Shown here: positions 1-64,000 of the stretch, one piece after another
Layout: each line of letters opens with the position of its first letter
Numbering within the stretch: position 1 is the stretch's first letter
From: Tubulanus polymorphus
Lineage: Eukaryota > Nemertea > Palaeonemertea > Tubulaniformes > Tubulanidae
Reading direction: 5' to 3'
Length of the DNA stretch: 64,000 nt
Assembly (NCBI RefSeq): GCF_964204645.1
Contig: NC_134027.1
Span: 4,824,485-4,888,484 of the forward strand
Program-made: the position numbers and the translations under genes
Notes under the pieces: model-generated
Told to the model about the DNA's origin: nothing
Seen by the model: only the letters and a program-made list of their open reading frames with translations
The model's database searches: none

Positions 1-3000
1 CCTCGACGAGGGGATGAAGTTGCTGGAACGGCCATTGAAAGCTCTCAAGGTCGCTGCAACTGGAGAGCGATAAGTGTCCGAGCTAAAACAGTCACGAACA
101 AGCGGTATTGTCATCATAATTCCATCTCAGAAAAGAAATGGGAGAAAAATCAATTGAATTTTTGACTTGACTTGGGCCTATTTTCTTATGATAATTTCAG
201 TGGGATACCCCTCACTCTACTGAAGAGCCCAACTGAAAGCAAGTTTCAACAGCAGCTGTTGGCTAACAAGCAAGGGGTGTCTATTACTAATAATGGTGAT
301 TTTGGCCGATTGTCTGTAGCAACAAAGAAGACGACTACATTTTGGATCAGGTATCTCGATAAGAAATTTCTCCGTGAAAATGAATTACTGTTAGGCCTAT
401 AACTCGAATATTCAATTGCTATTTTTCATGTAGAAATGATGGAAAGAAGACACAGAAATTTGTAAGAGCGATATTGAAGTCGAGCACGTGTACACAGTTT
501 ACGATAGCTTCACCAAGAATTTTGCCTCGCACCCATATACCAGTCGAGAGAGAGATAGATTTATTTCCAGGAATGACGATACATATAACGGCGGAATGTA
601 TTGCCAAGTAAGAGATACTGAATTTGATTGATAAAGCCACAACAAAATCAAGACTAGAACGAAATTCATCCTTAAAAATTAGTATATATTCCAGTACAAT
701 CGATTTCGCCGAGTCACTTCAGCCTCATCGGGTATGATATGTACAGAAGGGCAGCATCAGAAATAAACAACTATTTAGAATATGAATATAAGAATTATGT
801 GACAGTACTGCATATTGAGGATGAATTTTGTTTTAGATACAATTTTGTTATCGTTCATTCGACTCTCTACCGAAAGTCAAATTAAATTGCATCAAATATG
901 GTCAGGTGAAATAGTTAATTATGATTTTTTAACTGATTTTAGGAACTGTGGAGTTGACCGTCAGTTGTTGCTGTTCGAGTTCGCTGATTTTAAAATCGGT
1001 CGCTACCTGAGCGCGTCTGTCTTCGATCCGATACAAACATCTCTAGAATCTAATGAACCGTATCAGCGACGTGTAACGTCTTACAACCGATATAAATCAC
1101 AGAATACCGAAGAATCTTGTATCATCCCTGGACAGCGTCCTCTCAGGTAAATTCCAAACCAACATGGATGAACTTTTGCCTAAATTGAATATGAATTAAT
1201 GATCCTATAAAACATATAGGCCTATCTTGTCACCATATTTTAGATTAAATTGAAGACTGGGACTGGTTTTGCAAATTTAATTTAACATTACATCTAACTG
1301 GTACTTTTATTTGATGTTCTTACAACAGGTTTTCAGGTGTAAAACTGCCTAATAAGCTTCCACAGTATCCAATACCTATTGGGTTAAAAATGTGCTGTCT
1401 TGAACATGAAGATTTATTACCAGTAGCTCCAGAACTTATTCAGGTATTTCGAGCCAAATTTCATCATCAAAACACATACCAGTAAAGATGACTCTTTATG
1501 TATTTCTGCTGACATATAAATTGTTTCCTTTTTAAGCCTCTTTGTATGGAAAACTATGTTAACAAATTCTCAGCGCTGTTACACCTGGAGGAAATACAAA
1601 TGGAAGTCGATATTAGGGAATTCGACTTGGAACGGGTAAAATTCTTGCTATTTAACCATCAAAATGTAACAAAATCCGGATGTTATGTTGACATAAATGT
1701 GTTTATGAATAGGAATGTATGAGGCGATGTGGCGGAGATCTTTTAGGTTTGAAGGTGCCTGGTTTAGCTGAAGGACGTCCATCTGTATTAGTAGGGGACA
1801 GAGTGATAATATCAGAGCCCGGGGATGACGTAAATAGCCCGATGTACGAAGGCTATATTCACGAGGTAGTTTCACACTGAACCGATAAATAAAAATCTTT
1901 AATCGAGATTATGTCAAAATAATACTGAATATTTCAGGTTCTATTTGATGAAGTTTTACTGAAATTCAACCCAAATTTTCACTCGAATTACCAAGGAGAA
2001 GACTATAATGTGATGTTTACTTTCAGCAGGTATAGATTTTAGTTTCATACATTTAAAATTACATAATTATTATTTTCACTTAGTTGTTTTGATGGCTTTG
2101 GTATTTAAGGACTCCAATGAGACGTTGTCACCAAGCTGTTAGGTTTGTGTCTCAACTTGGAATTGATGGTAAGCTAGTGTACATATTTCATAATCTGTCC
2201 CTTATTATTTTAAGCCAATTACTAAGTCTACAAAATTAATAATAAAGAATTATTGTTTTGATTTCAGTTCTTTTTCCAACGAGGCTTGTTCCTAAACTTC
2301 CTCAGGTAATGGGAAAATCTGAGACTTTCAGTGAAGCTGTTGTTAAACCTTTAGTAGCGCCATCTAGTGGATCCCGGAGAAACTCAACTAGCAGTTGTCG
2401 AAGTACTAGTTCATCTCACCAGTATGTATATTTTTGTCTCCTGTATATATTTGTTTTATTTCACTATATTTATATATGTCAGATGAGAGTTAACTCAGGG
2501 AAATGACTGATTTTCCAGATTTTTCAACTCTAATCTAAATGAAAGACAGAAAAGTGCTGTTATAAGAATTCTTGGAGGTCAGAGTCGACCAACTCCTTAT
2601 ATCTTATTTGGACCGCCTGGTAGGAGCTCTCGTTCACTTAATCAAAGTCATTTCAAGTTGAATTGTTTATAGCTTAGTTGTATTCTGTATCAGGAACGGG
2701 TAAAACAGTGACTCTAGTGGAAGCGATTCTACAGATTTTTTGTCATGTATCAGGAAGTCGTGTCTTAGCTTGTGCTCCTTCAAACAGTGCTGCAGATTTA
2801 CTGGTATGATTTTCACTCCTTATTCGTGATTATGGATAACAGAATCCTCGATATAGATGCAAACATCCTTGTATTCTGGCTAAGATACTTAAGATTCATC
2901 TCTTTTTAGGCTGAACGTTTGATTTTAAGCGGTAAGATTAAGCAAGGAGATTTGATCCGGCTGAATGCATTCAGTCGTGGTGTAGAGGTAAGATAAAAGA

Positions 3001-5793
3001 AATCTATTACCCTATATTCAAGATAATTACCTATTTAAAATTGCGTCCTGATTGTGTATATTTATAGAACATCCCTGAGGTTGTGCAGTCATACTCATCA
3101 ACTGGTGATGACCTAGAATTAGCTGCTAGATATCGCATTATTATATGTACCTGCACAACAGCTGGTAGTTTCTTCTCAATTCGAATAAATCCTGGTCATT
3201 TTACTCACGCCATTATTGATGAGGTAATAAAGTATGACATATTATACACATATACTATGGTAATACAAAATGGAAATATGTAACATGCAATGCAAACTTT
3301 TTTAGGCTGGGCAGGCAACAGAGCCGGAATGTGTAACTGTGATGAGTTTAGTTGCTAACGCTGGTGGACAAGTAAGTGATTACTACACTAGCTTCATAAA
3401 TTCTTGGTTCTCGGCATTTTTTATAACTATCTTTATTAAACTCATCATCGTAGACTGTATTAGCAGGCGACCCGATGCAGCTCGGACCTGTTTTACGTAG
3501 TAACGCGGCTAAAGAATATGGCCTACAGCAGTCTTTACTGGAAAGGTTGATAAATACCGATTTATACCAACGCGATGAAAGCAAGTTTGCCGATCATGGA
3601 AGTTATGACCCATTACTGGTTAGTGCAGATCTGAGAAAGATACACCCGCTATTTATGAATCTAAAGAAATTACAACCAATTTCATTCTGAATTTCTTTTT
3701 TCAGGTGACTAAACTTGTTAACAATTATCGATCTCATCCGGCTATTCTGAACGTTTCTTCTGAACTGTTCTACCACAACGAGTTAGTGGTTTGTGCTGAT
3801 AAGAGGATGATCGAATCAATGTGTGACTGGGAAGAACTTCCATGCAAGAATTTCCCAGTTATATTTCACGGCATGAGGGTAAATACTTACATTCGATGAC
3901 TATGCCCTGTGTACGTTTTAGCGTCATTGAAATGTCTGTATTATTGATTCTGGCCTTTTTTTATATAGGGCGAAGACATGCGAGAAGGCAACAGTCCTTC
4001 GTGGTTCAATCCGGTTGAAGCTGTCCAGGTTATGCGATACTTGCAAAGTCTTGTAAGGAATCCTCATTTTGAACTGAGCTACGATGCCATAGGAATTGTC
4101 ACACCTTATCGAAAGCAGGTGCGTTTATATTTCATCTGGGTTCATTTCCTTAATTGTGTGAAAGTTGATTGTAATGTATTTTCTCTGTAATTTTCTCTTT
4201 CTAATTCTGTATTTTCAGGTTGAAAAAATCCGTCTGTTAATTGATCGTCTCGGAATGGATAAGGTGAAGGTCGGATCGGTGGAAGAATTTCAAGGGCAAG
4301 AACGACCAGTCATTATAATCTCAACAGTGCGAGCAAATGAATCAAATGTTAATTTCGATCACAAATACAATCTCGGTTTCCTCAGTAATCCGAAACGCTT
4401 CAATGTGTCCATTAGTAGAGCACAGGCATTACTTGTCATTATAGGCAACCCATATGTGTTAGGACAAGTAAGTTTGATTTCAGATATCAGAACATATTGA
4501 CACTATATTCATATTAATGCGATACTCATTGGAAACAATTCAAGCTTAAATCTTGTATTTTCCTATGGGTTTCAGGATCCTGTGTGGTTTCATCTGCTGC
4601 AGTACTGTGTGAAACATGGCGCATATACAGGTTGCGATCTGCCGCCATTTTCCGGATTATGTGAAGACAAGATTGAGACTAATTGTAATGACAATAGTTC
4701 ACTTCAATCAAGTGACATCGGGACTGTGAAAATACGTGAAAGCGCTGACAATGACACCAATAAGCAGAATGCACAAAATTTGACTGAAAGTTCGGTGGCT
4801 GATGGTAGTTCTATTCTTGAAGGGACAAGAAGAATAGGCGGGTGTAAGGATGTTCTTGACAGTTCAGATAACCAAGAAGTAGAACCCCCTGTCATTATTG
4901 AAGCGTCAATTAATACCACTGATTCAATTGACAATATAATAGCTACAAGTATGGATGATCTTTGTAGCAGCAGCAATACAACAACGACTACATCTGATAG
5001 TGCTCTTACAACCAGTATGGAAGATATACATAGCATTAGCTACAGTTGTACTACAGCAGCTTCTTTGGATAGTTTGGAAGATGATCGAAGTTTCGATGGG
5101 AAATTATGCGTGGTGAGTTTAGAAGCGCTTGCAGATAGTCCTGGAGTGAACAATACAGAAAAAGACATCTCCAATGATCCTCTAAAGAAGGTTGATTATG
5201 CTTTTATCGAGAAGCAGCAACCAAATCGGACACAAAATCCTCAAACTCTTTTTGCAATGCTTGGACTACCAGACATATACCCTAATGACATATCCTTCAA
5301 GAAGACCAAAAATAATGCATCACCAAGCTTTTCAGATGACAGAATGAATACAAATAACGAATCTCTCAAAAAGGACATAGTGGATGATATCGCCAGTGAA
5401 CAAGCATTGGATGTTGTTGATGGTATTACAGCTCAAATCAACATCAGTGATCAAGATTCCTCCAATTCTCGTGGAGTAAATATGTTGGAAAATATTTCGT
5501 ATAGTAGACCAACTCATGAATTATCAAATAGCCAGAAAACTCAACGGCAAAGTAACGTTCACGGGCGTGGCAAAGATTTTCAGAATTTAGCTTACCGTTC
5601 AATGCCGGGTCATAATACAGAACATCTTCCTGGAAGAAATAATCTGCTGAAATCGCATAACGTTCAACAAATGCCTAGTACATGTACCGTTAAACGAGGG
5701 GATATCATGTGTGAATTTTACGAAGATGACGACATGGAACAAAGAGACAGTGATGTAGTCATAGAAAGTGATACCGAGGAATTTCTTGAGTGA
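1..5793 (+). CDS. MOV10L1: MOV10L1-like RNA helicase (5' end outside window)
   Basis: SF1 (Upf1-like) RNA helicase of the MOV10L1/Armitage type, which in animals feeds piRNA precursors to PIWI proteins. Twenty exons join in frame: <1-104, 201-350, 434-607, 943-1146, 1329-1443, 1537-1635, 1713-1865, 1938-2029, 2110-2168, 2268-2421, 2519-2619, 2694-2803, 2910-2987, 3068-3223, 3306-3371, 3454-3618, 3705-3878, 3969-4118, 4219-4467, 4576-5793 (1256 residues visible). Visible motifs are Walker A GPPGTGKT across exons 11-12, APSNSAAD (exon 12), DEAGQ across 14-15, [10 protein letters not shown] (16), NYRSH (17), TPYRKQ (18), and VEEFQGQE with the [10 protein letters not shown] block (19). The upstream segments [13 protein letters not shown] and [10 protein letters not shown] and the end GCDLPP favour MOV10L1 over MOV10. 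About 385 low-complexity acidic, Ser/Thr-rich residues follow GCDLPP. The start is outside the window. AATAAA at 6027-6032 may end the transcript. Confidence 0.93.
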
Positions 5794-5966
5794 ATATACA
5801 GTAATGATTTCTTAAAAGAGGTTTTGTTGTATATAAACAGCTAAACAAGGCTAATGACTTTTTCTTTCAAATTGAAATCATTCAAGTAAATTTTTTAATG
5901 AATCGAAATAGTTTTATTTCTTAATATCAAAAATGTACACAGTAATAGACAGGTTTATGTAAGTAG

Positions 5967-8738
5967 TTAAACTTGCTGTAAAGGATCAATTCTGAGAAGC
6001 GATAACGAATTATGAATGACTTGTTGAATAAATTTCATCAGATAAAGTCGTGCGAATATGACTGGCAGTAAATGCGGTCTTGGCTCCTGAAAGATGATGT
6101 GTTCATGTTATTATGCATTTATATAAAGAACGAAGTACCCCGGTTGTGAAACGGGGCCAGTAAATAATGATAACCCCAATATATAATGAATGATTTTAAT
6201 TATTGTCGATTTCGATTTTTCGTTCAATTGAAGCCTTACCACTAGTATGTGAACTCTATTGTAATACGAACTCAATTTCCTGGTGAGATTTTGTAGGAAG
6301 CCACAGATCTATAAGATAAATGAAGCCATTATTAATAAAAGCCCTTGTTTTAGATAATTGTCTCATGAAAATATATTTTTGTTAGCAATAAATTTCATGT
6401 ACCCTATGTGTATGAATTGTTATATTGAGGCAGTTGTCGTCGAATTTTTCAATGCAGCATTTTACAACATCCGGAAATGGTAAAACGTAATTGAACAGTA
6501 AATTCCATTCATCCTGTAATACACGGATAAAAATCATACCAGATAATGTGATTATTTTGAACTGGATTGAATTTTTTAAATATCAGTAAATCATCCGAAA
6601 CATACCTCATCACTCAACGTAGTGAAATCAATTGAATCAATTGATGGCAAAGCAGGATATAGACCTAAAGAAATGATACAATGTCCATAATCAGGGCTGA
6701 ATGCATAGTTTTGTGTATCAGGTGCCGAATCCTTACAGTAGCTGGGTGATGTCTATATATGTAAATTCTTACCTCGTTCAACTTTTTGTTTAAAATGAGT
6801 AAACAGAGTCGCCAGTCGAGCACAGTTATACAGAATAAATGTGCCCTCTCGACACAGTGGAGGACCGCAGGTATCCACACTGGGTGATAGATCCACTTTC
6901 ACATCGTTCTGACACGCAGAAGATAACAATTCAAATTTCACAGCAGCTTCTGTTAATGTATGCAACAAAGGTTTCCAAGCATCGCCTATATTTTAAAATA
7001 CATTTTCTTAATTTTAGAATTCTATCATCCTCCTATTATCAGATTATGTTGATTCATTTTATTTGGAAAAATTGCTATTTCAAACAAGAGAATATTACCA
7101 TTAACTTCTGTACCATATTTTTGTATGGATGCTTCTTTGACTTGGTCAAACCTCAGTCTGAAAAGATAAAAGGTTAATTGTGACTCACTTTATCTAATGT
7201 TTCATTATACAATAATTCATGGACGATTACCTATAATATTCCGAAGCAGAACATCTTGATTTATCCTTTGTAGTGACTCCACCGTGAACTAGATGAAACT
7301 ATCAAAAGAAAAATTTGGAATTTTATGTTGTTTTATAACATAACGAGTGAAAGTGGATATTTTTAAGTCTTTACCTGCGGAGGTGGTTTCGTTAGTATTT
7401 TCCACGCAATGTCAGTTTGTTGTTGTACATAAGAATGATTTGATTGGACCACATGTAGAATACATTGCTACAACATTCAAACATAATCGTACTCCTTAAA
7501 TAAGTTATCTCATTATTCCGTAAAGATTCCAAGGGCAATTCTGTACCTGAGACATGGTAGTAGAATTATTCAGCTCACTGATCTGTTTCAGCAACATACA
7601 TCCATCAGTAACTGTTGTTAGAAAATGAAAGATAAGAGGCTTTTAGAATCATTCCTATGGGCCTATACACGTCAGAAGTTACACTTCCATTTCATTTTTC
7701 ATGCCACTTTTGCCAAATTATTTGAAAGGGTTAGACATAATGTTAATTTAGGCAATTTCATTTAATTCAATTTCGCATCTCCAAGTTATCAGGTATTTAG
7801 TTACAGATTATACTATCTATTCACCTTTACAGTTTCCAAGGTTGATATCATATAGATATTTCCCTTGAGGAAGATTATTCTCTTCAATGTAACGCTTCAA
7901 ATCGATAGTGCAATCAGAATCGCCGCAACCTGTTGTATATATACTCTTTTTTAGTTGATCATAACACTGTTTCTCTGATGAGGAAGTCTTCAGTGTGATA
8001 GGTTGACCAATTTCTCTGATTCCAACATTCGTTTTCACCGATTTTCTGAAATAGAAACATCTTTCAGTTTTATCTGGCTAACGGAGATTAAAAATCTTAC
8101 AAATGTCCTTGTATAATTTACCCGGATGCTTCTAACAATGATGATACATGCTCTGCTATCAACTGTGACCGATATTGATCCAAGGTCATTGTTGAATACT
8201 GTGAATTGTATAATTCTGATGCGTTAATGAAAATTTCATTCGAACTGTTGCATTTATTAACTAAGCCATACTCTGCGCCGGCATCTTTGACACATTTTCC
8301 TATCATCTTATATGTTTCGACTCTATTTATCCTGATCTCAATTCTATTTCCCTTGACTAAACAACTTTTCAGTGGTATTGACCATAGCGAGGACGATTTC
8401 TCTAACGCAGAAGCAAGGTTTTCCATGCTCTAAAATAAATGGAGAGTTAAACAAAGCTACTAGATGAAGTAAAAATCAATTCTTTCAAAGGACATTCTTT
8501 TATTCAGAAGGCTTACATTTTTGGGTAAAAATTCACCGATGGCCACACCGGGTCCCGCTTCAACTACATCAACACTAACGCTTGAAGGTGTAGTAGCATT
8601 TTTATACAGAATAGAAAAATCAGATTTATGGAGATTTCTCAGATTTCTTGTCATTTTCAGGACTTTAAAGGAATTGTTTAACGAATTTGATTTACAATAA
8701 CAATCAATAAAGCGCATTATTTGGATAGTAATATCCAT
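5967..8738 (-). CDS. DALRD3: DALRD3: DALR anticodon-binding domain protein 3
   Basis: Complete gene of about 535 residues, close to the vertebrate length. Exons in coding order: 8517-8738, 8122-8429, 7825-8045, 7547-7611, 7375-7467, 7231-7298, 7099-7157, 6773-6985, 6606-6664, 6403-6513, 6240-6308, 5967-6086; all phases agree and the CDS is 1608 nt. In vertebrates DALRD3 pairs with METTL2 to place 3-methylcytidine on certain arginine tRNAs. Diagnostic blocks are NLGNCKVTDG (exons 3-4), AVKFELLSSA and YNCARLATLF (exon 8), GLYPALPSID (9), SSYYNRVHIL (11) and EPRPHLLPVIFARLYL (12). The last three exons form the DALR tRNA-binding helical domain. The ATG at 8738 gives the best N-terminal match; an in-frame ATG at 8813 would add 25 residues. 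The gene is convergent with the helicase, with stops 174 bp apart. Confidence 0.92.
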
Positions 8739-9258
8739 TGGGTCTCGGTAAAGTGCCACAGAATACAAATAAATGATGATTTCTCGGACCGAATGCAGAA
8801 ATGTCAAAATCAAAATTTAACAAAGATGTTGAGGTATGGCTGTAGCTAAATAATTATTAGGTAGTAAAACACGGTTTGGACTACGGACACGTGTTCGGAC
8901 CATTGACTTCTCACAACTTGTAGAGCCGACCGTTGACCATGAAGTTCCGGCTCGATTGCAAAGTTTCGCCGAAATTATCAAGTGAAAATCTACCCCTTTC
9001 CCTGAATTCGGAGTGTGTGCCTATGGAAGCTCATATAGTGTTCTGACGGTTGACTTGTGTAAATCCTCAACGGGTGGTAGAGGGGAGTATTGATTTATAC
9101 TTATGGCCGGGTGCATTAAACTAAGTACAAATTAAAAATCCATCAGTCCTAATAGGCCTATGCGTAGACAAGTGCTGATATTGACTGAAATAAAACCTGA
9201 CAATTTACGATTTCATTATTTTCAATTCGCACACGACGGGTGGCGGTTTCACTAAACC
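8739..9258. promoter_or_regulatory. divergent intergenic region, DALRD3 / GPCR
   Basis: This 520-bp gap lies between the two divergent start codons and probably holds promoters for both genes. It contains a palindromic E-box CACGTG at 8888-8893. I see no convincing TATA box, open reading frame or repeat. The regulatory role is inferred from position only. Confidence 0.35.
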
Positions 9259-10194
9259 ATGAATTCAACAAAACCGATTGGCCGGGCGTACAATAGTTAC
9301 ATTCTGCTCATGGCTGTAGAAAATCAATCTGGCAGTCATCGCATGGTCTCATTAGTTATCTTTACGATTCTATTTTCGATGGGAGCCTTTGGAAATACAG
9401 CTACTTTCCTGATAATGATAAGTCATAGATTCAGGAATTTGTCTTACGCTAATTATCTGATCGCCCTCTCTATTTGTGATTTTATGTTTTGCCTCGACAG
9501 CACGTTGATGCCTGTGCTGCAATTTGTTATTTTACACGTTGATAATCACCCGATATATCTGATGAATTCTCTGATTAGTTGTCAACTTTACGAACATTTT
9601 GCGACGTTTACGTGTTCTATGAGTTCATGGTTTATAGTAGCGATATCTCTAGAACGTGCGGCAGTTGTGCTCTTCCCGTTCACGTCTCGTTTGATATGCA
9701 CACCCAGATTCGCACGATGCGTTATATCCGCCATTTTCGCGATGAACCTTTTGATTATAGGAATTCCAGCTCCAATATTAATGCGTTTTTCTATCAACGG
9801 ATGTCACTATAATCCGTATGACCAATTCTATGTTAACATAATTTTTGTTGTTTACGTTTATGTTCTACCATTGGCAATAATCATTACGTGTAATTGCGTG
9901 ATAGTCATTACTTTATTCAAGGATTCGGTATCTGTTTCGTCGACCAAGAAAAACACAAACGCAAAACGTACAACGATAACGCTTGTAACAGTTTCACTGG
10001 CGTTTACATTATTCACAATTCCAACCACTATCAATGCATTTCTGCCAATTCCTGCCGAACAGAGAGACATACTTTTTGCTATTCTTAATACTTTCGTAAC
10101 ATGTAATTATGTCATAAACTTCTATATATACCTTTTACTGGGGCGCGAGATCCGAGAATATTTCTGTGAACGGTTTTGCTGTTTATGTCGATGA
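9259..10194 (+). CDS. class A (rhodopsin-like) G-protein-coupled receptor
   Basis: Intronless 311-residue seven-helix receptor in the plasma membrane; the ligand is unknown and a peptide is plausible. The short N-terminus has N-glycosylation sequons at N2 and N22. TM1 spans about 30-54 with GN at 45-46 (N1.50). TM2 carries LSICD with D74 (2.50), and C108 sits at the top of TM3 for the conserved disulfide with a Cys in extracellular loop 2. The TM3 end reads E132-R133-A134 instead of DRY. TM6 lacks CWxP and reads FTLFTIPTT. TM7 ends NYVINFYIYLL, a variant of NPxxY, followed by a short Cys-rich tail. This resembles lineage-expanded invertebrate orphan receptors near the FMRFamide/peptide receptor group. 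Later Mets at 18 and 29 are alternative starts. A decayed copy of its 3' end lies at 12281-12625. Confidence 0.85.
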   Translation: MNSTKPIGRAYNSYILLMAVENQSGSHRMVSLVIFTILFSMGAFGNTATFLIMISHRFRNLSYANYLIALSICDFMFCLDSTLMPVLQFVILHVDNHPIYLMNSLISCQLYEHFATFTCSMSSWFIVAISLERAAVVLFPFTSRLICTPRFARCVISAIFAMNLLIIGIPAPILMRFSINGCHYNPYDQFYVNIIFVVYVYVLPLAIIITCNCVIVITLFKDSVSVSSTKKNTNAKRTTITLVTVSLAFTLFTIPTTINAFLPIPAEQRDILFAILNTFVTCNYVINFYIYLLLGREIREYFCERFCCLCR

Positions 10195-10706
10195 ATTTCA
10201 TTCTATCATAAAGAAGCGTTCCAGTGAAAAACGCCTATAAATGTTGTGCGTTTTACCGTTAGATCTACGTAGGATGCATTTGGTAACAAATCACTGATTA
10301 AGATGTTACTAAAATCCGTTGGGTGAACACGGACAAGAAATTTACTCTATATCGACAATTCTTGCAATCCTCTGTCCTTTTTCGTCTGAAAAATTGACAT
10401 TTTATTGAGAGATTGGTTTGCCAGTATGTCGTGGTAACTACCCTTCTCCCGGAAGTCAATGTAACGAATATCAATGTACGAATTACAATGTACATGTGCG
10501 CAGCATGTATATCATTCCTTTCTGGAACGGCCTTTAGAAAATATCAAAACGCCAAAATAACCACATAACCAATGTATCAAATTTAAAAGATCAATAGATT
10601 ATAATTAATACACATTTTCAGTAGCATATACAGGTAGAATGTGGTCATAATCTTAAACACCAATGAAAAGTATGGACATTCTGTTTGCATTTCTATTTTG
10701 CCTTTT
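10195..10706. other. intergenic, GPCR 3' flank to EF-hand gene
   Basis: The first 220 bp are the GPCR 3' flank, recognisable because the same sequence recurs next to the pseudogene at 12281-12625. The remainder is AT-rich and presumably holds the 3' UTR of the minus-strand EF-hand gene. I see no other gene. Confidence 0.5.
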
Positions 10707-11593
10707 CTAGTTTTTAAGGAATTCATCAATAGCTTTGCCCAAGTTGTCATCTAAAAACTCAATGAACTCTTGGAAGGAAAACTTTCCATCTTTATTCTTG
10801 TCAAAATTATCCAACATGTACTTGATGGCTTTTTCTGCATCTTCGCCGGTTATTCCCACGCTAGCGAAAAATGCGTCGATTTCCTCGTGATCCATGTGGT
10901 AACCAGACTCTCCATCAGCAGCATATTCCCAAAATATACCTTGCCAGTGATCTTGAATCGAAGGCCTTGAACAGTTGAAAAAATAAAGATATTAAACTAC
11001 CCGACCATGAAATATTTCTATTCAAAAACAACGTATACTTACATGAACATTGCTTTTATGAAGCCTTTAATGGTGAGTGTGTCACTGCCGTCTGTACAAT
11101 ATTTCTTAAAGATCGGCTAAAATGAGAAATTTTTAGAATATATATATATAATGTCGATTGAATCAAGGGATTAGGATATCTATATTACTACTTGAAGAAA
11201 TTCGATTATCGGGTATATAAGCAAATTCTGTACGCTGATGTTTAATTGATAATCAATTGTTTGTGGGCTCTGATTTATCCTCTATGAAATTTCATTCTTA
11301 AGATCGACTCTTTTTAGAGTAAAGTACTATCTTATCAAATCAACACTTTGATTTGTAGGTAAAGTTATCCTAGAAATTACAAACGCTTTCTTGGTCATAT
11401 AAAATGTAACGCGTGCTATTTCTTAACTTACGTCAATGTCCTCACTACTTATGACAGCCGCCGCTTCTTCTTTGGTAAGTTTTCCATCGCCATTATCCGC
11501 CATTTCGAAAAAACTTTTAAAATTTGAAAATGATTCTCCCAAATTTGGTATTTGATACTTTTCTGCTAATTTCTTGATAGCTACGTCTGCCAT
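10707..11593 (-). CDS. small EF-hand calcium-binding protein
   Basis: Three exons (11432-11593, 11043-11116, 10707-10965) give a 164-residue protein with matching phases 0 and 2. It starts MADVAIKKLAEKY and has no signal peptide, so it should be cytosolic. It has four EF-hand-like units. Only the last, at residues 134-145 (DKNKDGKFSFQE), has a fully canonical calcium loop. The first loop (ADNGDGKLTKEE, 32-43) has Ala where Asp is usual at position 1. Units two (about 62-75) and three (about 95-106) are degenerate. The length and four-unit layout fit the calmodulin-like or sarcoplasmic calcium-binding superfamily, but I cannot name a subfamily. The (TA)n palindrome lies just upstream of its start. 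Confidence 0.85.
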
Positions 11594-11669
11594 GATTCCT
11601 CTGTTGTTGGCTGTTAACAAATATTCATTAATTATAATGTTCGTACGTATATATATAGGCGCAGCCAAT

Positions 11670-11720
11670 CGCGAATTTCGTTATTATTGGCTTACAAAAT
11701 TGCTGTACGCAAGTATGAAC

Positions 11721-11806
<86 letters not shown>

Positions 11807-11856
11807 GTTCATACTTGCGTACAGCAATTTTGTAAGCCAATAATAACGAAATTCGC

Positions 11857-11857
<1 letters not shown>
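11670..11857. repeat. 188-bp palindrome with (TA)n centre
   Basis: Two unique arms of about 55 bp (outer ends CGCGAATTTCG and CGAAATTCGCG) form an essentially perfect inverted repeat around a (TA)n tract. A second (TA)n tract continues at 11858-11943. Long open frames here that encode only Ile/Tyr are artefacts of the microsatellite. The arm sequence could be a foldback transposon or an assembly artefact. Confidence 0.8.

Positions 11858-11943
<86 letters not shown>
11858..11943. repeat. (TA)n microsatellite
   Basis: An uninterrupted dinucleotide tract of about 85 bp directly follows the right arm of the palindrome. Confidence 0.9.
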
Positions 11944-11989
11944 AAAGAATTCTTAAATCGAGAATTCATTGAAAAACAATCTAAAATAT

Positions 11990-12040
11990 AAGAACACGGC
12001 GTTTCGATCTCACCCTAGAGATCGTCAGGTGTGAGTTATT
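11990..12040 (-). repeat. GAAACG-type hairpin repeat fragment
   Basis: On the minus strand the motif CCTGACGATCTC, a six-base loop, then GAGATCGAAACG forms a six-base-pair stem. Related motifs recur at 12941, 15096, 22994, 54490 and 56062 in this window. It is probably the conserved end of a dispersed retroelement-like repeat. Confidence 0.5.
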
Positions 12041-12280
12041 TACTAAAAACAGAAGTGAGAACAGGTTAATTGAGTTAATTGGTGAATGATTAAGTAGTTT
12101 TTATCTTATAATCAGGGACTTGTCTCTGTCGCCGCGTGCCTGGGCATAGCCAACCGAACCAGATTTAGAGCGGGTGCCACATGGGCGGATACAAGGGAGG
12201 GGAGGTTTATAGGGGTCTCGACCCTCTTGCTCCGTGTTCGAAGATTTTCTGAGTATCAATCATATTAATGATGAGACAAT

Positions 12281-12625
12281 AGAACAGAGAGACATACTTC
12301 TTAATACTTTCGTCACATGTCATAAACATATGTATACCTTTTACTGGATCCGAGAATATTTCAGTGAACCGTTTTTGCTGTTTATGTCGATAAAGATGGA
12401 GATGGTTCATTCTTTTATAAAGAAGCGTTCCGGTGAAAAATGCCTAAATGTTGTGCGTTTTACCATTAGATCTAGGATCCAAATCATAATATATCACTGA
12501 TTACGAGGTTGCTGCAATCTGTTGGGTGAACACGTACACGGAGAAGAATTCATATCGACAACCCTTGCTATCCAATGTCCTCTCGTACGTAGCTGCAAAA
12601 TTGACATTTTATGAGAGTTAAGGTA
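12281..12625 (+). pseudogene. decayed copy of the GPCR 3' end
   Basis: This stretch matches 10060-10410 (last coding part and 3' flank of the GPCR at 9259-10194) with many substitutions and small deletions. Shared runs include AGAACAGAGAGACATACTT and ATAAAGAAGCGTTCC. It lacks all upstream helices and the reading frame is broken by deletions around the TM7 region, so no receptor can be made. Because non-coding 3' flank is included, it is a local DNA duplication and not a retrocopy. The break before 12281 has no visible GPCR homology. Confidence 0.8.
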
Positions 12626-12940
12626 CCGTTCTTCCGAGTTAATTGATATATTTTTGTTTGTTATTTTATCCCGTTGTTCAGATCTTTGTTTCCCGGAATT
12701 CTGCAAACAACATCAAATTGAATAAAAACACGAAGGACTAAAAATCGATGTCCGCGTCTTGATTTTCAATCTCGTAACCGTGCAAACGACGAGTCGTCAC
12801 ATCTTAATTTGCAATAACTTATTGATTTGCAGAGATTAAGATTAAGATTTTTTTTTTCATTTTTTCCCATCATTTGAGTTAAATTCATCACAACTTTCGC
12901 TCCTTTTTTAATTTTTTGCAGTCCTCCCAAGTCATCTTCA

Positions 12941-13067
12941 CTGACTCGATATAGTCGAAACGTTGAAATAAACTACTATCTCGAAGTTTCATTTTCGGAC
13001 TTTTTATTATCATTGTGGGATTCTCTCCTCATCGCGTCAACACGGACATAGTGTTCTACCAATCGTG
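12941..13067 (+). repeat. dispersed repeat, copy A (GAAACG family)
   Basis: About 125 bp, from the ACTCGATATAGTCGAAACG motif through the tail ending near ATAGTGTTCTACCAATCGTG. It is nearly identical to 15110-15236 inside intron 2 of the GTPase-kinase gene. I cannot assign a transposon class with confidence; a Penelope-like or related retroelement end is possible. Confidence 0.7.
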
Positions 13068-13440
13068 AACTGTTTATTCATACTTAAACAAAAATTTGAT
13101 TTTTATAAATAAATTCATGTTCCCTTCAATTTTAAAATGCATACTATAAAAAAATCTTTTTCATGTTTTTCTCTTCGCCCTCCCATTTTGTTCTTGAAAA
13201 AATCCGTTCTCCGAGAAAAAACTTTAGGTTGAATTATGTGTCAATAAAACGTTTTTCTAGCGTTGGCGCTCTGGAAAATGCAGGAATCGAACCCAAAGTT
13301 CAAGTACCGTTCCAATCGTCCAGTCCGATCCCCATTCCGCACTTCCTGGTTGTGTCAAAATGCAAAATGAAACAGGTTTTTGGCTTTTTCGCCAAGCGAT
13401 TTAAATATGTTTGTAAGAGGTTTCGTTCAAGCATTTCAAC

Positions 13441-16400
13441 ATGTCTAGTCAGTACAACTACACGGAAGAAATAGTCAGTGAGTTGGGAAATATTTTTGAT
13501 GCCCTTGATTTGTTGGAAGAAAACAAAATAGAAATCGGCAGTTTGGAAACTTTGGCTGAAATGAAAGATTTATTGATCAGCAAGTTGAATGAAGTTTCAG
13601 ATGTACCGGTAGGTTCAGACAAGATAATCATCTCTTTCCTAGTAAAGCATATAGCAATAGGTCCAGAGACGGACGGTGCAGAATTCTAGGCATTTTAACT
13701 CTAAAGTTGTTTAGGCTATTCTATAAAAACTGAATCGCCTGTGACGTTGTCACAGGTTCGACAATAATGAAAAATATGGATCTTTTGAAAAACTGTATTT
13801 ATTTTGAATAACAAGTGGAAGAAATCATTCAATAGCAGGGTCCGATCTAAGGAATGAAAGCCATTTGCCCGGGGGGCAAGCATATCTGAAATTTCACTTG
13901 CCCCCTCCAAAAGCTTCTTGCCGCCCTGCACAGGCAGACCGATTGTTGGCATTATCATCCATTGTATCAAGTGGGAAAAAAGCTTTGAGACATGAAATTG
14001 CACTAGCCCGTGGGGGGCAAGTGATAATGATAACCTACTTGCCCGGATGAGAATATACTTGTCCCGGACAATCGGACGTGCTTAGATCGGACCCTGCGAT
14101 AGTATAGGCTACCTCATTATATATTGTGTTTGAATTTATTTTTGCAGGTTCAAACAGAAGTGGACTGGTTTCGTGAAATTGCGCATGACCATGAAGTAAA
14201 AAAGCTTGATCTGATGAAAATATATGCGCAGTTATCTGAATTACTATTATCATTAAAAGAAAAACCTAGAGATCAGATCGAAAGACAAGTTCCCGATTGC
14301 GTTGATAGACTGATGCAAAATAACAGCGTTCTAGCGCATAAGGGCTGTCCAATACTGGTGGCTGGTGAGTTTGGCGTGTATAAGTTTTGGAATAAATTTT
14401 TAACCCTAATGAACATGTTTATCCAGAGTCTGAACCCTTTCAGTGCGTCTACACCACAGTGCGGTGGATGAATCCTTGATGTGTATTGATGTAGTTAGTG
14501 CGGTGTATTGATGTGATTAGTAATTAGTTTTTATCTCTATTGAAAGATGGCGGCACCTGTCAAACATTGTGAAATATTAGTAACTAACGATACACTGCGC
14601 TGCGGTGTATACACACTATATGGTATTCCCGTTATTCAACACACTAGGGTGGAATTTTTCAAAATTTTCAAATTATCTCCAGCACAGCATAGGGTATTGG
14701 TTAGTCAGCACTGAAAGGGTTAAGAGGAGTGTAGGTTATCCTTGCAACTGCCGGTGATATGATTCTCTGTGACTGCCAGCGATTGGATGCCCTTGTGACT
14801 TCATGCTCTAGTGACTGAAAGAGACTAAAAGTTTCACACAACATCTCTGACAATCAGGTCACAATCAACCTCAATTCCAATGTAGAGAGAATCCCACAAT
14901 TATAACGAAAAAGTCCGAAAATGAAACTTCGAGATAGGGAAGCAAACTAAGTTTGCTTCCCTTTAATCTATTTTAGCTTGTAACTGTTTCTACGTTAATT
15001 TTCCTTTAGTTTGTATCATCTCTGATTACTTGAATTAGTCTCTTTGTCTCTTGATTGTATATATATCTCATAATTTTTGTAGTTTCTCATTATTCCTGAA
15101 GATGACTATTAGGATATAGTCGAAACGTTGAAATAAACTACTATCTCGAAGTTTCATTTTCGGACTTTTTCGTTATAATTGTGGGATTCTCTCTACATCG
15201 CGTCAACACGGATATAGTGTTCTATCAATCGTGATCAATTCCAATTTGTAACCAGTCGCATTGCGTCGCAAGCAGTCGACTTACACCAGCCTGGAAGTTA
15301 TACTCAATAAGTGTATTCTCTTATTTTAAGGTGAAACTGGTGCAGGAAAAAGTAGCTTCCTTAATCTCCTGATCGGAGAGGATATTCTACCGGTTGATTG
15401 CTATGAGAGCACCACTTCAACCATCTGTGAAATTAAACACTCCGATAGTAGATATGCCGTCATTCATCGGAAAAATGGAAAAGATCCTATCAATGAAAAA
15501 CTAGATGGAAGATTAGATGGCGTACAAAAAATATTGAATAAATATGTGAATATTGTCTCTGATGATCGGTCTCAAAATGAATATGAGCTTGTCGAGATTT
15601 TCTGGCCAATACCAATTTTACAGGTACGTACTATTTATAAATGAACTTGTTAGAAATTCAGATCTTTGTAGAATTGAACGGTTGAATAGACATTTAAGAG
15701 TATGTATTGATATATTATATGTTTTAGGGAAATGTGTATATCGTTGATAGTCCAGGCATCGGAGAAACAGAATCCATGAATCAGAATATTTACAAGTACT
15801 TACCAAATGCTGCCGCTTTCATTTACATTATCAACAGTAAGAATGCTGGTGGTGTTACTGATGATAGAGTAAGTACTTCTACTGAGATTCTCTAATTGTA
15901 TTTGTATATCTTCTTTATCGAGATTTCAATGCGTTAATGTTGTTCATCTGTTAATGGTTTCAGTTGATTACTCTGATTGGTCATGTCAAAGAAATTTTAT
16001 TCGATGAAAAAGTGCTACAGCGTTTCGATCCCCGTTCAGCCATATTCATTTTCAACAAATGGGATCAGGTACCAGAACAATCTCGCGATTCAGTTGCCGA
16101 TAACATGACTAGTAAATTACAGTGTTGGCCTGGACTTGATATAGATGAACAAGTTTTCTTTCTTTCTATTACTGAGGTGAGACGGCCACTTTTAAATTCT
16201 TACGGTTCTTGTGCATTACATGTACTAGGAAAACGCATTTTTTCTTTTCTGTTGACAGGTTGTGCGATGTCGAAAGCAATCTATTGGCATGACAAAACAG
16301 TACGCGGATATCATGCATGGATTAAGGAAATTCTTAAAAACTGGATTGGAAATATCTACTAGAAGACATTATAAGTATGAAACATCTCAATCTTCAATGA

Positions 16401-18754
16401 TCTCATATTCCGCCTTACTCTTTTGAGAATCAGGGAAATAGAAACATTCTCCAGATACATTTTGGTAAAATTCCTTGATTCGAGTGGTTTCCTGAGTAAG
16501 ACGGAATCTACTGCATCTTTAACCTTCAGATTTTAAGTGTACACCCTGATATTGTTTGTATAAATTTACAGTTGGCTTCGACACATTTTGGATCGTATCG
16601 AGATGCCTCTTACATCTCCTATTGCAGCAGCTCGACGCAACAAAATCGAACGTACGGAAATAAAGAAGAAAATTGGTAAACAAATACACAATCTATACGG
16701 AAAATCGGATCGAATTATTCAAGACCTTGAACATCGACTGAAAACTGAGGTTGATACAATTGTTCATGTGCTTCATGAGCATCTGAAGTGTAAGAGTACG
16801 CGTCAACGTTTGTTTGAAAAATGTACAGAATATGAAGGAATTTTACCAGACAGTGACGAGTGGTGCACTGTGAAAGATGAAATACAAAATTTAGTATTCA
16901 AAATCATTAATGATGAGGTCACTGAATGGGAGAAAGATAAGTGTATGTTCATTCACGCCAAGTCAGAACTGGTTTCCATGTTGAAAGATCGCTTTCATTT
17001 GTTGAATTCCGAGTTGGAGCGAATTGAACGTGAAATCCGAGGTTCCTCATTGATGTCTGTGTCGACAACCAGTTTGAGAAAATTTGAAAAATTTGGTTTG
17101 TTTGGATACACTGAAAAAGCTGTACTTTGGACGACGGCTCCTTTGTGGTTTCCCTTAGCTATATTAGCCAGTGTCATAGCTTTACCTGTTTATGGTTCAA
17201 TCAATATATTCAACCATATATCTCACAGCCGAAAAATGAAGAAGTTCACCAGAGATAAGATGATGTACTTGCAAAAGGAAGTGTCCAAATATTTAGATTG
17301 GCTCGACTTGGATGCTGTAAAAACAACTCTTGTTGAAAACCATCTAGTACACCTAGCCAATTACACAAAGAAATGTACCGCAATTATCAAGCGTTTCCTC
17401 GAGGCAGATAAAGAACTGCTCGATGAACTTGATGGAAAATCGGTACTGTGGAACACACAAACAATACTTGACGAGTATATTCCGATATATGGTAAATTTC
17501 GGCGAATTTTTTCCCAGCTCGAAGTCATGCATTTTCGTCATTATTTACATATAGATGATGAAATTTTCATCGATAAAGACCGCTTTGTCTCGTGGGGTAA
17601 TAGGATCGGGAGAGGAAGTTTCGGTGATGTTTATGAAGCTCATGTCCAGATAAATTTGGCATGCTCTGTGTGCGGATCGCGATGGGAGGAGAGAAAATGT
17701 GCTGTGAAAATTATCGAGGTCGAAGTGCATCGACGATCGAGTCAGCCTCTAGAGTTGGCCCATGAAATTAAAGTGCTCAGGTAAGTAACACCTTACGGAC
17801 AATAGGAGGATCCAAACATGTCTGAAGGCGATTTATTGAAATTAGTATATATTTTCAGGAGCATCAATTCCGAACGTCACAAGGTTTGTGAAGACTGTTT
17901 TTATGGTGACAAGTCTGAAAATATCTCCAATCAGTCACACGATTCAAGTGTTCAAACAATTCAAAAGCCCCAATTACATGAACACATAGCTAAAGGCAGC
18001 AGAAACGTCATACGTCTGTTCGGAGTCCATTTTCAAGAAAGCATAAAAGCTGAAGTGTTACTAGTCATGGAGTACTGCAAAGAAACTCTGAAGGATGCTA
18101 TATTTAATAATAGTCAAAGAATTCCAGCCAAACATCTAGAATTGGGGCAAGAATTTAAAAGCGCAGTTGAGTTTTTCTTTAAGTATGCTATTCGACTAAC
18201 GCGTGGATTAATGTATATACATGATCTGCAAATCATTCATAGAGATTTGAAACTGGAGAATATACTGGTAAGTAATCGTGTAATCAATTTGAACTCAAAT
18301 CATTACCAACTTAATCTGATACTCATTCATTTTACAGCTCACCGAAGACGGTCAGTTGAAGATAAGTGACTTGGGAGTGGCAAAACCAGAGAAACAAATA
18401 ACTGGAACAATGAAAGGTACATTAGCGTACCTTGATCCGGAAATATTGCGCGGAGGTCTGTCAACACGTCCATCGGATATATATAGCCTTGGTTTAATTT
18501 TGTGGGAAATGTGGTATGGCTGCGAAGTTTTTGCGGATTATTACGAACTTGGTTGGCAAATTTTACAACAAGATATACTCGATGGAGTGCGGCCAGATTT
18601 TAGTCAACGACGAGCACCATTTTGTAAACTACAGGATTTAATGATCGGATGTTGGCACAATGATCCATGGAAACGGTTTTCTGATGCGCGGTGTAAAAAA
18701 GAACTTAAAGCTTTAAGGTCCATAATAGATGAATTAACCCTTCCAACGTTGTAA
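13441..18754 (+). CDS. dynamin-like GTPase fused to a DSTYK-like protein kinase
   Basis: Nine exons (13441-13608, 14148-14364, 15331-15623, 15728-15868, 15964-16176, 16259-16374, 16572-17780, 17859-18267, 18338-18754) give 1060 residues, all phases consistent. The N-terminal helical region is followed by a GTPase domain with G1 GETGAGKSS (129-137), G3 DSPG (233-236) and G4 NKWD (304-307). A helical middle contains a strongly hydrophobic stretch at about 567-596, possibly a membrane-insertion segment. The C-terminal kinase has a glycine loop at 728-736, lysine in CAVK (762), HRD at 913-915 and DLG at 933-935. DLG in place of DFG, followed by AKPE, resembles DSTYK (dusty kinase). In vertebrate DSTYK the region before the kinase lacks a recognisable G1 motif, so this is a DSTYK-like form with both sites apparently intact. 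Substrate and location are unknown. AATAAA lies at 19300-19305. Confidence 0.88.
13836..14096. mobile_element. MITE with CAGGGTCCGATCTAAG inverted ends
   Basis: About 260 bp in intron 1 of the GTPase-kinase gene, bounded by perfect inverted repeats (CAGGGTCCGATCTAAG and its complement). It has no coding capacity. The CAGGG ends recall hAT elements, but flanks CAATAG and CGATAG match at only five of six bases, so the target duplication is uncertain. Confidence 0.65.
14435..14719. mobile_element. TTAA-type MITE, copy 1
   Basis: About 285 bp in intron 2 of the GTPase-kinase gene. The ends CCCTTTCAGTGC and GCACTGAAAGGG are inverted repeats. The right flank is TTAA and the left flank TGAA, probably a mutated TTAA. 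It is homologous over its length to 38179-38466. TTAA targets and a CCC start fit piggyBac-derived non-autonomous elements. Confidence 0.75.
14887..15236. mobile_element. foldback element with GAAACG hairpin, copy B
   Basis: Lies in intron 2 of the GTPase-kinase gene. Inverted arms of about 52 bp (14887-14938 and 15141-15195) share GAGAGAATCCCACAATTATA and its complement. The right half continues in the same sequence as copy A (12941-13067). A hairpin with stem GACTAT/ATAGTC just before GAAACG lies at 15103-15126. The class is uncertain. Confidence 0.65.
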
Positions 18755-19461
18755 TATCGGTGATTACGAAACCATTAACTGCTGATAATGTATGGTATTT
18801 GCATTATATACTGTTACATGTATGTAATTCATATGACATGAATAACAAAAATGATTTGATAGCTACAAAATTATCATCATGGACTAAACGGAGGCCTGGT
18901 AAGGCCTGTAGGTGAAAAATGAATCTACCCCAAGAAAGCTTTAATATGTTTACAGTAGAATCTGTTTAATTCGGATAATTTGGGACCAACAAAATTCATC
19001 CGGTTTACGGGAATACCAGAAGTAATTTTCTAATTAATTTAAAACCAAAATCCTGGTTAAGCTGATCCGGATAAAGCGGGTTTGATTGTAGTAAAAGTAT
19101 AAAATGAAGTTTGCTATGTATTTAAATCATAAGGTGCTGAATATTAAAATTTTATTGCTATTTACTGATTTTATATAATAAATTCCTACATATTTTATAC
19201 ATTGTATTTGCACTAAGTGATTATTTTCATCTCGATCAAGTCGTCCAATTTTCTTTGATCTTAGCAACACATTCAAAACTCCTAGATAGATAACTGACGA
19301 ATAAAGATAGTGTAATGCAATATCATCATCGAAGCATTGTTTTATTATTCCTTAAATGCTAACTACAAATATATCATTAACAAAGATTCTTTCAGATTTT
19401 TCAGAATCAGTATAAAATGCATTGATTAATTCTAAAAGGTGTCAATATGTTTGAACGAGTG
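18755..19461. other. shared 3' region between GTPase-kinase and MVD
   Basis: A 707-bp gap between two convergent stops. A plus-strand AATAAA is at 19300-19305 and a minus-strand AATAAA (TTTATT on the given strand) near 19341, so the two 3' UTRs probably overlap. No other gene is visible. Confidence 0.5.
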
Positions 19462-22056
19462 TTATCTGACACAGCTAAATATTGGTTCTCCAGACTGTGA
19501 GATTAAGTGTTCATCAGTTTGTATCACTCGAGGACCGGGACCAACCTTGAAAAATATGATAGAAAGAGGAATAAGTGATACTTCATCTAAACATTTTACT
19601 AGTGGTTGGAATGGATTTAAATTTACCTGAGTGGTGATGATGTATTTGATAGCATCTGATTGAGGTTTAAACTTTACTTCAATTTTCTGATGATCATCCT
19701 AAAAACCTCAGTAAATGAATGTACTTTCATTGCACTGTCTAAAACGAGCTAAAAATCTAAAATTTTCAAATGATACCTGATTGATTGGCTGTATATCACA
19801 TTGTAACCCTTTCATCGTTAACGGATCATTTGATGGAAAATGATGATTGATTAAACTGACGAATTTTGTGACTTCATCCTCCAACATGAATAAACAGGCA
19901 TTTGGACCAGCATCAAATGTATACGCTACCTGAAATGACAAGAGTTTAAATGACATGCAGTAGACGATTACCTTCCTAGTGATGAAAAGCTGTAAATTTT
20001 CACTGACCTTTACTTGGTTTTGAGATCGGTTGTACGCATGCACCAGTTGCATGATGGTATTAGAAGTATCGTTAGTATAAAATATCGGTGGATATGTATC
20101 GCGGCAGATTGCATGAAACTGATTGCTCTCCTGAAAACATTGCAGAATATTGATCACAGAAAACATGAAGCTTCTCGTCACTGCATTTATTTCAATAAAG
20201 CACTTAACAACATACTTGCATTGTTATTTCAGCGAATGTTTCGAAATCTTTGTCATTCCAAGCTTCAGTGAGTTTTTGTACTCTATTTGTAACAATATGC
20301 TTCACCCGATAGTCAAGTAGTGAACTAGTTTCTACTGATTGTTGCATGCCCGCTGTACTAGCCGTTATCTTCTTTTGATCGTTTACCTAGTCAAATATAC
20401 CAGAATTTTATTAGAATAAATAAATATCATTTATCATACAATAACCAAATTGAAATTCAGATAAACTTACAACCAATATGATAATTCTCATCTGTGGCCA
20501 GTGAGATTCTGTAAAGAGTTGCTTAGCTCTAGAATCCGATCCATCTTTCTCTATTCCACAATCCCACATGACTAATCCGCCATATATACTTCTACATGCA
20601 CTTCCTGAACCTATCCTTGAAATAAAAACAACTTACTTATAAGAAACGTTTCAGTACCTAAGACATCGATAAATCATAGAAGCAATTGTTTGCTTCTGAT
20701 AACGATATTTGCATTTTATTTACCTCGCTATGTCGGAAACATCACCTTCAATATGGAACAACTTTGAAAGACAATATGCTGTGAATATGAAAATAAATGC
20801 AAAAAAGGAAGTAGAAATTTTTAGCGAAGAAATTGGCAAGCTTTATTCATACACAGTAATCATTGGTGGTATTTACCAAGACAGGCATATCCCGCAGCGG
20901 AAGAAGCAAGACCAGCAGCAGTTGGGAAGTTATTTTCCGAGTTAATGCGAACATGCCATCGACTTGTATCCGAATCATTTGTCTCTTCGTGACGCCTCTT
21001 ACAAGATCTACGACGAACTGAATACGAATATTTAAGACTAAAAGAGGAAAACATTTTCTAGAAAACTCATAGTCACAATAAGTAACTTACTCTCTTTAAG
21101 AACAGCCTTCAAACGAGGATTGTCGATTGATTGCACCCTAGAATACCAAAGGATAATTTCTAATAGATCTGAACATATTAGTGACAATGGTGTTTAACGG
21201 ACTGATAATTCTTACTTGTCATTCAACCAGATTCTATCCTCTGTAAATGATGGGGAAATAGCAACAGTTGTCTTCGTTCGCAACTTTAAGGAGTGGAAGA
21301 GTGAAGTATATATGAATCAATCTGAATCATTGAGCTGCATGTTTTATTTGACTGGAAGTAGGTTTAATAAAATTACCTGGTCTTGGTGCAATGTTGCACT
21401 AATTGAGGAATTTAGAGGTAGAATAAGTTCTTCATTACGTTTTCCCCCTAAAAATGAATAATTTTAATGCAAATTTCTGCAAGGGTCTTCACCCCACAGT
21501 TACAAGCTCTGTAGCCGTGTAGGATTTTAAGAACATATATAGACCATTCAAATAATTTCATTCGCACACACCCAGTATCCTAGGAACTATATATAAAAAG
21601 ACTTAATATAAAAAATCTTTTTATATATAGTACCTAGGATACTGGAGTCAAAAACTTTTTGTGTCAGGTTCCTGTGCTCACACACAATAAAATTAAGTCA
21701 TTTTAGCAAACTAAAGATTATTATATTATAAATTCTTCGTTACAGGACCAGGAAGACAGATTATCAACCTGAATCGCACTTTTCCAATGTGCAATTTATA
21801 CAATTTCTTTCTAATTTTAGTAGGCCCTACTAAAATTTAGTTATGTTATATTAGTTAGGCCTACAAATCCACATGTTGCCGTACGTAACAACGAACAACA
21901 ACTAGTACTGAAGTAGGCCCTAACTCTAGTCTACTCTAGATACCCCGCCGGTCCCGGCGCCGGTAAGGATAGAATCCTACTACACTTACAATATTTGATG
22001 ACAGCTATATTGACAGGTGCAGTGCATGTGATTCTCCTAACTCTGTTGTTGGCCAT
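19462..22056 (-). CDS. MVD: mevalonate diphosphate decarboxylase
   Basis: GHMP-family enzyme that converts mevalonate 5-diphosphate to isopentenyl diphosphate using ATP, the last step of the mevalonate route. Exons in coding order: 21990-22056, 21377-21447, 21216-21283, 21091-21137, 20877-21037, 20724-20778, 20471-20615, 20216-20386, 20008-20130, 19777-19929, 19627-19698, 19462-19545. The product is about 405 residues, the usual size. Motifs are [15 protein letters not shown] across exons 1-2, [10 protein letters not shown] (3), the ATP-binding [14 protein letters not shown] (5), [12 protein letters not shown] (7), SNQFHA (9), the catalytic [10 protein letters not shown] (10) and VGPGPRV (12). 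The exon 4/5 junction is unsettled: the good donor at 21090 gives the wrong phase, and the in-frame alternative is a weak donor 4 nt on, leaving a roughly 50-nt intron. All other phases agree. It is convergent with the GTPase-kinase gene. Confidence 0.92.
21573..21644. repeat. short hairpin with about 30-bp arms
   Basis: Arms around CCAGTATCCTAGGAACTATA pair with the complement ending ACCTAGGATACTGG, separated by a short AT-rich loop. It lies in intron 1 of MVD and is probably a small foldback element. Confidence 0.7.
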
Positions 22057-22560
22057 GAAAACGTCAGATTAAAACAAGTAAATACTTTGGGCTAATAATT
22101 AAACTGACATAAAATGCATTTGACATAATTGTCTACTTCAATAAAGCAAAATTGTTAGGTGTTCGCTGTAATAAATCGGGATCGTATGGGGATTACGTGT
22201 ATTCGTATTTGGACAAAAGCTCGGACAAATTATCGCCACACGTCCAAAGGCGCTTTTACGAATCTTTGTAAATCGATTTAAGTTTCACGTTTACGGCACG
22301 CGGTTTAGTGAATCGGATTTGGTAAATCAACTCGTTTATGGACGCGGTTTAGTAAACTGATTTATTAAATCGACTAACTTGCTCGGCGAGCAAGTTAGTG
22401 GCGATTTAGGCAGTGAAATCCAACGCCGTCCTCTTCGACCGCGGGCTAAGACATCTATCGCAGACCATCATTTATCAATAATTCGGTCACCATTGACGCC
22501 CATCTTTTGAATCGCGACCTTTAAATTGATTAATTGATTCGAGTGATTGATTGTCGAGTC
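22057..22560. other. upstream flank of MVD
   Basis: Probable MVD promoter area followed by anonymous DNA. It contains a perfect 25-bp palindrome CTAACTTGCTCGGCGAGC..., from 22374 to 22398, and imperfectly repeated CGATTTA/GGTTTAGTAAA words. I see no gene. Confidence 0.35.
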
Positions 22561-22599
22561 AGCGTGGTCTAGGTGATGCTAAATCGATGTACAAGGGTG

Positions 22600-22700
22600 T
22601 CCCGGGTGCGAACCCAATAATTACTGAAAATGGTTCTGGAATGGCCCTGATGCTGAATGGAGGATGTACTGGGGTGTCCCGGGTTCGAACCGTGTAAATA
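22600..22700 (+). repeat. tRNA-like B-box repeats
   Basis: Two adjacent related units carry GGTGTCCCGGGTGCGAACCC and GGTGTCCCGGGTTCGAACCG, like RNA polymerase III B boxes. A related sequence occurs at 46,500-46,690. This looks like a SINE family fragment; no intact tRNA fold is evident. Confidence 0.45.
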
Positions 22701-22721
22701 CTGGTTCGAAGCCATAAATAT

Positions 22722-22882
22722 TTTAACCGTCAAGTGCTGCCCCTGTACATATCGTTGACGGTGAATATATGAACTAACTTATTACTCGCGCGCCGCAGTA
22801 GGAAAATTGAACTATCAGTTAGTTCACAAATTTACCGCTTATGATACACATAGGGGCAGCACCCAACAGTTAAAAACCGACA
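22722..22882. mobile_element. small MITE with GTGCTGCCCCT ends
   Basis: Inverted ends TTTTAACCGTCAAGTGCTGC and the complement of TAGGGGCAGCACCCAACAGT enclose about 160 bp with no coding capacity. The class is unknown. Confidence 0.5.
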
Positions 22883-22904
22883 GTATGTACTAAATAAGAA
22901 TTGA

Positions 22905-23127
22905 ATAATAAGATAAAATCCCACTTTTTACAGATTAAAAGAATTTAAAAACCAGAATTTATTTATTCAATCAAAAATATATAAAAGACACGACGTTTCG
23001 ATCTCATCGGGTCAGGTGACGATGATCTCTTAATCACGTCGTGTCTTTTATATATTTTTTATTGAATAAATAATTTCTGGTTTTTAAATTCTTTTAATCT
23101 GTAAATAGTGTGATTTTATCTTATTAT
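22905..23127. mobile_element. 223-bp foldback element with GAAACG loop
   Basis: Two arms of about 95 bp (e.g. AATTTAAAAACCAGAA and its complement) fold onto each other almost perfectly. The minus-strand apex has CCTGACCCGATGAGATCGAAACG, related to the other GAAACG hairpins. There is no open frame. Confidence 0.75.
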
Positions 23128-23384
23128 CCGTTCACCACGTTTGAGTGTGGTTATCGTTCTAAGAATTGAATAGATTCGTAATTAAGAGTGAGAGCCATAA
23201 CAGGGTTCACTCACTCACACTACCAATCACAATTTTGGGCTACTGTTATTGGAGTTTCAAATTATACCCTCTGAAATTACATCCATCATCTGAAACATTT
23301 CCGTATGGCCAAAATTCCTAGTTTTTTAAACATGGGCCAGTGGTGCCCGTATGGCCAAAATTCTTGTTTTAAACATGGGCCAGT

Positions 23385-23450
23385 GGTGCTCTCGAAACAG
23401 TGGTCTCCGGTTTACGAGGCGGGAATTCTAACCACTAGACCATAGATCTA
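23385..23450 (-). repeat. tRNA-derived (Thr-like) remnant
   Basis: On the minus strand an A-box-like TGGTCTAGTGGTTAGAATTC is followed by CCTCGTAAACCGGAGACC, where CGT sits in an anticodon-like loop, and a degraded B box TTTCGAGAGC. The anticodon stem does not pair well, so this is a SINE or pseudogene rather than a working tRNA. Confidence 0.5.
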
Positions 23451-23721
23451 TCGTAATCATTCGTGTGTGTAAGTTTGTCTCGTATGTGATTTTGTATGTG
23501 TTCAGTTTGCTTAAAATCGATTTTCAGAATGCATCTTGTTTGCATCACAGTTTGTCAAACGGATTAAGTTAAACAGATAACTGGGTAAACTGAGGACACA
23601 TCAGTGTGAATATTAATTGAATTTGCGTGCATTCGAACCAAATGGATTTTTTGTGGCGTTGATCAGGTTCGAATCCCATCAGAAAATGATTTTCTAAACT
23701 TGGCGGTAATATTGGTACTTC

Positions 23722-23806
23722 TCATTGGCCAGGATCAGTGACGTCACACTGTCAGTATAAAAACTCAGGTCAGCTGATCCCTCTTTCCAGTTCGGCCATT
23801 TTTCAG
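23722..23806 (+). promoter_or_regulatory. RNA polymerase II promoter with first non-coding exon
   Basis: A compact ordered set: inverted CCAAT (ATTGGCC, about 23724), a CRE TGACGTCA (23739-23746) and TATAAAA (23756-23762). A start site near 23786-23790 would give a tiny leader exon ending TTTTCAG at 23806 before GTAAGC. The acceptor TTGCAG at 24016 begins the next exon. Function is inferred from motif order. Confidence 0.55.
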
Positions 23807-24832
23807 GTAAGCTAACATCATCCATAGAAACCTTTCATTCGAAGCGTCGTTCAACTTAATTCTGGTGGCTTCTATATTTAATATTTAGAAAATAATGATA
23901 CCCAATAATTTAATGTTAATTATTATCATTATTTAATAGAAACTCGAGTTAGCTATTTCTTAGAATCAATAATTTTCGATTTTCTTGATTTGTATAACAT
24001 TGTTTTAACGTTGCAGCAGCACAGCAGTTAGAAAGTGACAGCAGCAGACCAAAAGTGACAGCAGCAGACCAACTACGTGACAGCAGCAGTAAAACTACAA
24101 CTACATTGGAAATTCAACTTTGAATATCAACACCATGTCAACAAAAATGTTTTTGGGCCTATTGAACTTGGTGCGCGCCGAGGTCCTGACTTTGAATCCT
24201 TTATCCCTCGGCGCATTTTGTGATTTGAGTAAGTACAAACTCTACTTCATCAAATTCTCGATTATTTTTAGTGATAAGCATCTAAAATTATTTGATTTCT
24301 AACATCTGAAATTTTTTTGATCTCAAATTCACATTTATTTTATCTCAAATCTCCGCATTATTGAATACTAAATTTCAAATTGTCTCAATCTTCTATCATC
24401 AAATGTCAATTTCTTTCAATCCTCTTTTTAATTTCGGAAAACTCAATTTATGTCTCACACTGATTTCATTTCAATTTATTTTGAAAATATCATTTTATGT
24501 TTCTAGTCTTTTATTCTATTTCAAATTACCCAACTTAAACTCAATTTAATTTGCTAATAATTCTAACGGTGAATAAAGTTTGAATTGAATTGAATAGTGA
24601 TTAGAGGTTCTGGTGGATGAGAATGAACTTGAGGAAGTAACTTCATTTCCTGGTTTCTGGTTTTCAAATATCGTGGAAATTGTGAAATATTCATCATGTT
24701 TTTCATATGCAATGCTGTATCCAGTCAATAGAGATAAGTTACAACATAAACAGTTTAAACTGGCTAGGCCTCCAGACCAATGCACTTCATGGAAAATCCT
24801 GATTTATGTTAATAAATCAAATTCAAGTAACT

Positions 24833-25070
24833 GGACTGCACGGGTTTAGTCCATTTACTTAGTCAGTAAGTAAGCAGACTGCAGTTTAGTCCATATTTTA
24901 ATCAGTAATTGGACTGCGGTGTAGTCCATATTTTAGTCAATAACTGGACTGCGCTGTAGTCCATCGTTTAGTCAATAACTGGACTGCGGTTTTGTCAATA
25001 GTTTAGTCAACTACTGGACTGCAGTTTAGACTGCTGTTCAGGAACCGGACAGCTGTTTAGTCCGTATCCA
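24833..25070 (+). repeat. about six copies of a 39-bp tandem repeat
   Basis: Diverged units around GGACTGCGGTTTAGTCCATA, sitting inside the long intron 24229-31192. Confidence 0.75.
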
Positions 25071-26560
25071 GATACCCGTCACATTATGGGACCAACTTTT
25101 TAGATACCGCTAAAAAGTAGCACTAGTATTTACGGTAATTTCGTTTTCTCTGCGACTCCAGGATCCGACAACATGTGATTTTCTTTTTATTAATTATTGA
25201 TCAATCGTCAGGAAATTCAGGATCACTTTTTTAATTTATTGGTTAAACTTCGTTCTTCGTATCTCTAGGTAGTTGCTCGCAACATTTTGAGATCTCGAAA
25301 TCATGGCGGGGGAGATCAAGTCTTTCACTAGCTCGGCTCATAGTCCGAATCTTCATCGTCTAATTGTTGGCGAATCCTAGATATTGCGGCCTTGCGGTAA
25401 ATAGAGTTTACACACGATTTATTTCTAACGGATTCATTATTACGGTCAATGGTTGGCGCCTCGTACTGAGTCACTCTAGTTGTGACCTTCCGCAGGACGT
25501 GGTTCTTACTTTAGCTGAGCAGATCATCCCGTCTGTGCCTACATTTGTTGCCATAATAACACCCAGCTGCCATAGAATTCTTCAATGGTGTATCTGTGAG
25601 TTTTTACAAACGCCCAAGATTCCTTTTTTCCTTGTGGACTGCGAGTGACATTAACTACCAGCAGCCATGACACGTTTTCATCAATGAATCGTCTGCAACA
25701 TCACTGGTTCAGTTTCAATCATCCTCACGTGCGGTTCGTTTCGTGAAGTTTTGGATTGACTATTTCGTCATTTTCGTTGTTCTTGTATGGAAGTAGATTG
25801 ATTTGTGTCCTCAGTTGCAGACTGAAGTTCTCAGTAATTTCTCGCACAAGTTGAAGTTTTCTGCATCGATTATGCAGCAGATGTCCGTTGGCAGGTGTCT
25901 GCTGGCAGGTGTCCATATGCAGATGTTCCTTTGCAGTTTCGGCATGAAATCATTAGCCATCTCTTCATTTACTTATAGGAGGTTTACATGTTTGTTGTCA
26001 GTCAGCATCCCACATTATTAACATCTCAGACCAGTAATCCAGTCCAAATCGATGAATTTCACCAATGGCACCCCCTAGAAAGAATTTATGCAATATTTTC
26101 AGCTGTTTCAAGGTAATTCCAATCAGAAACATTTGTTAACGGTCCCTTCGAAAAACAGGAGGGTCACATCGTATGTCACAGTCCCTGAAAAAACAGTGGG
26201 GTCCTTAAAAAACGACAGACGGGTCTGGGACCCGGGACCTGGCTCTTATTGAAAACACTGCTATCACCCATCGCTATTTCGTTACTACGTTCGAAGGAAT
26301 TTCTGATCTTTGTCCATTCGCCCGTTTTGACTCTTCGTCCCTTCAATGTTCTCTGTCCATTGCTTAATCATAAGGGCTTTCATGGTGCAACGATCCTACT
26401 AAGCTCTAAAGGATCAAATATGGATGACCATTTTGACGGAACCTTTCCTTTCATTACTTTGTCCTCAATCGTCATATCTTTTTTACATGTATGAATCATG
26501 ATATTACTTTCCATTTCTTTTTGATTGGTTCAGCATCCTGTTGATCGATAAATCAAGTAG
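25071..26560. other. intron DNA, no supported gene
   Basis: AT-rich DNA with one 94-codon plus-strand open frame ending at 25648. It has no splice context or family match that I can defend. Confidence 0.3.
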
Positions 26561-26639
26561 CACTGTTCTTGTGGTGGTTCGGTGGTCAACAATTTCTGTC
26601 GATTCTTTTTCATAATCCTCATCGCTTGCGGATTCTAGA

Positions 26640-26930
26640 CTAAAGTTGCTTCAATTCTCTCGATTATCACTAGAATTTTCTTGTACAGTTCTTTAAATTC
26701 CTCCAACAACGATTCAAGAACTGTAACTTGTTTTTCGTCGATATCTTCTTTGAGGAGTGCTCCATTTTTCTCAACATTTTTTCAGATGTCGATGATAAAC
26801 TTTGTTGTTGTTGTTTCTTCAGTTCTGTCCGAATGGCTTCACCTTCAGAGGGCTCACCCATCCATGAAAATAATACTACTGTTGGTTATGTCCAGGAATG
26901 CAAGTTTTGCAGAGAGCTGACGAAGTGACG
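26640..26930 (-). pseudogene. BEL/Pao-like gag N-terminal fragment, frameshifted
   Basis: On the minus strand the frame GEAIRTELKKQQQQSLSS...EKMLRKMEH continues, after a one-base shift near 26745, as KEDIDEKQVTVLESLLEEF, then KELYKKILVIIERIEA. This amphipathic helical pattern resembles the DUF1759 region of BEL/Pao retrotransposon gag proteins. No protease or polymerase follows. It is a decayed transposon remnant if the family call is right. Confidence 0.35.
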
Positions 26931-27834
26931 ATGTGCAGTCCATTCATTCTTTACTAAACTGAATTGCTGCTTTATTTCTATATTAAAAACTACACAAGTA
27001 TCAGCTTATCATCTCATGGACGGTGCGCGAATGGACGGTGTGAGTGGAAGTTGCCATGGGATCCGGATAAGTGCCAGTAACACGCTAATCTCTGTCTTGA
27101 GAGAATCATTCACAAAATCGCTATTTTTGATTTATAGTTCCTCTTTTTGTCAGAACGTCAACATTCACTTCTTTTTTTTACTCTCTTCTTTAGTATTCGT
27201 CTGATTTTAATTAGGTCGTACCAACATTTTGTAGGAAACTCAACATGTAATATACCATAAGTGCTATAAATACAGATCGATCTATCCAAAATTCTGAAAT
27301 ATTCAATCAAAATAAATATAGCGAAAATCTGAAAAAAATGTTGCTACTTTTCAGCTGCATCAAAGCATATGGTCCCATACAGTGGTTTACTCAGTATCCG
27401 GATGACAGTTTAGTCAGTAACTGTGTGATTCATTTCGTTCTGAGACCAGATTTTATCAAATTTCCTCTAGCTGTTCTTCAGATAGGCCTACCCTTTGACT
27501 TAATGTTTTAATTTCAGAATTCATTTATTTTCTTAAAACCATAAAAAGTATTTCCTCTACCGTTATCCAGGCCTGACATTTATCTAGGTCTATCCTGTTT
27601 TGCACCTTACAAGTTCGACGTGGACTTTTCATATTGTTTTTTCTGTAAACCGTTGCAGCTGTATTTATAGTGAATTATTCCACTGAATGATTCTATACTT
27701 GAAGGGTAAGTAGTGACTTATTTGAAATAATTGAATTCATGTGAAATAGGCCTAAATTCTAAATATTGTTTATTGTTCGCTGTTTGATTTTTATAGATGA
27801 AATTATAATTTGTAGTGAATGGATTTAATTGTAT

Positions 27835-27955
27835 GAAGGTACAGCAGTGGACAGTGTCGTGTGAAATGGTTTTTACCCCTGGTGGTTGTTTCTGAAGGCA
27901 CAGCAGCAGACAGTGTCGTGTGAAATGGATCTTACCCTCGGCGGTTGTTTCTGAA
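27835..27955. repeat. two tandem copies of a 61-bp unit, third copy at 30042
   Basis: Both units contain CAGTGTCGTGTGAAATGG and GGTTGTTTCTGAA. A related unit occurs alone at 30042-30100. The origin is unknown. Confidence 0.7.
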
Positions 27956-28335
27956 AGTAAAAGTTGAAGTTTTTTGTTTGATGATGAAAATACAGAAGAA
28001 ATTTGAATGAATTTTTTTTGTGTCGTTTTTCTGTTTGTCATGAAATGAAAATGAATTAGACTTACTTAGCAAAAACCATAGGGAAATGTGCAGTATTCGA
28101 AGGAAATATCACAATTTTTGGAACTAAAATTCGGTGAAAATTCATTTTAGAAAAAAATATTTTCAAATGTATCGCATTTTATTGGATTTTTTGCCCTTAA
28201 TGATACTGTAGACTTCGCTTAAACTGGTAGACGGTCTATATCTGGTATAATCTGTTCAATTAGATGAAATAAAGACGAAATGTTGTTTTTCAATACTTAT
28301 GTTTTGCCTTTTATGGGATTGCTCTTTTCCATGAT

Positions 28336-28630
28336 AATAATAATAATAATAATAATATTATGCCTCTGATTATGCCCTAAATCCAGCTGCTCAGAGCGCT
28401 TTACATTTACGGTTTTATTGCCCCAGCCATTTAATAGTCTCATGGGGTGAAGTAATATCCGAGCAGCTGCTAGGCGCTCAGGGGTCATATATCGGGCCTG
28501 GTACCCATTTACTCCTGGGTGGAGAGAGGGAATGAGGAAAGTGTTTTGCCGGGGACACAATGGTAATGTACAGGTTCGAATCCATGACGACCTGGTTTCC
28601 CAGAATGCTTCCCGTATCCCGTAAATGTTC
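28336..28630. mobile_element. SINE-like element
   Basis: An (ATA)n tract is followed by about 270 bp with CATTTACTCCTGGGTGGAGA, GGGACACAATGGTAATGTAC and AGGTTCGAATCC. This order (ACCCATTTA...GGGTGGAGAGAGG...GGACACAA...GGTTCGAA) is shared by widespread conserved-domain SINEs of marine animals. The assignment is from memory of that pattern. Confidence 0.55.
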
Positions 28631-28639
28631 ACTTCATTT

Positions 28640-31192
28640 CCGTTTATTCTCTGCCTGAACTGGTAAACTGTAATGGCTGTTCGCCTATATTATAGAATAC
28701 ATGTATGTACTATCAACCGTCTATCTCTGTTAGCAAAAATACATAAAAACATGAGAACATCTTTATTTTTGCTGTTAGTGATTAGGCCTTATGTTCTATT
28801 AATGCACACGCATGACTTAAACTGGTCATAATATAATTACCAATATAATTACCATTACTCAAAGAGAACGTCACAAGTGAACTGAATCGGAAGAAAATGT
28901 TGCGGGATAAAGAAACATGAAATGTCCAGTCTATTGAAGGACTTGTGTCTAGTATATTATCTCTTTCAGTGCCCATGTGTAATAAGAGAAAAACCCTCAG
29001 AGTGCCCATCATTGTTACCTAAAAAGTAGGGAAATCAATAGAAACTTTGAAGCTCCTTAGAGTGAAAACTGTAAGAGATAGAGCTTTATGGTAATTGAAA
29101 AGTTTGTAGGGTATGAATGACCCTTGGATAATTTTGGTGGTAATTTTTCTTACTGAAAGTGACGTCCTATGCAAATGAGCTAATTTGCATGAATTATAAT
29201 CGGTGACCTATTTATTTGATAACCCCCTAAATTTCATATATCAAAATGAACAAATCGGGTATGTAGCCTCAGCTAAAAGCTGACAATGGAATATTCTATA
29301 TCTACGGTCACAAATATATATTTTATGGGTAATTATAATTAGTAAATGAGCTAATAATTAAATCACGTGACCTTCTGGATAAGTACCCGCTACTTTCAAA
29401 CGCAAAAAACTCAAATATTTTGAATAGCAACACCACAAAAACGCAGCATAAAAACTTACTAACGGGTGCTGCCAATTAATCAAGCCGTCTAGCGGCAGGT
29501 TTCTCCGCTGAATTCTTTGCGACTAAACTGCTATAAGAAATGTCGATGAAAGTCGACAGGGCACTGTACGACCTGAAATAATCTGTAGACGAAAGTCGAC
29601 TGGGCACTGAAAAAGTTATAGAAGGAATTTGGGGATTCACTACATGGTCAGATTGTATACAATACAAAGAAATTGATCATTTTGACCACTATTAGGCTCA
29701 ATAAATCTTTTCATCAATTGATTTTTGCAATTCGTAAAAACCGGTAACTGCCTAATTAGGTATGAAAATGAAGGTGCCAAACTGTTTGTGGATTAGGCGG
29801 AGTCTACTGCATAATGAATACCACTTTAAAATGGCTGTGCATGGAATTTTGTTGATCTTAATAAATCAATCGTTGGTGTAAGATGAATTATACATTCTAG
29901 GTAAGTTTGTAATGAATATGTGGAGTACCGATAGGCCTATTGCTGACAAAGAATATTCTATTGGGAATAATGAATTCAGCCATTTGTGTTGATAGCTAAA
30001 TATTGTTCTTCAAAATGAATGTTTTTTATTTGTAGTGAGTGTTGTTTCTGAAGGTGCAGTAGCGGGCAGTGTTGTGTGAAATGGTTTTTACTGGTTTTAG
30101 ATTCAGCGAAGTGAAATTATTTATGTTGTTTTTCTGTTTTAATTCATGCTGTAAATAGTTTAAACAATAAAATATTAAAAAATCAGTCATAATTTTATCT
30201 TCATTTTTGACAAAATATAATATGTTATACACACTTGCCTCATGTTCAGAGGAAATAAAATGCAAATTCTCCCACTTACCGTGGATGGAGTGTGGCCCTG
30301 TATGCAATCAAAAAGTGTTCTACAAAATAATTGAATAGATATCTGAAGTATGGACAAATTTTTCACTCATCCAATTGAAAAGTAATTACTGAATAAAAGG
30401 GATTATCGATCAATTTTTTGTTTACAGCGCGACATCTGTTTTAAATTAGATCTTTTTCCATTTCAATTGGTTGATAAATGAAAAGTTGTCGTGTGTGTTA
30501 TTCCAAAGAGGTTCCCAGATTTTGAAAACAAGGGTCATGGGTAACAATTCCATTGATTATTCATTATAATGTATAGTTTTTGTCACCTGGAACCTGGTAC
30601 GTCATCACCCCCCAGACAAAAATCAAGTGTATTTTTGATTCATGATTTGCTACCAAAATTTATTGTCGGTAATTGTAGGATGCAATTTATTACAATCAGT
30701 AGTTCCAGTAATGAATTAACAAAAGTGTTAGTCGCCAGCAACTAGCAAAGTACCTGTCCACATACAGCGTTGGTTCTGAAACATACAAGTATATAAGACA
30801 TAAAAACCATTATTAAAAATTGTATTGAAAGATTCAATTATCAGCCTCACTGATGATATACTGTCGACTTATCGTTATTATGTAATGGATGATGCAAATA
30901 ATGAGAGCGGTAAAAAGTGTAGTTACAACAGCGTTAGTCGTACAACCATATCGTACAACCAGTGACATGATCACTTCTCACAAAATAAGCTTACGATCGC
31001 TTCCAAACGTTCAAATGACCCTTCTTACCCAACTTTGTTCGTTCTTCCATCACGTCACATTCACCTATTGGATAACTGCATCATTTTATAGGTTAATATC
31101 TAGAAATACGATAATTATATGCGAACATGTCATTATGTCATTTATGTGTAATATGCATGATCCTTAATGTTTTTTTTTTTTTTTCATTCCAG
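28640..31192. other. intron DNA, low-complexity and repeat fragments
   Basis: This stretch has no supported gene. It has local duplications (CGATGAAAGTCGAC and ACGAAAGTCGACTGGGCACT near 29540-29610) and ends with the T-rich tract feeding the 31193 acceptor. Confidence 0.35.
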
Positions 31193-32431
31193 ATTTAGAC
31201 ATCATCGAAAACATCCAAAATGACCAGTCTAAAGCAGCCCGCAGAGCACTTCCAGCATTAGAAGATACTTATAAAAGGTTAGCATCTATCTGCGGGCCTA
31301 AGGAACCAACTCCTCCAGAAATCGTTCCACCTTTTGAGTTGGTTCCTTTGCAGGAGGTGGACCCTGCTTCTCCTGTAAATGTGGAGCAGGAGGTCGCCCC
31401 TGCAGTGATGACCCCGGCATAGGCGCCACAGCTTCAGACGCCTTCACTGCGTCGGTCGCCCCGTCGAAATACAAATCAAAATATAAATTACGCAATAGGT
31501 TCGGGGCGTCCGAAATAAAAAAAACAAGGCAAACGTGCAGCTCGTCCTCCCCCACCTCCCCAACCAAATTTTGAGGAGGAGAGCAGTGATGAGGAGGAAT
31601 TCGCTACTCCTGGAGCGACACCACCAGGGCCCGCAACTCTACCATCTTCCAGACCACCACCATCAACAACAACAACAAGATCAACACGAGTACGACGAAA
31701 TAAAAGAAGAATTGATGAAGATGAAAATAATGAAAATAATAATACGCCAGCCCAGGCATCAACATCGGGCGCTCCAGTGGGGGCACCACCCTCCCCCGCT
31801 GTCGAGCTGGTGGCGCGCGGCCCTGGGTGGTCAAGAAACATCAATTACCACGATCCTATTAAAATGCTCCGCGATGTTGAAGGGGCCTTTAAAGGAAAAT
31901 ATGAATTAGTTAAACGTAGGCGAACCCATTGATATAACATCAGCCCCTTCACTCGCCATCACCCGGGCAACAACATCAGCCCATGCACGTCTGCAGATCG
32001 GCACATCTTGAAACTCAGTTTTCCCTTCCTCCTTCGTCGATCTGCAGGTTGCGCAGTGTTAAATATCTGTCAACACTCCTTGAACCAGTGGGCGTGCAGT
32101 CCTCCCTTACTTTTATAAAAACGATATAAAAATAAAAAACCAGACATCATTGCATATAATCATTGCTTTTATGGAGTTTTTACGGTTTCTCCAAAAAAAT
32201 TTAAAAAAATAAAAATAAAAAAAATTCATTATCATTTCATCCCTTAATTTATTTTTTGGACAAAAATAAATTTTTGTCCATCATCCCATTCATTAACTTT
32301 TAAAATTTTTTTTGACTGTACGTCCCACTGTGTTCCACTCCATTTTTCCCCCCATTTTTGCATTAACTCTTACCATACCTTATTAACTAAGGTTCATTGT
32401 GCTTCTCACAATGCTGAAGCATTAACCATTC

Positions 32432-32740
32432 TTGCCGCTACTTTGCAGCAGTAACCATCTATACCACCTGATTGTGGCAGTAGCCTTCTTAGGAGTCATC
32501 AATTCTAATACCATGGTCGGCTTTTTCAAATGTCTTTCGGGATATAAACCATCCTTGCCACTACTTTGCAGCAGTAACCATCCATACCGCCTAATTGTGG
32601 CGGCAGTAGCCTTCTTAGGAGTCATCAATTCTAATGCCATGGTTGGCCTTTTCAAATGTCTTTCGGGATATAAACCATCCTTGTATTGCTTTGCAGCAGT
32701 AACCATCCATATCACCTGATTGTGGCAGTAGCCTTCTTAG
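32432..32740 (+). repeat. tandem repeat, period about 125 bp
   Basis: Two and a half units containing CTTTGCAGCAGTAACCATC and CTTCTTAGGAGTCATCAATT. Both strands are open across it only because of the repeat. Confidence 0.8.
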
Positions 32741-35700
32741 GAGACATCTATTCTAATGCTTTGGTCGGCCGTTGTAAATCTCTTTCGAGATATGCAGGGA
32801 ATCGATTTCTACAATAACTCCTATGGAGTTTGAAAAAGTGGATTTTTCAAATCAAAAGGAACTGCTATGATTCACATAATGTGATTCCTTATCAAACTTT
32901 ATCGGAACATGGAGAAGGATTAGCTATGTTTCACACATAATGCGTTTCCTTATGAAGCTGAAAATAATGTGGAGAAGGAACAGCTATGCTTCACATAATG
33001 CAATTCCTTAGGAAATTTCATTGAAACAGATTGTTCAATGTTCCATGTTGCCCCCTCCCCCAAATACTATGACGTTTATACGTCAAGTGTAAAACCATTA
33101 TATCGTTATTAACATACTCGTTTTTCTAATTACAGAATTAAAGATTAATTAAATATGATGCGAAAACTTGAATGATTGAAATGTTAATATCTAATGCTCA
33201 ACAACGGAGGGAAATCCTTCACATGTGATTGGAAGGATTTAAAATGTTTCTCATAAGGAAAGGTATATATATTTATATACGTGAGATTGTCTGGATTAAA
33301 AATTGCACAAGAAAGGAAACCACAGCAAAGACAACGGTAATCAATTTCATTACATTTCTTCGGTGTGAAAGTTCACTCGATCGGTGATCAATGCATGAAT
33401 TTTGTTCATAATTGAACATAGGATAGAATAGAAAAATGCAAAAATGCAATGATAGAGATTCTTGGATAAAGAAAGTATGAAATAAAGATCTCGGATTAGA
33501 GAATTGTTGTTATCACATGAGTGAAGATTTATTGGTTGCTATTGATCTCTTTTGATCCTAACGATCATCAGGATCAAGGTTTCAGTCAAAAATTCTCATT
33601 ATATTAGTTCTGCATCTCTTGTTGAAAGGTTGGTGGGAGAGGAGATCTGAGATATGAGATAGGAGGTTCAGGCATATTTAGAGAGGTATGAGAGAGGCAG
33701 TTCAGGAAATATGAGAGAGGAGGTCCAGGGAGATATGATAGAGGAGTTTATGAAGATATGATAGAGGAGATGGTCTAAAAGAAAATTCTTAGGTTCATAA
33801 CAATCGAGCAACTCAGTAATAGACACGGCTCTGATAAAGTAACTCATAGTCCTTGATTGGGGTCTAAATTGCAGGAATTGCGTTTAGCAATTAAAATATG
33901 GTTGATAGAGCGTGGAATTGTTTCCATGTAGGCAAGCAATGCACAGAACATGCATCGGATTAAGGCTGTTGAGAGTGAATTATCAATAGATTTAAGAAAT
34001 CTACAATGAAGTTGTTTTCAAGAGGTCTATCATTCATATGGTTGTTAATCAGATGAAGTCTCAGGTGCTTCCTCTGTCCCCAAAAATAAGTTGTATCAAA
34101 GTATGTGATATAACCTACTAATTGATTACATGAAAAGAGGCTACTTGTAGTTTCTCAGCCACTTTGCAATCATTGTTGTGAAGAGGTCACAAAATCCAAA
34201 CTAAAACCAGCATCATCAATAGATTTTCTACTGACTGAGACCCGGTCATACTGCACATGTTGAACAGTTTGTTGTATTTTTGTGGTTCCAGTTTCTCACG
34301 TTCCAAGATAGAACAAAGTTTTTGAGTCCTTCATTGCTGAAATTCCAATTTACTACAAATTTCCTATTTCCCAATTTCAATTGAAATTCCAATTTACTAC
34401 GAGTTTCCTAATCTTAACTTTCCAAAAGTTTGAATTTTTCCTAATATATCTCTGGGTGAAGATTTCAGTCCAGTTCTCAAAATTAATTACGGTTTTTGAA
34501 TATCTGCAAAATATGATTAATTATTTTCCTGGTTTCATTTTTTACTATTGCCCAAAATCATATTTTATGTGAATTATTATCGCTATTATTGGATTCTTTC
34601 AATGATGTTTTGGTTCGATATTATGATTGATCAAGGTGATCCATCTAAATCTATTTCATTGGTATAAATTATGAATTATTCACATCTGCAAACATTTCAT
34701 TGACACTTCTAAACTAGTAATTCTGAAAACACTCTAAAAACTATTTTATCTGTATTTTTAAGACAATTCTAGAAAGTATTTTAAATTATCTCAATTTTAA
34801 AGTATCCATAATATATAAAACTATTTTATCTCAATTTCAAAAAGATTGAAAAAACTTTTATATCTGAATTTAAAAATACCTGTGATATCTGAATTTTAAT
34901 CTATTAAAGAAACTATTTTATATCTGAATTTTAAAATACCTATGATATCTAAAAACTATCTAATCTGAATTTTATACTATTTCATTTGTATGTATTTTAT
35001 CTCAAAGTATCTTTTTAAACTATTTTACTTGTATATATTAAAATTTTTTTTTTGTTTATATTTAAAAAATATTTTATTTGTCTATATTTAAAAACTATTT
35101 TATTTGTATATATTCCTTTTAGAAAAATGATTTATTTGTATTTCAATACTAACTAAAAGATCAATTTGATGAAATATTTTATATTTGACAATCGCTGTTT
35201 ATATTTGAACCCCAGTGATTTCATGAGAATGGAATAACTGAAGGTCCAGGTTTTATCACCGAATACTCTTTGACACAATTACGTGGTCCACAACACAGAT
35301 ATAAATAGTGGTTATATAAAAGGCCCATGTTGTATATAGTGTGCGCATAAAGAGCTTTTACTCATAGTTGATGTAGGCTTTGTAAATATGAAATGTGATT
35401 GAGAATTTTTTCTCATACTTTCTTTACCTTTTTCTTATAATTTTTTTTTCAATTTTCTACCAACAATAGAAAATCAACTCATTTTCAGTCGGTGTTTCAC
35501 TATCATGGAATGCGATAAATAAAAAAAAACAGTCCAAGTGTATTTTTCATATGATATTTTCAGCATCTCGACGTATGAAATTGACATAGATTATTGAAGC
35601 GTAGATTCACAAAATCACTACTAGGTGGCGTGTCAGATTATTAGTTCAATGACATCAGATAAATATAATAATATAACCACTTGTAGTACAAACAGTAACG

Positions 35701-36267
35701 ACAAACTTTATTTTCCTGCACAATATACAAATAGTAGTAAAGTCCAATACTATCTTTGAATTAGAACTTCCTCTAGCCTATGAAAGATACACTCGGATTT
35801 TTTTATTTTATTTATTTCGTTACATACCGCAAAACCGTACTCAGTTCCACAGTTTGATTTGGATACAAGAATTTAAATACATACAATTGCACAACTGTTG
35901 AACTGGGATTTGTTAAATTGTGAGCATGACGTTTATAATTAATCACTAGTGTTAAGTTAGCCTTAGTTTAGATTAGTTGGTTTTTGTTAAGTCATTTTAT
36001 TAATTTTGGCTGTTTTAGATTTAATTGGTTCCAGTTGATTTAACTCTAGTTTAGTTTAAGTTTAAGTTCGCTTAGGTCAAGTTGATCAAGTTTTAACTAT
36101 TGATATTAACTTAAAGTACGTATAAACCTCTGATAAACTGAGGGTCAATTTATCTTATGATATGATAAGTTACACTCAGGTTATTAATCAATAATCCTGT
36201 TTAAGATCTCATTATTTTATGCAGTTCAGAGTTTTTCACTGAATAAAATAGTAACATCTTAGAATGT
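32741..36267. other. AT-rich repeat DNA without a gene
   Basis: Contains a purine-rich GAGATATGAGAGAGGAGGTC series (33640-33780), a local duplication of GAAATTCCAATTTACTAC (34337 and 34383) and a low-complexity CTATTTTATCTGAATTTT region (34700-35130). No reading frame or RNA gene is supportable. Confidence 0.4.
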
Positions 36268-36580
36268 GATGAACTGAGGGTAAATTCATCATTGTTGAAA
36301 TTACTCTCAGGAGCATCATTAAAACAATGAATGAACTGAGGGTAAATTCATCATTGTTGAAATTACTCTCAGGATCATCATTAAAACAATGAATGAACTG
36401 AGGGTAAATTCATCATTGTTGAAATCACTCTCGGGATCATCATTAAAACAATGAATGAACTGAGAATAAATTCATCATTGTTGAAATCACTCTCGGGATC
36501 ATCATTAAAACAATGAATGAACTGAGGGTAAATTCATCAGTGTTGAAATCACTCTCAGGATCATCATTAAAACAATGAAT
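36268..36580 (+). repeat. five copies of a 62-bp tandem repeat
   Basis: Units start ATGAACTGAGGGTAAATTC at 36268, 36331, 36393, 36455 and 36517, with few substitutions between copies. There is no coding capacity. Confidence 0.88.
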
Positions 36581-36889
36581 GTTTAAAATATTTTAGCGTT
36601 AACACCAGTTTCAATTACTCCCTGTTTTCTTGTTATTGATAATTAAATCAGGAGTTATAGAATAGATGATTTAATCTTTATTGTTAGATGAACTTGCACT
36701 TAATTAGATTAATTAGTAATGAATTAACTCTCAAGTCATTGATATATAATCTTTAATGTTAGCTTAATTTTAAGGATCTAGGGCATGGTCTTCCTGCACC
36801 CCTTGTTTTTATCTTTTCTCACGGCTTTCAAGGTTCTCGTACACATTTCATGCAGCTTTTTCATTCAATATCAATATCATCCTCAGTTG

Positions 36890-37214
36890 CCAGGTTTTAA
36901 TTGTCGTCTGCCGAAGCTCATGCCAACATAAACCCCGGCTGCCGACTCTTCACTGGTCTATTACATTGCTCAAGATTTCTTGGGTAGACAGGTTACCACT
37001 GAGCGGCCACTAGTCTATGTATTAAGTCAATCAGATGCGTTGTGTTTCGCCGGCAGATTCGCTACACATCTGATTGACTAGATATAAAGACTGGTGGCCG
37101 CTTAGCAGCAACCTGTCGACCCGAGATATCTTGGACAATGTCAGAGACCAATGATGGGTTTGTGACCAGGGTTTGTGTAAGCGTGAGTGCCGGTGGGCGG
37201 CAATAAAACCCTGG
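36890..37214. mobile_element. 325-bp foldback element
   Basis: Arms of about 150 bp at roughly 80 percent identity by eye. The left arm has GCGGCCACTAGTCTATGTAT and the right arm the complement of ATATAAAGACTGGTGGCCGC; both have AGTCAATCAGATG near the loop. The outer ends are CAGGTTTTAATTG and the complement of CAATAAAACCCTGG. A transcript would form a long hairpin RNA. Confidence 0.75.
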
Positions 37215-38178
37215 TGATTGAGGATGTATCGATGTACATATCAACACACAAAAAGCCAAACATAATAGGCGGCATTATTATTGGGAGGTGCACCTGGCCT
37301 AATATACCGCGCGGTAAAAACCACTCTTTCTGTGGTTGTGTAGTACCAGTAATTGATGATCATCGAGTGAGTGATTGGCCTGGCCCAGTTATTCCATTCC
37401 GAAATCACTTGGGTTCCGATTATGATTGACAAATAATATAAAGTATTTCATCAAATTGATCACACATTTTATCCGTACTTGTACATATTGTAAATATGTA
37501 AATAGCTTTTTATTTATATATATTATATTTTTTTTAGATTTTTTTATTGATTTTGATTTATACTTATAAATATCTTTAGATATCTTTTTAACTTAAGATT
37601 TTAATGAAAAATATAAATTATTTTATTTAAACATTTCAAGTATAATCTTAAAACTTTTTGATTTTCTAAACTTCATAATATCTATACATCAAATGTATTT
37701 TAGTGCAAATTTTGATATTTAATTGATAATTATTATTTTTAATTCTATTGAATGATTTTGATATTCAAAACAACTGAATGAATGCATTCAATCTTAGTTT
37801 GATACCGATATCACTTGTTGCATCTTTTGTTTTAACAAGGTTTTAACCTATAAGTTTGCAGCATTGATATTATTTCATTGCATTAGTCCCCGCCTCCTCA
37901 TTTATGGCTGATGGTTGATTTCAGATTTTCAGCTTCTGATAACGTTAATATTAATTCAATGCTACGTTATGTTTTGTTGTTTTTTTGTTTTATTTCATAC
38001 AAACGTTTTCAAATATGACTTTTTGTCGAATTGATATTTGGTATTGAAGAGGTTGAAATAATTATACATTTTTATAGAATTGTCTAAAATACTGTACCTA
38101 GAAACATATAAGTAGTATTGCTAGTGTACCTCTATTTCAAGTTATCCTGTGGTACGACGTTAAACTGCCTCTTTTTAA

Positions 38179-38466
38179 CCCTTTCAGTGCGTCTACACCG
38201 CAGTGCAGTGTATGAATTTGTGATGCATTTTGCTAGTACACCGCACGGCGGTGTATTGATGTAATTAGTAATTAGTTTTTATCTCTATTGAAAGATGGCA
38301 GCACCTGTCAAACATAGTGAAATATTAGTATCTAACGATATACTGCACCAGGGTGTAGTCGCACTATAGTGGTATTCCCGTTATTCAACACACTAGGGTG
38401 GAATTTTTCAAAATTTTCAAATTATCTCCAGCTCTATTGGGTATTGATTAGTCAGCACTGAAAGGG
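38179..38466. mobile_element. TTAA-type MITE, copy 2
   Basis: Flanked on both sides by TTAA (38175-38178 and 38467-38470), with inverted ends CCCTTTCAGTGC and GCACTGAAAGGG. It is homologous to 14435-14719 throughout, including GAAAGATGGC(A/G)GCACCTGTC. Probably a piggyBac-derived non-autonomous element. Confidence 0.85.
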
Positions 38467-38589
38467 TTAACAATACGTTTTATCCGTACATTTTATCAGT
38501 GATTTTTATCTATTTGTCCTGTGGTATGACGTTAAACTGCCTCTTTTTAACCGATTTTACCCGTATGTTTTATTGTTTTTATCATATGT

Positions 38590-38936
38590 TTTATCGTTTT
38601 TATCACCCCTTTTTTTCTACCTTTCTCTATCCTTTCCCTCTCTGTCTCTATCCTTTCCCTCTCTATCTCTATCCTTTCTCTCTCTGTCTAAATCCTTTCC
38701 CTTCTCTATCCTTTCCCTCTCTCTCTCTAACTCACTAACTCTCTTCCTCTTTCTCTAACCCACTAACTCTCTCCCTCTTTCTCTAATCCACTAATTCTCT
38801 TTTCCTCTTTCTCTAACCCACTAACTCTCTCCTCTCTCTCCTTTCTTCCTCTCACCCCTCTCCTTCATCCTTCCTCCTCTCTCCCTCCTCTCTCTCTTCC
38901 ACTCTCCTCTCTCTCTCTTTTTCTCTCTTTCTCTCT
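38590..38936 (+). repeat. polypyrimidine tract (CT-rich, 350 bp)
   Basis: Nearly pure C/T on the plus strand: degenerate repeats of CCTTTCCCTCTCTATCTCTAT and then CTCTCTCC. A tract of this length can adopt triplex structures. Open frames here are repeat artefacts. Confidence 0.85.
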
Positions 38937-38937
38937 A

Positions 38938-39110
38938 TCTTGTAAATATTGTAAATTTGTAAATAGTAGTTTTTATTTCTCTTGTAAATATTGTAAATTT
39001 GTAAATAGTAGTTTTTATTTCTCTTGTAAATATTGTAAATTTGTAAATAGTAGTTTTTATTTCTCTTTTTAACTTTCTTGTAAATATTGTAAATTTGTAG
39101 ATAGCAGTTT
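38938..39110 (+). repeat. 42-bp tandem repeat, three and a half copies
   Basis: Units carry TCTTGTAAATATTGTAAATT and TGTAAATAGTAGTTTTTATT. A single diverged copy is at 37483-37525, so the array may derive from the end of a dispersed element. Confidence 0.85.
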
Positions 39111-39544
39111 GTTTTATTCTTTTATTTTTATTTACTATTTTAGAGCCAATTATAATAAGCCTATATGTTCATAATTTTCATCGGATCACTTTATTCAATA
39201 CAACAGAATGAATGCATTCAATCTTGGTTTCAAACTATTACTTTTCACTTTTTACATACATTCGTAGCATTAATACCATTACATTAGATTAGTCCCTCCT
39301 CCTTTTGATTTAATATTTGAGAGAAGATTCTAGTTAAGCATATAGTAGCGTTTTACATCGAAGACAATTTGTCACAGGCTGAAGAGCATTTTATATCAGA
39401 TGTCAAGAAATAAGGATTGCAGTGACGTTGCTTCCTGTGATCTCTGATCTGTTAGCTTGCAAGTGTATTTAACTATCACTTGTTTGTAAATGATTGAGTG
39501 TACTTTACCATTACTGGTTTGCAATATGCTTTACCATCATTGGT

Positions 39545-40190
39545 TGCGGTTATGAACAAACATCTCAAATGACTGTGCATACTTCCCCCTCACTGGTTGC
39601 AGTTCACTCCATTGGTTGCAGCTACGAACAATCATCTCATTGATTGTGCATACTTTTCCCTCACTGGTTGCAGTTCACTTGATCGGTTGCAGCTATAAAG
39701 AATCATCTCATTGATTGTGCATACTTTCCCCTCACCGGTTGCAGTTCACTCCATTGGTTGCAGCTACGAACAATCATCTCATCGATTGTGCATACTTTTC
39801 CCTCACTGATTGCAGTTCACTCCATTGGTTGCAGCTACGAACAATCATCTCATCGATTGTGCATACTTCCCCCTCACTGGTTGCTACTTCATTGGTTGCA
39901 GCTATGAACAATCATCTCAATGATTGAGCTTATTTCCCCTCACTGGTTTTGAAATATAATTTCCCCTCACTGATTGCAGTTCACTTCATTGGTTGCGGCT
40001 ATGAACAATCGTCTTATTGATTGTGCATACTTTTCCCTCACTGGTTGCAGTTCACTTTATTGGTTGCAGCTATGAACAATCATCTCATTGATTGTGCATA
40101 CTTTCCCCTCACTGGTTGCAGTTCACTTGATTGGTTGCAGCTATGAACAATCATCTCATCGATTGTGCATACTTCCCCTCACTGGTTTGC
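39545..40190 (+). repeat. 71-bp tandem repeat, about nine copies
   Basis: Units contain GGTTGCAGCTACGAACAATC and ATTGTGCATACTTTTCCCTC. Spacing of the ATCATCTC word is 71 bp for several consecutive copies. Confidence 0.85.
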
Positions 40191-40849
40191 AGTTTTCAGC
40201 TTCGGTTTGATGATGATAAATGCTGATTTTATCATTGGCTCTACGCTAACAGTTATCAAAATGTTTGAAGCCTTTGCCAGACGTCTTGTGGGTTCGATCT
40301 CTCTAAGAAAAAGCTAAAAGGGTTTCGATTGGAATACAGTTTGTCTCCTCCAGCAACAAACGTCCATAGTCTAGAATAGACTGATTTGCATTTGTAAAAA
40401 AGCTTTGATTGGTGTATCGCTACATTTCCTACAAGACTCCTCTCTCTCTCCTCTCTCATCACGAAAAAAGTAAGACACAAATCTGAAAGTTAAGAGTTAT
40501 AAAACACTGTGGATGAATTTTTGCTAAATCAATTGGTGGTAATGAAAGTTAAGTGTTACAAAACACTGAAAGTTGGTGTCTTGAAACAATGATAAATGTA
40601 ATGAAACAGTGATAGATGTACTGATCTTGCGGTTGTTCTACCTCCTTCCTCTGCTACGAGGTGATATATCGTGCCATTTTTATATACAATATCAAAATCA
40701 TAGACAATTAAAATCTTGTGGTGGCATGGCTTCTTCTTTTGTTCTCTATAACCCCCGGTAATGGCCTTGCTATGACATCAAATGAGTATCAAATACAGAA
40801 GATACTCCTTTCTTCTCCTTTAAAAACAGCAAATACTGTTGTTTGCTAC

Positions 40850-43100
40850 TGCATGTTGCTTATTCCACTCTGTTCTAGGGGTGATATTGAGTTTGGAGTC
40901 TTCTCCTTCCCTTGCCTTAATTGTCAAATACAATACCGATTACTTCCTTATTTGAAAACTACATGTTGCTGATGCTTGCTATCATTCAACTCTGTTTTGG
41001 TTGTGATATTGAGTTTTAAACGTAGTGTTAGGTGTACATGCCTCCTCTCTCTCCTCTCTCATCAACAATTAAATAAGACACGTATTGTTTGTATACATTT
41101 ACTTTTTTGCTGTGGTTTCCTCAATAGAAAAGTTTGAAATTGCTCATTGAATGCAGCGCATTTCAAACTATGGATCAATTACTGCTAAATCAATTGGTGG
41201 TGATGAAAGTTAAGTGTAACAAAACACTGTGGGTAAATTACTGCCAAATCAATCGGTAGTGATGAAAGTTAAGTGCTACAGAACACTATGGGTAAATAAC
41301 TGCTAATCCTCCTTTAATCCTGCTGCTTGCTGCTGGGTGTTAATTAATACACTCTGTTTTGGGGTGATATTGAGTGCAGGCGTCTCCTCCTTCCTTCTTC
41401 AACTGTCATGTAGAAACGTGACAAACAAACTGAATTGTCAGTGTGTTACAACACTGATGACCTCCTTTAATACTGCTGCGTGTTAATTAATACACTCTGT
41501 TTTGGGGTGATATTGAGTTCAGGAGTCTCCTCCTTCCTGCTCCAACTGTCATGTAGAAACGTGATAAACAAACTGAATTGTCAGTGTGTTACAACACTGA
41601 TGGCTTCCTTTAATACTGCTGCTTGCTACTGGTTGTTAATTGATACACTCTGTTTTGGGGTGATATTGAGTTCAGGAGTCTCCTCCTTCCTTCTTCAACT
41701 GTCATGTAGAAACGTGACAAACAAACTGAATTGTCAGTTTGTTACAACACTGATGGCCTCCTTTAATACTGCTGCTTGGTGCTGGTTGTTAACATTCTGT
41801 TCAGGGGTGTTATTGAGTGCAGGAGTCTCCTCCTTCCTTCTTCAGGTGTCACGTAGAAACGTGACAAACAAACTGAATTGTCAGTGTGGTACAACACTGA
41901 TGGCCTCCTTCAATACTGCACGTTGCTGGTGCGTGTTAATTCTTACCTCCTTCCCTGAACTTCTTGAATTATTACATTAAACATTATTACAATAAGACAT
42001 TACATTAAACATTATAACATCATAAATCATCCTCCTTAAATACTGCTGCTTGCTGCTGGCTCTGTTTTTGGGGTGATATTGAGTTCAGGAGTCTCCTCTT
42101 ACCTGCTTCAATTGTCATGTAGAAACGTGACAAACAAACTGAATTGTCAGTGTGTTACAACACTGATGACCTCCTTTAATACTGCTGCTTGCTGCTGGGT
42201 GTTAATTAATACACTCTATTTTGGGGTGATATTGAGTACAGGAGTCTCCTCCTTCCTTCTTCAATTGTCATGTAGAAACGTGACAAACAAACTGAATTGT
42301 CAGTGTGTTACAACACTGATGACCTCCTTTAATACTGCAGCTTGCTGCTGCATGTTAATTGATTTACTCTGTTATGGGGCGATATTGAGTTTGGGCGAGT
42401 TATGCTTCCTGATCGTCCTCATTACAACTTAACATTTTAAATGTATAAATATTCAAAACAGCTATCCATCGATAGCTTTGTGGTGGTTGAATCATTGAAA
42501 TGTTGCTGGTGTTGGTTCAGTGTGTATATTGTAATATATATCAGTTAATTGGTACTGATTATGTTTCCTGATCGTCCTTATTGTGACTTAACGTTTTAAA
42601 TGTATAAATATTCAAACAGCTATCCATCGATAGCTTTGTGGTGGTTGAATCTTTGAAATGTCGCTGGTGTTGGTTCAGTGTATATATTGTAATACATATC
42701 AGTGAATTGGGACTGATTATTTTTTCTGATGGTCCTCATTACGACTTTACGTTTTAAATGTATAAATATTCAAACAGCTATCCATCGATAGCTTTGTGGT
42801 GGTTAGTTAAATCATTGAAATGTCGCTGGTGATGGTTCTGTGTATATATTGTAATATATATCGGTGAATTGGGATTGATTATGTTTCCTGATCGTCCTTA
42901 TTGCGACTTTACGTTTTAAAATCTTAAAATTGAGATTTAGTGATCCGTCCCTTCCTCTCTTGAATTGTCAAGTTAATTGTGACATAAACTGAATTATAAG
43001 TGACTTAAGGCTGGGGTGATATTGAGGTTTAATGCCTTCCCATCCTTTCCCTTCTTGAATTGACAAATAAATAGTGATATAAACTGAATTGTTAGTGACT
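40850..43100 (+). repeat. diverged array, period about 150 bp
   Basis: Seven clear units begin near 41361, 41504, 41657, 41804, 42070, 42223 and 42375 with GGGGTGATATTGAGTTCAGG and contain AAACGTGACAAACAAACTGA. Weaker copies lie at 40875 and 43012. Embedded at 42425-42905 is a separate array of about 158-bp units (CAGCTATCCATCGATAGCTT). The similar 119- and 166-codon open frames reflect the repeat. Confidence 0.8.
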
Positions 43101-43679
43101 TGGTTATATTACTCCACTTAAGGAGAGATAAAATTGTCAGCGTCTAAACTCTGATGATGAGGTAAACCAGTTTCTAAGTCTGTGAGCTGACAGTGTAAAA
43201 AAACTGTTAGAATTCAAATTGCTTTAAACATCTTCAGAAAGATGGTTGATCATCTTAAACACTTGACATCCCACTTTGCACTTGACGTCCCACTTTGCAT
43301 TTGACGTCCAAATTTGCACTTGACGTCCCACTTCGCACTTGCACCGATGCATCAATTGCACTAAACAGCACTGGCACACCCGCGGGTCCATGCGCATGGT
43401 AAGCAAATTGATCAGCATGTAGCCTGCCATCTTTGTGTGTGGAAAGAATTTACAATCAGCTGTTAGATTAAAATTAAGGAACGTTAAGAAACGTATTATT
43501 CGTATCTTTCCTTGTACAATCTCAAATAACGATGATGTAAAGAAAAAGAAAAACATTTTATGATGTTAAAATTATCAAAATGTTAAGTAATTAAATATCA
43601 ATTTGTAAAACAAGAGGAAAGAGAAAGATGAAAGTACCAGAAAGAGAAGTGTTGGATTGGTGTCTGTTGTCAGCAGAAA

Positions 43680-44503
43680 TCTGAGGTACTCTACTGAGGA
43701 ATCTCCACGCCACAACCCCCCCCCCCCCCAAACAGAAAGTTCAAGATGATACTGAAAGTTCCTGAGGTTCTTAGAAATTTCACTAAGTAAAGACTATAAA
43801 TCAGGTATAGTATAAATTGCTATGAATTTCTTTGTAGATAAGAATGTTCTCAACTAGGATGGTAAGTTAGTATTACGTGTATTTCATATTTCCCTGTTGT
43901 AGCGTGTATTGATTTGGTCATCAAGTACAAACGATTGACAGGAAACATTCAGGATTGTTCCAGTTGTCGTTGAGAAATATTTAAGGTGTCATGAGTCTGA
44001 ATTGACTATGAATCAGGTAAAATTATATGTGATATGAACTTCTTTGCAGGAACAGTCGACTTAAAGAAGATGGTTACGTTTATTTTATGAACTTTTGTTG
44101 TAGCCAGTGGACTGTTGTTGTTAGAGATGCTCAAAACCAGAGGAAAGGAAAACATCAGAGTTCAGGAAGAATTGAGCAAATTCCGCAAGGTCCGAGTCAT
44201 GAATCTGAATTGACTATAAATCAGGTAAAATTGAAATTAGATGAATTTTGTTTTTATGAAGAGTCTTATGAATGAAAATCATAGTTTATTTAGTACATTG
44301 TTGTTGTAGTTAGTATTGAGTTATTCGTCACACAATACCAGATATCAAGATGGAAACGATACCGATGAAGCAGATCAATTTACTCGTGACAAACCGAAGA
44401 TTTATGTGTCTGAATCTACTAAAAAGCAAGTATAATTGAAATTTATTTTGAAGAAGCCTCAAAAATGATATCATTATTCATATTTTGTGTTTTCACATTG
44501 TAG
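43680..44503 (+). other. four related exon-like cassettes
   Basis: Repeated units each have an acceptor-like TTGTAG (for example 43902, 44101, 44310) and, in three cases, a shared end GACTATAAATCAGGTA or GACTATGAATCAGGTA resembling a 5' splice site. Between them lies intron-like T-rich DNA. No frame is kept across units, so a non-coding spliced RNA fits better than a protein. This is an interpretation from splice-like signals only. Confidence 0.35.
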
Positions 44504-45085
44504 TACATGTATTGAGCTTCTGGTTGGCTGTAGAATATCAGACGACAGGAAAAGATCAAATCAGAGATGCCGACCAATTTCCCCGTCAATTCGGGACTTT
44601 CAGTGATTGTTACCACGGGTTAGCGTAGTTCCGTAGATGCCGACCAATTTCTCCATCAATTCCGGACTTTCAGTGTTTGTTACCGCAAGTTATCGTAGTT
44701 CCAGAGATGCCGACCAATTTCTCCGTCAAATCGGGACTTTCAATGTTTGTTACCGCGATTTATCATAGTTCCAGAGATGCCGACCAATTTCTCCGTCAAA
44801 TGGGGACTTTCAGTGTTTGTTACCGCGAGTTATCGTAGTTCCAGAGATGCCGACCAATTTCTCCGTCAAATCGGGACTTTCAGTGTTTGTTACCGCGAGT
44901 TATCGTAGTTCCAGAGATACCGACCAATTTCTCCGTCAAATCGGGACTTTAAGTGTTTGTTGCCGCGAGTTATCGTAGTTCCAGAGATGCCGACCAATTT
45001 CTCCGAGGCTGATAGCTTCAGTTTAGGTTGAATGTAAATTCACATTGTACATCTATTGGAAAATAAATATGAACTGATGGTTTGA
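44504..45085 (+). ncRNA. possible terminal exon of a long non-coding RNA
   Basis: It begins after TTTTCACATTGTAG, contains a 70-bp tandem array (44571-45002) and then about 60 bp of unique sequence ending in AATAAA at 45061-45066. The acceptor, absence of a reading frame and polyadenylation signal suggest a non-coding 3' exon following the upstream cassettes. Transcription is unproven. Confidence 0.3.
44571..45002 (+). repeat. 70-bp tandem repeat, seven copies
   Basis: Units contain GATGCCGACCAATTTCTCCG and TTGTTACCGCGAGTTATCGT. The first spacing is 61 bp and the rest 70 bp. Copies differ by a few bases, so the array is young. Confidence 0.9.
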
Positions 45086-46480
45086 TTGGCTGGTTTGTTG
45101 TTGAATCTGATTGTGGGTTATCAATTACTGATGTGCTGCGACTTTGCGTTTTAAATGCATACATTTCAAAGGGCTTCTCTTGTTTTGTTGTGCTGGTTAA
45201 ATTATTTTGTAAATTATAATTGAGGATGTCAAACTTTGGTTTAGAGTATGAATGAATGCACTGTATATGTGGAGATTATGTACTTGTGACTTTGCGTTTG
45301 TTTTTGTAAATACATGTATTTCTTTAAGATGATTGTTTTTGTGTTGCATCTCATTCTGAGGATGTTAAACTCTTAACTCAAGATACTCAGTTTGCTCTTG
45401 ACTTGTTTGATTATTATATTGATGAAAACATTGATTTTATGGTGTTTGATTATCTGTTGAACTATTGTTTATGAATACCATTTGAACTACTAACCACTAG
45501 TTGTTTTAACATCAGTATCATTAGTGGTCAGTTGTTCACTACAAATTGTATGTGTTATTTTTTCTTTATATAATGTACGGTGGACTCTCTTAACTAGAAT
45601 CATTTCAAGTCCAGTTACTTTTATCTTGGAGTAATGATTCTCCAAGCTTACATCAAGTTGGACATAAACACATTGAACTATTGCATTGAAATTCTTTTAT
45701 CATCTGCAGGTGACAATTATCACCTCGTCTTAATTGATTCGAGTTAGTCAGGTCTATTGTACATGGATTCTTTTTTCTCTGGAAGTGAATTAAATGAAAC
45801 GAGGCGACAGTTGAACCTCATTAATACGATTGTGTTTAGGACGTAAACCGTTTATTACGATCAGATTTCAAGCATGTCCCGGCTAATTTTCATCGATCCA
45901 TATTTTCATAATACGACAATTTCATTTTCAACAATAAGATTTGTATTTAACCATAGAACTCTATGAGTTCTATGATTTAACTAAGGATCCACTGTAAAAT
46001 GAGGGCTTCAAACCATTCTCACTGATGTAGAGACTTTCTTTTATTTAAGTTATCAGTCTGATTACTCCTAAATTATGCATGTATCAATCTGCCGCAGCTT
46101 GGCACTACCCTATCTGCTGAGGATACTCCAGTACCCACCCCATACCCTTCAGACACTCGTTTAGACTTTATACCTTCTACATAAACTGAAGTACTCGCTC
46201 TTCAAACGCAGCTTGAACCCTCCTCCCACCCCCTTTCAGATAGAATGTCTGGGGTCCAGGCAACAGATCGACACCTTTCTCTTGGCTTTGAGTAATCAGA
46301 CCGATCTTGTCTGATTATTCTTAAGGTCTCAGAGACTTTCATTTATTTGACTATTTATGCAGCTATCAACCTGCATTTTGGACACTGATTCCCTGCCGTT
46401 AATAGAATAATTAATTTGTCTTTTCGAAATTGTTTCCTTGAATACATTTTGTTCTACACTGAAAAATAACAGTCAGGTAC
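45086..46480. other. intergenic, nothing recognised
   Basis: AT-rich DNA with a weak internal duplication around GAGACTTTCTTTTATTTAAG (about 46027) and GAGACTTTCATTTATTTGAC (about 46331). I see no gene or RNA. Confidence 0.4.
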
Positions 46481-46499
46481 GAACTCCATCGATAGTTGC

Positions 46500-46690
46500 T
46501 CGAGCTGTTTCTGATAGGCCCTGATGCTGAAGTAGACGATGAGCTGGGGTGTCCCAGTAATTATTCAGAGTGGTCCTGATGCAGACAAATAGGACATGGG
46601 TTGTAAAGGGGTTCTGGGTTCGAACGTAGATACCACTTATACTGGGAATGGTCCTAATGTTGAAATGAAGTCAAATAGGACTGTACGATA
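46500..46690 (+). repeat. tRNA-like B-box repeat, second locus
   Basis: Contains GGCCCTGATGCTGAAG, GGGGTGTCCC and GGGTTCGAACG, the same words as at 22,600-22,700. Probably a SINE family. Confidence 0.45.
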
Positions 46691-46884
46691 CACTTATACA
46701 TGTAACTATTATTGCCACCTATTGGAATTTCGATAAACTATCAAATAGCTAGAATTAACTGTTGTAAATATTTGTAATGTACCAAATTTCACAAGCGCCA
46801 TCTATCGGAATATGGAATAAAATGTCTACAAACGTAGTGGATTGGCTGGTTCGAACCCATGGCATTGATTCAGAGGGCCGACTC

Positions 46885-47186
46885 CAGCGGCGGATCCAGG
46901 GGAGGGGGCACGTTCACCCCCCTAAAGTCCTCGTTAATTTTTTATGGACTGACCTTTTCGTGAGAACGAAGACAAGCATGAGAAAAATCCCTGAAAATGC
47001 GTAAACTTATGTCTTCATTTACCAGCGCTTTTATACGGCAGTCGTCGTTCTTGACGTTTCATACTCTGATTGTGCCCAGAACGCGTCTCCGCGCGTCTAA
47101 TTTTGAACAATTTTCTGGGGGAGGACCCCAGACTCCCTATTTGGATTTGTGCACCCCTCCATGAAATCCTGGATCCGCCGCTGGAC
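46885..47186. mobile_element. MITE with CAGCGGCGGATCCAGG ends
   Basis: About 300 bp with inverted ends CAGCGGCGGATCCAGG and CCTGGATCCGCCGCTG. The flanks are GACTC on both sides, a five-base target duplication. These ends are familiar from invertebrate hAT-like MITEs; the superfamily is not proven. Confidence 0.8.
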
Positions 47187-47635
47187 TCTTATCATCACAG
47201 CCGGGTTGATATCTAAATAATCCGGGAATTTGATCAGACGGTGGCCTAGCTAAATCAGTTTTGGTGGAACTAAAAGTCTTAATAGGACCAGAAAGCACAG
47301 GCAGTTGAACAAAAACATCGTTTTTTAATCCATTCTTCCCTGTATTGCAAAAGACGGTGCGGGTGAACTGAATCGAACTCTGAGATTCCGCCTCCCGTCA
47401 GAAACCTAAGGCGCATTTGTTTAAAACCGGTTTGTACAAACCGAAACCGGTTTGTGAGAAAATCGTCTTTCTTCATACCGGTTTACAAACCGGTTTGCAT
47501 TAACTGGCGGCGTCATCGACGGTTCGCGCAAAACCGACTGAACCGCTTTTGCGAGCGGTTTGCGACATCAAACCGACTTTTCCAACATGGCCGAATAAGG
47601 AAATTTCCGCGGTCAGCTGACTCAAACCGACTTGG

Positions 47636-47709
47636 ATATATGCACAGTTATCTGAATTACTATTATCATTAAAAGAAAAACTAGAGATCAGATCGAAAGA
47701 CAAGTTCCC
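47636..47709 (+). pseudogene. 74-bp copy of exon 2 of the GTPase-kinase gene
   Basis: Matches 14220-14294 with one substitution (GCGCAG to GCACAG) and one deleted C (AAAACCTAG to AAAACTAG). The deletion breaks the frame. TTGGATA occurs at both edges (TTGGATATATGC on the left, CCCTTGGATAGC on the right), like a target-site duplication. No other part of the gene is present. Confidence 0.9.
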
Positions 47710-47984
47710 TTGGATAGCTTCACAAACCACACACAAACTTAATGAAGCCGTTAAATCACTACAGATCACGCCAACGTCCTCCGATTACCATCTTCGCTTG
47801 CCAGGGGTCCAGTATCACTCCCGAACTCGCTTCCACCAGCCCCCTGGCCTCACGAAGCGTGATTTCATTACTGGCGCTGTTGCGTATGACGTCATATATC
47901 GATTTGCGAAATACTTCCTTGTTCGGTAAAACGTTCGCTGATTGGTCAATTTAACGGGAAAACTAACAGAAGTCTACTGTCGGT

Positions 47985-48130
47985 TTGTTACAAGCGCTGT
48001 GATTGGTAGGACCGGATTCTGGTCGGCTAGTAACGACTCCAACGACTCGTGAGGTCAAGGGGTTCGGGGAACAGCTTTAGCGTAGTGGGTTCGAATCCCT
48101 TGACGGGTGAAGATGTCCGATTACAAACAA
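47985..48130 (+). repeat. tRNA-like repeat with B box
   Basis: GGTCAAGGGGTTCGGGGAAC followed by GTGGGTTCGAATCCC. This suggests a tRNA-derived SINE; no full cloverleaf could be built by eye. Confidence 0.4.
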
Positions 48131-50548
48131 ACTCCACCGATTAAGGTTTATAACTCAAACCTTAAGATGTAAGGCTTTCGTCAGCCGCCTCTCCATACGG
48201 TGTAATATTGCCAGTTTTTCAGTTAGTCTAAACCCACGGCTAACTACAGGTTCGAATCAAACACTCGTTTGAATCGGATTGAAACCAATAAATTCTTGCG
48301 CCATATACTAATGAGCCAGAAAATCCTCAATTCGAATGACCCGCAGCCTCTTCGAAATCCAATTCGCCATCTGTTTTCACTTTTATGTTTCCTCATAAAA
48401 CAAACTTATCTTGAAATATAAAGCTCAAATAGATTTATGAATATATTGAACACAGGAACTGTTCTTTGGCGCAGTCAGTGCGGCTCGCCATGATTGTGTC
48501 TTTTATATTAAGCCTACGTAATCTTGTGATTTTTTCATGATATAGACAGTTACCGAAAACGTAGATCTGAACTTTGCCTCCAGAAATAATTCCAATTGTT
48601 TGTGGGAAAATAGATGACTCTTTTTTGTATCTCGTTCTAAATATTGTATGAATATATTTGGCCGTGGAATCTGCTGCCAAGATCGATCAACCCAAAACCC
48701 CGATACATCAAGATGTAAATCGAACCAAGAAATATTTATATGTTGCGATCTACAATATTTTTCATATTTCATAACACTGCTGCCTCCGGGTTGATGAACT
48801 TAAAATATGCTCCTCTTCTTCCCGAATAAGAAAAAAACATAACAAAAATATGCATCGAGTTATAGTGTATTTGATGTAATCATAAAACATGAACGTCATC
48901 AGTTTGTGTATACGCCACAGGGACAGGCATTTATATGATTAATTCCGTTTGGTAAACACCTACGCCAGCAGAAGATTACGATTTGTAAATTTACCAATAT
49001 TCTAGTACATTACATATATTATTTCGTCCGATCAAAAATATTCTATGGGATAGATATATATTATTCATTTAAGTACTAAATTGCCACATTTATGTACTTC
49101 GTAATCTCAAACAAAAATATTCACATTCACGTCATCGGGGCAACCTCACAGATTTTGGGTGCAATACAACAGTAAAGTTTTAGGGACATTAAGGTGTTAC
49201 TTTATTCATCTTAAATCTATGTTTAAATTTTTCAATTATCGTAGTGAAATGGTTACTCGTCGTTTACCTTAGGAACAACCAACCTTACATTGCAGCTGAA
49301 TTGACAAATTTAAAAATGCTCGCTTGGTTCCTGTGAACAAATGGTCCGAAATATTTTAGAATAAAGGAGTATAGTGCTTACTGAGTGGGACTTTGATTGT
49401 CTTCCAACACATTACCTACTCGACGATCATCGAATTATTTATCAATTTTGATCTCGATGAGGTTTTAGCGGGTAGACACACGTGTAAAAGAGATTCGAAC
49501 GAGAAACATTATAAAGACATTCTATGTTTAATGATAAACCCCTGCACAGATATCGTCTGAAAATATTGACGTCATAATCAAGCAGGTGGCCGTTTCTCAA
49601 AAATACATATTGTGACAACTTCAACAACTTTGATGTAGATGAATTAAGAAGTCTAACAGCCATCATCAGATGGAATGATTTAATCATCAGGTGGAATGAT
49701 TGCACCCGATGATGACCGTTAATCAGCAGCCGTCAACGGCGTTGTGGTTTCGTTTTAGCAAATTTCATCATTATACACTTCTATTATATGATACTTCGAA
49801 ATTCATCTACAGTTAACAGGGATAAGAGTGTTTTATTCGACTACTAATTTGATAAGTGTGTTAGGGGAATATCATGTGATATGTACAACGTATTTGAATA
49901 GTTTATATTAACACATGGAATGAACAGAATGATAATAACTGATTTTAATGCAGTATCTGATTGTGGGTATTACGTGATCTCGTGACATGTTCAGTTAAAG
50001 TTCCTAAGACGTTGGATCTCTAGTCTTCATCGCGTTTCTCTAGGATTTTGATTAGATGCCCTGCAACCATATTTCGTGATCCGCAATCTCTTTTCAGAAC
50101 CGAATGATTCGCCCGTTAATAATGTCAGCAGTGCCCGAAAATCTCCTCGATATTTGTGCTCCAGATTAAACCGTCGGCAAGTGAATCTTCCACATCACGA
50201 GCGCAAGTTTAAGTTCAAGTTCTCCACGGTAGAAACCGCATCAGACGGCAATTTAATAATCACACTGAATATGAATCGTTCGGATGTTTCTGTCATACAC
50301 AATATTCGTAGATAGATGCCGAAAACTGCGAATTCGTAGGTTGAAAAATGTTGCTTAATTACGGTAAAAGTTTGGCATGCCGCCGAGTAATAATCATAGA
50401 TAATTATAGAATATGTCCCAGTGGCGCATTTCAAATACGAACTTAGTAACGTTAGACTTTATGAGCACGGACAAAACACAACGACGCTCTCGATCGATCA
50501 AATCAAGAAGGCGTTTGCCTTCTTTTTGGCCAAAATGAGGAAGGTTGT
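48131..50548. other. intergenic; neuropeptide 3' flank at right
   Basis: No supported gene. The right part should contain the 3' UTR of the minus-strand neuropeptide gene; a minus-strand AATAAA (TTTATT) lies near 49831. Small open frames on both strands lack family features. Confidence 0.35.
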
Positions 50549-53500
50549 TCATCTTCCCATTCCAAACATGTAACGGAAGTGGTCAATGCGACCGCCCCGT
50601 TGCCGAATGTTGGTAGAATCACCTCCACCGAATCCTACGCGTCTCTGTTTAGCCGGCCATAGTTTCAATAATCGAGCTCTTTTGCTGCCAAGAGCTCGAT
50701 TTTTATGCTTAAAAAAGTTCAGTATACGGCGCTTTATGGATTTTAAATCTTCAAGGCGACGATCGTCTTCGGTAACGTCGGATCCGGGTTCCATCGAGGA
50801 ATCCTGCTGGGATTCTCCCCCGTCATGATAATCGGCCGAATACGGTACACCAAAAACACGATTGAAAGCATTGCCACTTTCAAAATTCATAAATCCTTGA
50901 CGCTCTAATTTTCTCAACTGTTCTAAATCCAATTCATGAAAATCGATGGGTAGTTGTATTTTCTCCCGACTACTGAGGGCTATCATTTTTTTCCTGAGTT
51001 CAACTAGCTTGTTTTGCGAGTTTCCTACAGAGCTCCGTTTGCCCAAGCCGAACCTATATCGATACATATCGATACGTGAGCGTTTACCAGAATCAGGACT
51101 GACGAACAGAGGATTTCGTTTAACGTTGCTCGCTGGAGATTTTGTGATATCGAGCAGTCCACTATGGGAGTATACGTCTGATGTCTTATGCATATCAGAT
51201 GAGGTACTACGTTTTTCAATTTCACTTTGCCCCGCAACACTCTTGATTGCTGTCGTCGGGTTTGATACATCGGGATACTGATGTTTCCAAGTTTCTGTAA
51301 TAGAGAAAGAAGATTCCATTATAACTTAAATGTACAGTACATCACCCAAGATCTGATATTCGGATCGGGACTGTTGCTGACGTTCTAAACAGAAAAAAAA
51401 AACGATGATGGGAATTCAGTCGGCGACAGACCACGACGGTCGTCGCGAAATATCAATCTAGATAAATCACTCTTACGGAGCATTTCACGTGAAGAGATCG
51501 TCAAAAATTCATTCGTTCTATTGATTCCGTCACATGGCAATGATAAATCATTTCTCAAAACTATAGGATTATAAAGTTAACACCAAATAGCTCTTCGATA
51601 ATACGATGAAATTGAAATTCGTACAATCTGCCATCGTGTTTTATAGACATCCTTTTTTCATGCGTAGGTGAATAGAGGAGTGACTATGACTATTTCCCGC
51701 TAGACCTGTAGGCTTATCTACGACATGATTTCTTCGGGAAACAATTATAAACAGTCCTACACTGTTTTGCTATAATTCTATTAGGTCGTTGTCAACTAAA
51801 AGCAGTTGTGCGATATCCATCAATTTAGTAACGTTCTCATTTGAGTGACGTAAACTCTTTGACCAGACGATTCAAGAATCCTTTCATGTGTCTAGTGTAA
51901 TTGCGTAAATACCGATAACAGAGACAATCTGCAACGATTTACAATATTTTTGATGGTCGGAATTATCAGAACGAAGACTTACATCGTGAGCGATTGTATT
52001 GATAAACTGAAGGAGTCATATCGGTTTAACGACATATCTGAAATCTTAAACATTTAAAGCCTCTTTTACATAAGATTCCGGAAAAGGTAATGTAAGTGAT
52101 TTTAGTTGGTACACATACCACGCGCACAGTACACATCGTGCGTTACTGGTCGTTTCTTAGTTTTTCTACCCGAGGAACTTGAGCAATATTACCCGATAAT
52201 GGATCGGTAATATGTGGATTAATTGCTTTTTTAATGTATCCGTGAACATATGATAATTTGAACCATAATCCATATGATTATAGGCTATATGAAACATAAA
52301 GATACGTATTTATAATATGATGATCCTATTCTCGATTTATTGATTGTAAATGTAACAGTCTTTATCATTTTAAAAACTTTTTTCGGCAACATTGCATTGA
52401 TGTAAACTGTCGGTCATTTAACTGATAACATTCACTGTATAATGACTATCACGGACGAACATTTATCGCGTTTTTTTTTTGCAACACGACCTTAATCATT
52501 GGTGGTTCGATAGCGTAAATCGAGTGTCGATGATAAAAAAAAGTGAGAGCAGCACCGAGCACGTGTGTGTAGTGTGTATGCTTGTGGCTGTAACTCCCGC
52601 GAGATTGCCGTTAAGATCAACGATAGCGTGGAACAAGAGAGCGATAACTTCTTATCTCGCGTCCATTCTTTGCTGTGTAATTATCCTGGGTCGCTACCCG
52701 TAAAATAACATCCTCCGCTCAACGCTTTACTGATTGTCAGCTACTCCCTCGGCGAGGCTTCGAAAAACCGCCACTAGTTGGCTGATTAAGCGTGTTTTAT
52801 ACCTCGCCCCTCGAAAACCCACCACATTCGTTCTCTATATCCGCACCTGATTAGTGCAGTGATGGATTTACAAATGACTAACATACCATTGCGTATATGA
52901 ATTATTAGGAGGGGTCAGTTCGCCTACTTGTAATAACTGGTCATTCGTACGGCCATTCGGTCATATAGACACATCCATATAAGTCGTTATTCTTGCCATA
53001 TAAATACTAATTAGCAAGCTACAACGCAGTAAAATGCTGCAAATGCACGCGAAATATATTGTATAATCGTGTCACGTTGTAGCACCTACCGAATCTTTTT
53101 GGCGTTTTTTCAACGTAAATTCGTTGATCCGGATCTCCAATCTAATCTATAGTCATTACAAATTGGATAATCTTGTATCAGGAAGATATAATTACCACGC
53201 ATTTATTCTAGGATTTAAGAAAAAATAACGCTAATCGAACGAAATGGCTCTTCGTATTTTAAGAGCAATTTAAGTGTTAATCACAGGTGTCAAAATCATA
53301 TCGTGTTTAAGCGTATTCGTTTCGTGTTAGACTTTGACATGGATCCGGTTTTCGAGGCAGCTACACCTGCCCGAAAACACGATAATATATGATATGTTCA
53401 AAATAGTATCATATAGCATCAGTTTGTTTAATGATCAAAATTCCTTTAAAAAATCAGATTTTTCCACTTTCTGTTTAGGCCTACTGTTAGAGTTAAAATC

Positions 53501-56500
53501 TGTGTATTGCTATGGGTATTAACATTTTATTTTGGAGTAATCATCTCGACCATGATAGGAATACAGGAGTTCATGTAGCACACCAGACTTTGTAAAATCA
53601 GTTTCTGTACAATTTCTGTCCGGTCCTCTTTTACTTCTTGTACTTTTTCAAATCAAGTTGCAGCATTTACTGCTCGATTTTATGACTTGCCGCGACAAGC
53701 GCAAATTGCCGTTAGCCAATACACATACACATAATGAAAAAACCTCGGAAATAACACATCGTATAATCAGGTTTTTTAAAGCACCGCTGTAGCCCTAGTT
53801 CGTTATGACACCCGCGCACGCGGTGGACTGCCTTCTAAATCAATGAACCTGTTAATTTAGCAATTTCATATTTCTGAAGTGAAGACATAAAACAGCCATC
53901 AGCAAAACCGGCAAAAGGAAACAGATCTACTCGAGTCGCAGCGATAACAGAGGTGACAAATTGCGATTCAATAAATATAATGTGACTTGCCTTTGGAAGT
54001 CGTTACCTGTTTAAGTATGTTTCATATTTACACATTTATTACTCTATATTATATCTTTTTTGATCGCACTGCGCCGGGACGAAGCTTGTTGACTATATCG
54101 GTCATCTAACAGGTCAATAATCTCTAAGAAAGTCAAAGGCGGGGACGTGAGGATGTGAGGATATATGAAATATAATCATGCGTCCAAGTTATCATCCCTA
54201 TAATGATCAGCCATAGATGCTGGGTTTGTGCTAATCATATAGTGACAACGCGGACTAGTAATAACAGGTTCAAGTAACAATATTCGGAGAAATCTATAGG
54301 GAGTATGAAGTATGTCGATGTTAAGATACTGAATCAATCCTCGATTTACTCATTTTAAGACGAAAATGATGCATTTATTAAAGCGACCCGCTTTCCGTTC
54401 ATGCTATGGTGTATATTTGAATTGAAGAAGAAAACCGCAATTGAAAGAAAAACTATGAGAGAATTTTGAAATATCGATTCAAATCGAAAATTGAGTCGAA
54501 ACGTCGAACTGCTCTCATAGTTTATGAAAAAGATAATTACAGGTTTTTCAACTGCTTCAATCTGGATTTTCTCCGTATATCTATAACACTTAACGCATGC
54601 TCCTAATACTAATCACTGTCATGTATACCTCCTATCTCCAACTCGTATTACTCAACATTCCTTAATAAATCAGGTGCCATTTACTACATCGCATCCCTTT
54701 AATGTAATCTTGCGGTGCGTTATACCGGTATTGGTCGAAAAGGGCCGAATGATTTTAGTAAAACCTATTGTTATTAACAACAATATACATTATATACAAA
54801 AAATGATCTAAGGCGTGTATTTCGAAGTGATGAATATTCGATGAATCGTGTAAATCCATGATATGATTATTTGACCGGGCGGAAGTTAGTCTTTCGCGGC
54901 ACCTCTACCGACGGAAGTTACCGATTCACGAATTGCGCTTACGGCCCACATTATAAGTTTATCTTTATGTTTATCCTAGCTGGTTGCGCCGATGGCAGTT
55001 CGCTAACCTCCATTACCAACTTGTCGGCTGTTTACAGTGTAACTTCAAATTGTTTTACAGGTAGGGAGTTGACACCAAACCTGTGCCGTAATGAGCTCAA
55101 TAAAAACATGAAGGTAAAACCGAAGAGGCGTCGTAGCACTGATATAGTATTGCTAGGAGCGTATTGTCTGATGGGCACGTAAGTCAAGAGCGCTGGCTGT
55201 TTTTGTTGGTGAGAGTAAAGACATGAAAGGCGACAGTTGCGATGTAAATTGCTTTAGAACAGCCATCGATGGTTTTATTGTAGTAACTGGGATCCAACAT
55301 CACGCAACCAAATAACATCATCACGACATCTGAAAAGCACGACTAATCTCAGTAGAATCGGGATTGAAAAGCAACGTACATTAGAGTTATCGCGCGGTGT
55401 TTTATTGTTTTATTCAAATCCAACACACATGAACAATACGCGAATTGCCAAATTCACGTACACGTACAGGGTTAACTGGGCGAACATTACGGATCGGAAT
55501 CACAGGACTTTGAAACACCCTTAGAACTTATAGTTTTACGTATAACCTCGTAAAGCTATGTTATTTGCGCATGCACCGCATATGATTTTCATTGAGAAAA
55601 ACATTTTGATTTGGTATCAACAGAAAATCATGACCGTATATAGCAGGGTATGCGTACGTTAACATTGCATTCAATTTCAAAATCTGGATAGAAATGCCGG
55701 ATATTTCAAAGGACTTTTAATTGCGTGTTGCCCACGCGTGTATGATAATAATCTGTTGGTGTTTACTACACAATGTGTTTCTCCATCACTCATTATCTCC
55801 TTCATTCGATCGTCTTTGTTCGATAAACGACGTGAAATTAAAATCACTGTAACAATTATTATTTGCACGCCCGTGCTTGTCAGCGATTGTTGTTTATGAC
55901 ATGAACTATAATCGTCAGTCAAGAAAATCTGCTAATTCAAGACTATTTCTGAAAACTGATGAAAACTGATCGTGATCGAAAATGATAGAAATTCTATTGT
56001 TAATAGATAACGCGTTTGAAGGGCGTTTGCATTTTCGACCATTTTCGTCACAATCAAATTCATGACTATTAGGATCCGGTCGAAACGTCGAAAATGAATC
56101 TAACCTTATCGGACACCTTTTCCCTTTTTTGGTGTAGGGTTTTCTGTATTACAATCATCAGTTGCAAAAATAGTTACGTTGTCAAATATAGACTATGGAA
56201 CGTTGATTACTAAAATTCTGTTTATAACCACGGAACAATGAAAATATATCAACTGCATGCTTTTGAATTTACTAAAGCCATGTTTGTGGGATGATCAATA
56301 TAGATGCATGATTATGGATATTATCAAAAATACATCCTCTTTGTGTTTTCGATGTAACGCGTAGGTGTCCGGTGTACCGTTTGTTTCCGTTTAAGTTGCG
56401 TTTTCTTCATATAACTGATGTTTGATCAACATGTTAATTCATTTTTTTTCGTTAAAACTATAGACTCGTCATATTATTCTAGTTTTGCTCGTGCCCAAAT

Positions 56501-59500
56501 ACCCCGCATAACATGTTGATGTACAAGATACTCTTTGAAACTGAAGTGTTATCATATCCTCGTCTAACGTCTCGAAACCTATACCCCTCCCACCTCCATT
56601 TATAATTGTCCGCAGTGAAGAGATACGGATGAAGTATATTCGGTAATTCAAGTACGAGATGAATTTAAATGTTCAAGTTATGAATATCGTGGCCGATAAC
56701 GATATTTAGACAAATTGTCGTATTACAGATAAGATCCCGTTCCTCACATTCAATTATACGAAATCTATATGGAATATGTTTAGATGTCGATGACGCAGAC
56801 AGCGCTGTTTATAAGTTCCTTGAATTGACCGCTGAATTATTGTCAAAGGGCTTCAGCATCAAAGTCCTAACGCAGAATTTATAGTTTTGCAACAATTAGA
56901 AGCTCTGTTATAGTCCTTTCGATGAGATGGAAAATATCCAACCTCGTAGTCCCCGCGCTCTTTGAAGTGCAGGTTTTCAAGCGCCTCCAGAAAATGAAAT
57001 CTGCTGAAAATCCACTTGATCACATTCCCAACACACAAAATGATATGTTTTATATAAACATTGATCAGCAAAGCAATACGTCGCAGATGAACAGCAGTAT
57101 TACCGCGTACTGTACGTATAACTCCTCGTTCATTGCCAATGAGAATTTTGCTTGTAAGCTTCTTGAATAAGACCCGATAATCCAACGCCTAACTATATTT
57201 TGAACTGACGTTGAGATCCTAGTATCCGAAAATTAAGCAGGCTTTCACGGATAAACTTTTCGTCTTTTGGATAAAGTAGGAGCGGGTCATCTTTTCATAC
57301 AATTCAGAGACTAAACGTACTACTTCTTACTACATACTGCCACCGATCAAAGTATTGTCTATCTATCATGTTTTATCTTTCCTTTGTAAATTTCGATTGT
57401 TATCATTATACCACTCACGATTTTCGTTCCTTTTGTGACATTGAGTTTGTCAATAAAGCTGATGTTAAAGTTATAATCGAATTGGAAATTCTAATTGGCA
57501 GACATATCAGTTGTATCAATAAAGACGTAGACCTTAGTGTTCTCATTGCGAGTGAAAATTCAGAAACTTCGCTATAAATTTTGGATTGTCGTATGTCATC
57601 TTAACCGTCTATATTTTTTTCTTAATTAGGTTTTGTTGAAATATCACTTTTCACGCGTGGAGAAATCAAATATTATTCAATTTCGTCATTGCTACCAAGG
57701 GATCCGAAAGCTGAAAAGTAATGTAGTGAAATAAACTGATTACACAGTTATCGTTTCTGGGCGGTAACAGGTAAAAATTACCCCCCCCCCCCATATTTAC
57801 TTTTCTATCAAACTAGAGTATAAAAGCTAGACTAAAAACATTTTACAGGAATAGGAAAAAAACAAGTAAAAATATATTTTATCATTACTTTTAAACTTTC
57901 ATTGTAAAAGGTGACCGCTAGGAATGGTTATTTTCTGTAAAGACCGTGGGGGGATTTACCGGGGGATTTTTACCTACATTCTTTCTGGCCACCGCGCGGT
58001 GGCTTATCTGTATCAACTTTATCATTGCTAAGTTTCTATTAATTGCACTCGAGGTAGCCATTTTATTTGTTAGTAATGATCAAAGTAAGATCCCTCAGTT
58101 CGAATAAATCAGCATTTTGTTGGCATTTTATTACAGGCTAATCTTTCGCTATTATTGCATAGCAGTCTTTTCTGTGTGATGTTCGTTTCCTCTCTGGTTT
58201 TATAAACGCTTAATTCATTCGACTTCTTCGGGGACATTTAAGCATGGACTTCGAGTCCGCGATCCAACTGAATTCACCCCCTTTATGCGCTAAACGAAGG
58301 CATTAGCAAATTCATCTAAACCTTTGTGGGCTGCTAAATTTTTCAATTGGAATTAAGAGAATGTGATTGTCAGTTGATTATTGTTAAGACAACAATAGGT
58401 CCGATTTTGCGTATAAAGAAGATTCAAATTGAAGAGATTTTTGAATTTCTTAACGTTATAGTTGAGGCCATAAAATAAAACTATAGAATCCATCATGAAA
58501 AAAATTCAAAATATCTTAATCGTGGGCATTCTTAGATTGATATGTCGACAAGGATTAACGAAGCTTATTATCATCTAGGTGAAAGACGTCAGTGAATTAA
58601 TGGCGATAAAACGGCATTTCATTTGATACCGTATGATTTTGAGATTCTCCTTTGTCTATCGATTTCATGGCCAACCCAGGAAGTCGGCGAAAGACGGCCA
58701 TCTATTATTAAATGATTACCGTAATCTGGGCAACAGTCGGCCTACGTTTCAAGGCTTTTTGGGGGAATTTGTAAAAGGATTTTCTTTGTCTTTCAGGAAA
58801 CGGTGGTTTTCAAGGTATTTGTGGGTAAGTCTGCGCACAGGAAGCGACAACCTCACCGCCGGAAAGAATTCGACGTAACCAATGTCAATATTATTATTGC
58901 AATTCCGTAAATTGCTTTCATATAAAATTACGCTTTCATTAATAATCGTAACGACAGCTCTTAACGTGGATAACAAGGACATATAGGGCACATTTTAAAC
59001 AAAAATCACTTTTTACATAATAGCTTACGTAGCTTCGTCTTGTGTTCCGAGGAGATGAATATTTTATGATGGATGTCACAAAAAGCATTTGCTTTTTACG
59101 TTTTACCTTACCAAATAAGAACGTTGTCCATCGTTTCAATGCTGCGATAGCGATGAATATTCATACTTAAAAATGAATTCAGTAGAATAAAGAGGGCGTG
59201 TACTGATTGTACCGACGACATGGCTGTGTCCTTTGGGATACTGTAGTTTCGTGACATTATATCGTCCATTCGAAACATCATTAAAAACCTCACAATAAGT
59301 GACACATTGAATAAACATATATCGTGATGCGGAAATTATATCAACAACTTCTGTAGACATCAAAGCTTAGCAAAACCGTTGCCCGAAACCCCGCGCGCCA
59401 TTGTGCACCAATTATCAGGGTTAAAATCATCCGATTTCCAATTTCGTTAACTTGAAATGCGCTTTTAGATTCTAGTTACTCGGTAGTTTGTGGAATAGAA

Positions 59501-60506
59501 TAACCGTTTTTGTTATTAGAATCCCGGGAAGCTGCAGTAGCGCGCGACAGGTTTTTATCTCACAACTCGTGACTGATGTATAATGTAACCAAACTGACAC
59601 ATCATCCCGCGAATAAAGTCGGGTATACGTCAACGGTTCGTCGACACCTTCCGTAGTACGCGAACATTTCCAATTAACGCAAAGTAATTGAATAACCGCG
59701 ATTTTAAGCATTTTTAGGTAATCGAAAGGATTCACGCTAACCAATTATAATACGATCTAAGATACCAAATGTTATAATTGCTACAAAACCTGGAAAAATC
59801 GATCACGGAAAGACCTTATCGAAATACGTATTGTGCTAATTCAGTTCATTCTCTTACTATTAGCACTTTTAGTCAGAGAATATCAACGCTTTGCAATAAA
59901 CGGTATAGGCAACGATATCGTCGATACGATAGATTATCACCAGGTGATTTTGTCCATCAAAACAAGGGTAGAAACAACTTGTTTTCGAGTAGTTACTTCT
60001 ACCAAAGAAGCTAAAACTCCAGTCCCATGAAGGATGTCCGGGGTAGCGAATGAACCCCTAAGATTTTCAGAGGGCCCTTCAAAAAGTCAGTGTCAAAAGA
60101 TTTGGGTCAAGATTTTTTTCGATATTTGGATACAATTTTCATGTTTTTTGGACCATGAAAAATAATTCATTCTAATATGATTTGTACCCGGACACTTCAT
60201 AACTAAGATATGTCCTTTTTCAATTGGAAAGTGTCCCTTTTCACGGTGTGAAAGTGCTCTTCTTGCTTCTTGAAATGAATTTCTGCCCCTCAACAAAGCT
60301 CAGCATGGGCCTGAACTCATGCGTGTATTTTTACGTTAATAATCTCTGAAATATCGCTGTAGTTGAGGTATTTTGTATACTATCGCACCTAAAAGATTCG
60401 TATTTTGATTTGTGTTATATTTACCTTTAGCCTCTGCGTTAAAATGGTTTCTTGCGCACACAGAGATGACAAGAAGTCCAAATATTTTGAATGATACCGA
60501 AGTCAT
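50549..60506 (-). CDS. amidated neuropeptide precursor, allatostatin-A-like
   Basis: Two exons in coding order: 60425-60506 and 50549-51294, joined in phase 1, give 275 residues; the intron is 9.1 kb. Exon 1 encodes a signal peptide (MTSVSFKIFGLLVISVCA, then RNHFNAEAK) ending at AAAG/GTAAAT. Exon 2 follows CTATTACAG. At residues 98-114 dibasic KR sites frame SRIDMYRYRFGL-G-KR, which would release an amidated dodecapeptide. The precursor ends GGRIDHFRYMFGM-G-R (261-275), a second amidated peptide after RQR. Both share RID-x-x-RY-x-FG-(L/M)-amide, matching the allatostatin-A/buccalin consensus (Y/F)xFG(L/I)-amide. Further KR, KK and RR sites lie between. It should be secreted by neurons or endocrine cells. 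The family call is tentative. An in-frame ATG at 51319 lies in the intron and lacks a signal peptide. Confidence 0.82.
54450..54525 (+). repeat. GAAACG-type hairpin fragment
   Basis: Outer inverted repeat AACTATGAGAG and CTCTCATAGTTT encloses GAGTCGAAACGTCGAAC. It is related to the family at 12941 and 15096. Confidence 0.5.
56062..56100 (+). repeat. GAAACG-type repeat fragment
   Basis: GACTATTAGGATCCGGTCGAAACG, almost the same words as the hairpin at 15103-15126 (GACTATTAGGATATAGTCGAAACG, 24 bases across the motif). Confidence 0.55.
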
Positions 60507-63500
60507 CGTCACCGTTTGAATCTGAGAGGTGTGGTGAATGAAGTCGTCACCGTTTGAATCAGAGCTGCGAATGAACTCTAACTGTTGGTCAACTGAATAA
60601 GACGATTACTGCTATCTGTTTCCTTTAGTTACAGTGTATAAACCCGTGGTTCCTATGCACATCATACGATCATTTTACGATTTTCACCACTTTGCTTACA
60701 CAATTTTATGTGTTTACCTATTTGCTCCCGATTATGAAACTCCGAAAATCCTTTAAAGTTATTAGACGAAATTGAAAGCTTCAGAAAGCCAAATGTTAAA
60801 CAAAACCACGAACAGTTAGTTAGATAATTGTCTCCAATTTTTTCGGAATCTTATGTAGATGTTCTATTTGTCCAGCAGTATTCTCGAGTGTGTCGATTCT
60901 CTGTTAAGTTACGAGACGTGAATGTGTGGAGTGATCTCGTGGCGCGTCCGTTTAAAACTGGCGTATTTCACAGGTGACAACATGTGCTAATAGCGTCGTC
61001 GCGGGAGCAATCATATCCGGAGCCAACGCGTATCTGAAATGATATCGGATATATTCAAGTGACGTTAAACGTGTTCTATCCGTCATGCTCATTATACGTA
61101 TGTAACGCATCTTCATTCATATTTGCCGAGCCTTAAAAATACTGCTCTCGTAGATTTGGATACGTAGATAAATCTTGCTTGTTTCGAAATTTTTTTCATG
61201 AAATGTCTATTATGGTATAAGAGAGATAATAAATTAACTTAAAAAGCGGATATAATGCGTATTATAATCGGGCGTGACTGAAACAATACAACTGACATCA
61301 TGGAGGTACGGGGCGAGAGCTCAGCACGATTACTGAATTTGATCATATACCCTCCAAAAGTTCTAGACCCCATGATTTTGTATACTATAATAGTTGGGTG
61401 GGGTTGGATATTATCGGGATTCACGAGACTGCCAGCCCTTTAATTCCAGACCACCTCCTACTCGTGAACAGCAGCGGCTAGATACTAGGTGAACTCGATG
61501 TTTGAGACATTCCAGTAATCATTTACGATCAAAGGCAACAGCGAATTCTACCTCTTCTTTATTTTGGCGTTAGTTTAGCTGTTGTTATTGGAGGTGGCCG
61601 AAGTACAGAAATACCTTAAATCATTAAAATTACGACTTTCTAAGCATTTCTAATATTGTACAAGCGTAAATTACTTAGGCGATTTTATGCATGATATTTC
61701 ATTCTGGAAATGGGCTCGTTTATTATTGTTTATAGTCCTTGTAGTACTACGTGGGATCGTATGCACGTGTGTCATATTTGAGACGAGGAGATACGTATAC
61801 GTATAAGTCATTAAGTGCGCCTTATAAAACAGTGATCAGTCGGCGTTAATGGCGACAGGTATCTGTTATGGCACGGTACAAATAAAACAAGATAATAAAA
61901 TAATGCGGACACATTGTACTGGTAATAAATATCATGGCGAAGGTCAGACTTATAATCCGGCGTAGCGTGCGATAGATGAAAAAGAAGTTAGCACGTGAAA
62001 AAAAAACCCAAGTCAATCACAAGAATAGTTGATACATTTTTTTGTAGAAGTTGGATAAACGTAGGATCACTCGGAATAGAAAGTCCATATAAAGCGTTAT
62101 CTAGTTTTTCATGTGTAAAAGATGAAACATTTTAGAACTACTTAATGGCGTAATTTTCACAATTATGATATCAATCTTTTAAGTAAGATATATATGTGTA
62201 GCTGACTCACGTGTAAAGCGAGGGAATGTAAAGAGGTGATGGCATCAACCCCCTTGCCGTTCATGCACAATATAGTGAAATATGTTAGAGTGGAAATAGA
62301 ATGGTTAGTAAATAAGAAGGGGAGGGTCCAAGGAAAGGCATTTCTCGGATAAAACAGCGTTGGAGGTTGGAGGCGGGGTGGCCTAGCTTGATCAGAATTA
62401 CAATTCAATCCGAAAAGAAGCAATTACAAAGAGGATGGGCTTCAAATTTGCAGGTTTTAACGATGTCATGATGAAAGGGCAACCCGAATGGGAAGTCAGG
62501 GGTTCCGCCACGGACATACCCCTATTGAGCTGCAATACGTGGCGTCACAGCGCGTAGTATTGGCCGTCAAAACTGAAGTTAAACCTCACATTGGCCATTT
62601 GACGGCCGATATGACGCATATGAAAAATACGCGTGACGTCCGTGTTTAATCATGGACTCTAACGAATTCGTTTTGGACTCGATGCTTTTATTTATAGGCG
62701 AATGACCATCAATTCTTCAAGGACCTCGGCGAACAAGTCAGCAGCCAAGATCGAGGCCAATGTGTTGTGACTTAATTTTCATCGAAAAGAGGAGAAAATT
62801 GACCGAAAATGGGCAATAATGTGGGTGGCCATCCCGTCAGGATTATCACTTATTTGCTGCAAAGTGACAGCTACAATCCAAACAGCTGGGGTTATACGAC
62901 GATACATGCGGGTTTAGATGCAGGTTGTTACACTTGTTCCTGATGAACGTGAACACGACGGCGATAACTGAGGGTTATTGAGTTCATTGTCTACTTCTAC
63001 GTCACGTGCTGATGGCTAATACTGGTCTTTATACTAGTAAGAAGCTGGATAAGACTATCAACAACGAGTCCTCTTTATAATAAGATATATATATATATAT
63101 ATATTGATATTTATATATATATATATATATATTGATATTTATTCATATATTGATATATAAGTTTAAACAAGAAAACTATTTAACCTCACCTAACTAAGCA
63201 ACAACGAAGAGTTCTCTTCATCCAAGATAAGCTGATATACTCTCGTGATAACGGGTCTTATAAACAGGCATTAAGGTTTTAGATTGGTGTAATGCGATTA
63301 GACACTGGACGCACCGCAGTAATTACACCGAAATGGCGGGGTTAACAGGTTTACGGGAATCTAGCATCAGGCTTCAGTCGTCAAATCATTCGATTCTATT
63401 CGTTCCAATGCCTTTTCATATTTTTCAAGACTTTCTAATAATTCGCGTCATAAACACATGAATAAGTTAAATTGAAATGTTTTTTTATGAATAATTCTGG

Positions 63501-64000
63501 CGTGATATGCGATTAGTTATGTTTCGATGGTTTTACGGCTGGGAAACCCTGCCAGATACAAGTATTATAAATGATTTCAGGACGGTATCAAAATGACGCA
63601 GGCATTTCGCGCCATTGATTCCTCCGCGGTGTGACCGGTCGCCTATTATTCATTCTGTTCAGAGATTAATGCGCACGGAGCGAGGGCAACGTAATAAAAT
63701 AACGATTAGACCACGATGTCAGTTTGATACGACGAAAAATTTACTTATTGTCGATCTAAGGCGGAAGACTGGCTCCATCACATCCAAAGTTGTCAATTAC
63801 CGGTCGTTCGAATATTTTTCCGGATTGAAATTGCCTATGATGAATATATTTATCTATTTATTGTGACTTTTTGCGTCTGTATTCATAGATCAGCCAACAA
63901 GCTAGATCTCAACTAACACAATCGGTCCACACATATTCTCCAAAACGATACATATATCAACCTTCAATGAGGCGAAGAATACTAATTCATATTTATTGCT
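60507..64000. other. upstream flank of neuropeptide gene, no gene seen
   Basis: The first 150 bp should hold the neuropeptide promoter: GTCACCGTTTGAATC occurs twice (about 60509 and 60545) and a TATA-like GGTTTATA reads on the minus strand near 60645. The remainder has a (TA)n microsatellite at 63083-63135 and no supportable gene. Confidence 0.4.

Follow-up and report, generated by a model that had tools for sequence, protein, structure and literature searches.

A predicted mitofusin-class GTPase joined to a TKL-like kinase in Tubulanus polymorphus, beside the DSTYK branch

Gene model

The window, by which we mean the whole 64,000-nucleotide stretch of Tubulanus polymorphus DNA that was analysed (contig NC_134027.1, positions 4,824,485 to 4,888,484), carries at 13441-18754 on the plus strand a gene whose nine exons join into a single open frame of 1060 residues (Table 1). 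Every intron is of the GT-AG type, and eight splice combinations remain open, with products of 1057-1064 residues. It had been proposed in an earlier note on this DNA that a GTPase and a kinase lie in one nine-exon chain with both sets of active-site motifs intact; the reading frame, the motifs and the Pfam matches given below bear this out.

Exon 7 alone reads in one frame through the trunk into the kinase N-lobe, and so ties the GTPase half physically to the kinase half. This exon, together with a trunk–kinase border that likewise falls within one exon in the genes C4a, L026 and L027, makes it highly improbable that two adjacent genes were misread as one.

Table 1. Features of the GTPase-kinase gene, in positions of the window
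Feature	Position	Strand	Content
Exon 1	13441..13608	+	Residues 1-56, N-terminal helical part; open frame, GT-AG
Exon 2	14148..14364	+	Ends inside the codon for the first Gly of G1, phase 1
Exon 3	15331..15623	+	Completes G1 GETGAGKS; switch I stretch; Dynamin_N 125-265
Exon 4	15728..15868	+	G3 DSPG 15746-15757; 3' end borders a phase-0 intron that was also looked at in mitofusin and DSTYK
Exon 5	15964..16176	+	G4 NKWD 16054-16065
Exon 6	16259..16374	+	End of G domain, start of trunk; mitofusin 1 match extends to residue 365
Exon 7	16572..17780	+	1209 bp, one frame: helical trunk, hydrophobic stretch, kinase N-lobe to alpha-C helix
Hydrophobic stretch	17119..17211	+	Residues 566-596, candidate membrane paddle; best 19-residue Kyte-Doolittle mean 1.98
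Kinase N-lobe motifs GRGSFGDV, CAVKII, HEIKVL	17608..17778	+	
Exon 8	17859..18267	+	Kinase; HRDLKLEN 18238-18261
Exon 9	18338..18754	+	Kinase C-lobe; SDLGVAKPE 18365-18391; stop codon

G domain and trunk

The motifs G1 (GETGAGKS, residues 129-136), G3 (DSPG, 233-236) and G4 (NKWD, 304-307) are all intact. In Pfam searches the protein matched Dynamin_N with an E value of 4e-18 (66.4 bits against a cut-off of 27), far above chance, and the two best solved relatives of the G domain were BDLP (E 5.1e-13) and mitofusin 1 (E 1.9e-9 over residues 107-365). Judged by its sequence, the GTPase is assigned to the mitofusin/BDLP class of the dynamin superfamily. No mitofusin-specific family was listed for the protein by Pfam at E 0.1, and orthology to mitofusin itself was rejected, the mitofusin exons of the same genome being found at C7:13954858-13966785.

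The hydrophobic helical stretch described in the earlier note was located at residues 566-596 of the trunk. Its Kyte-Doolittle maximum of 1.98 compares with 2.02 in a paralog on contig C7; C4a has a weaker version of it (1.36), and DSTYK, with trunk maxima of 1.13 or less, has none. Structure prediction for exon 7 alone, the longest one-frame piece, gave a mean pLDDT of 35.

Kinase domain

Kinase motifs were found at residues 729-736 (GRGSFGDV), 759-764 (CAVKII), 780-785 (HEIKVL), 913-920 (HRDLKLEN) and 932-935 (SDLG). The catalytic residues (lysine, alpha-C Glu, HRD and D[FL]G) are intact, with DLG in place of DFG, and the Pkinase match (E 4.5e-38; 131.6 bits against a Pfam cut-off of 31.7) lies far above chance. 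By these residues the kinase is predicted to be of the active type; we class it as TKL-like. Membership of the RIPK family was rejected, since none of the 11 Pfam families listed at E 0.1 is a RHIM, death, CARD, ankyrin or LRR domain; membership of the Roco/LRRK2 group was rejected as well, with no Roc match in Pfam at E 0.1.

In a like-for-like BLAST comparison with 22 other kinases, the DSTYK ortholog of this genome was best at 87.4 bits, but its lead is slight over L037, an unrelated kinase of the same genome (78.2 bits), and IRAK4 (68.2); the label 'DSTYK-like' is the least secure part of the earlier description. When the genome was searched with a DSTYK sequence, the kinase was found at E 8.9e-8, ranked under several other kinases. 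The kinase score by itself is not decisive for the kinship of the gene. A phase-0 intron directly after HRD..N[IV]L was observed in the gene, in DSTYK and in C4a, but carries no diagnostic weight, since a number of other kinase exons appear to stop close to that point.

DSTYK ortholog of the genome

A true DSTYK ortholog lies elsewhere in the genome, at C3:7.778-7.788 Mb. Measured against a human DSTYK sequence, its kinase exons reach up to 76-81% identity, and identity is 52% over 833 residues. G1 of the ortholog is broken (GQTSNAKA), as are G3 and G4; the corresponding human motif is GQDCNVKC. The earlier statement that vertebrate DSTYK has no recognisable G1 is supported, G1 being lost in this animal's own ortholog too.

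Could the gene in the window instead be the DSTYK ortholog, with an ancestral G1 retained? Both kinases have DLG followed by KPE, DSTYK tops the 22 kinases compared, and a single kinase clade with DSTYK gave a p-AU of 0.219. The N-terminal halves, however, gave no BLAST alignment, and the better ortholog on C3 rejects this orthology, provided that the human sequence used is right; we give it next to no credence. In HHalign comparisons the trunk of the window branch likewise had no match in the DSTYK branch (0.1% to DSTYK, 0.4% to C4a, L026 and L027).

A GTPase-kinase family in the genome

G domains of the mitofusin class were found at ten loci of the genome, nine of them with a kinase or kinase remnant; the G domain at L028 stands alone, with no kinase within the 10 kb read. 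The EHD-like L029 and the classical dynamin-like L034, both named from sequence, were left out of the family count, and L033 belongs to the mitofusin locus. Among the ten, G1 is broken in DSTYK only and kinase residues are broken in five, and both halves are intact only in the window gene and in a tandem pair on contig C4. We read these genes, DSTYK among them, as a GTPase-kinase family whose members often have a dead G domain or a dead kinase. In its branch the window gene has one paralog, on contig C7, which is divergent and kinase-dead, and the C4 pair is very recent (14 of 2508 coding bases). Mitofusin and DSTYK share a phase-0 intron before G4 with the window gene and with six paralogs, and a phase-1 intron in G1 is common to the window gene, L032 and C4a.

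The C4 pair consists of DSTYK-type genes with intact G1, G3 and G4. The N-terminal half of C4a aligned with that of DSTYK at E 3.1e-16 for 1e8 residues (87-658 against 4-564). Against the six G-intact paralogs, the G region of DSTYK scored 98.5% and the trunk 97.8%; compared directly, the G region scored 3.4% with BDLP plus MFN1 and 5.2% with the window branch, neither being significant. In these comparisons and in the trees C4a was represented by its shorter splice form, and an alternative with 11 additional residues suits the paralogs better. Because the C4 pair, with its intact G domain, aligns along the whole N-terminal half of DSTYK, we read that half as a degenerate mitofusin-class GTPase, the link to the class running via the paralogs.

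Since such a DSTYK-type pair occurs in this genome, it is likely that DSTYK had a GTP-regulated ancestor. The suggestion that the window might hold an ancestral GTP-regulated form is therefore upheld as regards such an ancestor, but not as regards the window gene itself, given the C3 ortholog and the lack of an N-half alignment. No report of a link between DSTYK and dynamin was found in searches of an open-access library. Among the matches listed for dynamin-like proteins with pseudokinases and for pseudo-GTPases, nothing concerned a GTPase-kinase architecture, nor did DSTYK appear among the pseudo-GTPase matches listed.

One fusion or two

The window gene and its kinase-dead C7 paralog appear to form a branch beside the DSTYK branch. 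A kinase phylogeny had been suggested in the earlier note; in the best tree the window kinase falls outside DSTYK plus C4a, and with L032 it stands beside L037 and IRAK4, but one clade was not rejected. Their trunks show no likeness, so the branches may have arisen by independent fusion events. Two such events, each linking a TKL-type kinase with a GTPase of the mitofusin class, would also suit the G-domain tree, in which the window branch lies beside BDLP (60/44), and the N-x-W-D form of G4 that the window branch, BDLP and MFN1 have in common in the alignment. Set against this are the G1 phase-1 intron of the window gene, L032 and C4a, and the one-clade topologies for all ten G domains and for all seven kinases, none of which was rejected. 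Two fusions are thus a real possibility, to which we lean somewhat less than to its negation.

Possible mechanism and significance

We favour, with some reserve, the view that this mitofusin-class GTPase with a C-terminal TKL-like kinase, beside the DSTYK branch, fires its kinase upon GTP-driven pairing at membranes. What the analysis establishes is the anatomy and homology of the protein; we infer that it binds membranes, turns over GTP, is active as a kinase and couples these functions. By analogy to mitofusin and BDLP, GTP binding would pair G domains on the same or on facing membranes, with the trunk and hydrophobic stretch as a putative anchor; pairing would draw two kinase domains together and switch them on, and the kinase would signal upon membrane tethering or fusion.

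Late endosomes/lysosomes are reported to fuse and enlarge upon DSTYK overexpression (PMC6981171), and kinase-dead DSTYK to retain colocalisation with LAMP1 (PMC11933320), as would be expected if its N-terminal half were a membrane module. A dead mitofusin-type GTPase half would fit both the seat of DSTYK on the late-endosomal membrane and organelle fusion on overexpression. The G domain of DSTYK is dead, however, which counts against this endosome biology as support for the mechanism.

A rival reading takes the protein for a cell-autonomous immune GTPase, comparable to IRG or GBP proteins, that carries a kinase and was expanded against pathogens in this lineage. It would account for the many diverged paralogs with one active site lost and for the very recent tandem pair, and DSTYK is reported to have a role in STING signalling (PMC11933320). 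We regard this as unlikely, since the IIGP match has an E value of 0.03, under its Pfam cut-off, and since BDLP and mitofusin, rather than any IRG or GBP protein, came out as the best solved relatives.

DSTYK is mutated in human disease: hereditary spastic paraplegia 23 and malformations of the kidney and urinary tract have both been associated with it (PMC8490499). In the portions of the literature consulted it is treated as a kinase, and the nature of its N-terminal half is not addressed. We tentatively suggest that a mitofusin-related GTPase-kinase family, in which GTP-driven membrane tethering directly fires a kinase, once existed in animals and persists in some of them. DSTYK would be a member that lost the GTPase and kept the membrane module, other members would retain the GTPase after loss of the kinase, and the window gene would be a living double-active form. 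With relatives such as this gene, in which both halves are intact, whether a fusion-type GTPase can act as the switch for a kinase to which it is joined becomes a testable question.

Comparison with known systems

Like the window protein, DSTYK has an N-terminal mitofusin-class module followed by a kinase in one chain, with DLG and then KPE; it differs in its broken G1, G3 and G4 and in having no strong hydrophobic stretch. Mitofusin and BDLP resemble the protein in the class of the G domain, the N-x-W-D G4 and a putatively helical trunk with a hydrophobic stretch, and the mitofusin gene of this animal has the same phase-0 intron before G4; neither is known to carry a kinase. A GTPase and a kinase also occur within one chain in LRRK2 and other Roco kinases and in DAPK1, but these have a Ras-like Roc domain plus COR in place of a dynamin-type G domain. 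The RIPK family likewise has a TKL-type kinase with DLG, but with RHIM, death, CARD, ankyrin or LRR domains, and DSTYK is set apart from RIPK1-7 in a published account (PMC9573974).

Reading frame and domains of the window gene

The window gene was modelled with a script testing GT-AG combinations close to the expected exon borders. Eight open splice combinations were obtained, every one with nine exons and 1057–1064 residues, the best encoding 1060; the reading frame is real. In Pfam searches, both Dynamin_N (residues 125–265, E = 4e-18) and Pkinase (817–1040, E = 4.5e-38) scored above cut-off. Exon 7 is one 1209-bp frame in which helical trunk, hydrophobic stretch and kinase N-lobe follow one another, and because it spans both halves, these are not two adjoining genes. 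The earlier note's proposal of a GTPase and a kinase in one chain was thus borne out, as were its intact active sites: G1, G3, G4, kinase lysine, alpha-C glutamate, HRD and DLG are all present. Against solved structures, the N-terminal 713 residues matched Nostoc bacterial dynamin-like protein (BDLP; E = 5.1e-13), mitofusin 1 (MFN1; 1.9e-9, over 107–365), mitofusin 2 (5.6e-9) and IniA (2.1e-4).

Inserts of the kinase N-lobe hold two CxxC motifs, CSVC (residues 747–750) and CEDC (796–799), a possible metal site. A dispersed repeat ahead of the gene recurs in intron 2, where it has 58-nt perfect inverted arms. The gene is faced by that for mevalonate diphosphate decarboxylase. Further along, a frame without any Pfam family looks, by eye, like an allatostatin-A-like neuropeptide precursor.

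Positions of features in the window and elsewhere in the genome (G000)
Feature	Position	Strand	Remark
7-transmembrane receptor frame	window 9256-10194	+	intronless; 7tm_1 E 4.3e-18
Dispersed repeat	window 12948-13068; 15113-15234		ahead of gene; intron 2
Inverted arms	window 14880-14937; 15141-15198		intron 2
CSVC/CEDC motifs	window 17662-17673; 17904-17915 region		approximate bases
Mevalonate diphosphate decarboxylase exon	window 19708-20223	-	MDD_C E 2.1e-32
Neuropeptide-precursor-like frame	window 50549-51325	-	YRFGLGKR, FRYMFGMGR
Alternative DSTYK exons (L022), candidates	C3:7781023-7781178; 7780428-7780583	reverse
C4 tandem copies (L024/L025)	C4: about 24277198-24281249; 24286674-24290721
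L028	C3:18165001-18175000		repeat run from about 6 kb on

Relationship to DSTYK and mitofusin

The genome (268 Mb, 77 contigs) was searched with the window N half, the part before the kinase, giving 10 matches: seven to the gene itself and three weak G-domain places. For human DSTYK, a working sequence was used, and not a database record. It gave 39 matches, with top rows at a DSTYK gene (C3:7.778–7.788 Mb) and a tandem pair on C4 (24.277–24.281 and 24.287–24.291 Mb). Over residues 3–835 of the assembled genomic ortholog this query showed 52% identity, and it carries K681 and D777, the residues changed in kinase-dead mutants according to a passage of PMC11933320. The window kinase (E = 8.9e-8) ranked under several other kinases of the genome. 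With mitofusin at C7:13.955–13.967 Mb and DSTYK on C3, the latter provided that the human working sequence is right, the window gene was ruled out as ortholog of either; the separate DSTYK gene in the same genome also speaks against the earlier suggestion that the window gene could be an ancestral, G1-intact form of DSTYK.

A family with losses in either half

Pfam Dynamin_N had 17 matches in the genome. Surroundings were read for 12 (the window, two C4 copies and nine regions, L026–L034); C3:1522495, three at C7:20.195–20.205 Mb and C5:7974296 lie outside the count, which makes family size a lower bound. A G domain of the window/DSTYK type was found in six of the nine regions (L026, L027, L028, L030, L031 and L032), and L029 (EHD-like), L033 (part of the mitofusin locus) and L034 (dynamin-like) were left out. 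Adding DSTYK, the C4 copies and the window gene brings the family to at least 10 loci. G1 is intact in all but DSTYK (9 of 10). At G4, the C4 copies and the window gene alone have the textbook NKxD; variants are NQWD (L032), NKSE (L026), NKVE (L027) and SKCD (L030, L031), and the L028 sequence assessed did not extend to G4. GTPase activity of these variant paralogs is a guess because G4 departs from NKxD, though BDLP (NAWD) and MFN1 (NRWD) depart too.

Kinase lysine, HRD and DFG/DLG are kept in four of 10 loci (the window gene, DSTYK and both C4 copies), and both halves are intact in three (the window gene and the C4 copies). Elsewhere the kinase is broken: L032 has HFDLSLDT in place of HRD..N and NFS in place of DFG, L026 lacks DFG, L027 reads FAEYSPNN and lacks DFG, and L030 and L031 have lost the HRD stretch, their DFG region not being found. 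In the L028 region read no kinase was found; a long run of short repeats ('ARDNSLFWFYRPRQF'-like units) sits behind its G-domain gene. Remnants were sought with a four-sequence kinase HMM that included the window kinase, giving L032 (E = 1e-11), L031 (1.1e-5), L030 (4.7e-4), L026 (8.7e-4), weakly L027 (0.098) and one row for L029 (0.5), with none for L028, L033 or L034 at a threshold of E 5. Pfam Pkinase was above cut-off in L032 (4.6e-22), slightly under in L026 (31.0 vs 31.7 bits), under in the L030 piece (0.0014) and unmatched in L027, which is counted as a remnant on the strength of its alignment to L026 (139–1024 to 11–940, E = 8e-94).

The C4 copies are a very recent tandem duplication of an intact GTPase-kinase gene, with 14 differences in 2508 coding bases (dN 0.0056, dS 0.0057).

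DSTYK as a broken GTPase

The absence of G1 noted earlier for vertebrate DSTYK could be seen also in this animal's ortholog, which reads GQTSNAKA at that place, has SPCR at G3 and lacks G4. Its Pfam Dynamin_N match reaches only E = 0.064, yet is in register (4–52 to profile 1–47). The C4 pair has GQTKAGKS, DSPG and NKID; its kinase retains AVK, HRD and DFG. The first copy, C4a, scored 1.4e-14 for Dynamin_N and 1.2e-39 for Pkinase (Pfam). The C4a N half alone aligned with that of the DSTYK ortholog (87–658 to 4–564, E = 3.1e-16 for 1e8 residues). With HHalign, the DSTYK G region gave 98.5% against six G-intact paralogs, and the trunk 97.8% (ortholog plus the human working sequence) or 96.6% (ortholog alone, for which the best of 20 shuffles gave 1.0%). 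Direct HHalign comparisons of the G region with the window gene plus L032 (5.2%), BDLP plus MFN1 (3.4%) and the EHD-like G domain (0.1%) were not significant. From sequence, DSTYK carries a broken GTPase, with the C4 pair as the link to intact GTPase-kinases, by a route through paralogs and not by direct comparison.

The DSTYK ortholog also has two 156-bp exons of equal phase, both for kinase residues 702–754 and differing in letters around the hinge; they are candidate mutually exclusive exons.

Position of the window gene

Among the paralogs, L032 on C7 stands closest to the window gene, at E = 1.9e-38 for the N half and 8e-13 for the kinase, and its hydrophobic stretch is similar (Kyte-Doolittle mean 2.02, against 1.98 in the window gene). 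In a 13-row G-domain tree these two pair (97/98), eight DSTYK-branch rows come together (90/94) and BDLP adjoins the window pair weakly (60/44); a single clade of all ten G domains was not rejected (p-AU 0.271). Of 17 fetched kinases of the genome, 14 served with BMX and IRAK4 as outsiders in a kinase tree of 23 rows; the tree omits L046, L047 and L049 (the latter two without usable frame), C4b, L030 and L031. Here the window gene and L032 pair (88/83) close to IRAK4 and L037, an unrelated kinase of the genome, apart from a DSTYK and C4a group (92/77). The DSTYK-like placement proposed earlier is therefore not that of the best tree, and survives in that one clade of all seven kinases was not rejected (p-AU 0.219). 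No likeness between the window-branch trunk and the DSTYK branch was found by HHalign (0.4% and 0.1%). The data would fit one fusion or two separate fusions.

A phase-0 intron in the loop ahead of the G4 strand was seen in nine of nine tabulated genes (mitofusin, DSTYK, C4a, L026, L027, L030, L031, L032 and the window gene); the EHD-like gene has an open frame across this place. The loop is three residues longer in the window gene and L032, so the shared place depends on gap placement. For C4a the second-best splice was chosen as giving equal spacing, the best-scoring one lying 33 bases earlier, also in phase 0. The window gene, L032 and C4a share a phase-1 intron that splits the first Gly codon of G1; that of mitofusin lies 4 bases later, and L026, L027, L030, L031 and DSTYK have none at this Gly.

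Comparison with known systems

The family was not found in the open-licence PubMed Central literature searched (CC0, CC BY, CC BY-SA) and is new in that sense. No match there for DSTYK with dynamin had either word in title or abstract, and the sole match for DSTYK with mitofusin was, by title, on another subject. Among the matches listed, DSTYK and GTPase came together in title or abstract only in one review article, PMC10492769, on the RIP kinases of skin. A passage of PMC9573974 groups DSTYK with IRAK1–3 and RAF, not RIPK1–7; passages of PMC2100071 record the dusty kinase from tick, sea urchin and honeybee, with a suggested loss in most insects.

For the window gene, the results are ones of anatomy and homology. 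Its G domains might pair in a GTP-dependent manner, residues 566–596 would insert into a membrane, and clustering could switch the kinase on. Without bearing on the GTPase itself, DSTYK biology may give support to such a membrane mechanism. Mice without the DSTYK kinase domain, in which a truncated protein is still made, had no obvious developmental defects reported (a passage of PMC6981171, citing others), and kinase-dead DSTYK retains LAMP1 colocalisation and STING binding (a passage of PMC11933320). In further passages of PMC6981171, endogenous DSTYK overlaps LAMP1 puncta, and its overexpression leaves late endosomes/lysosomes enlarged and fused.
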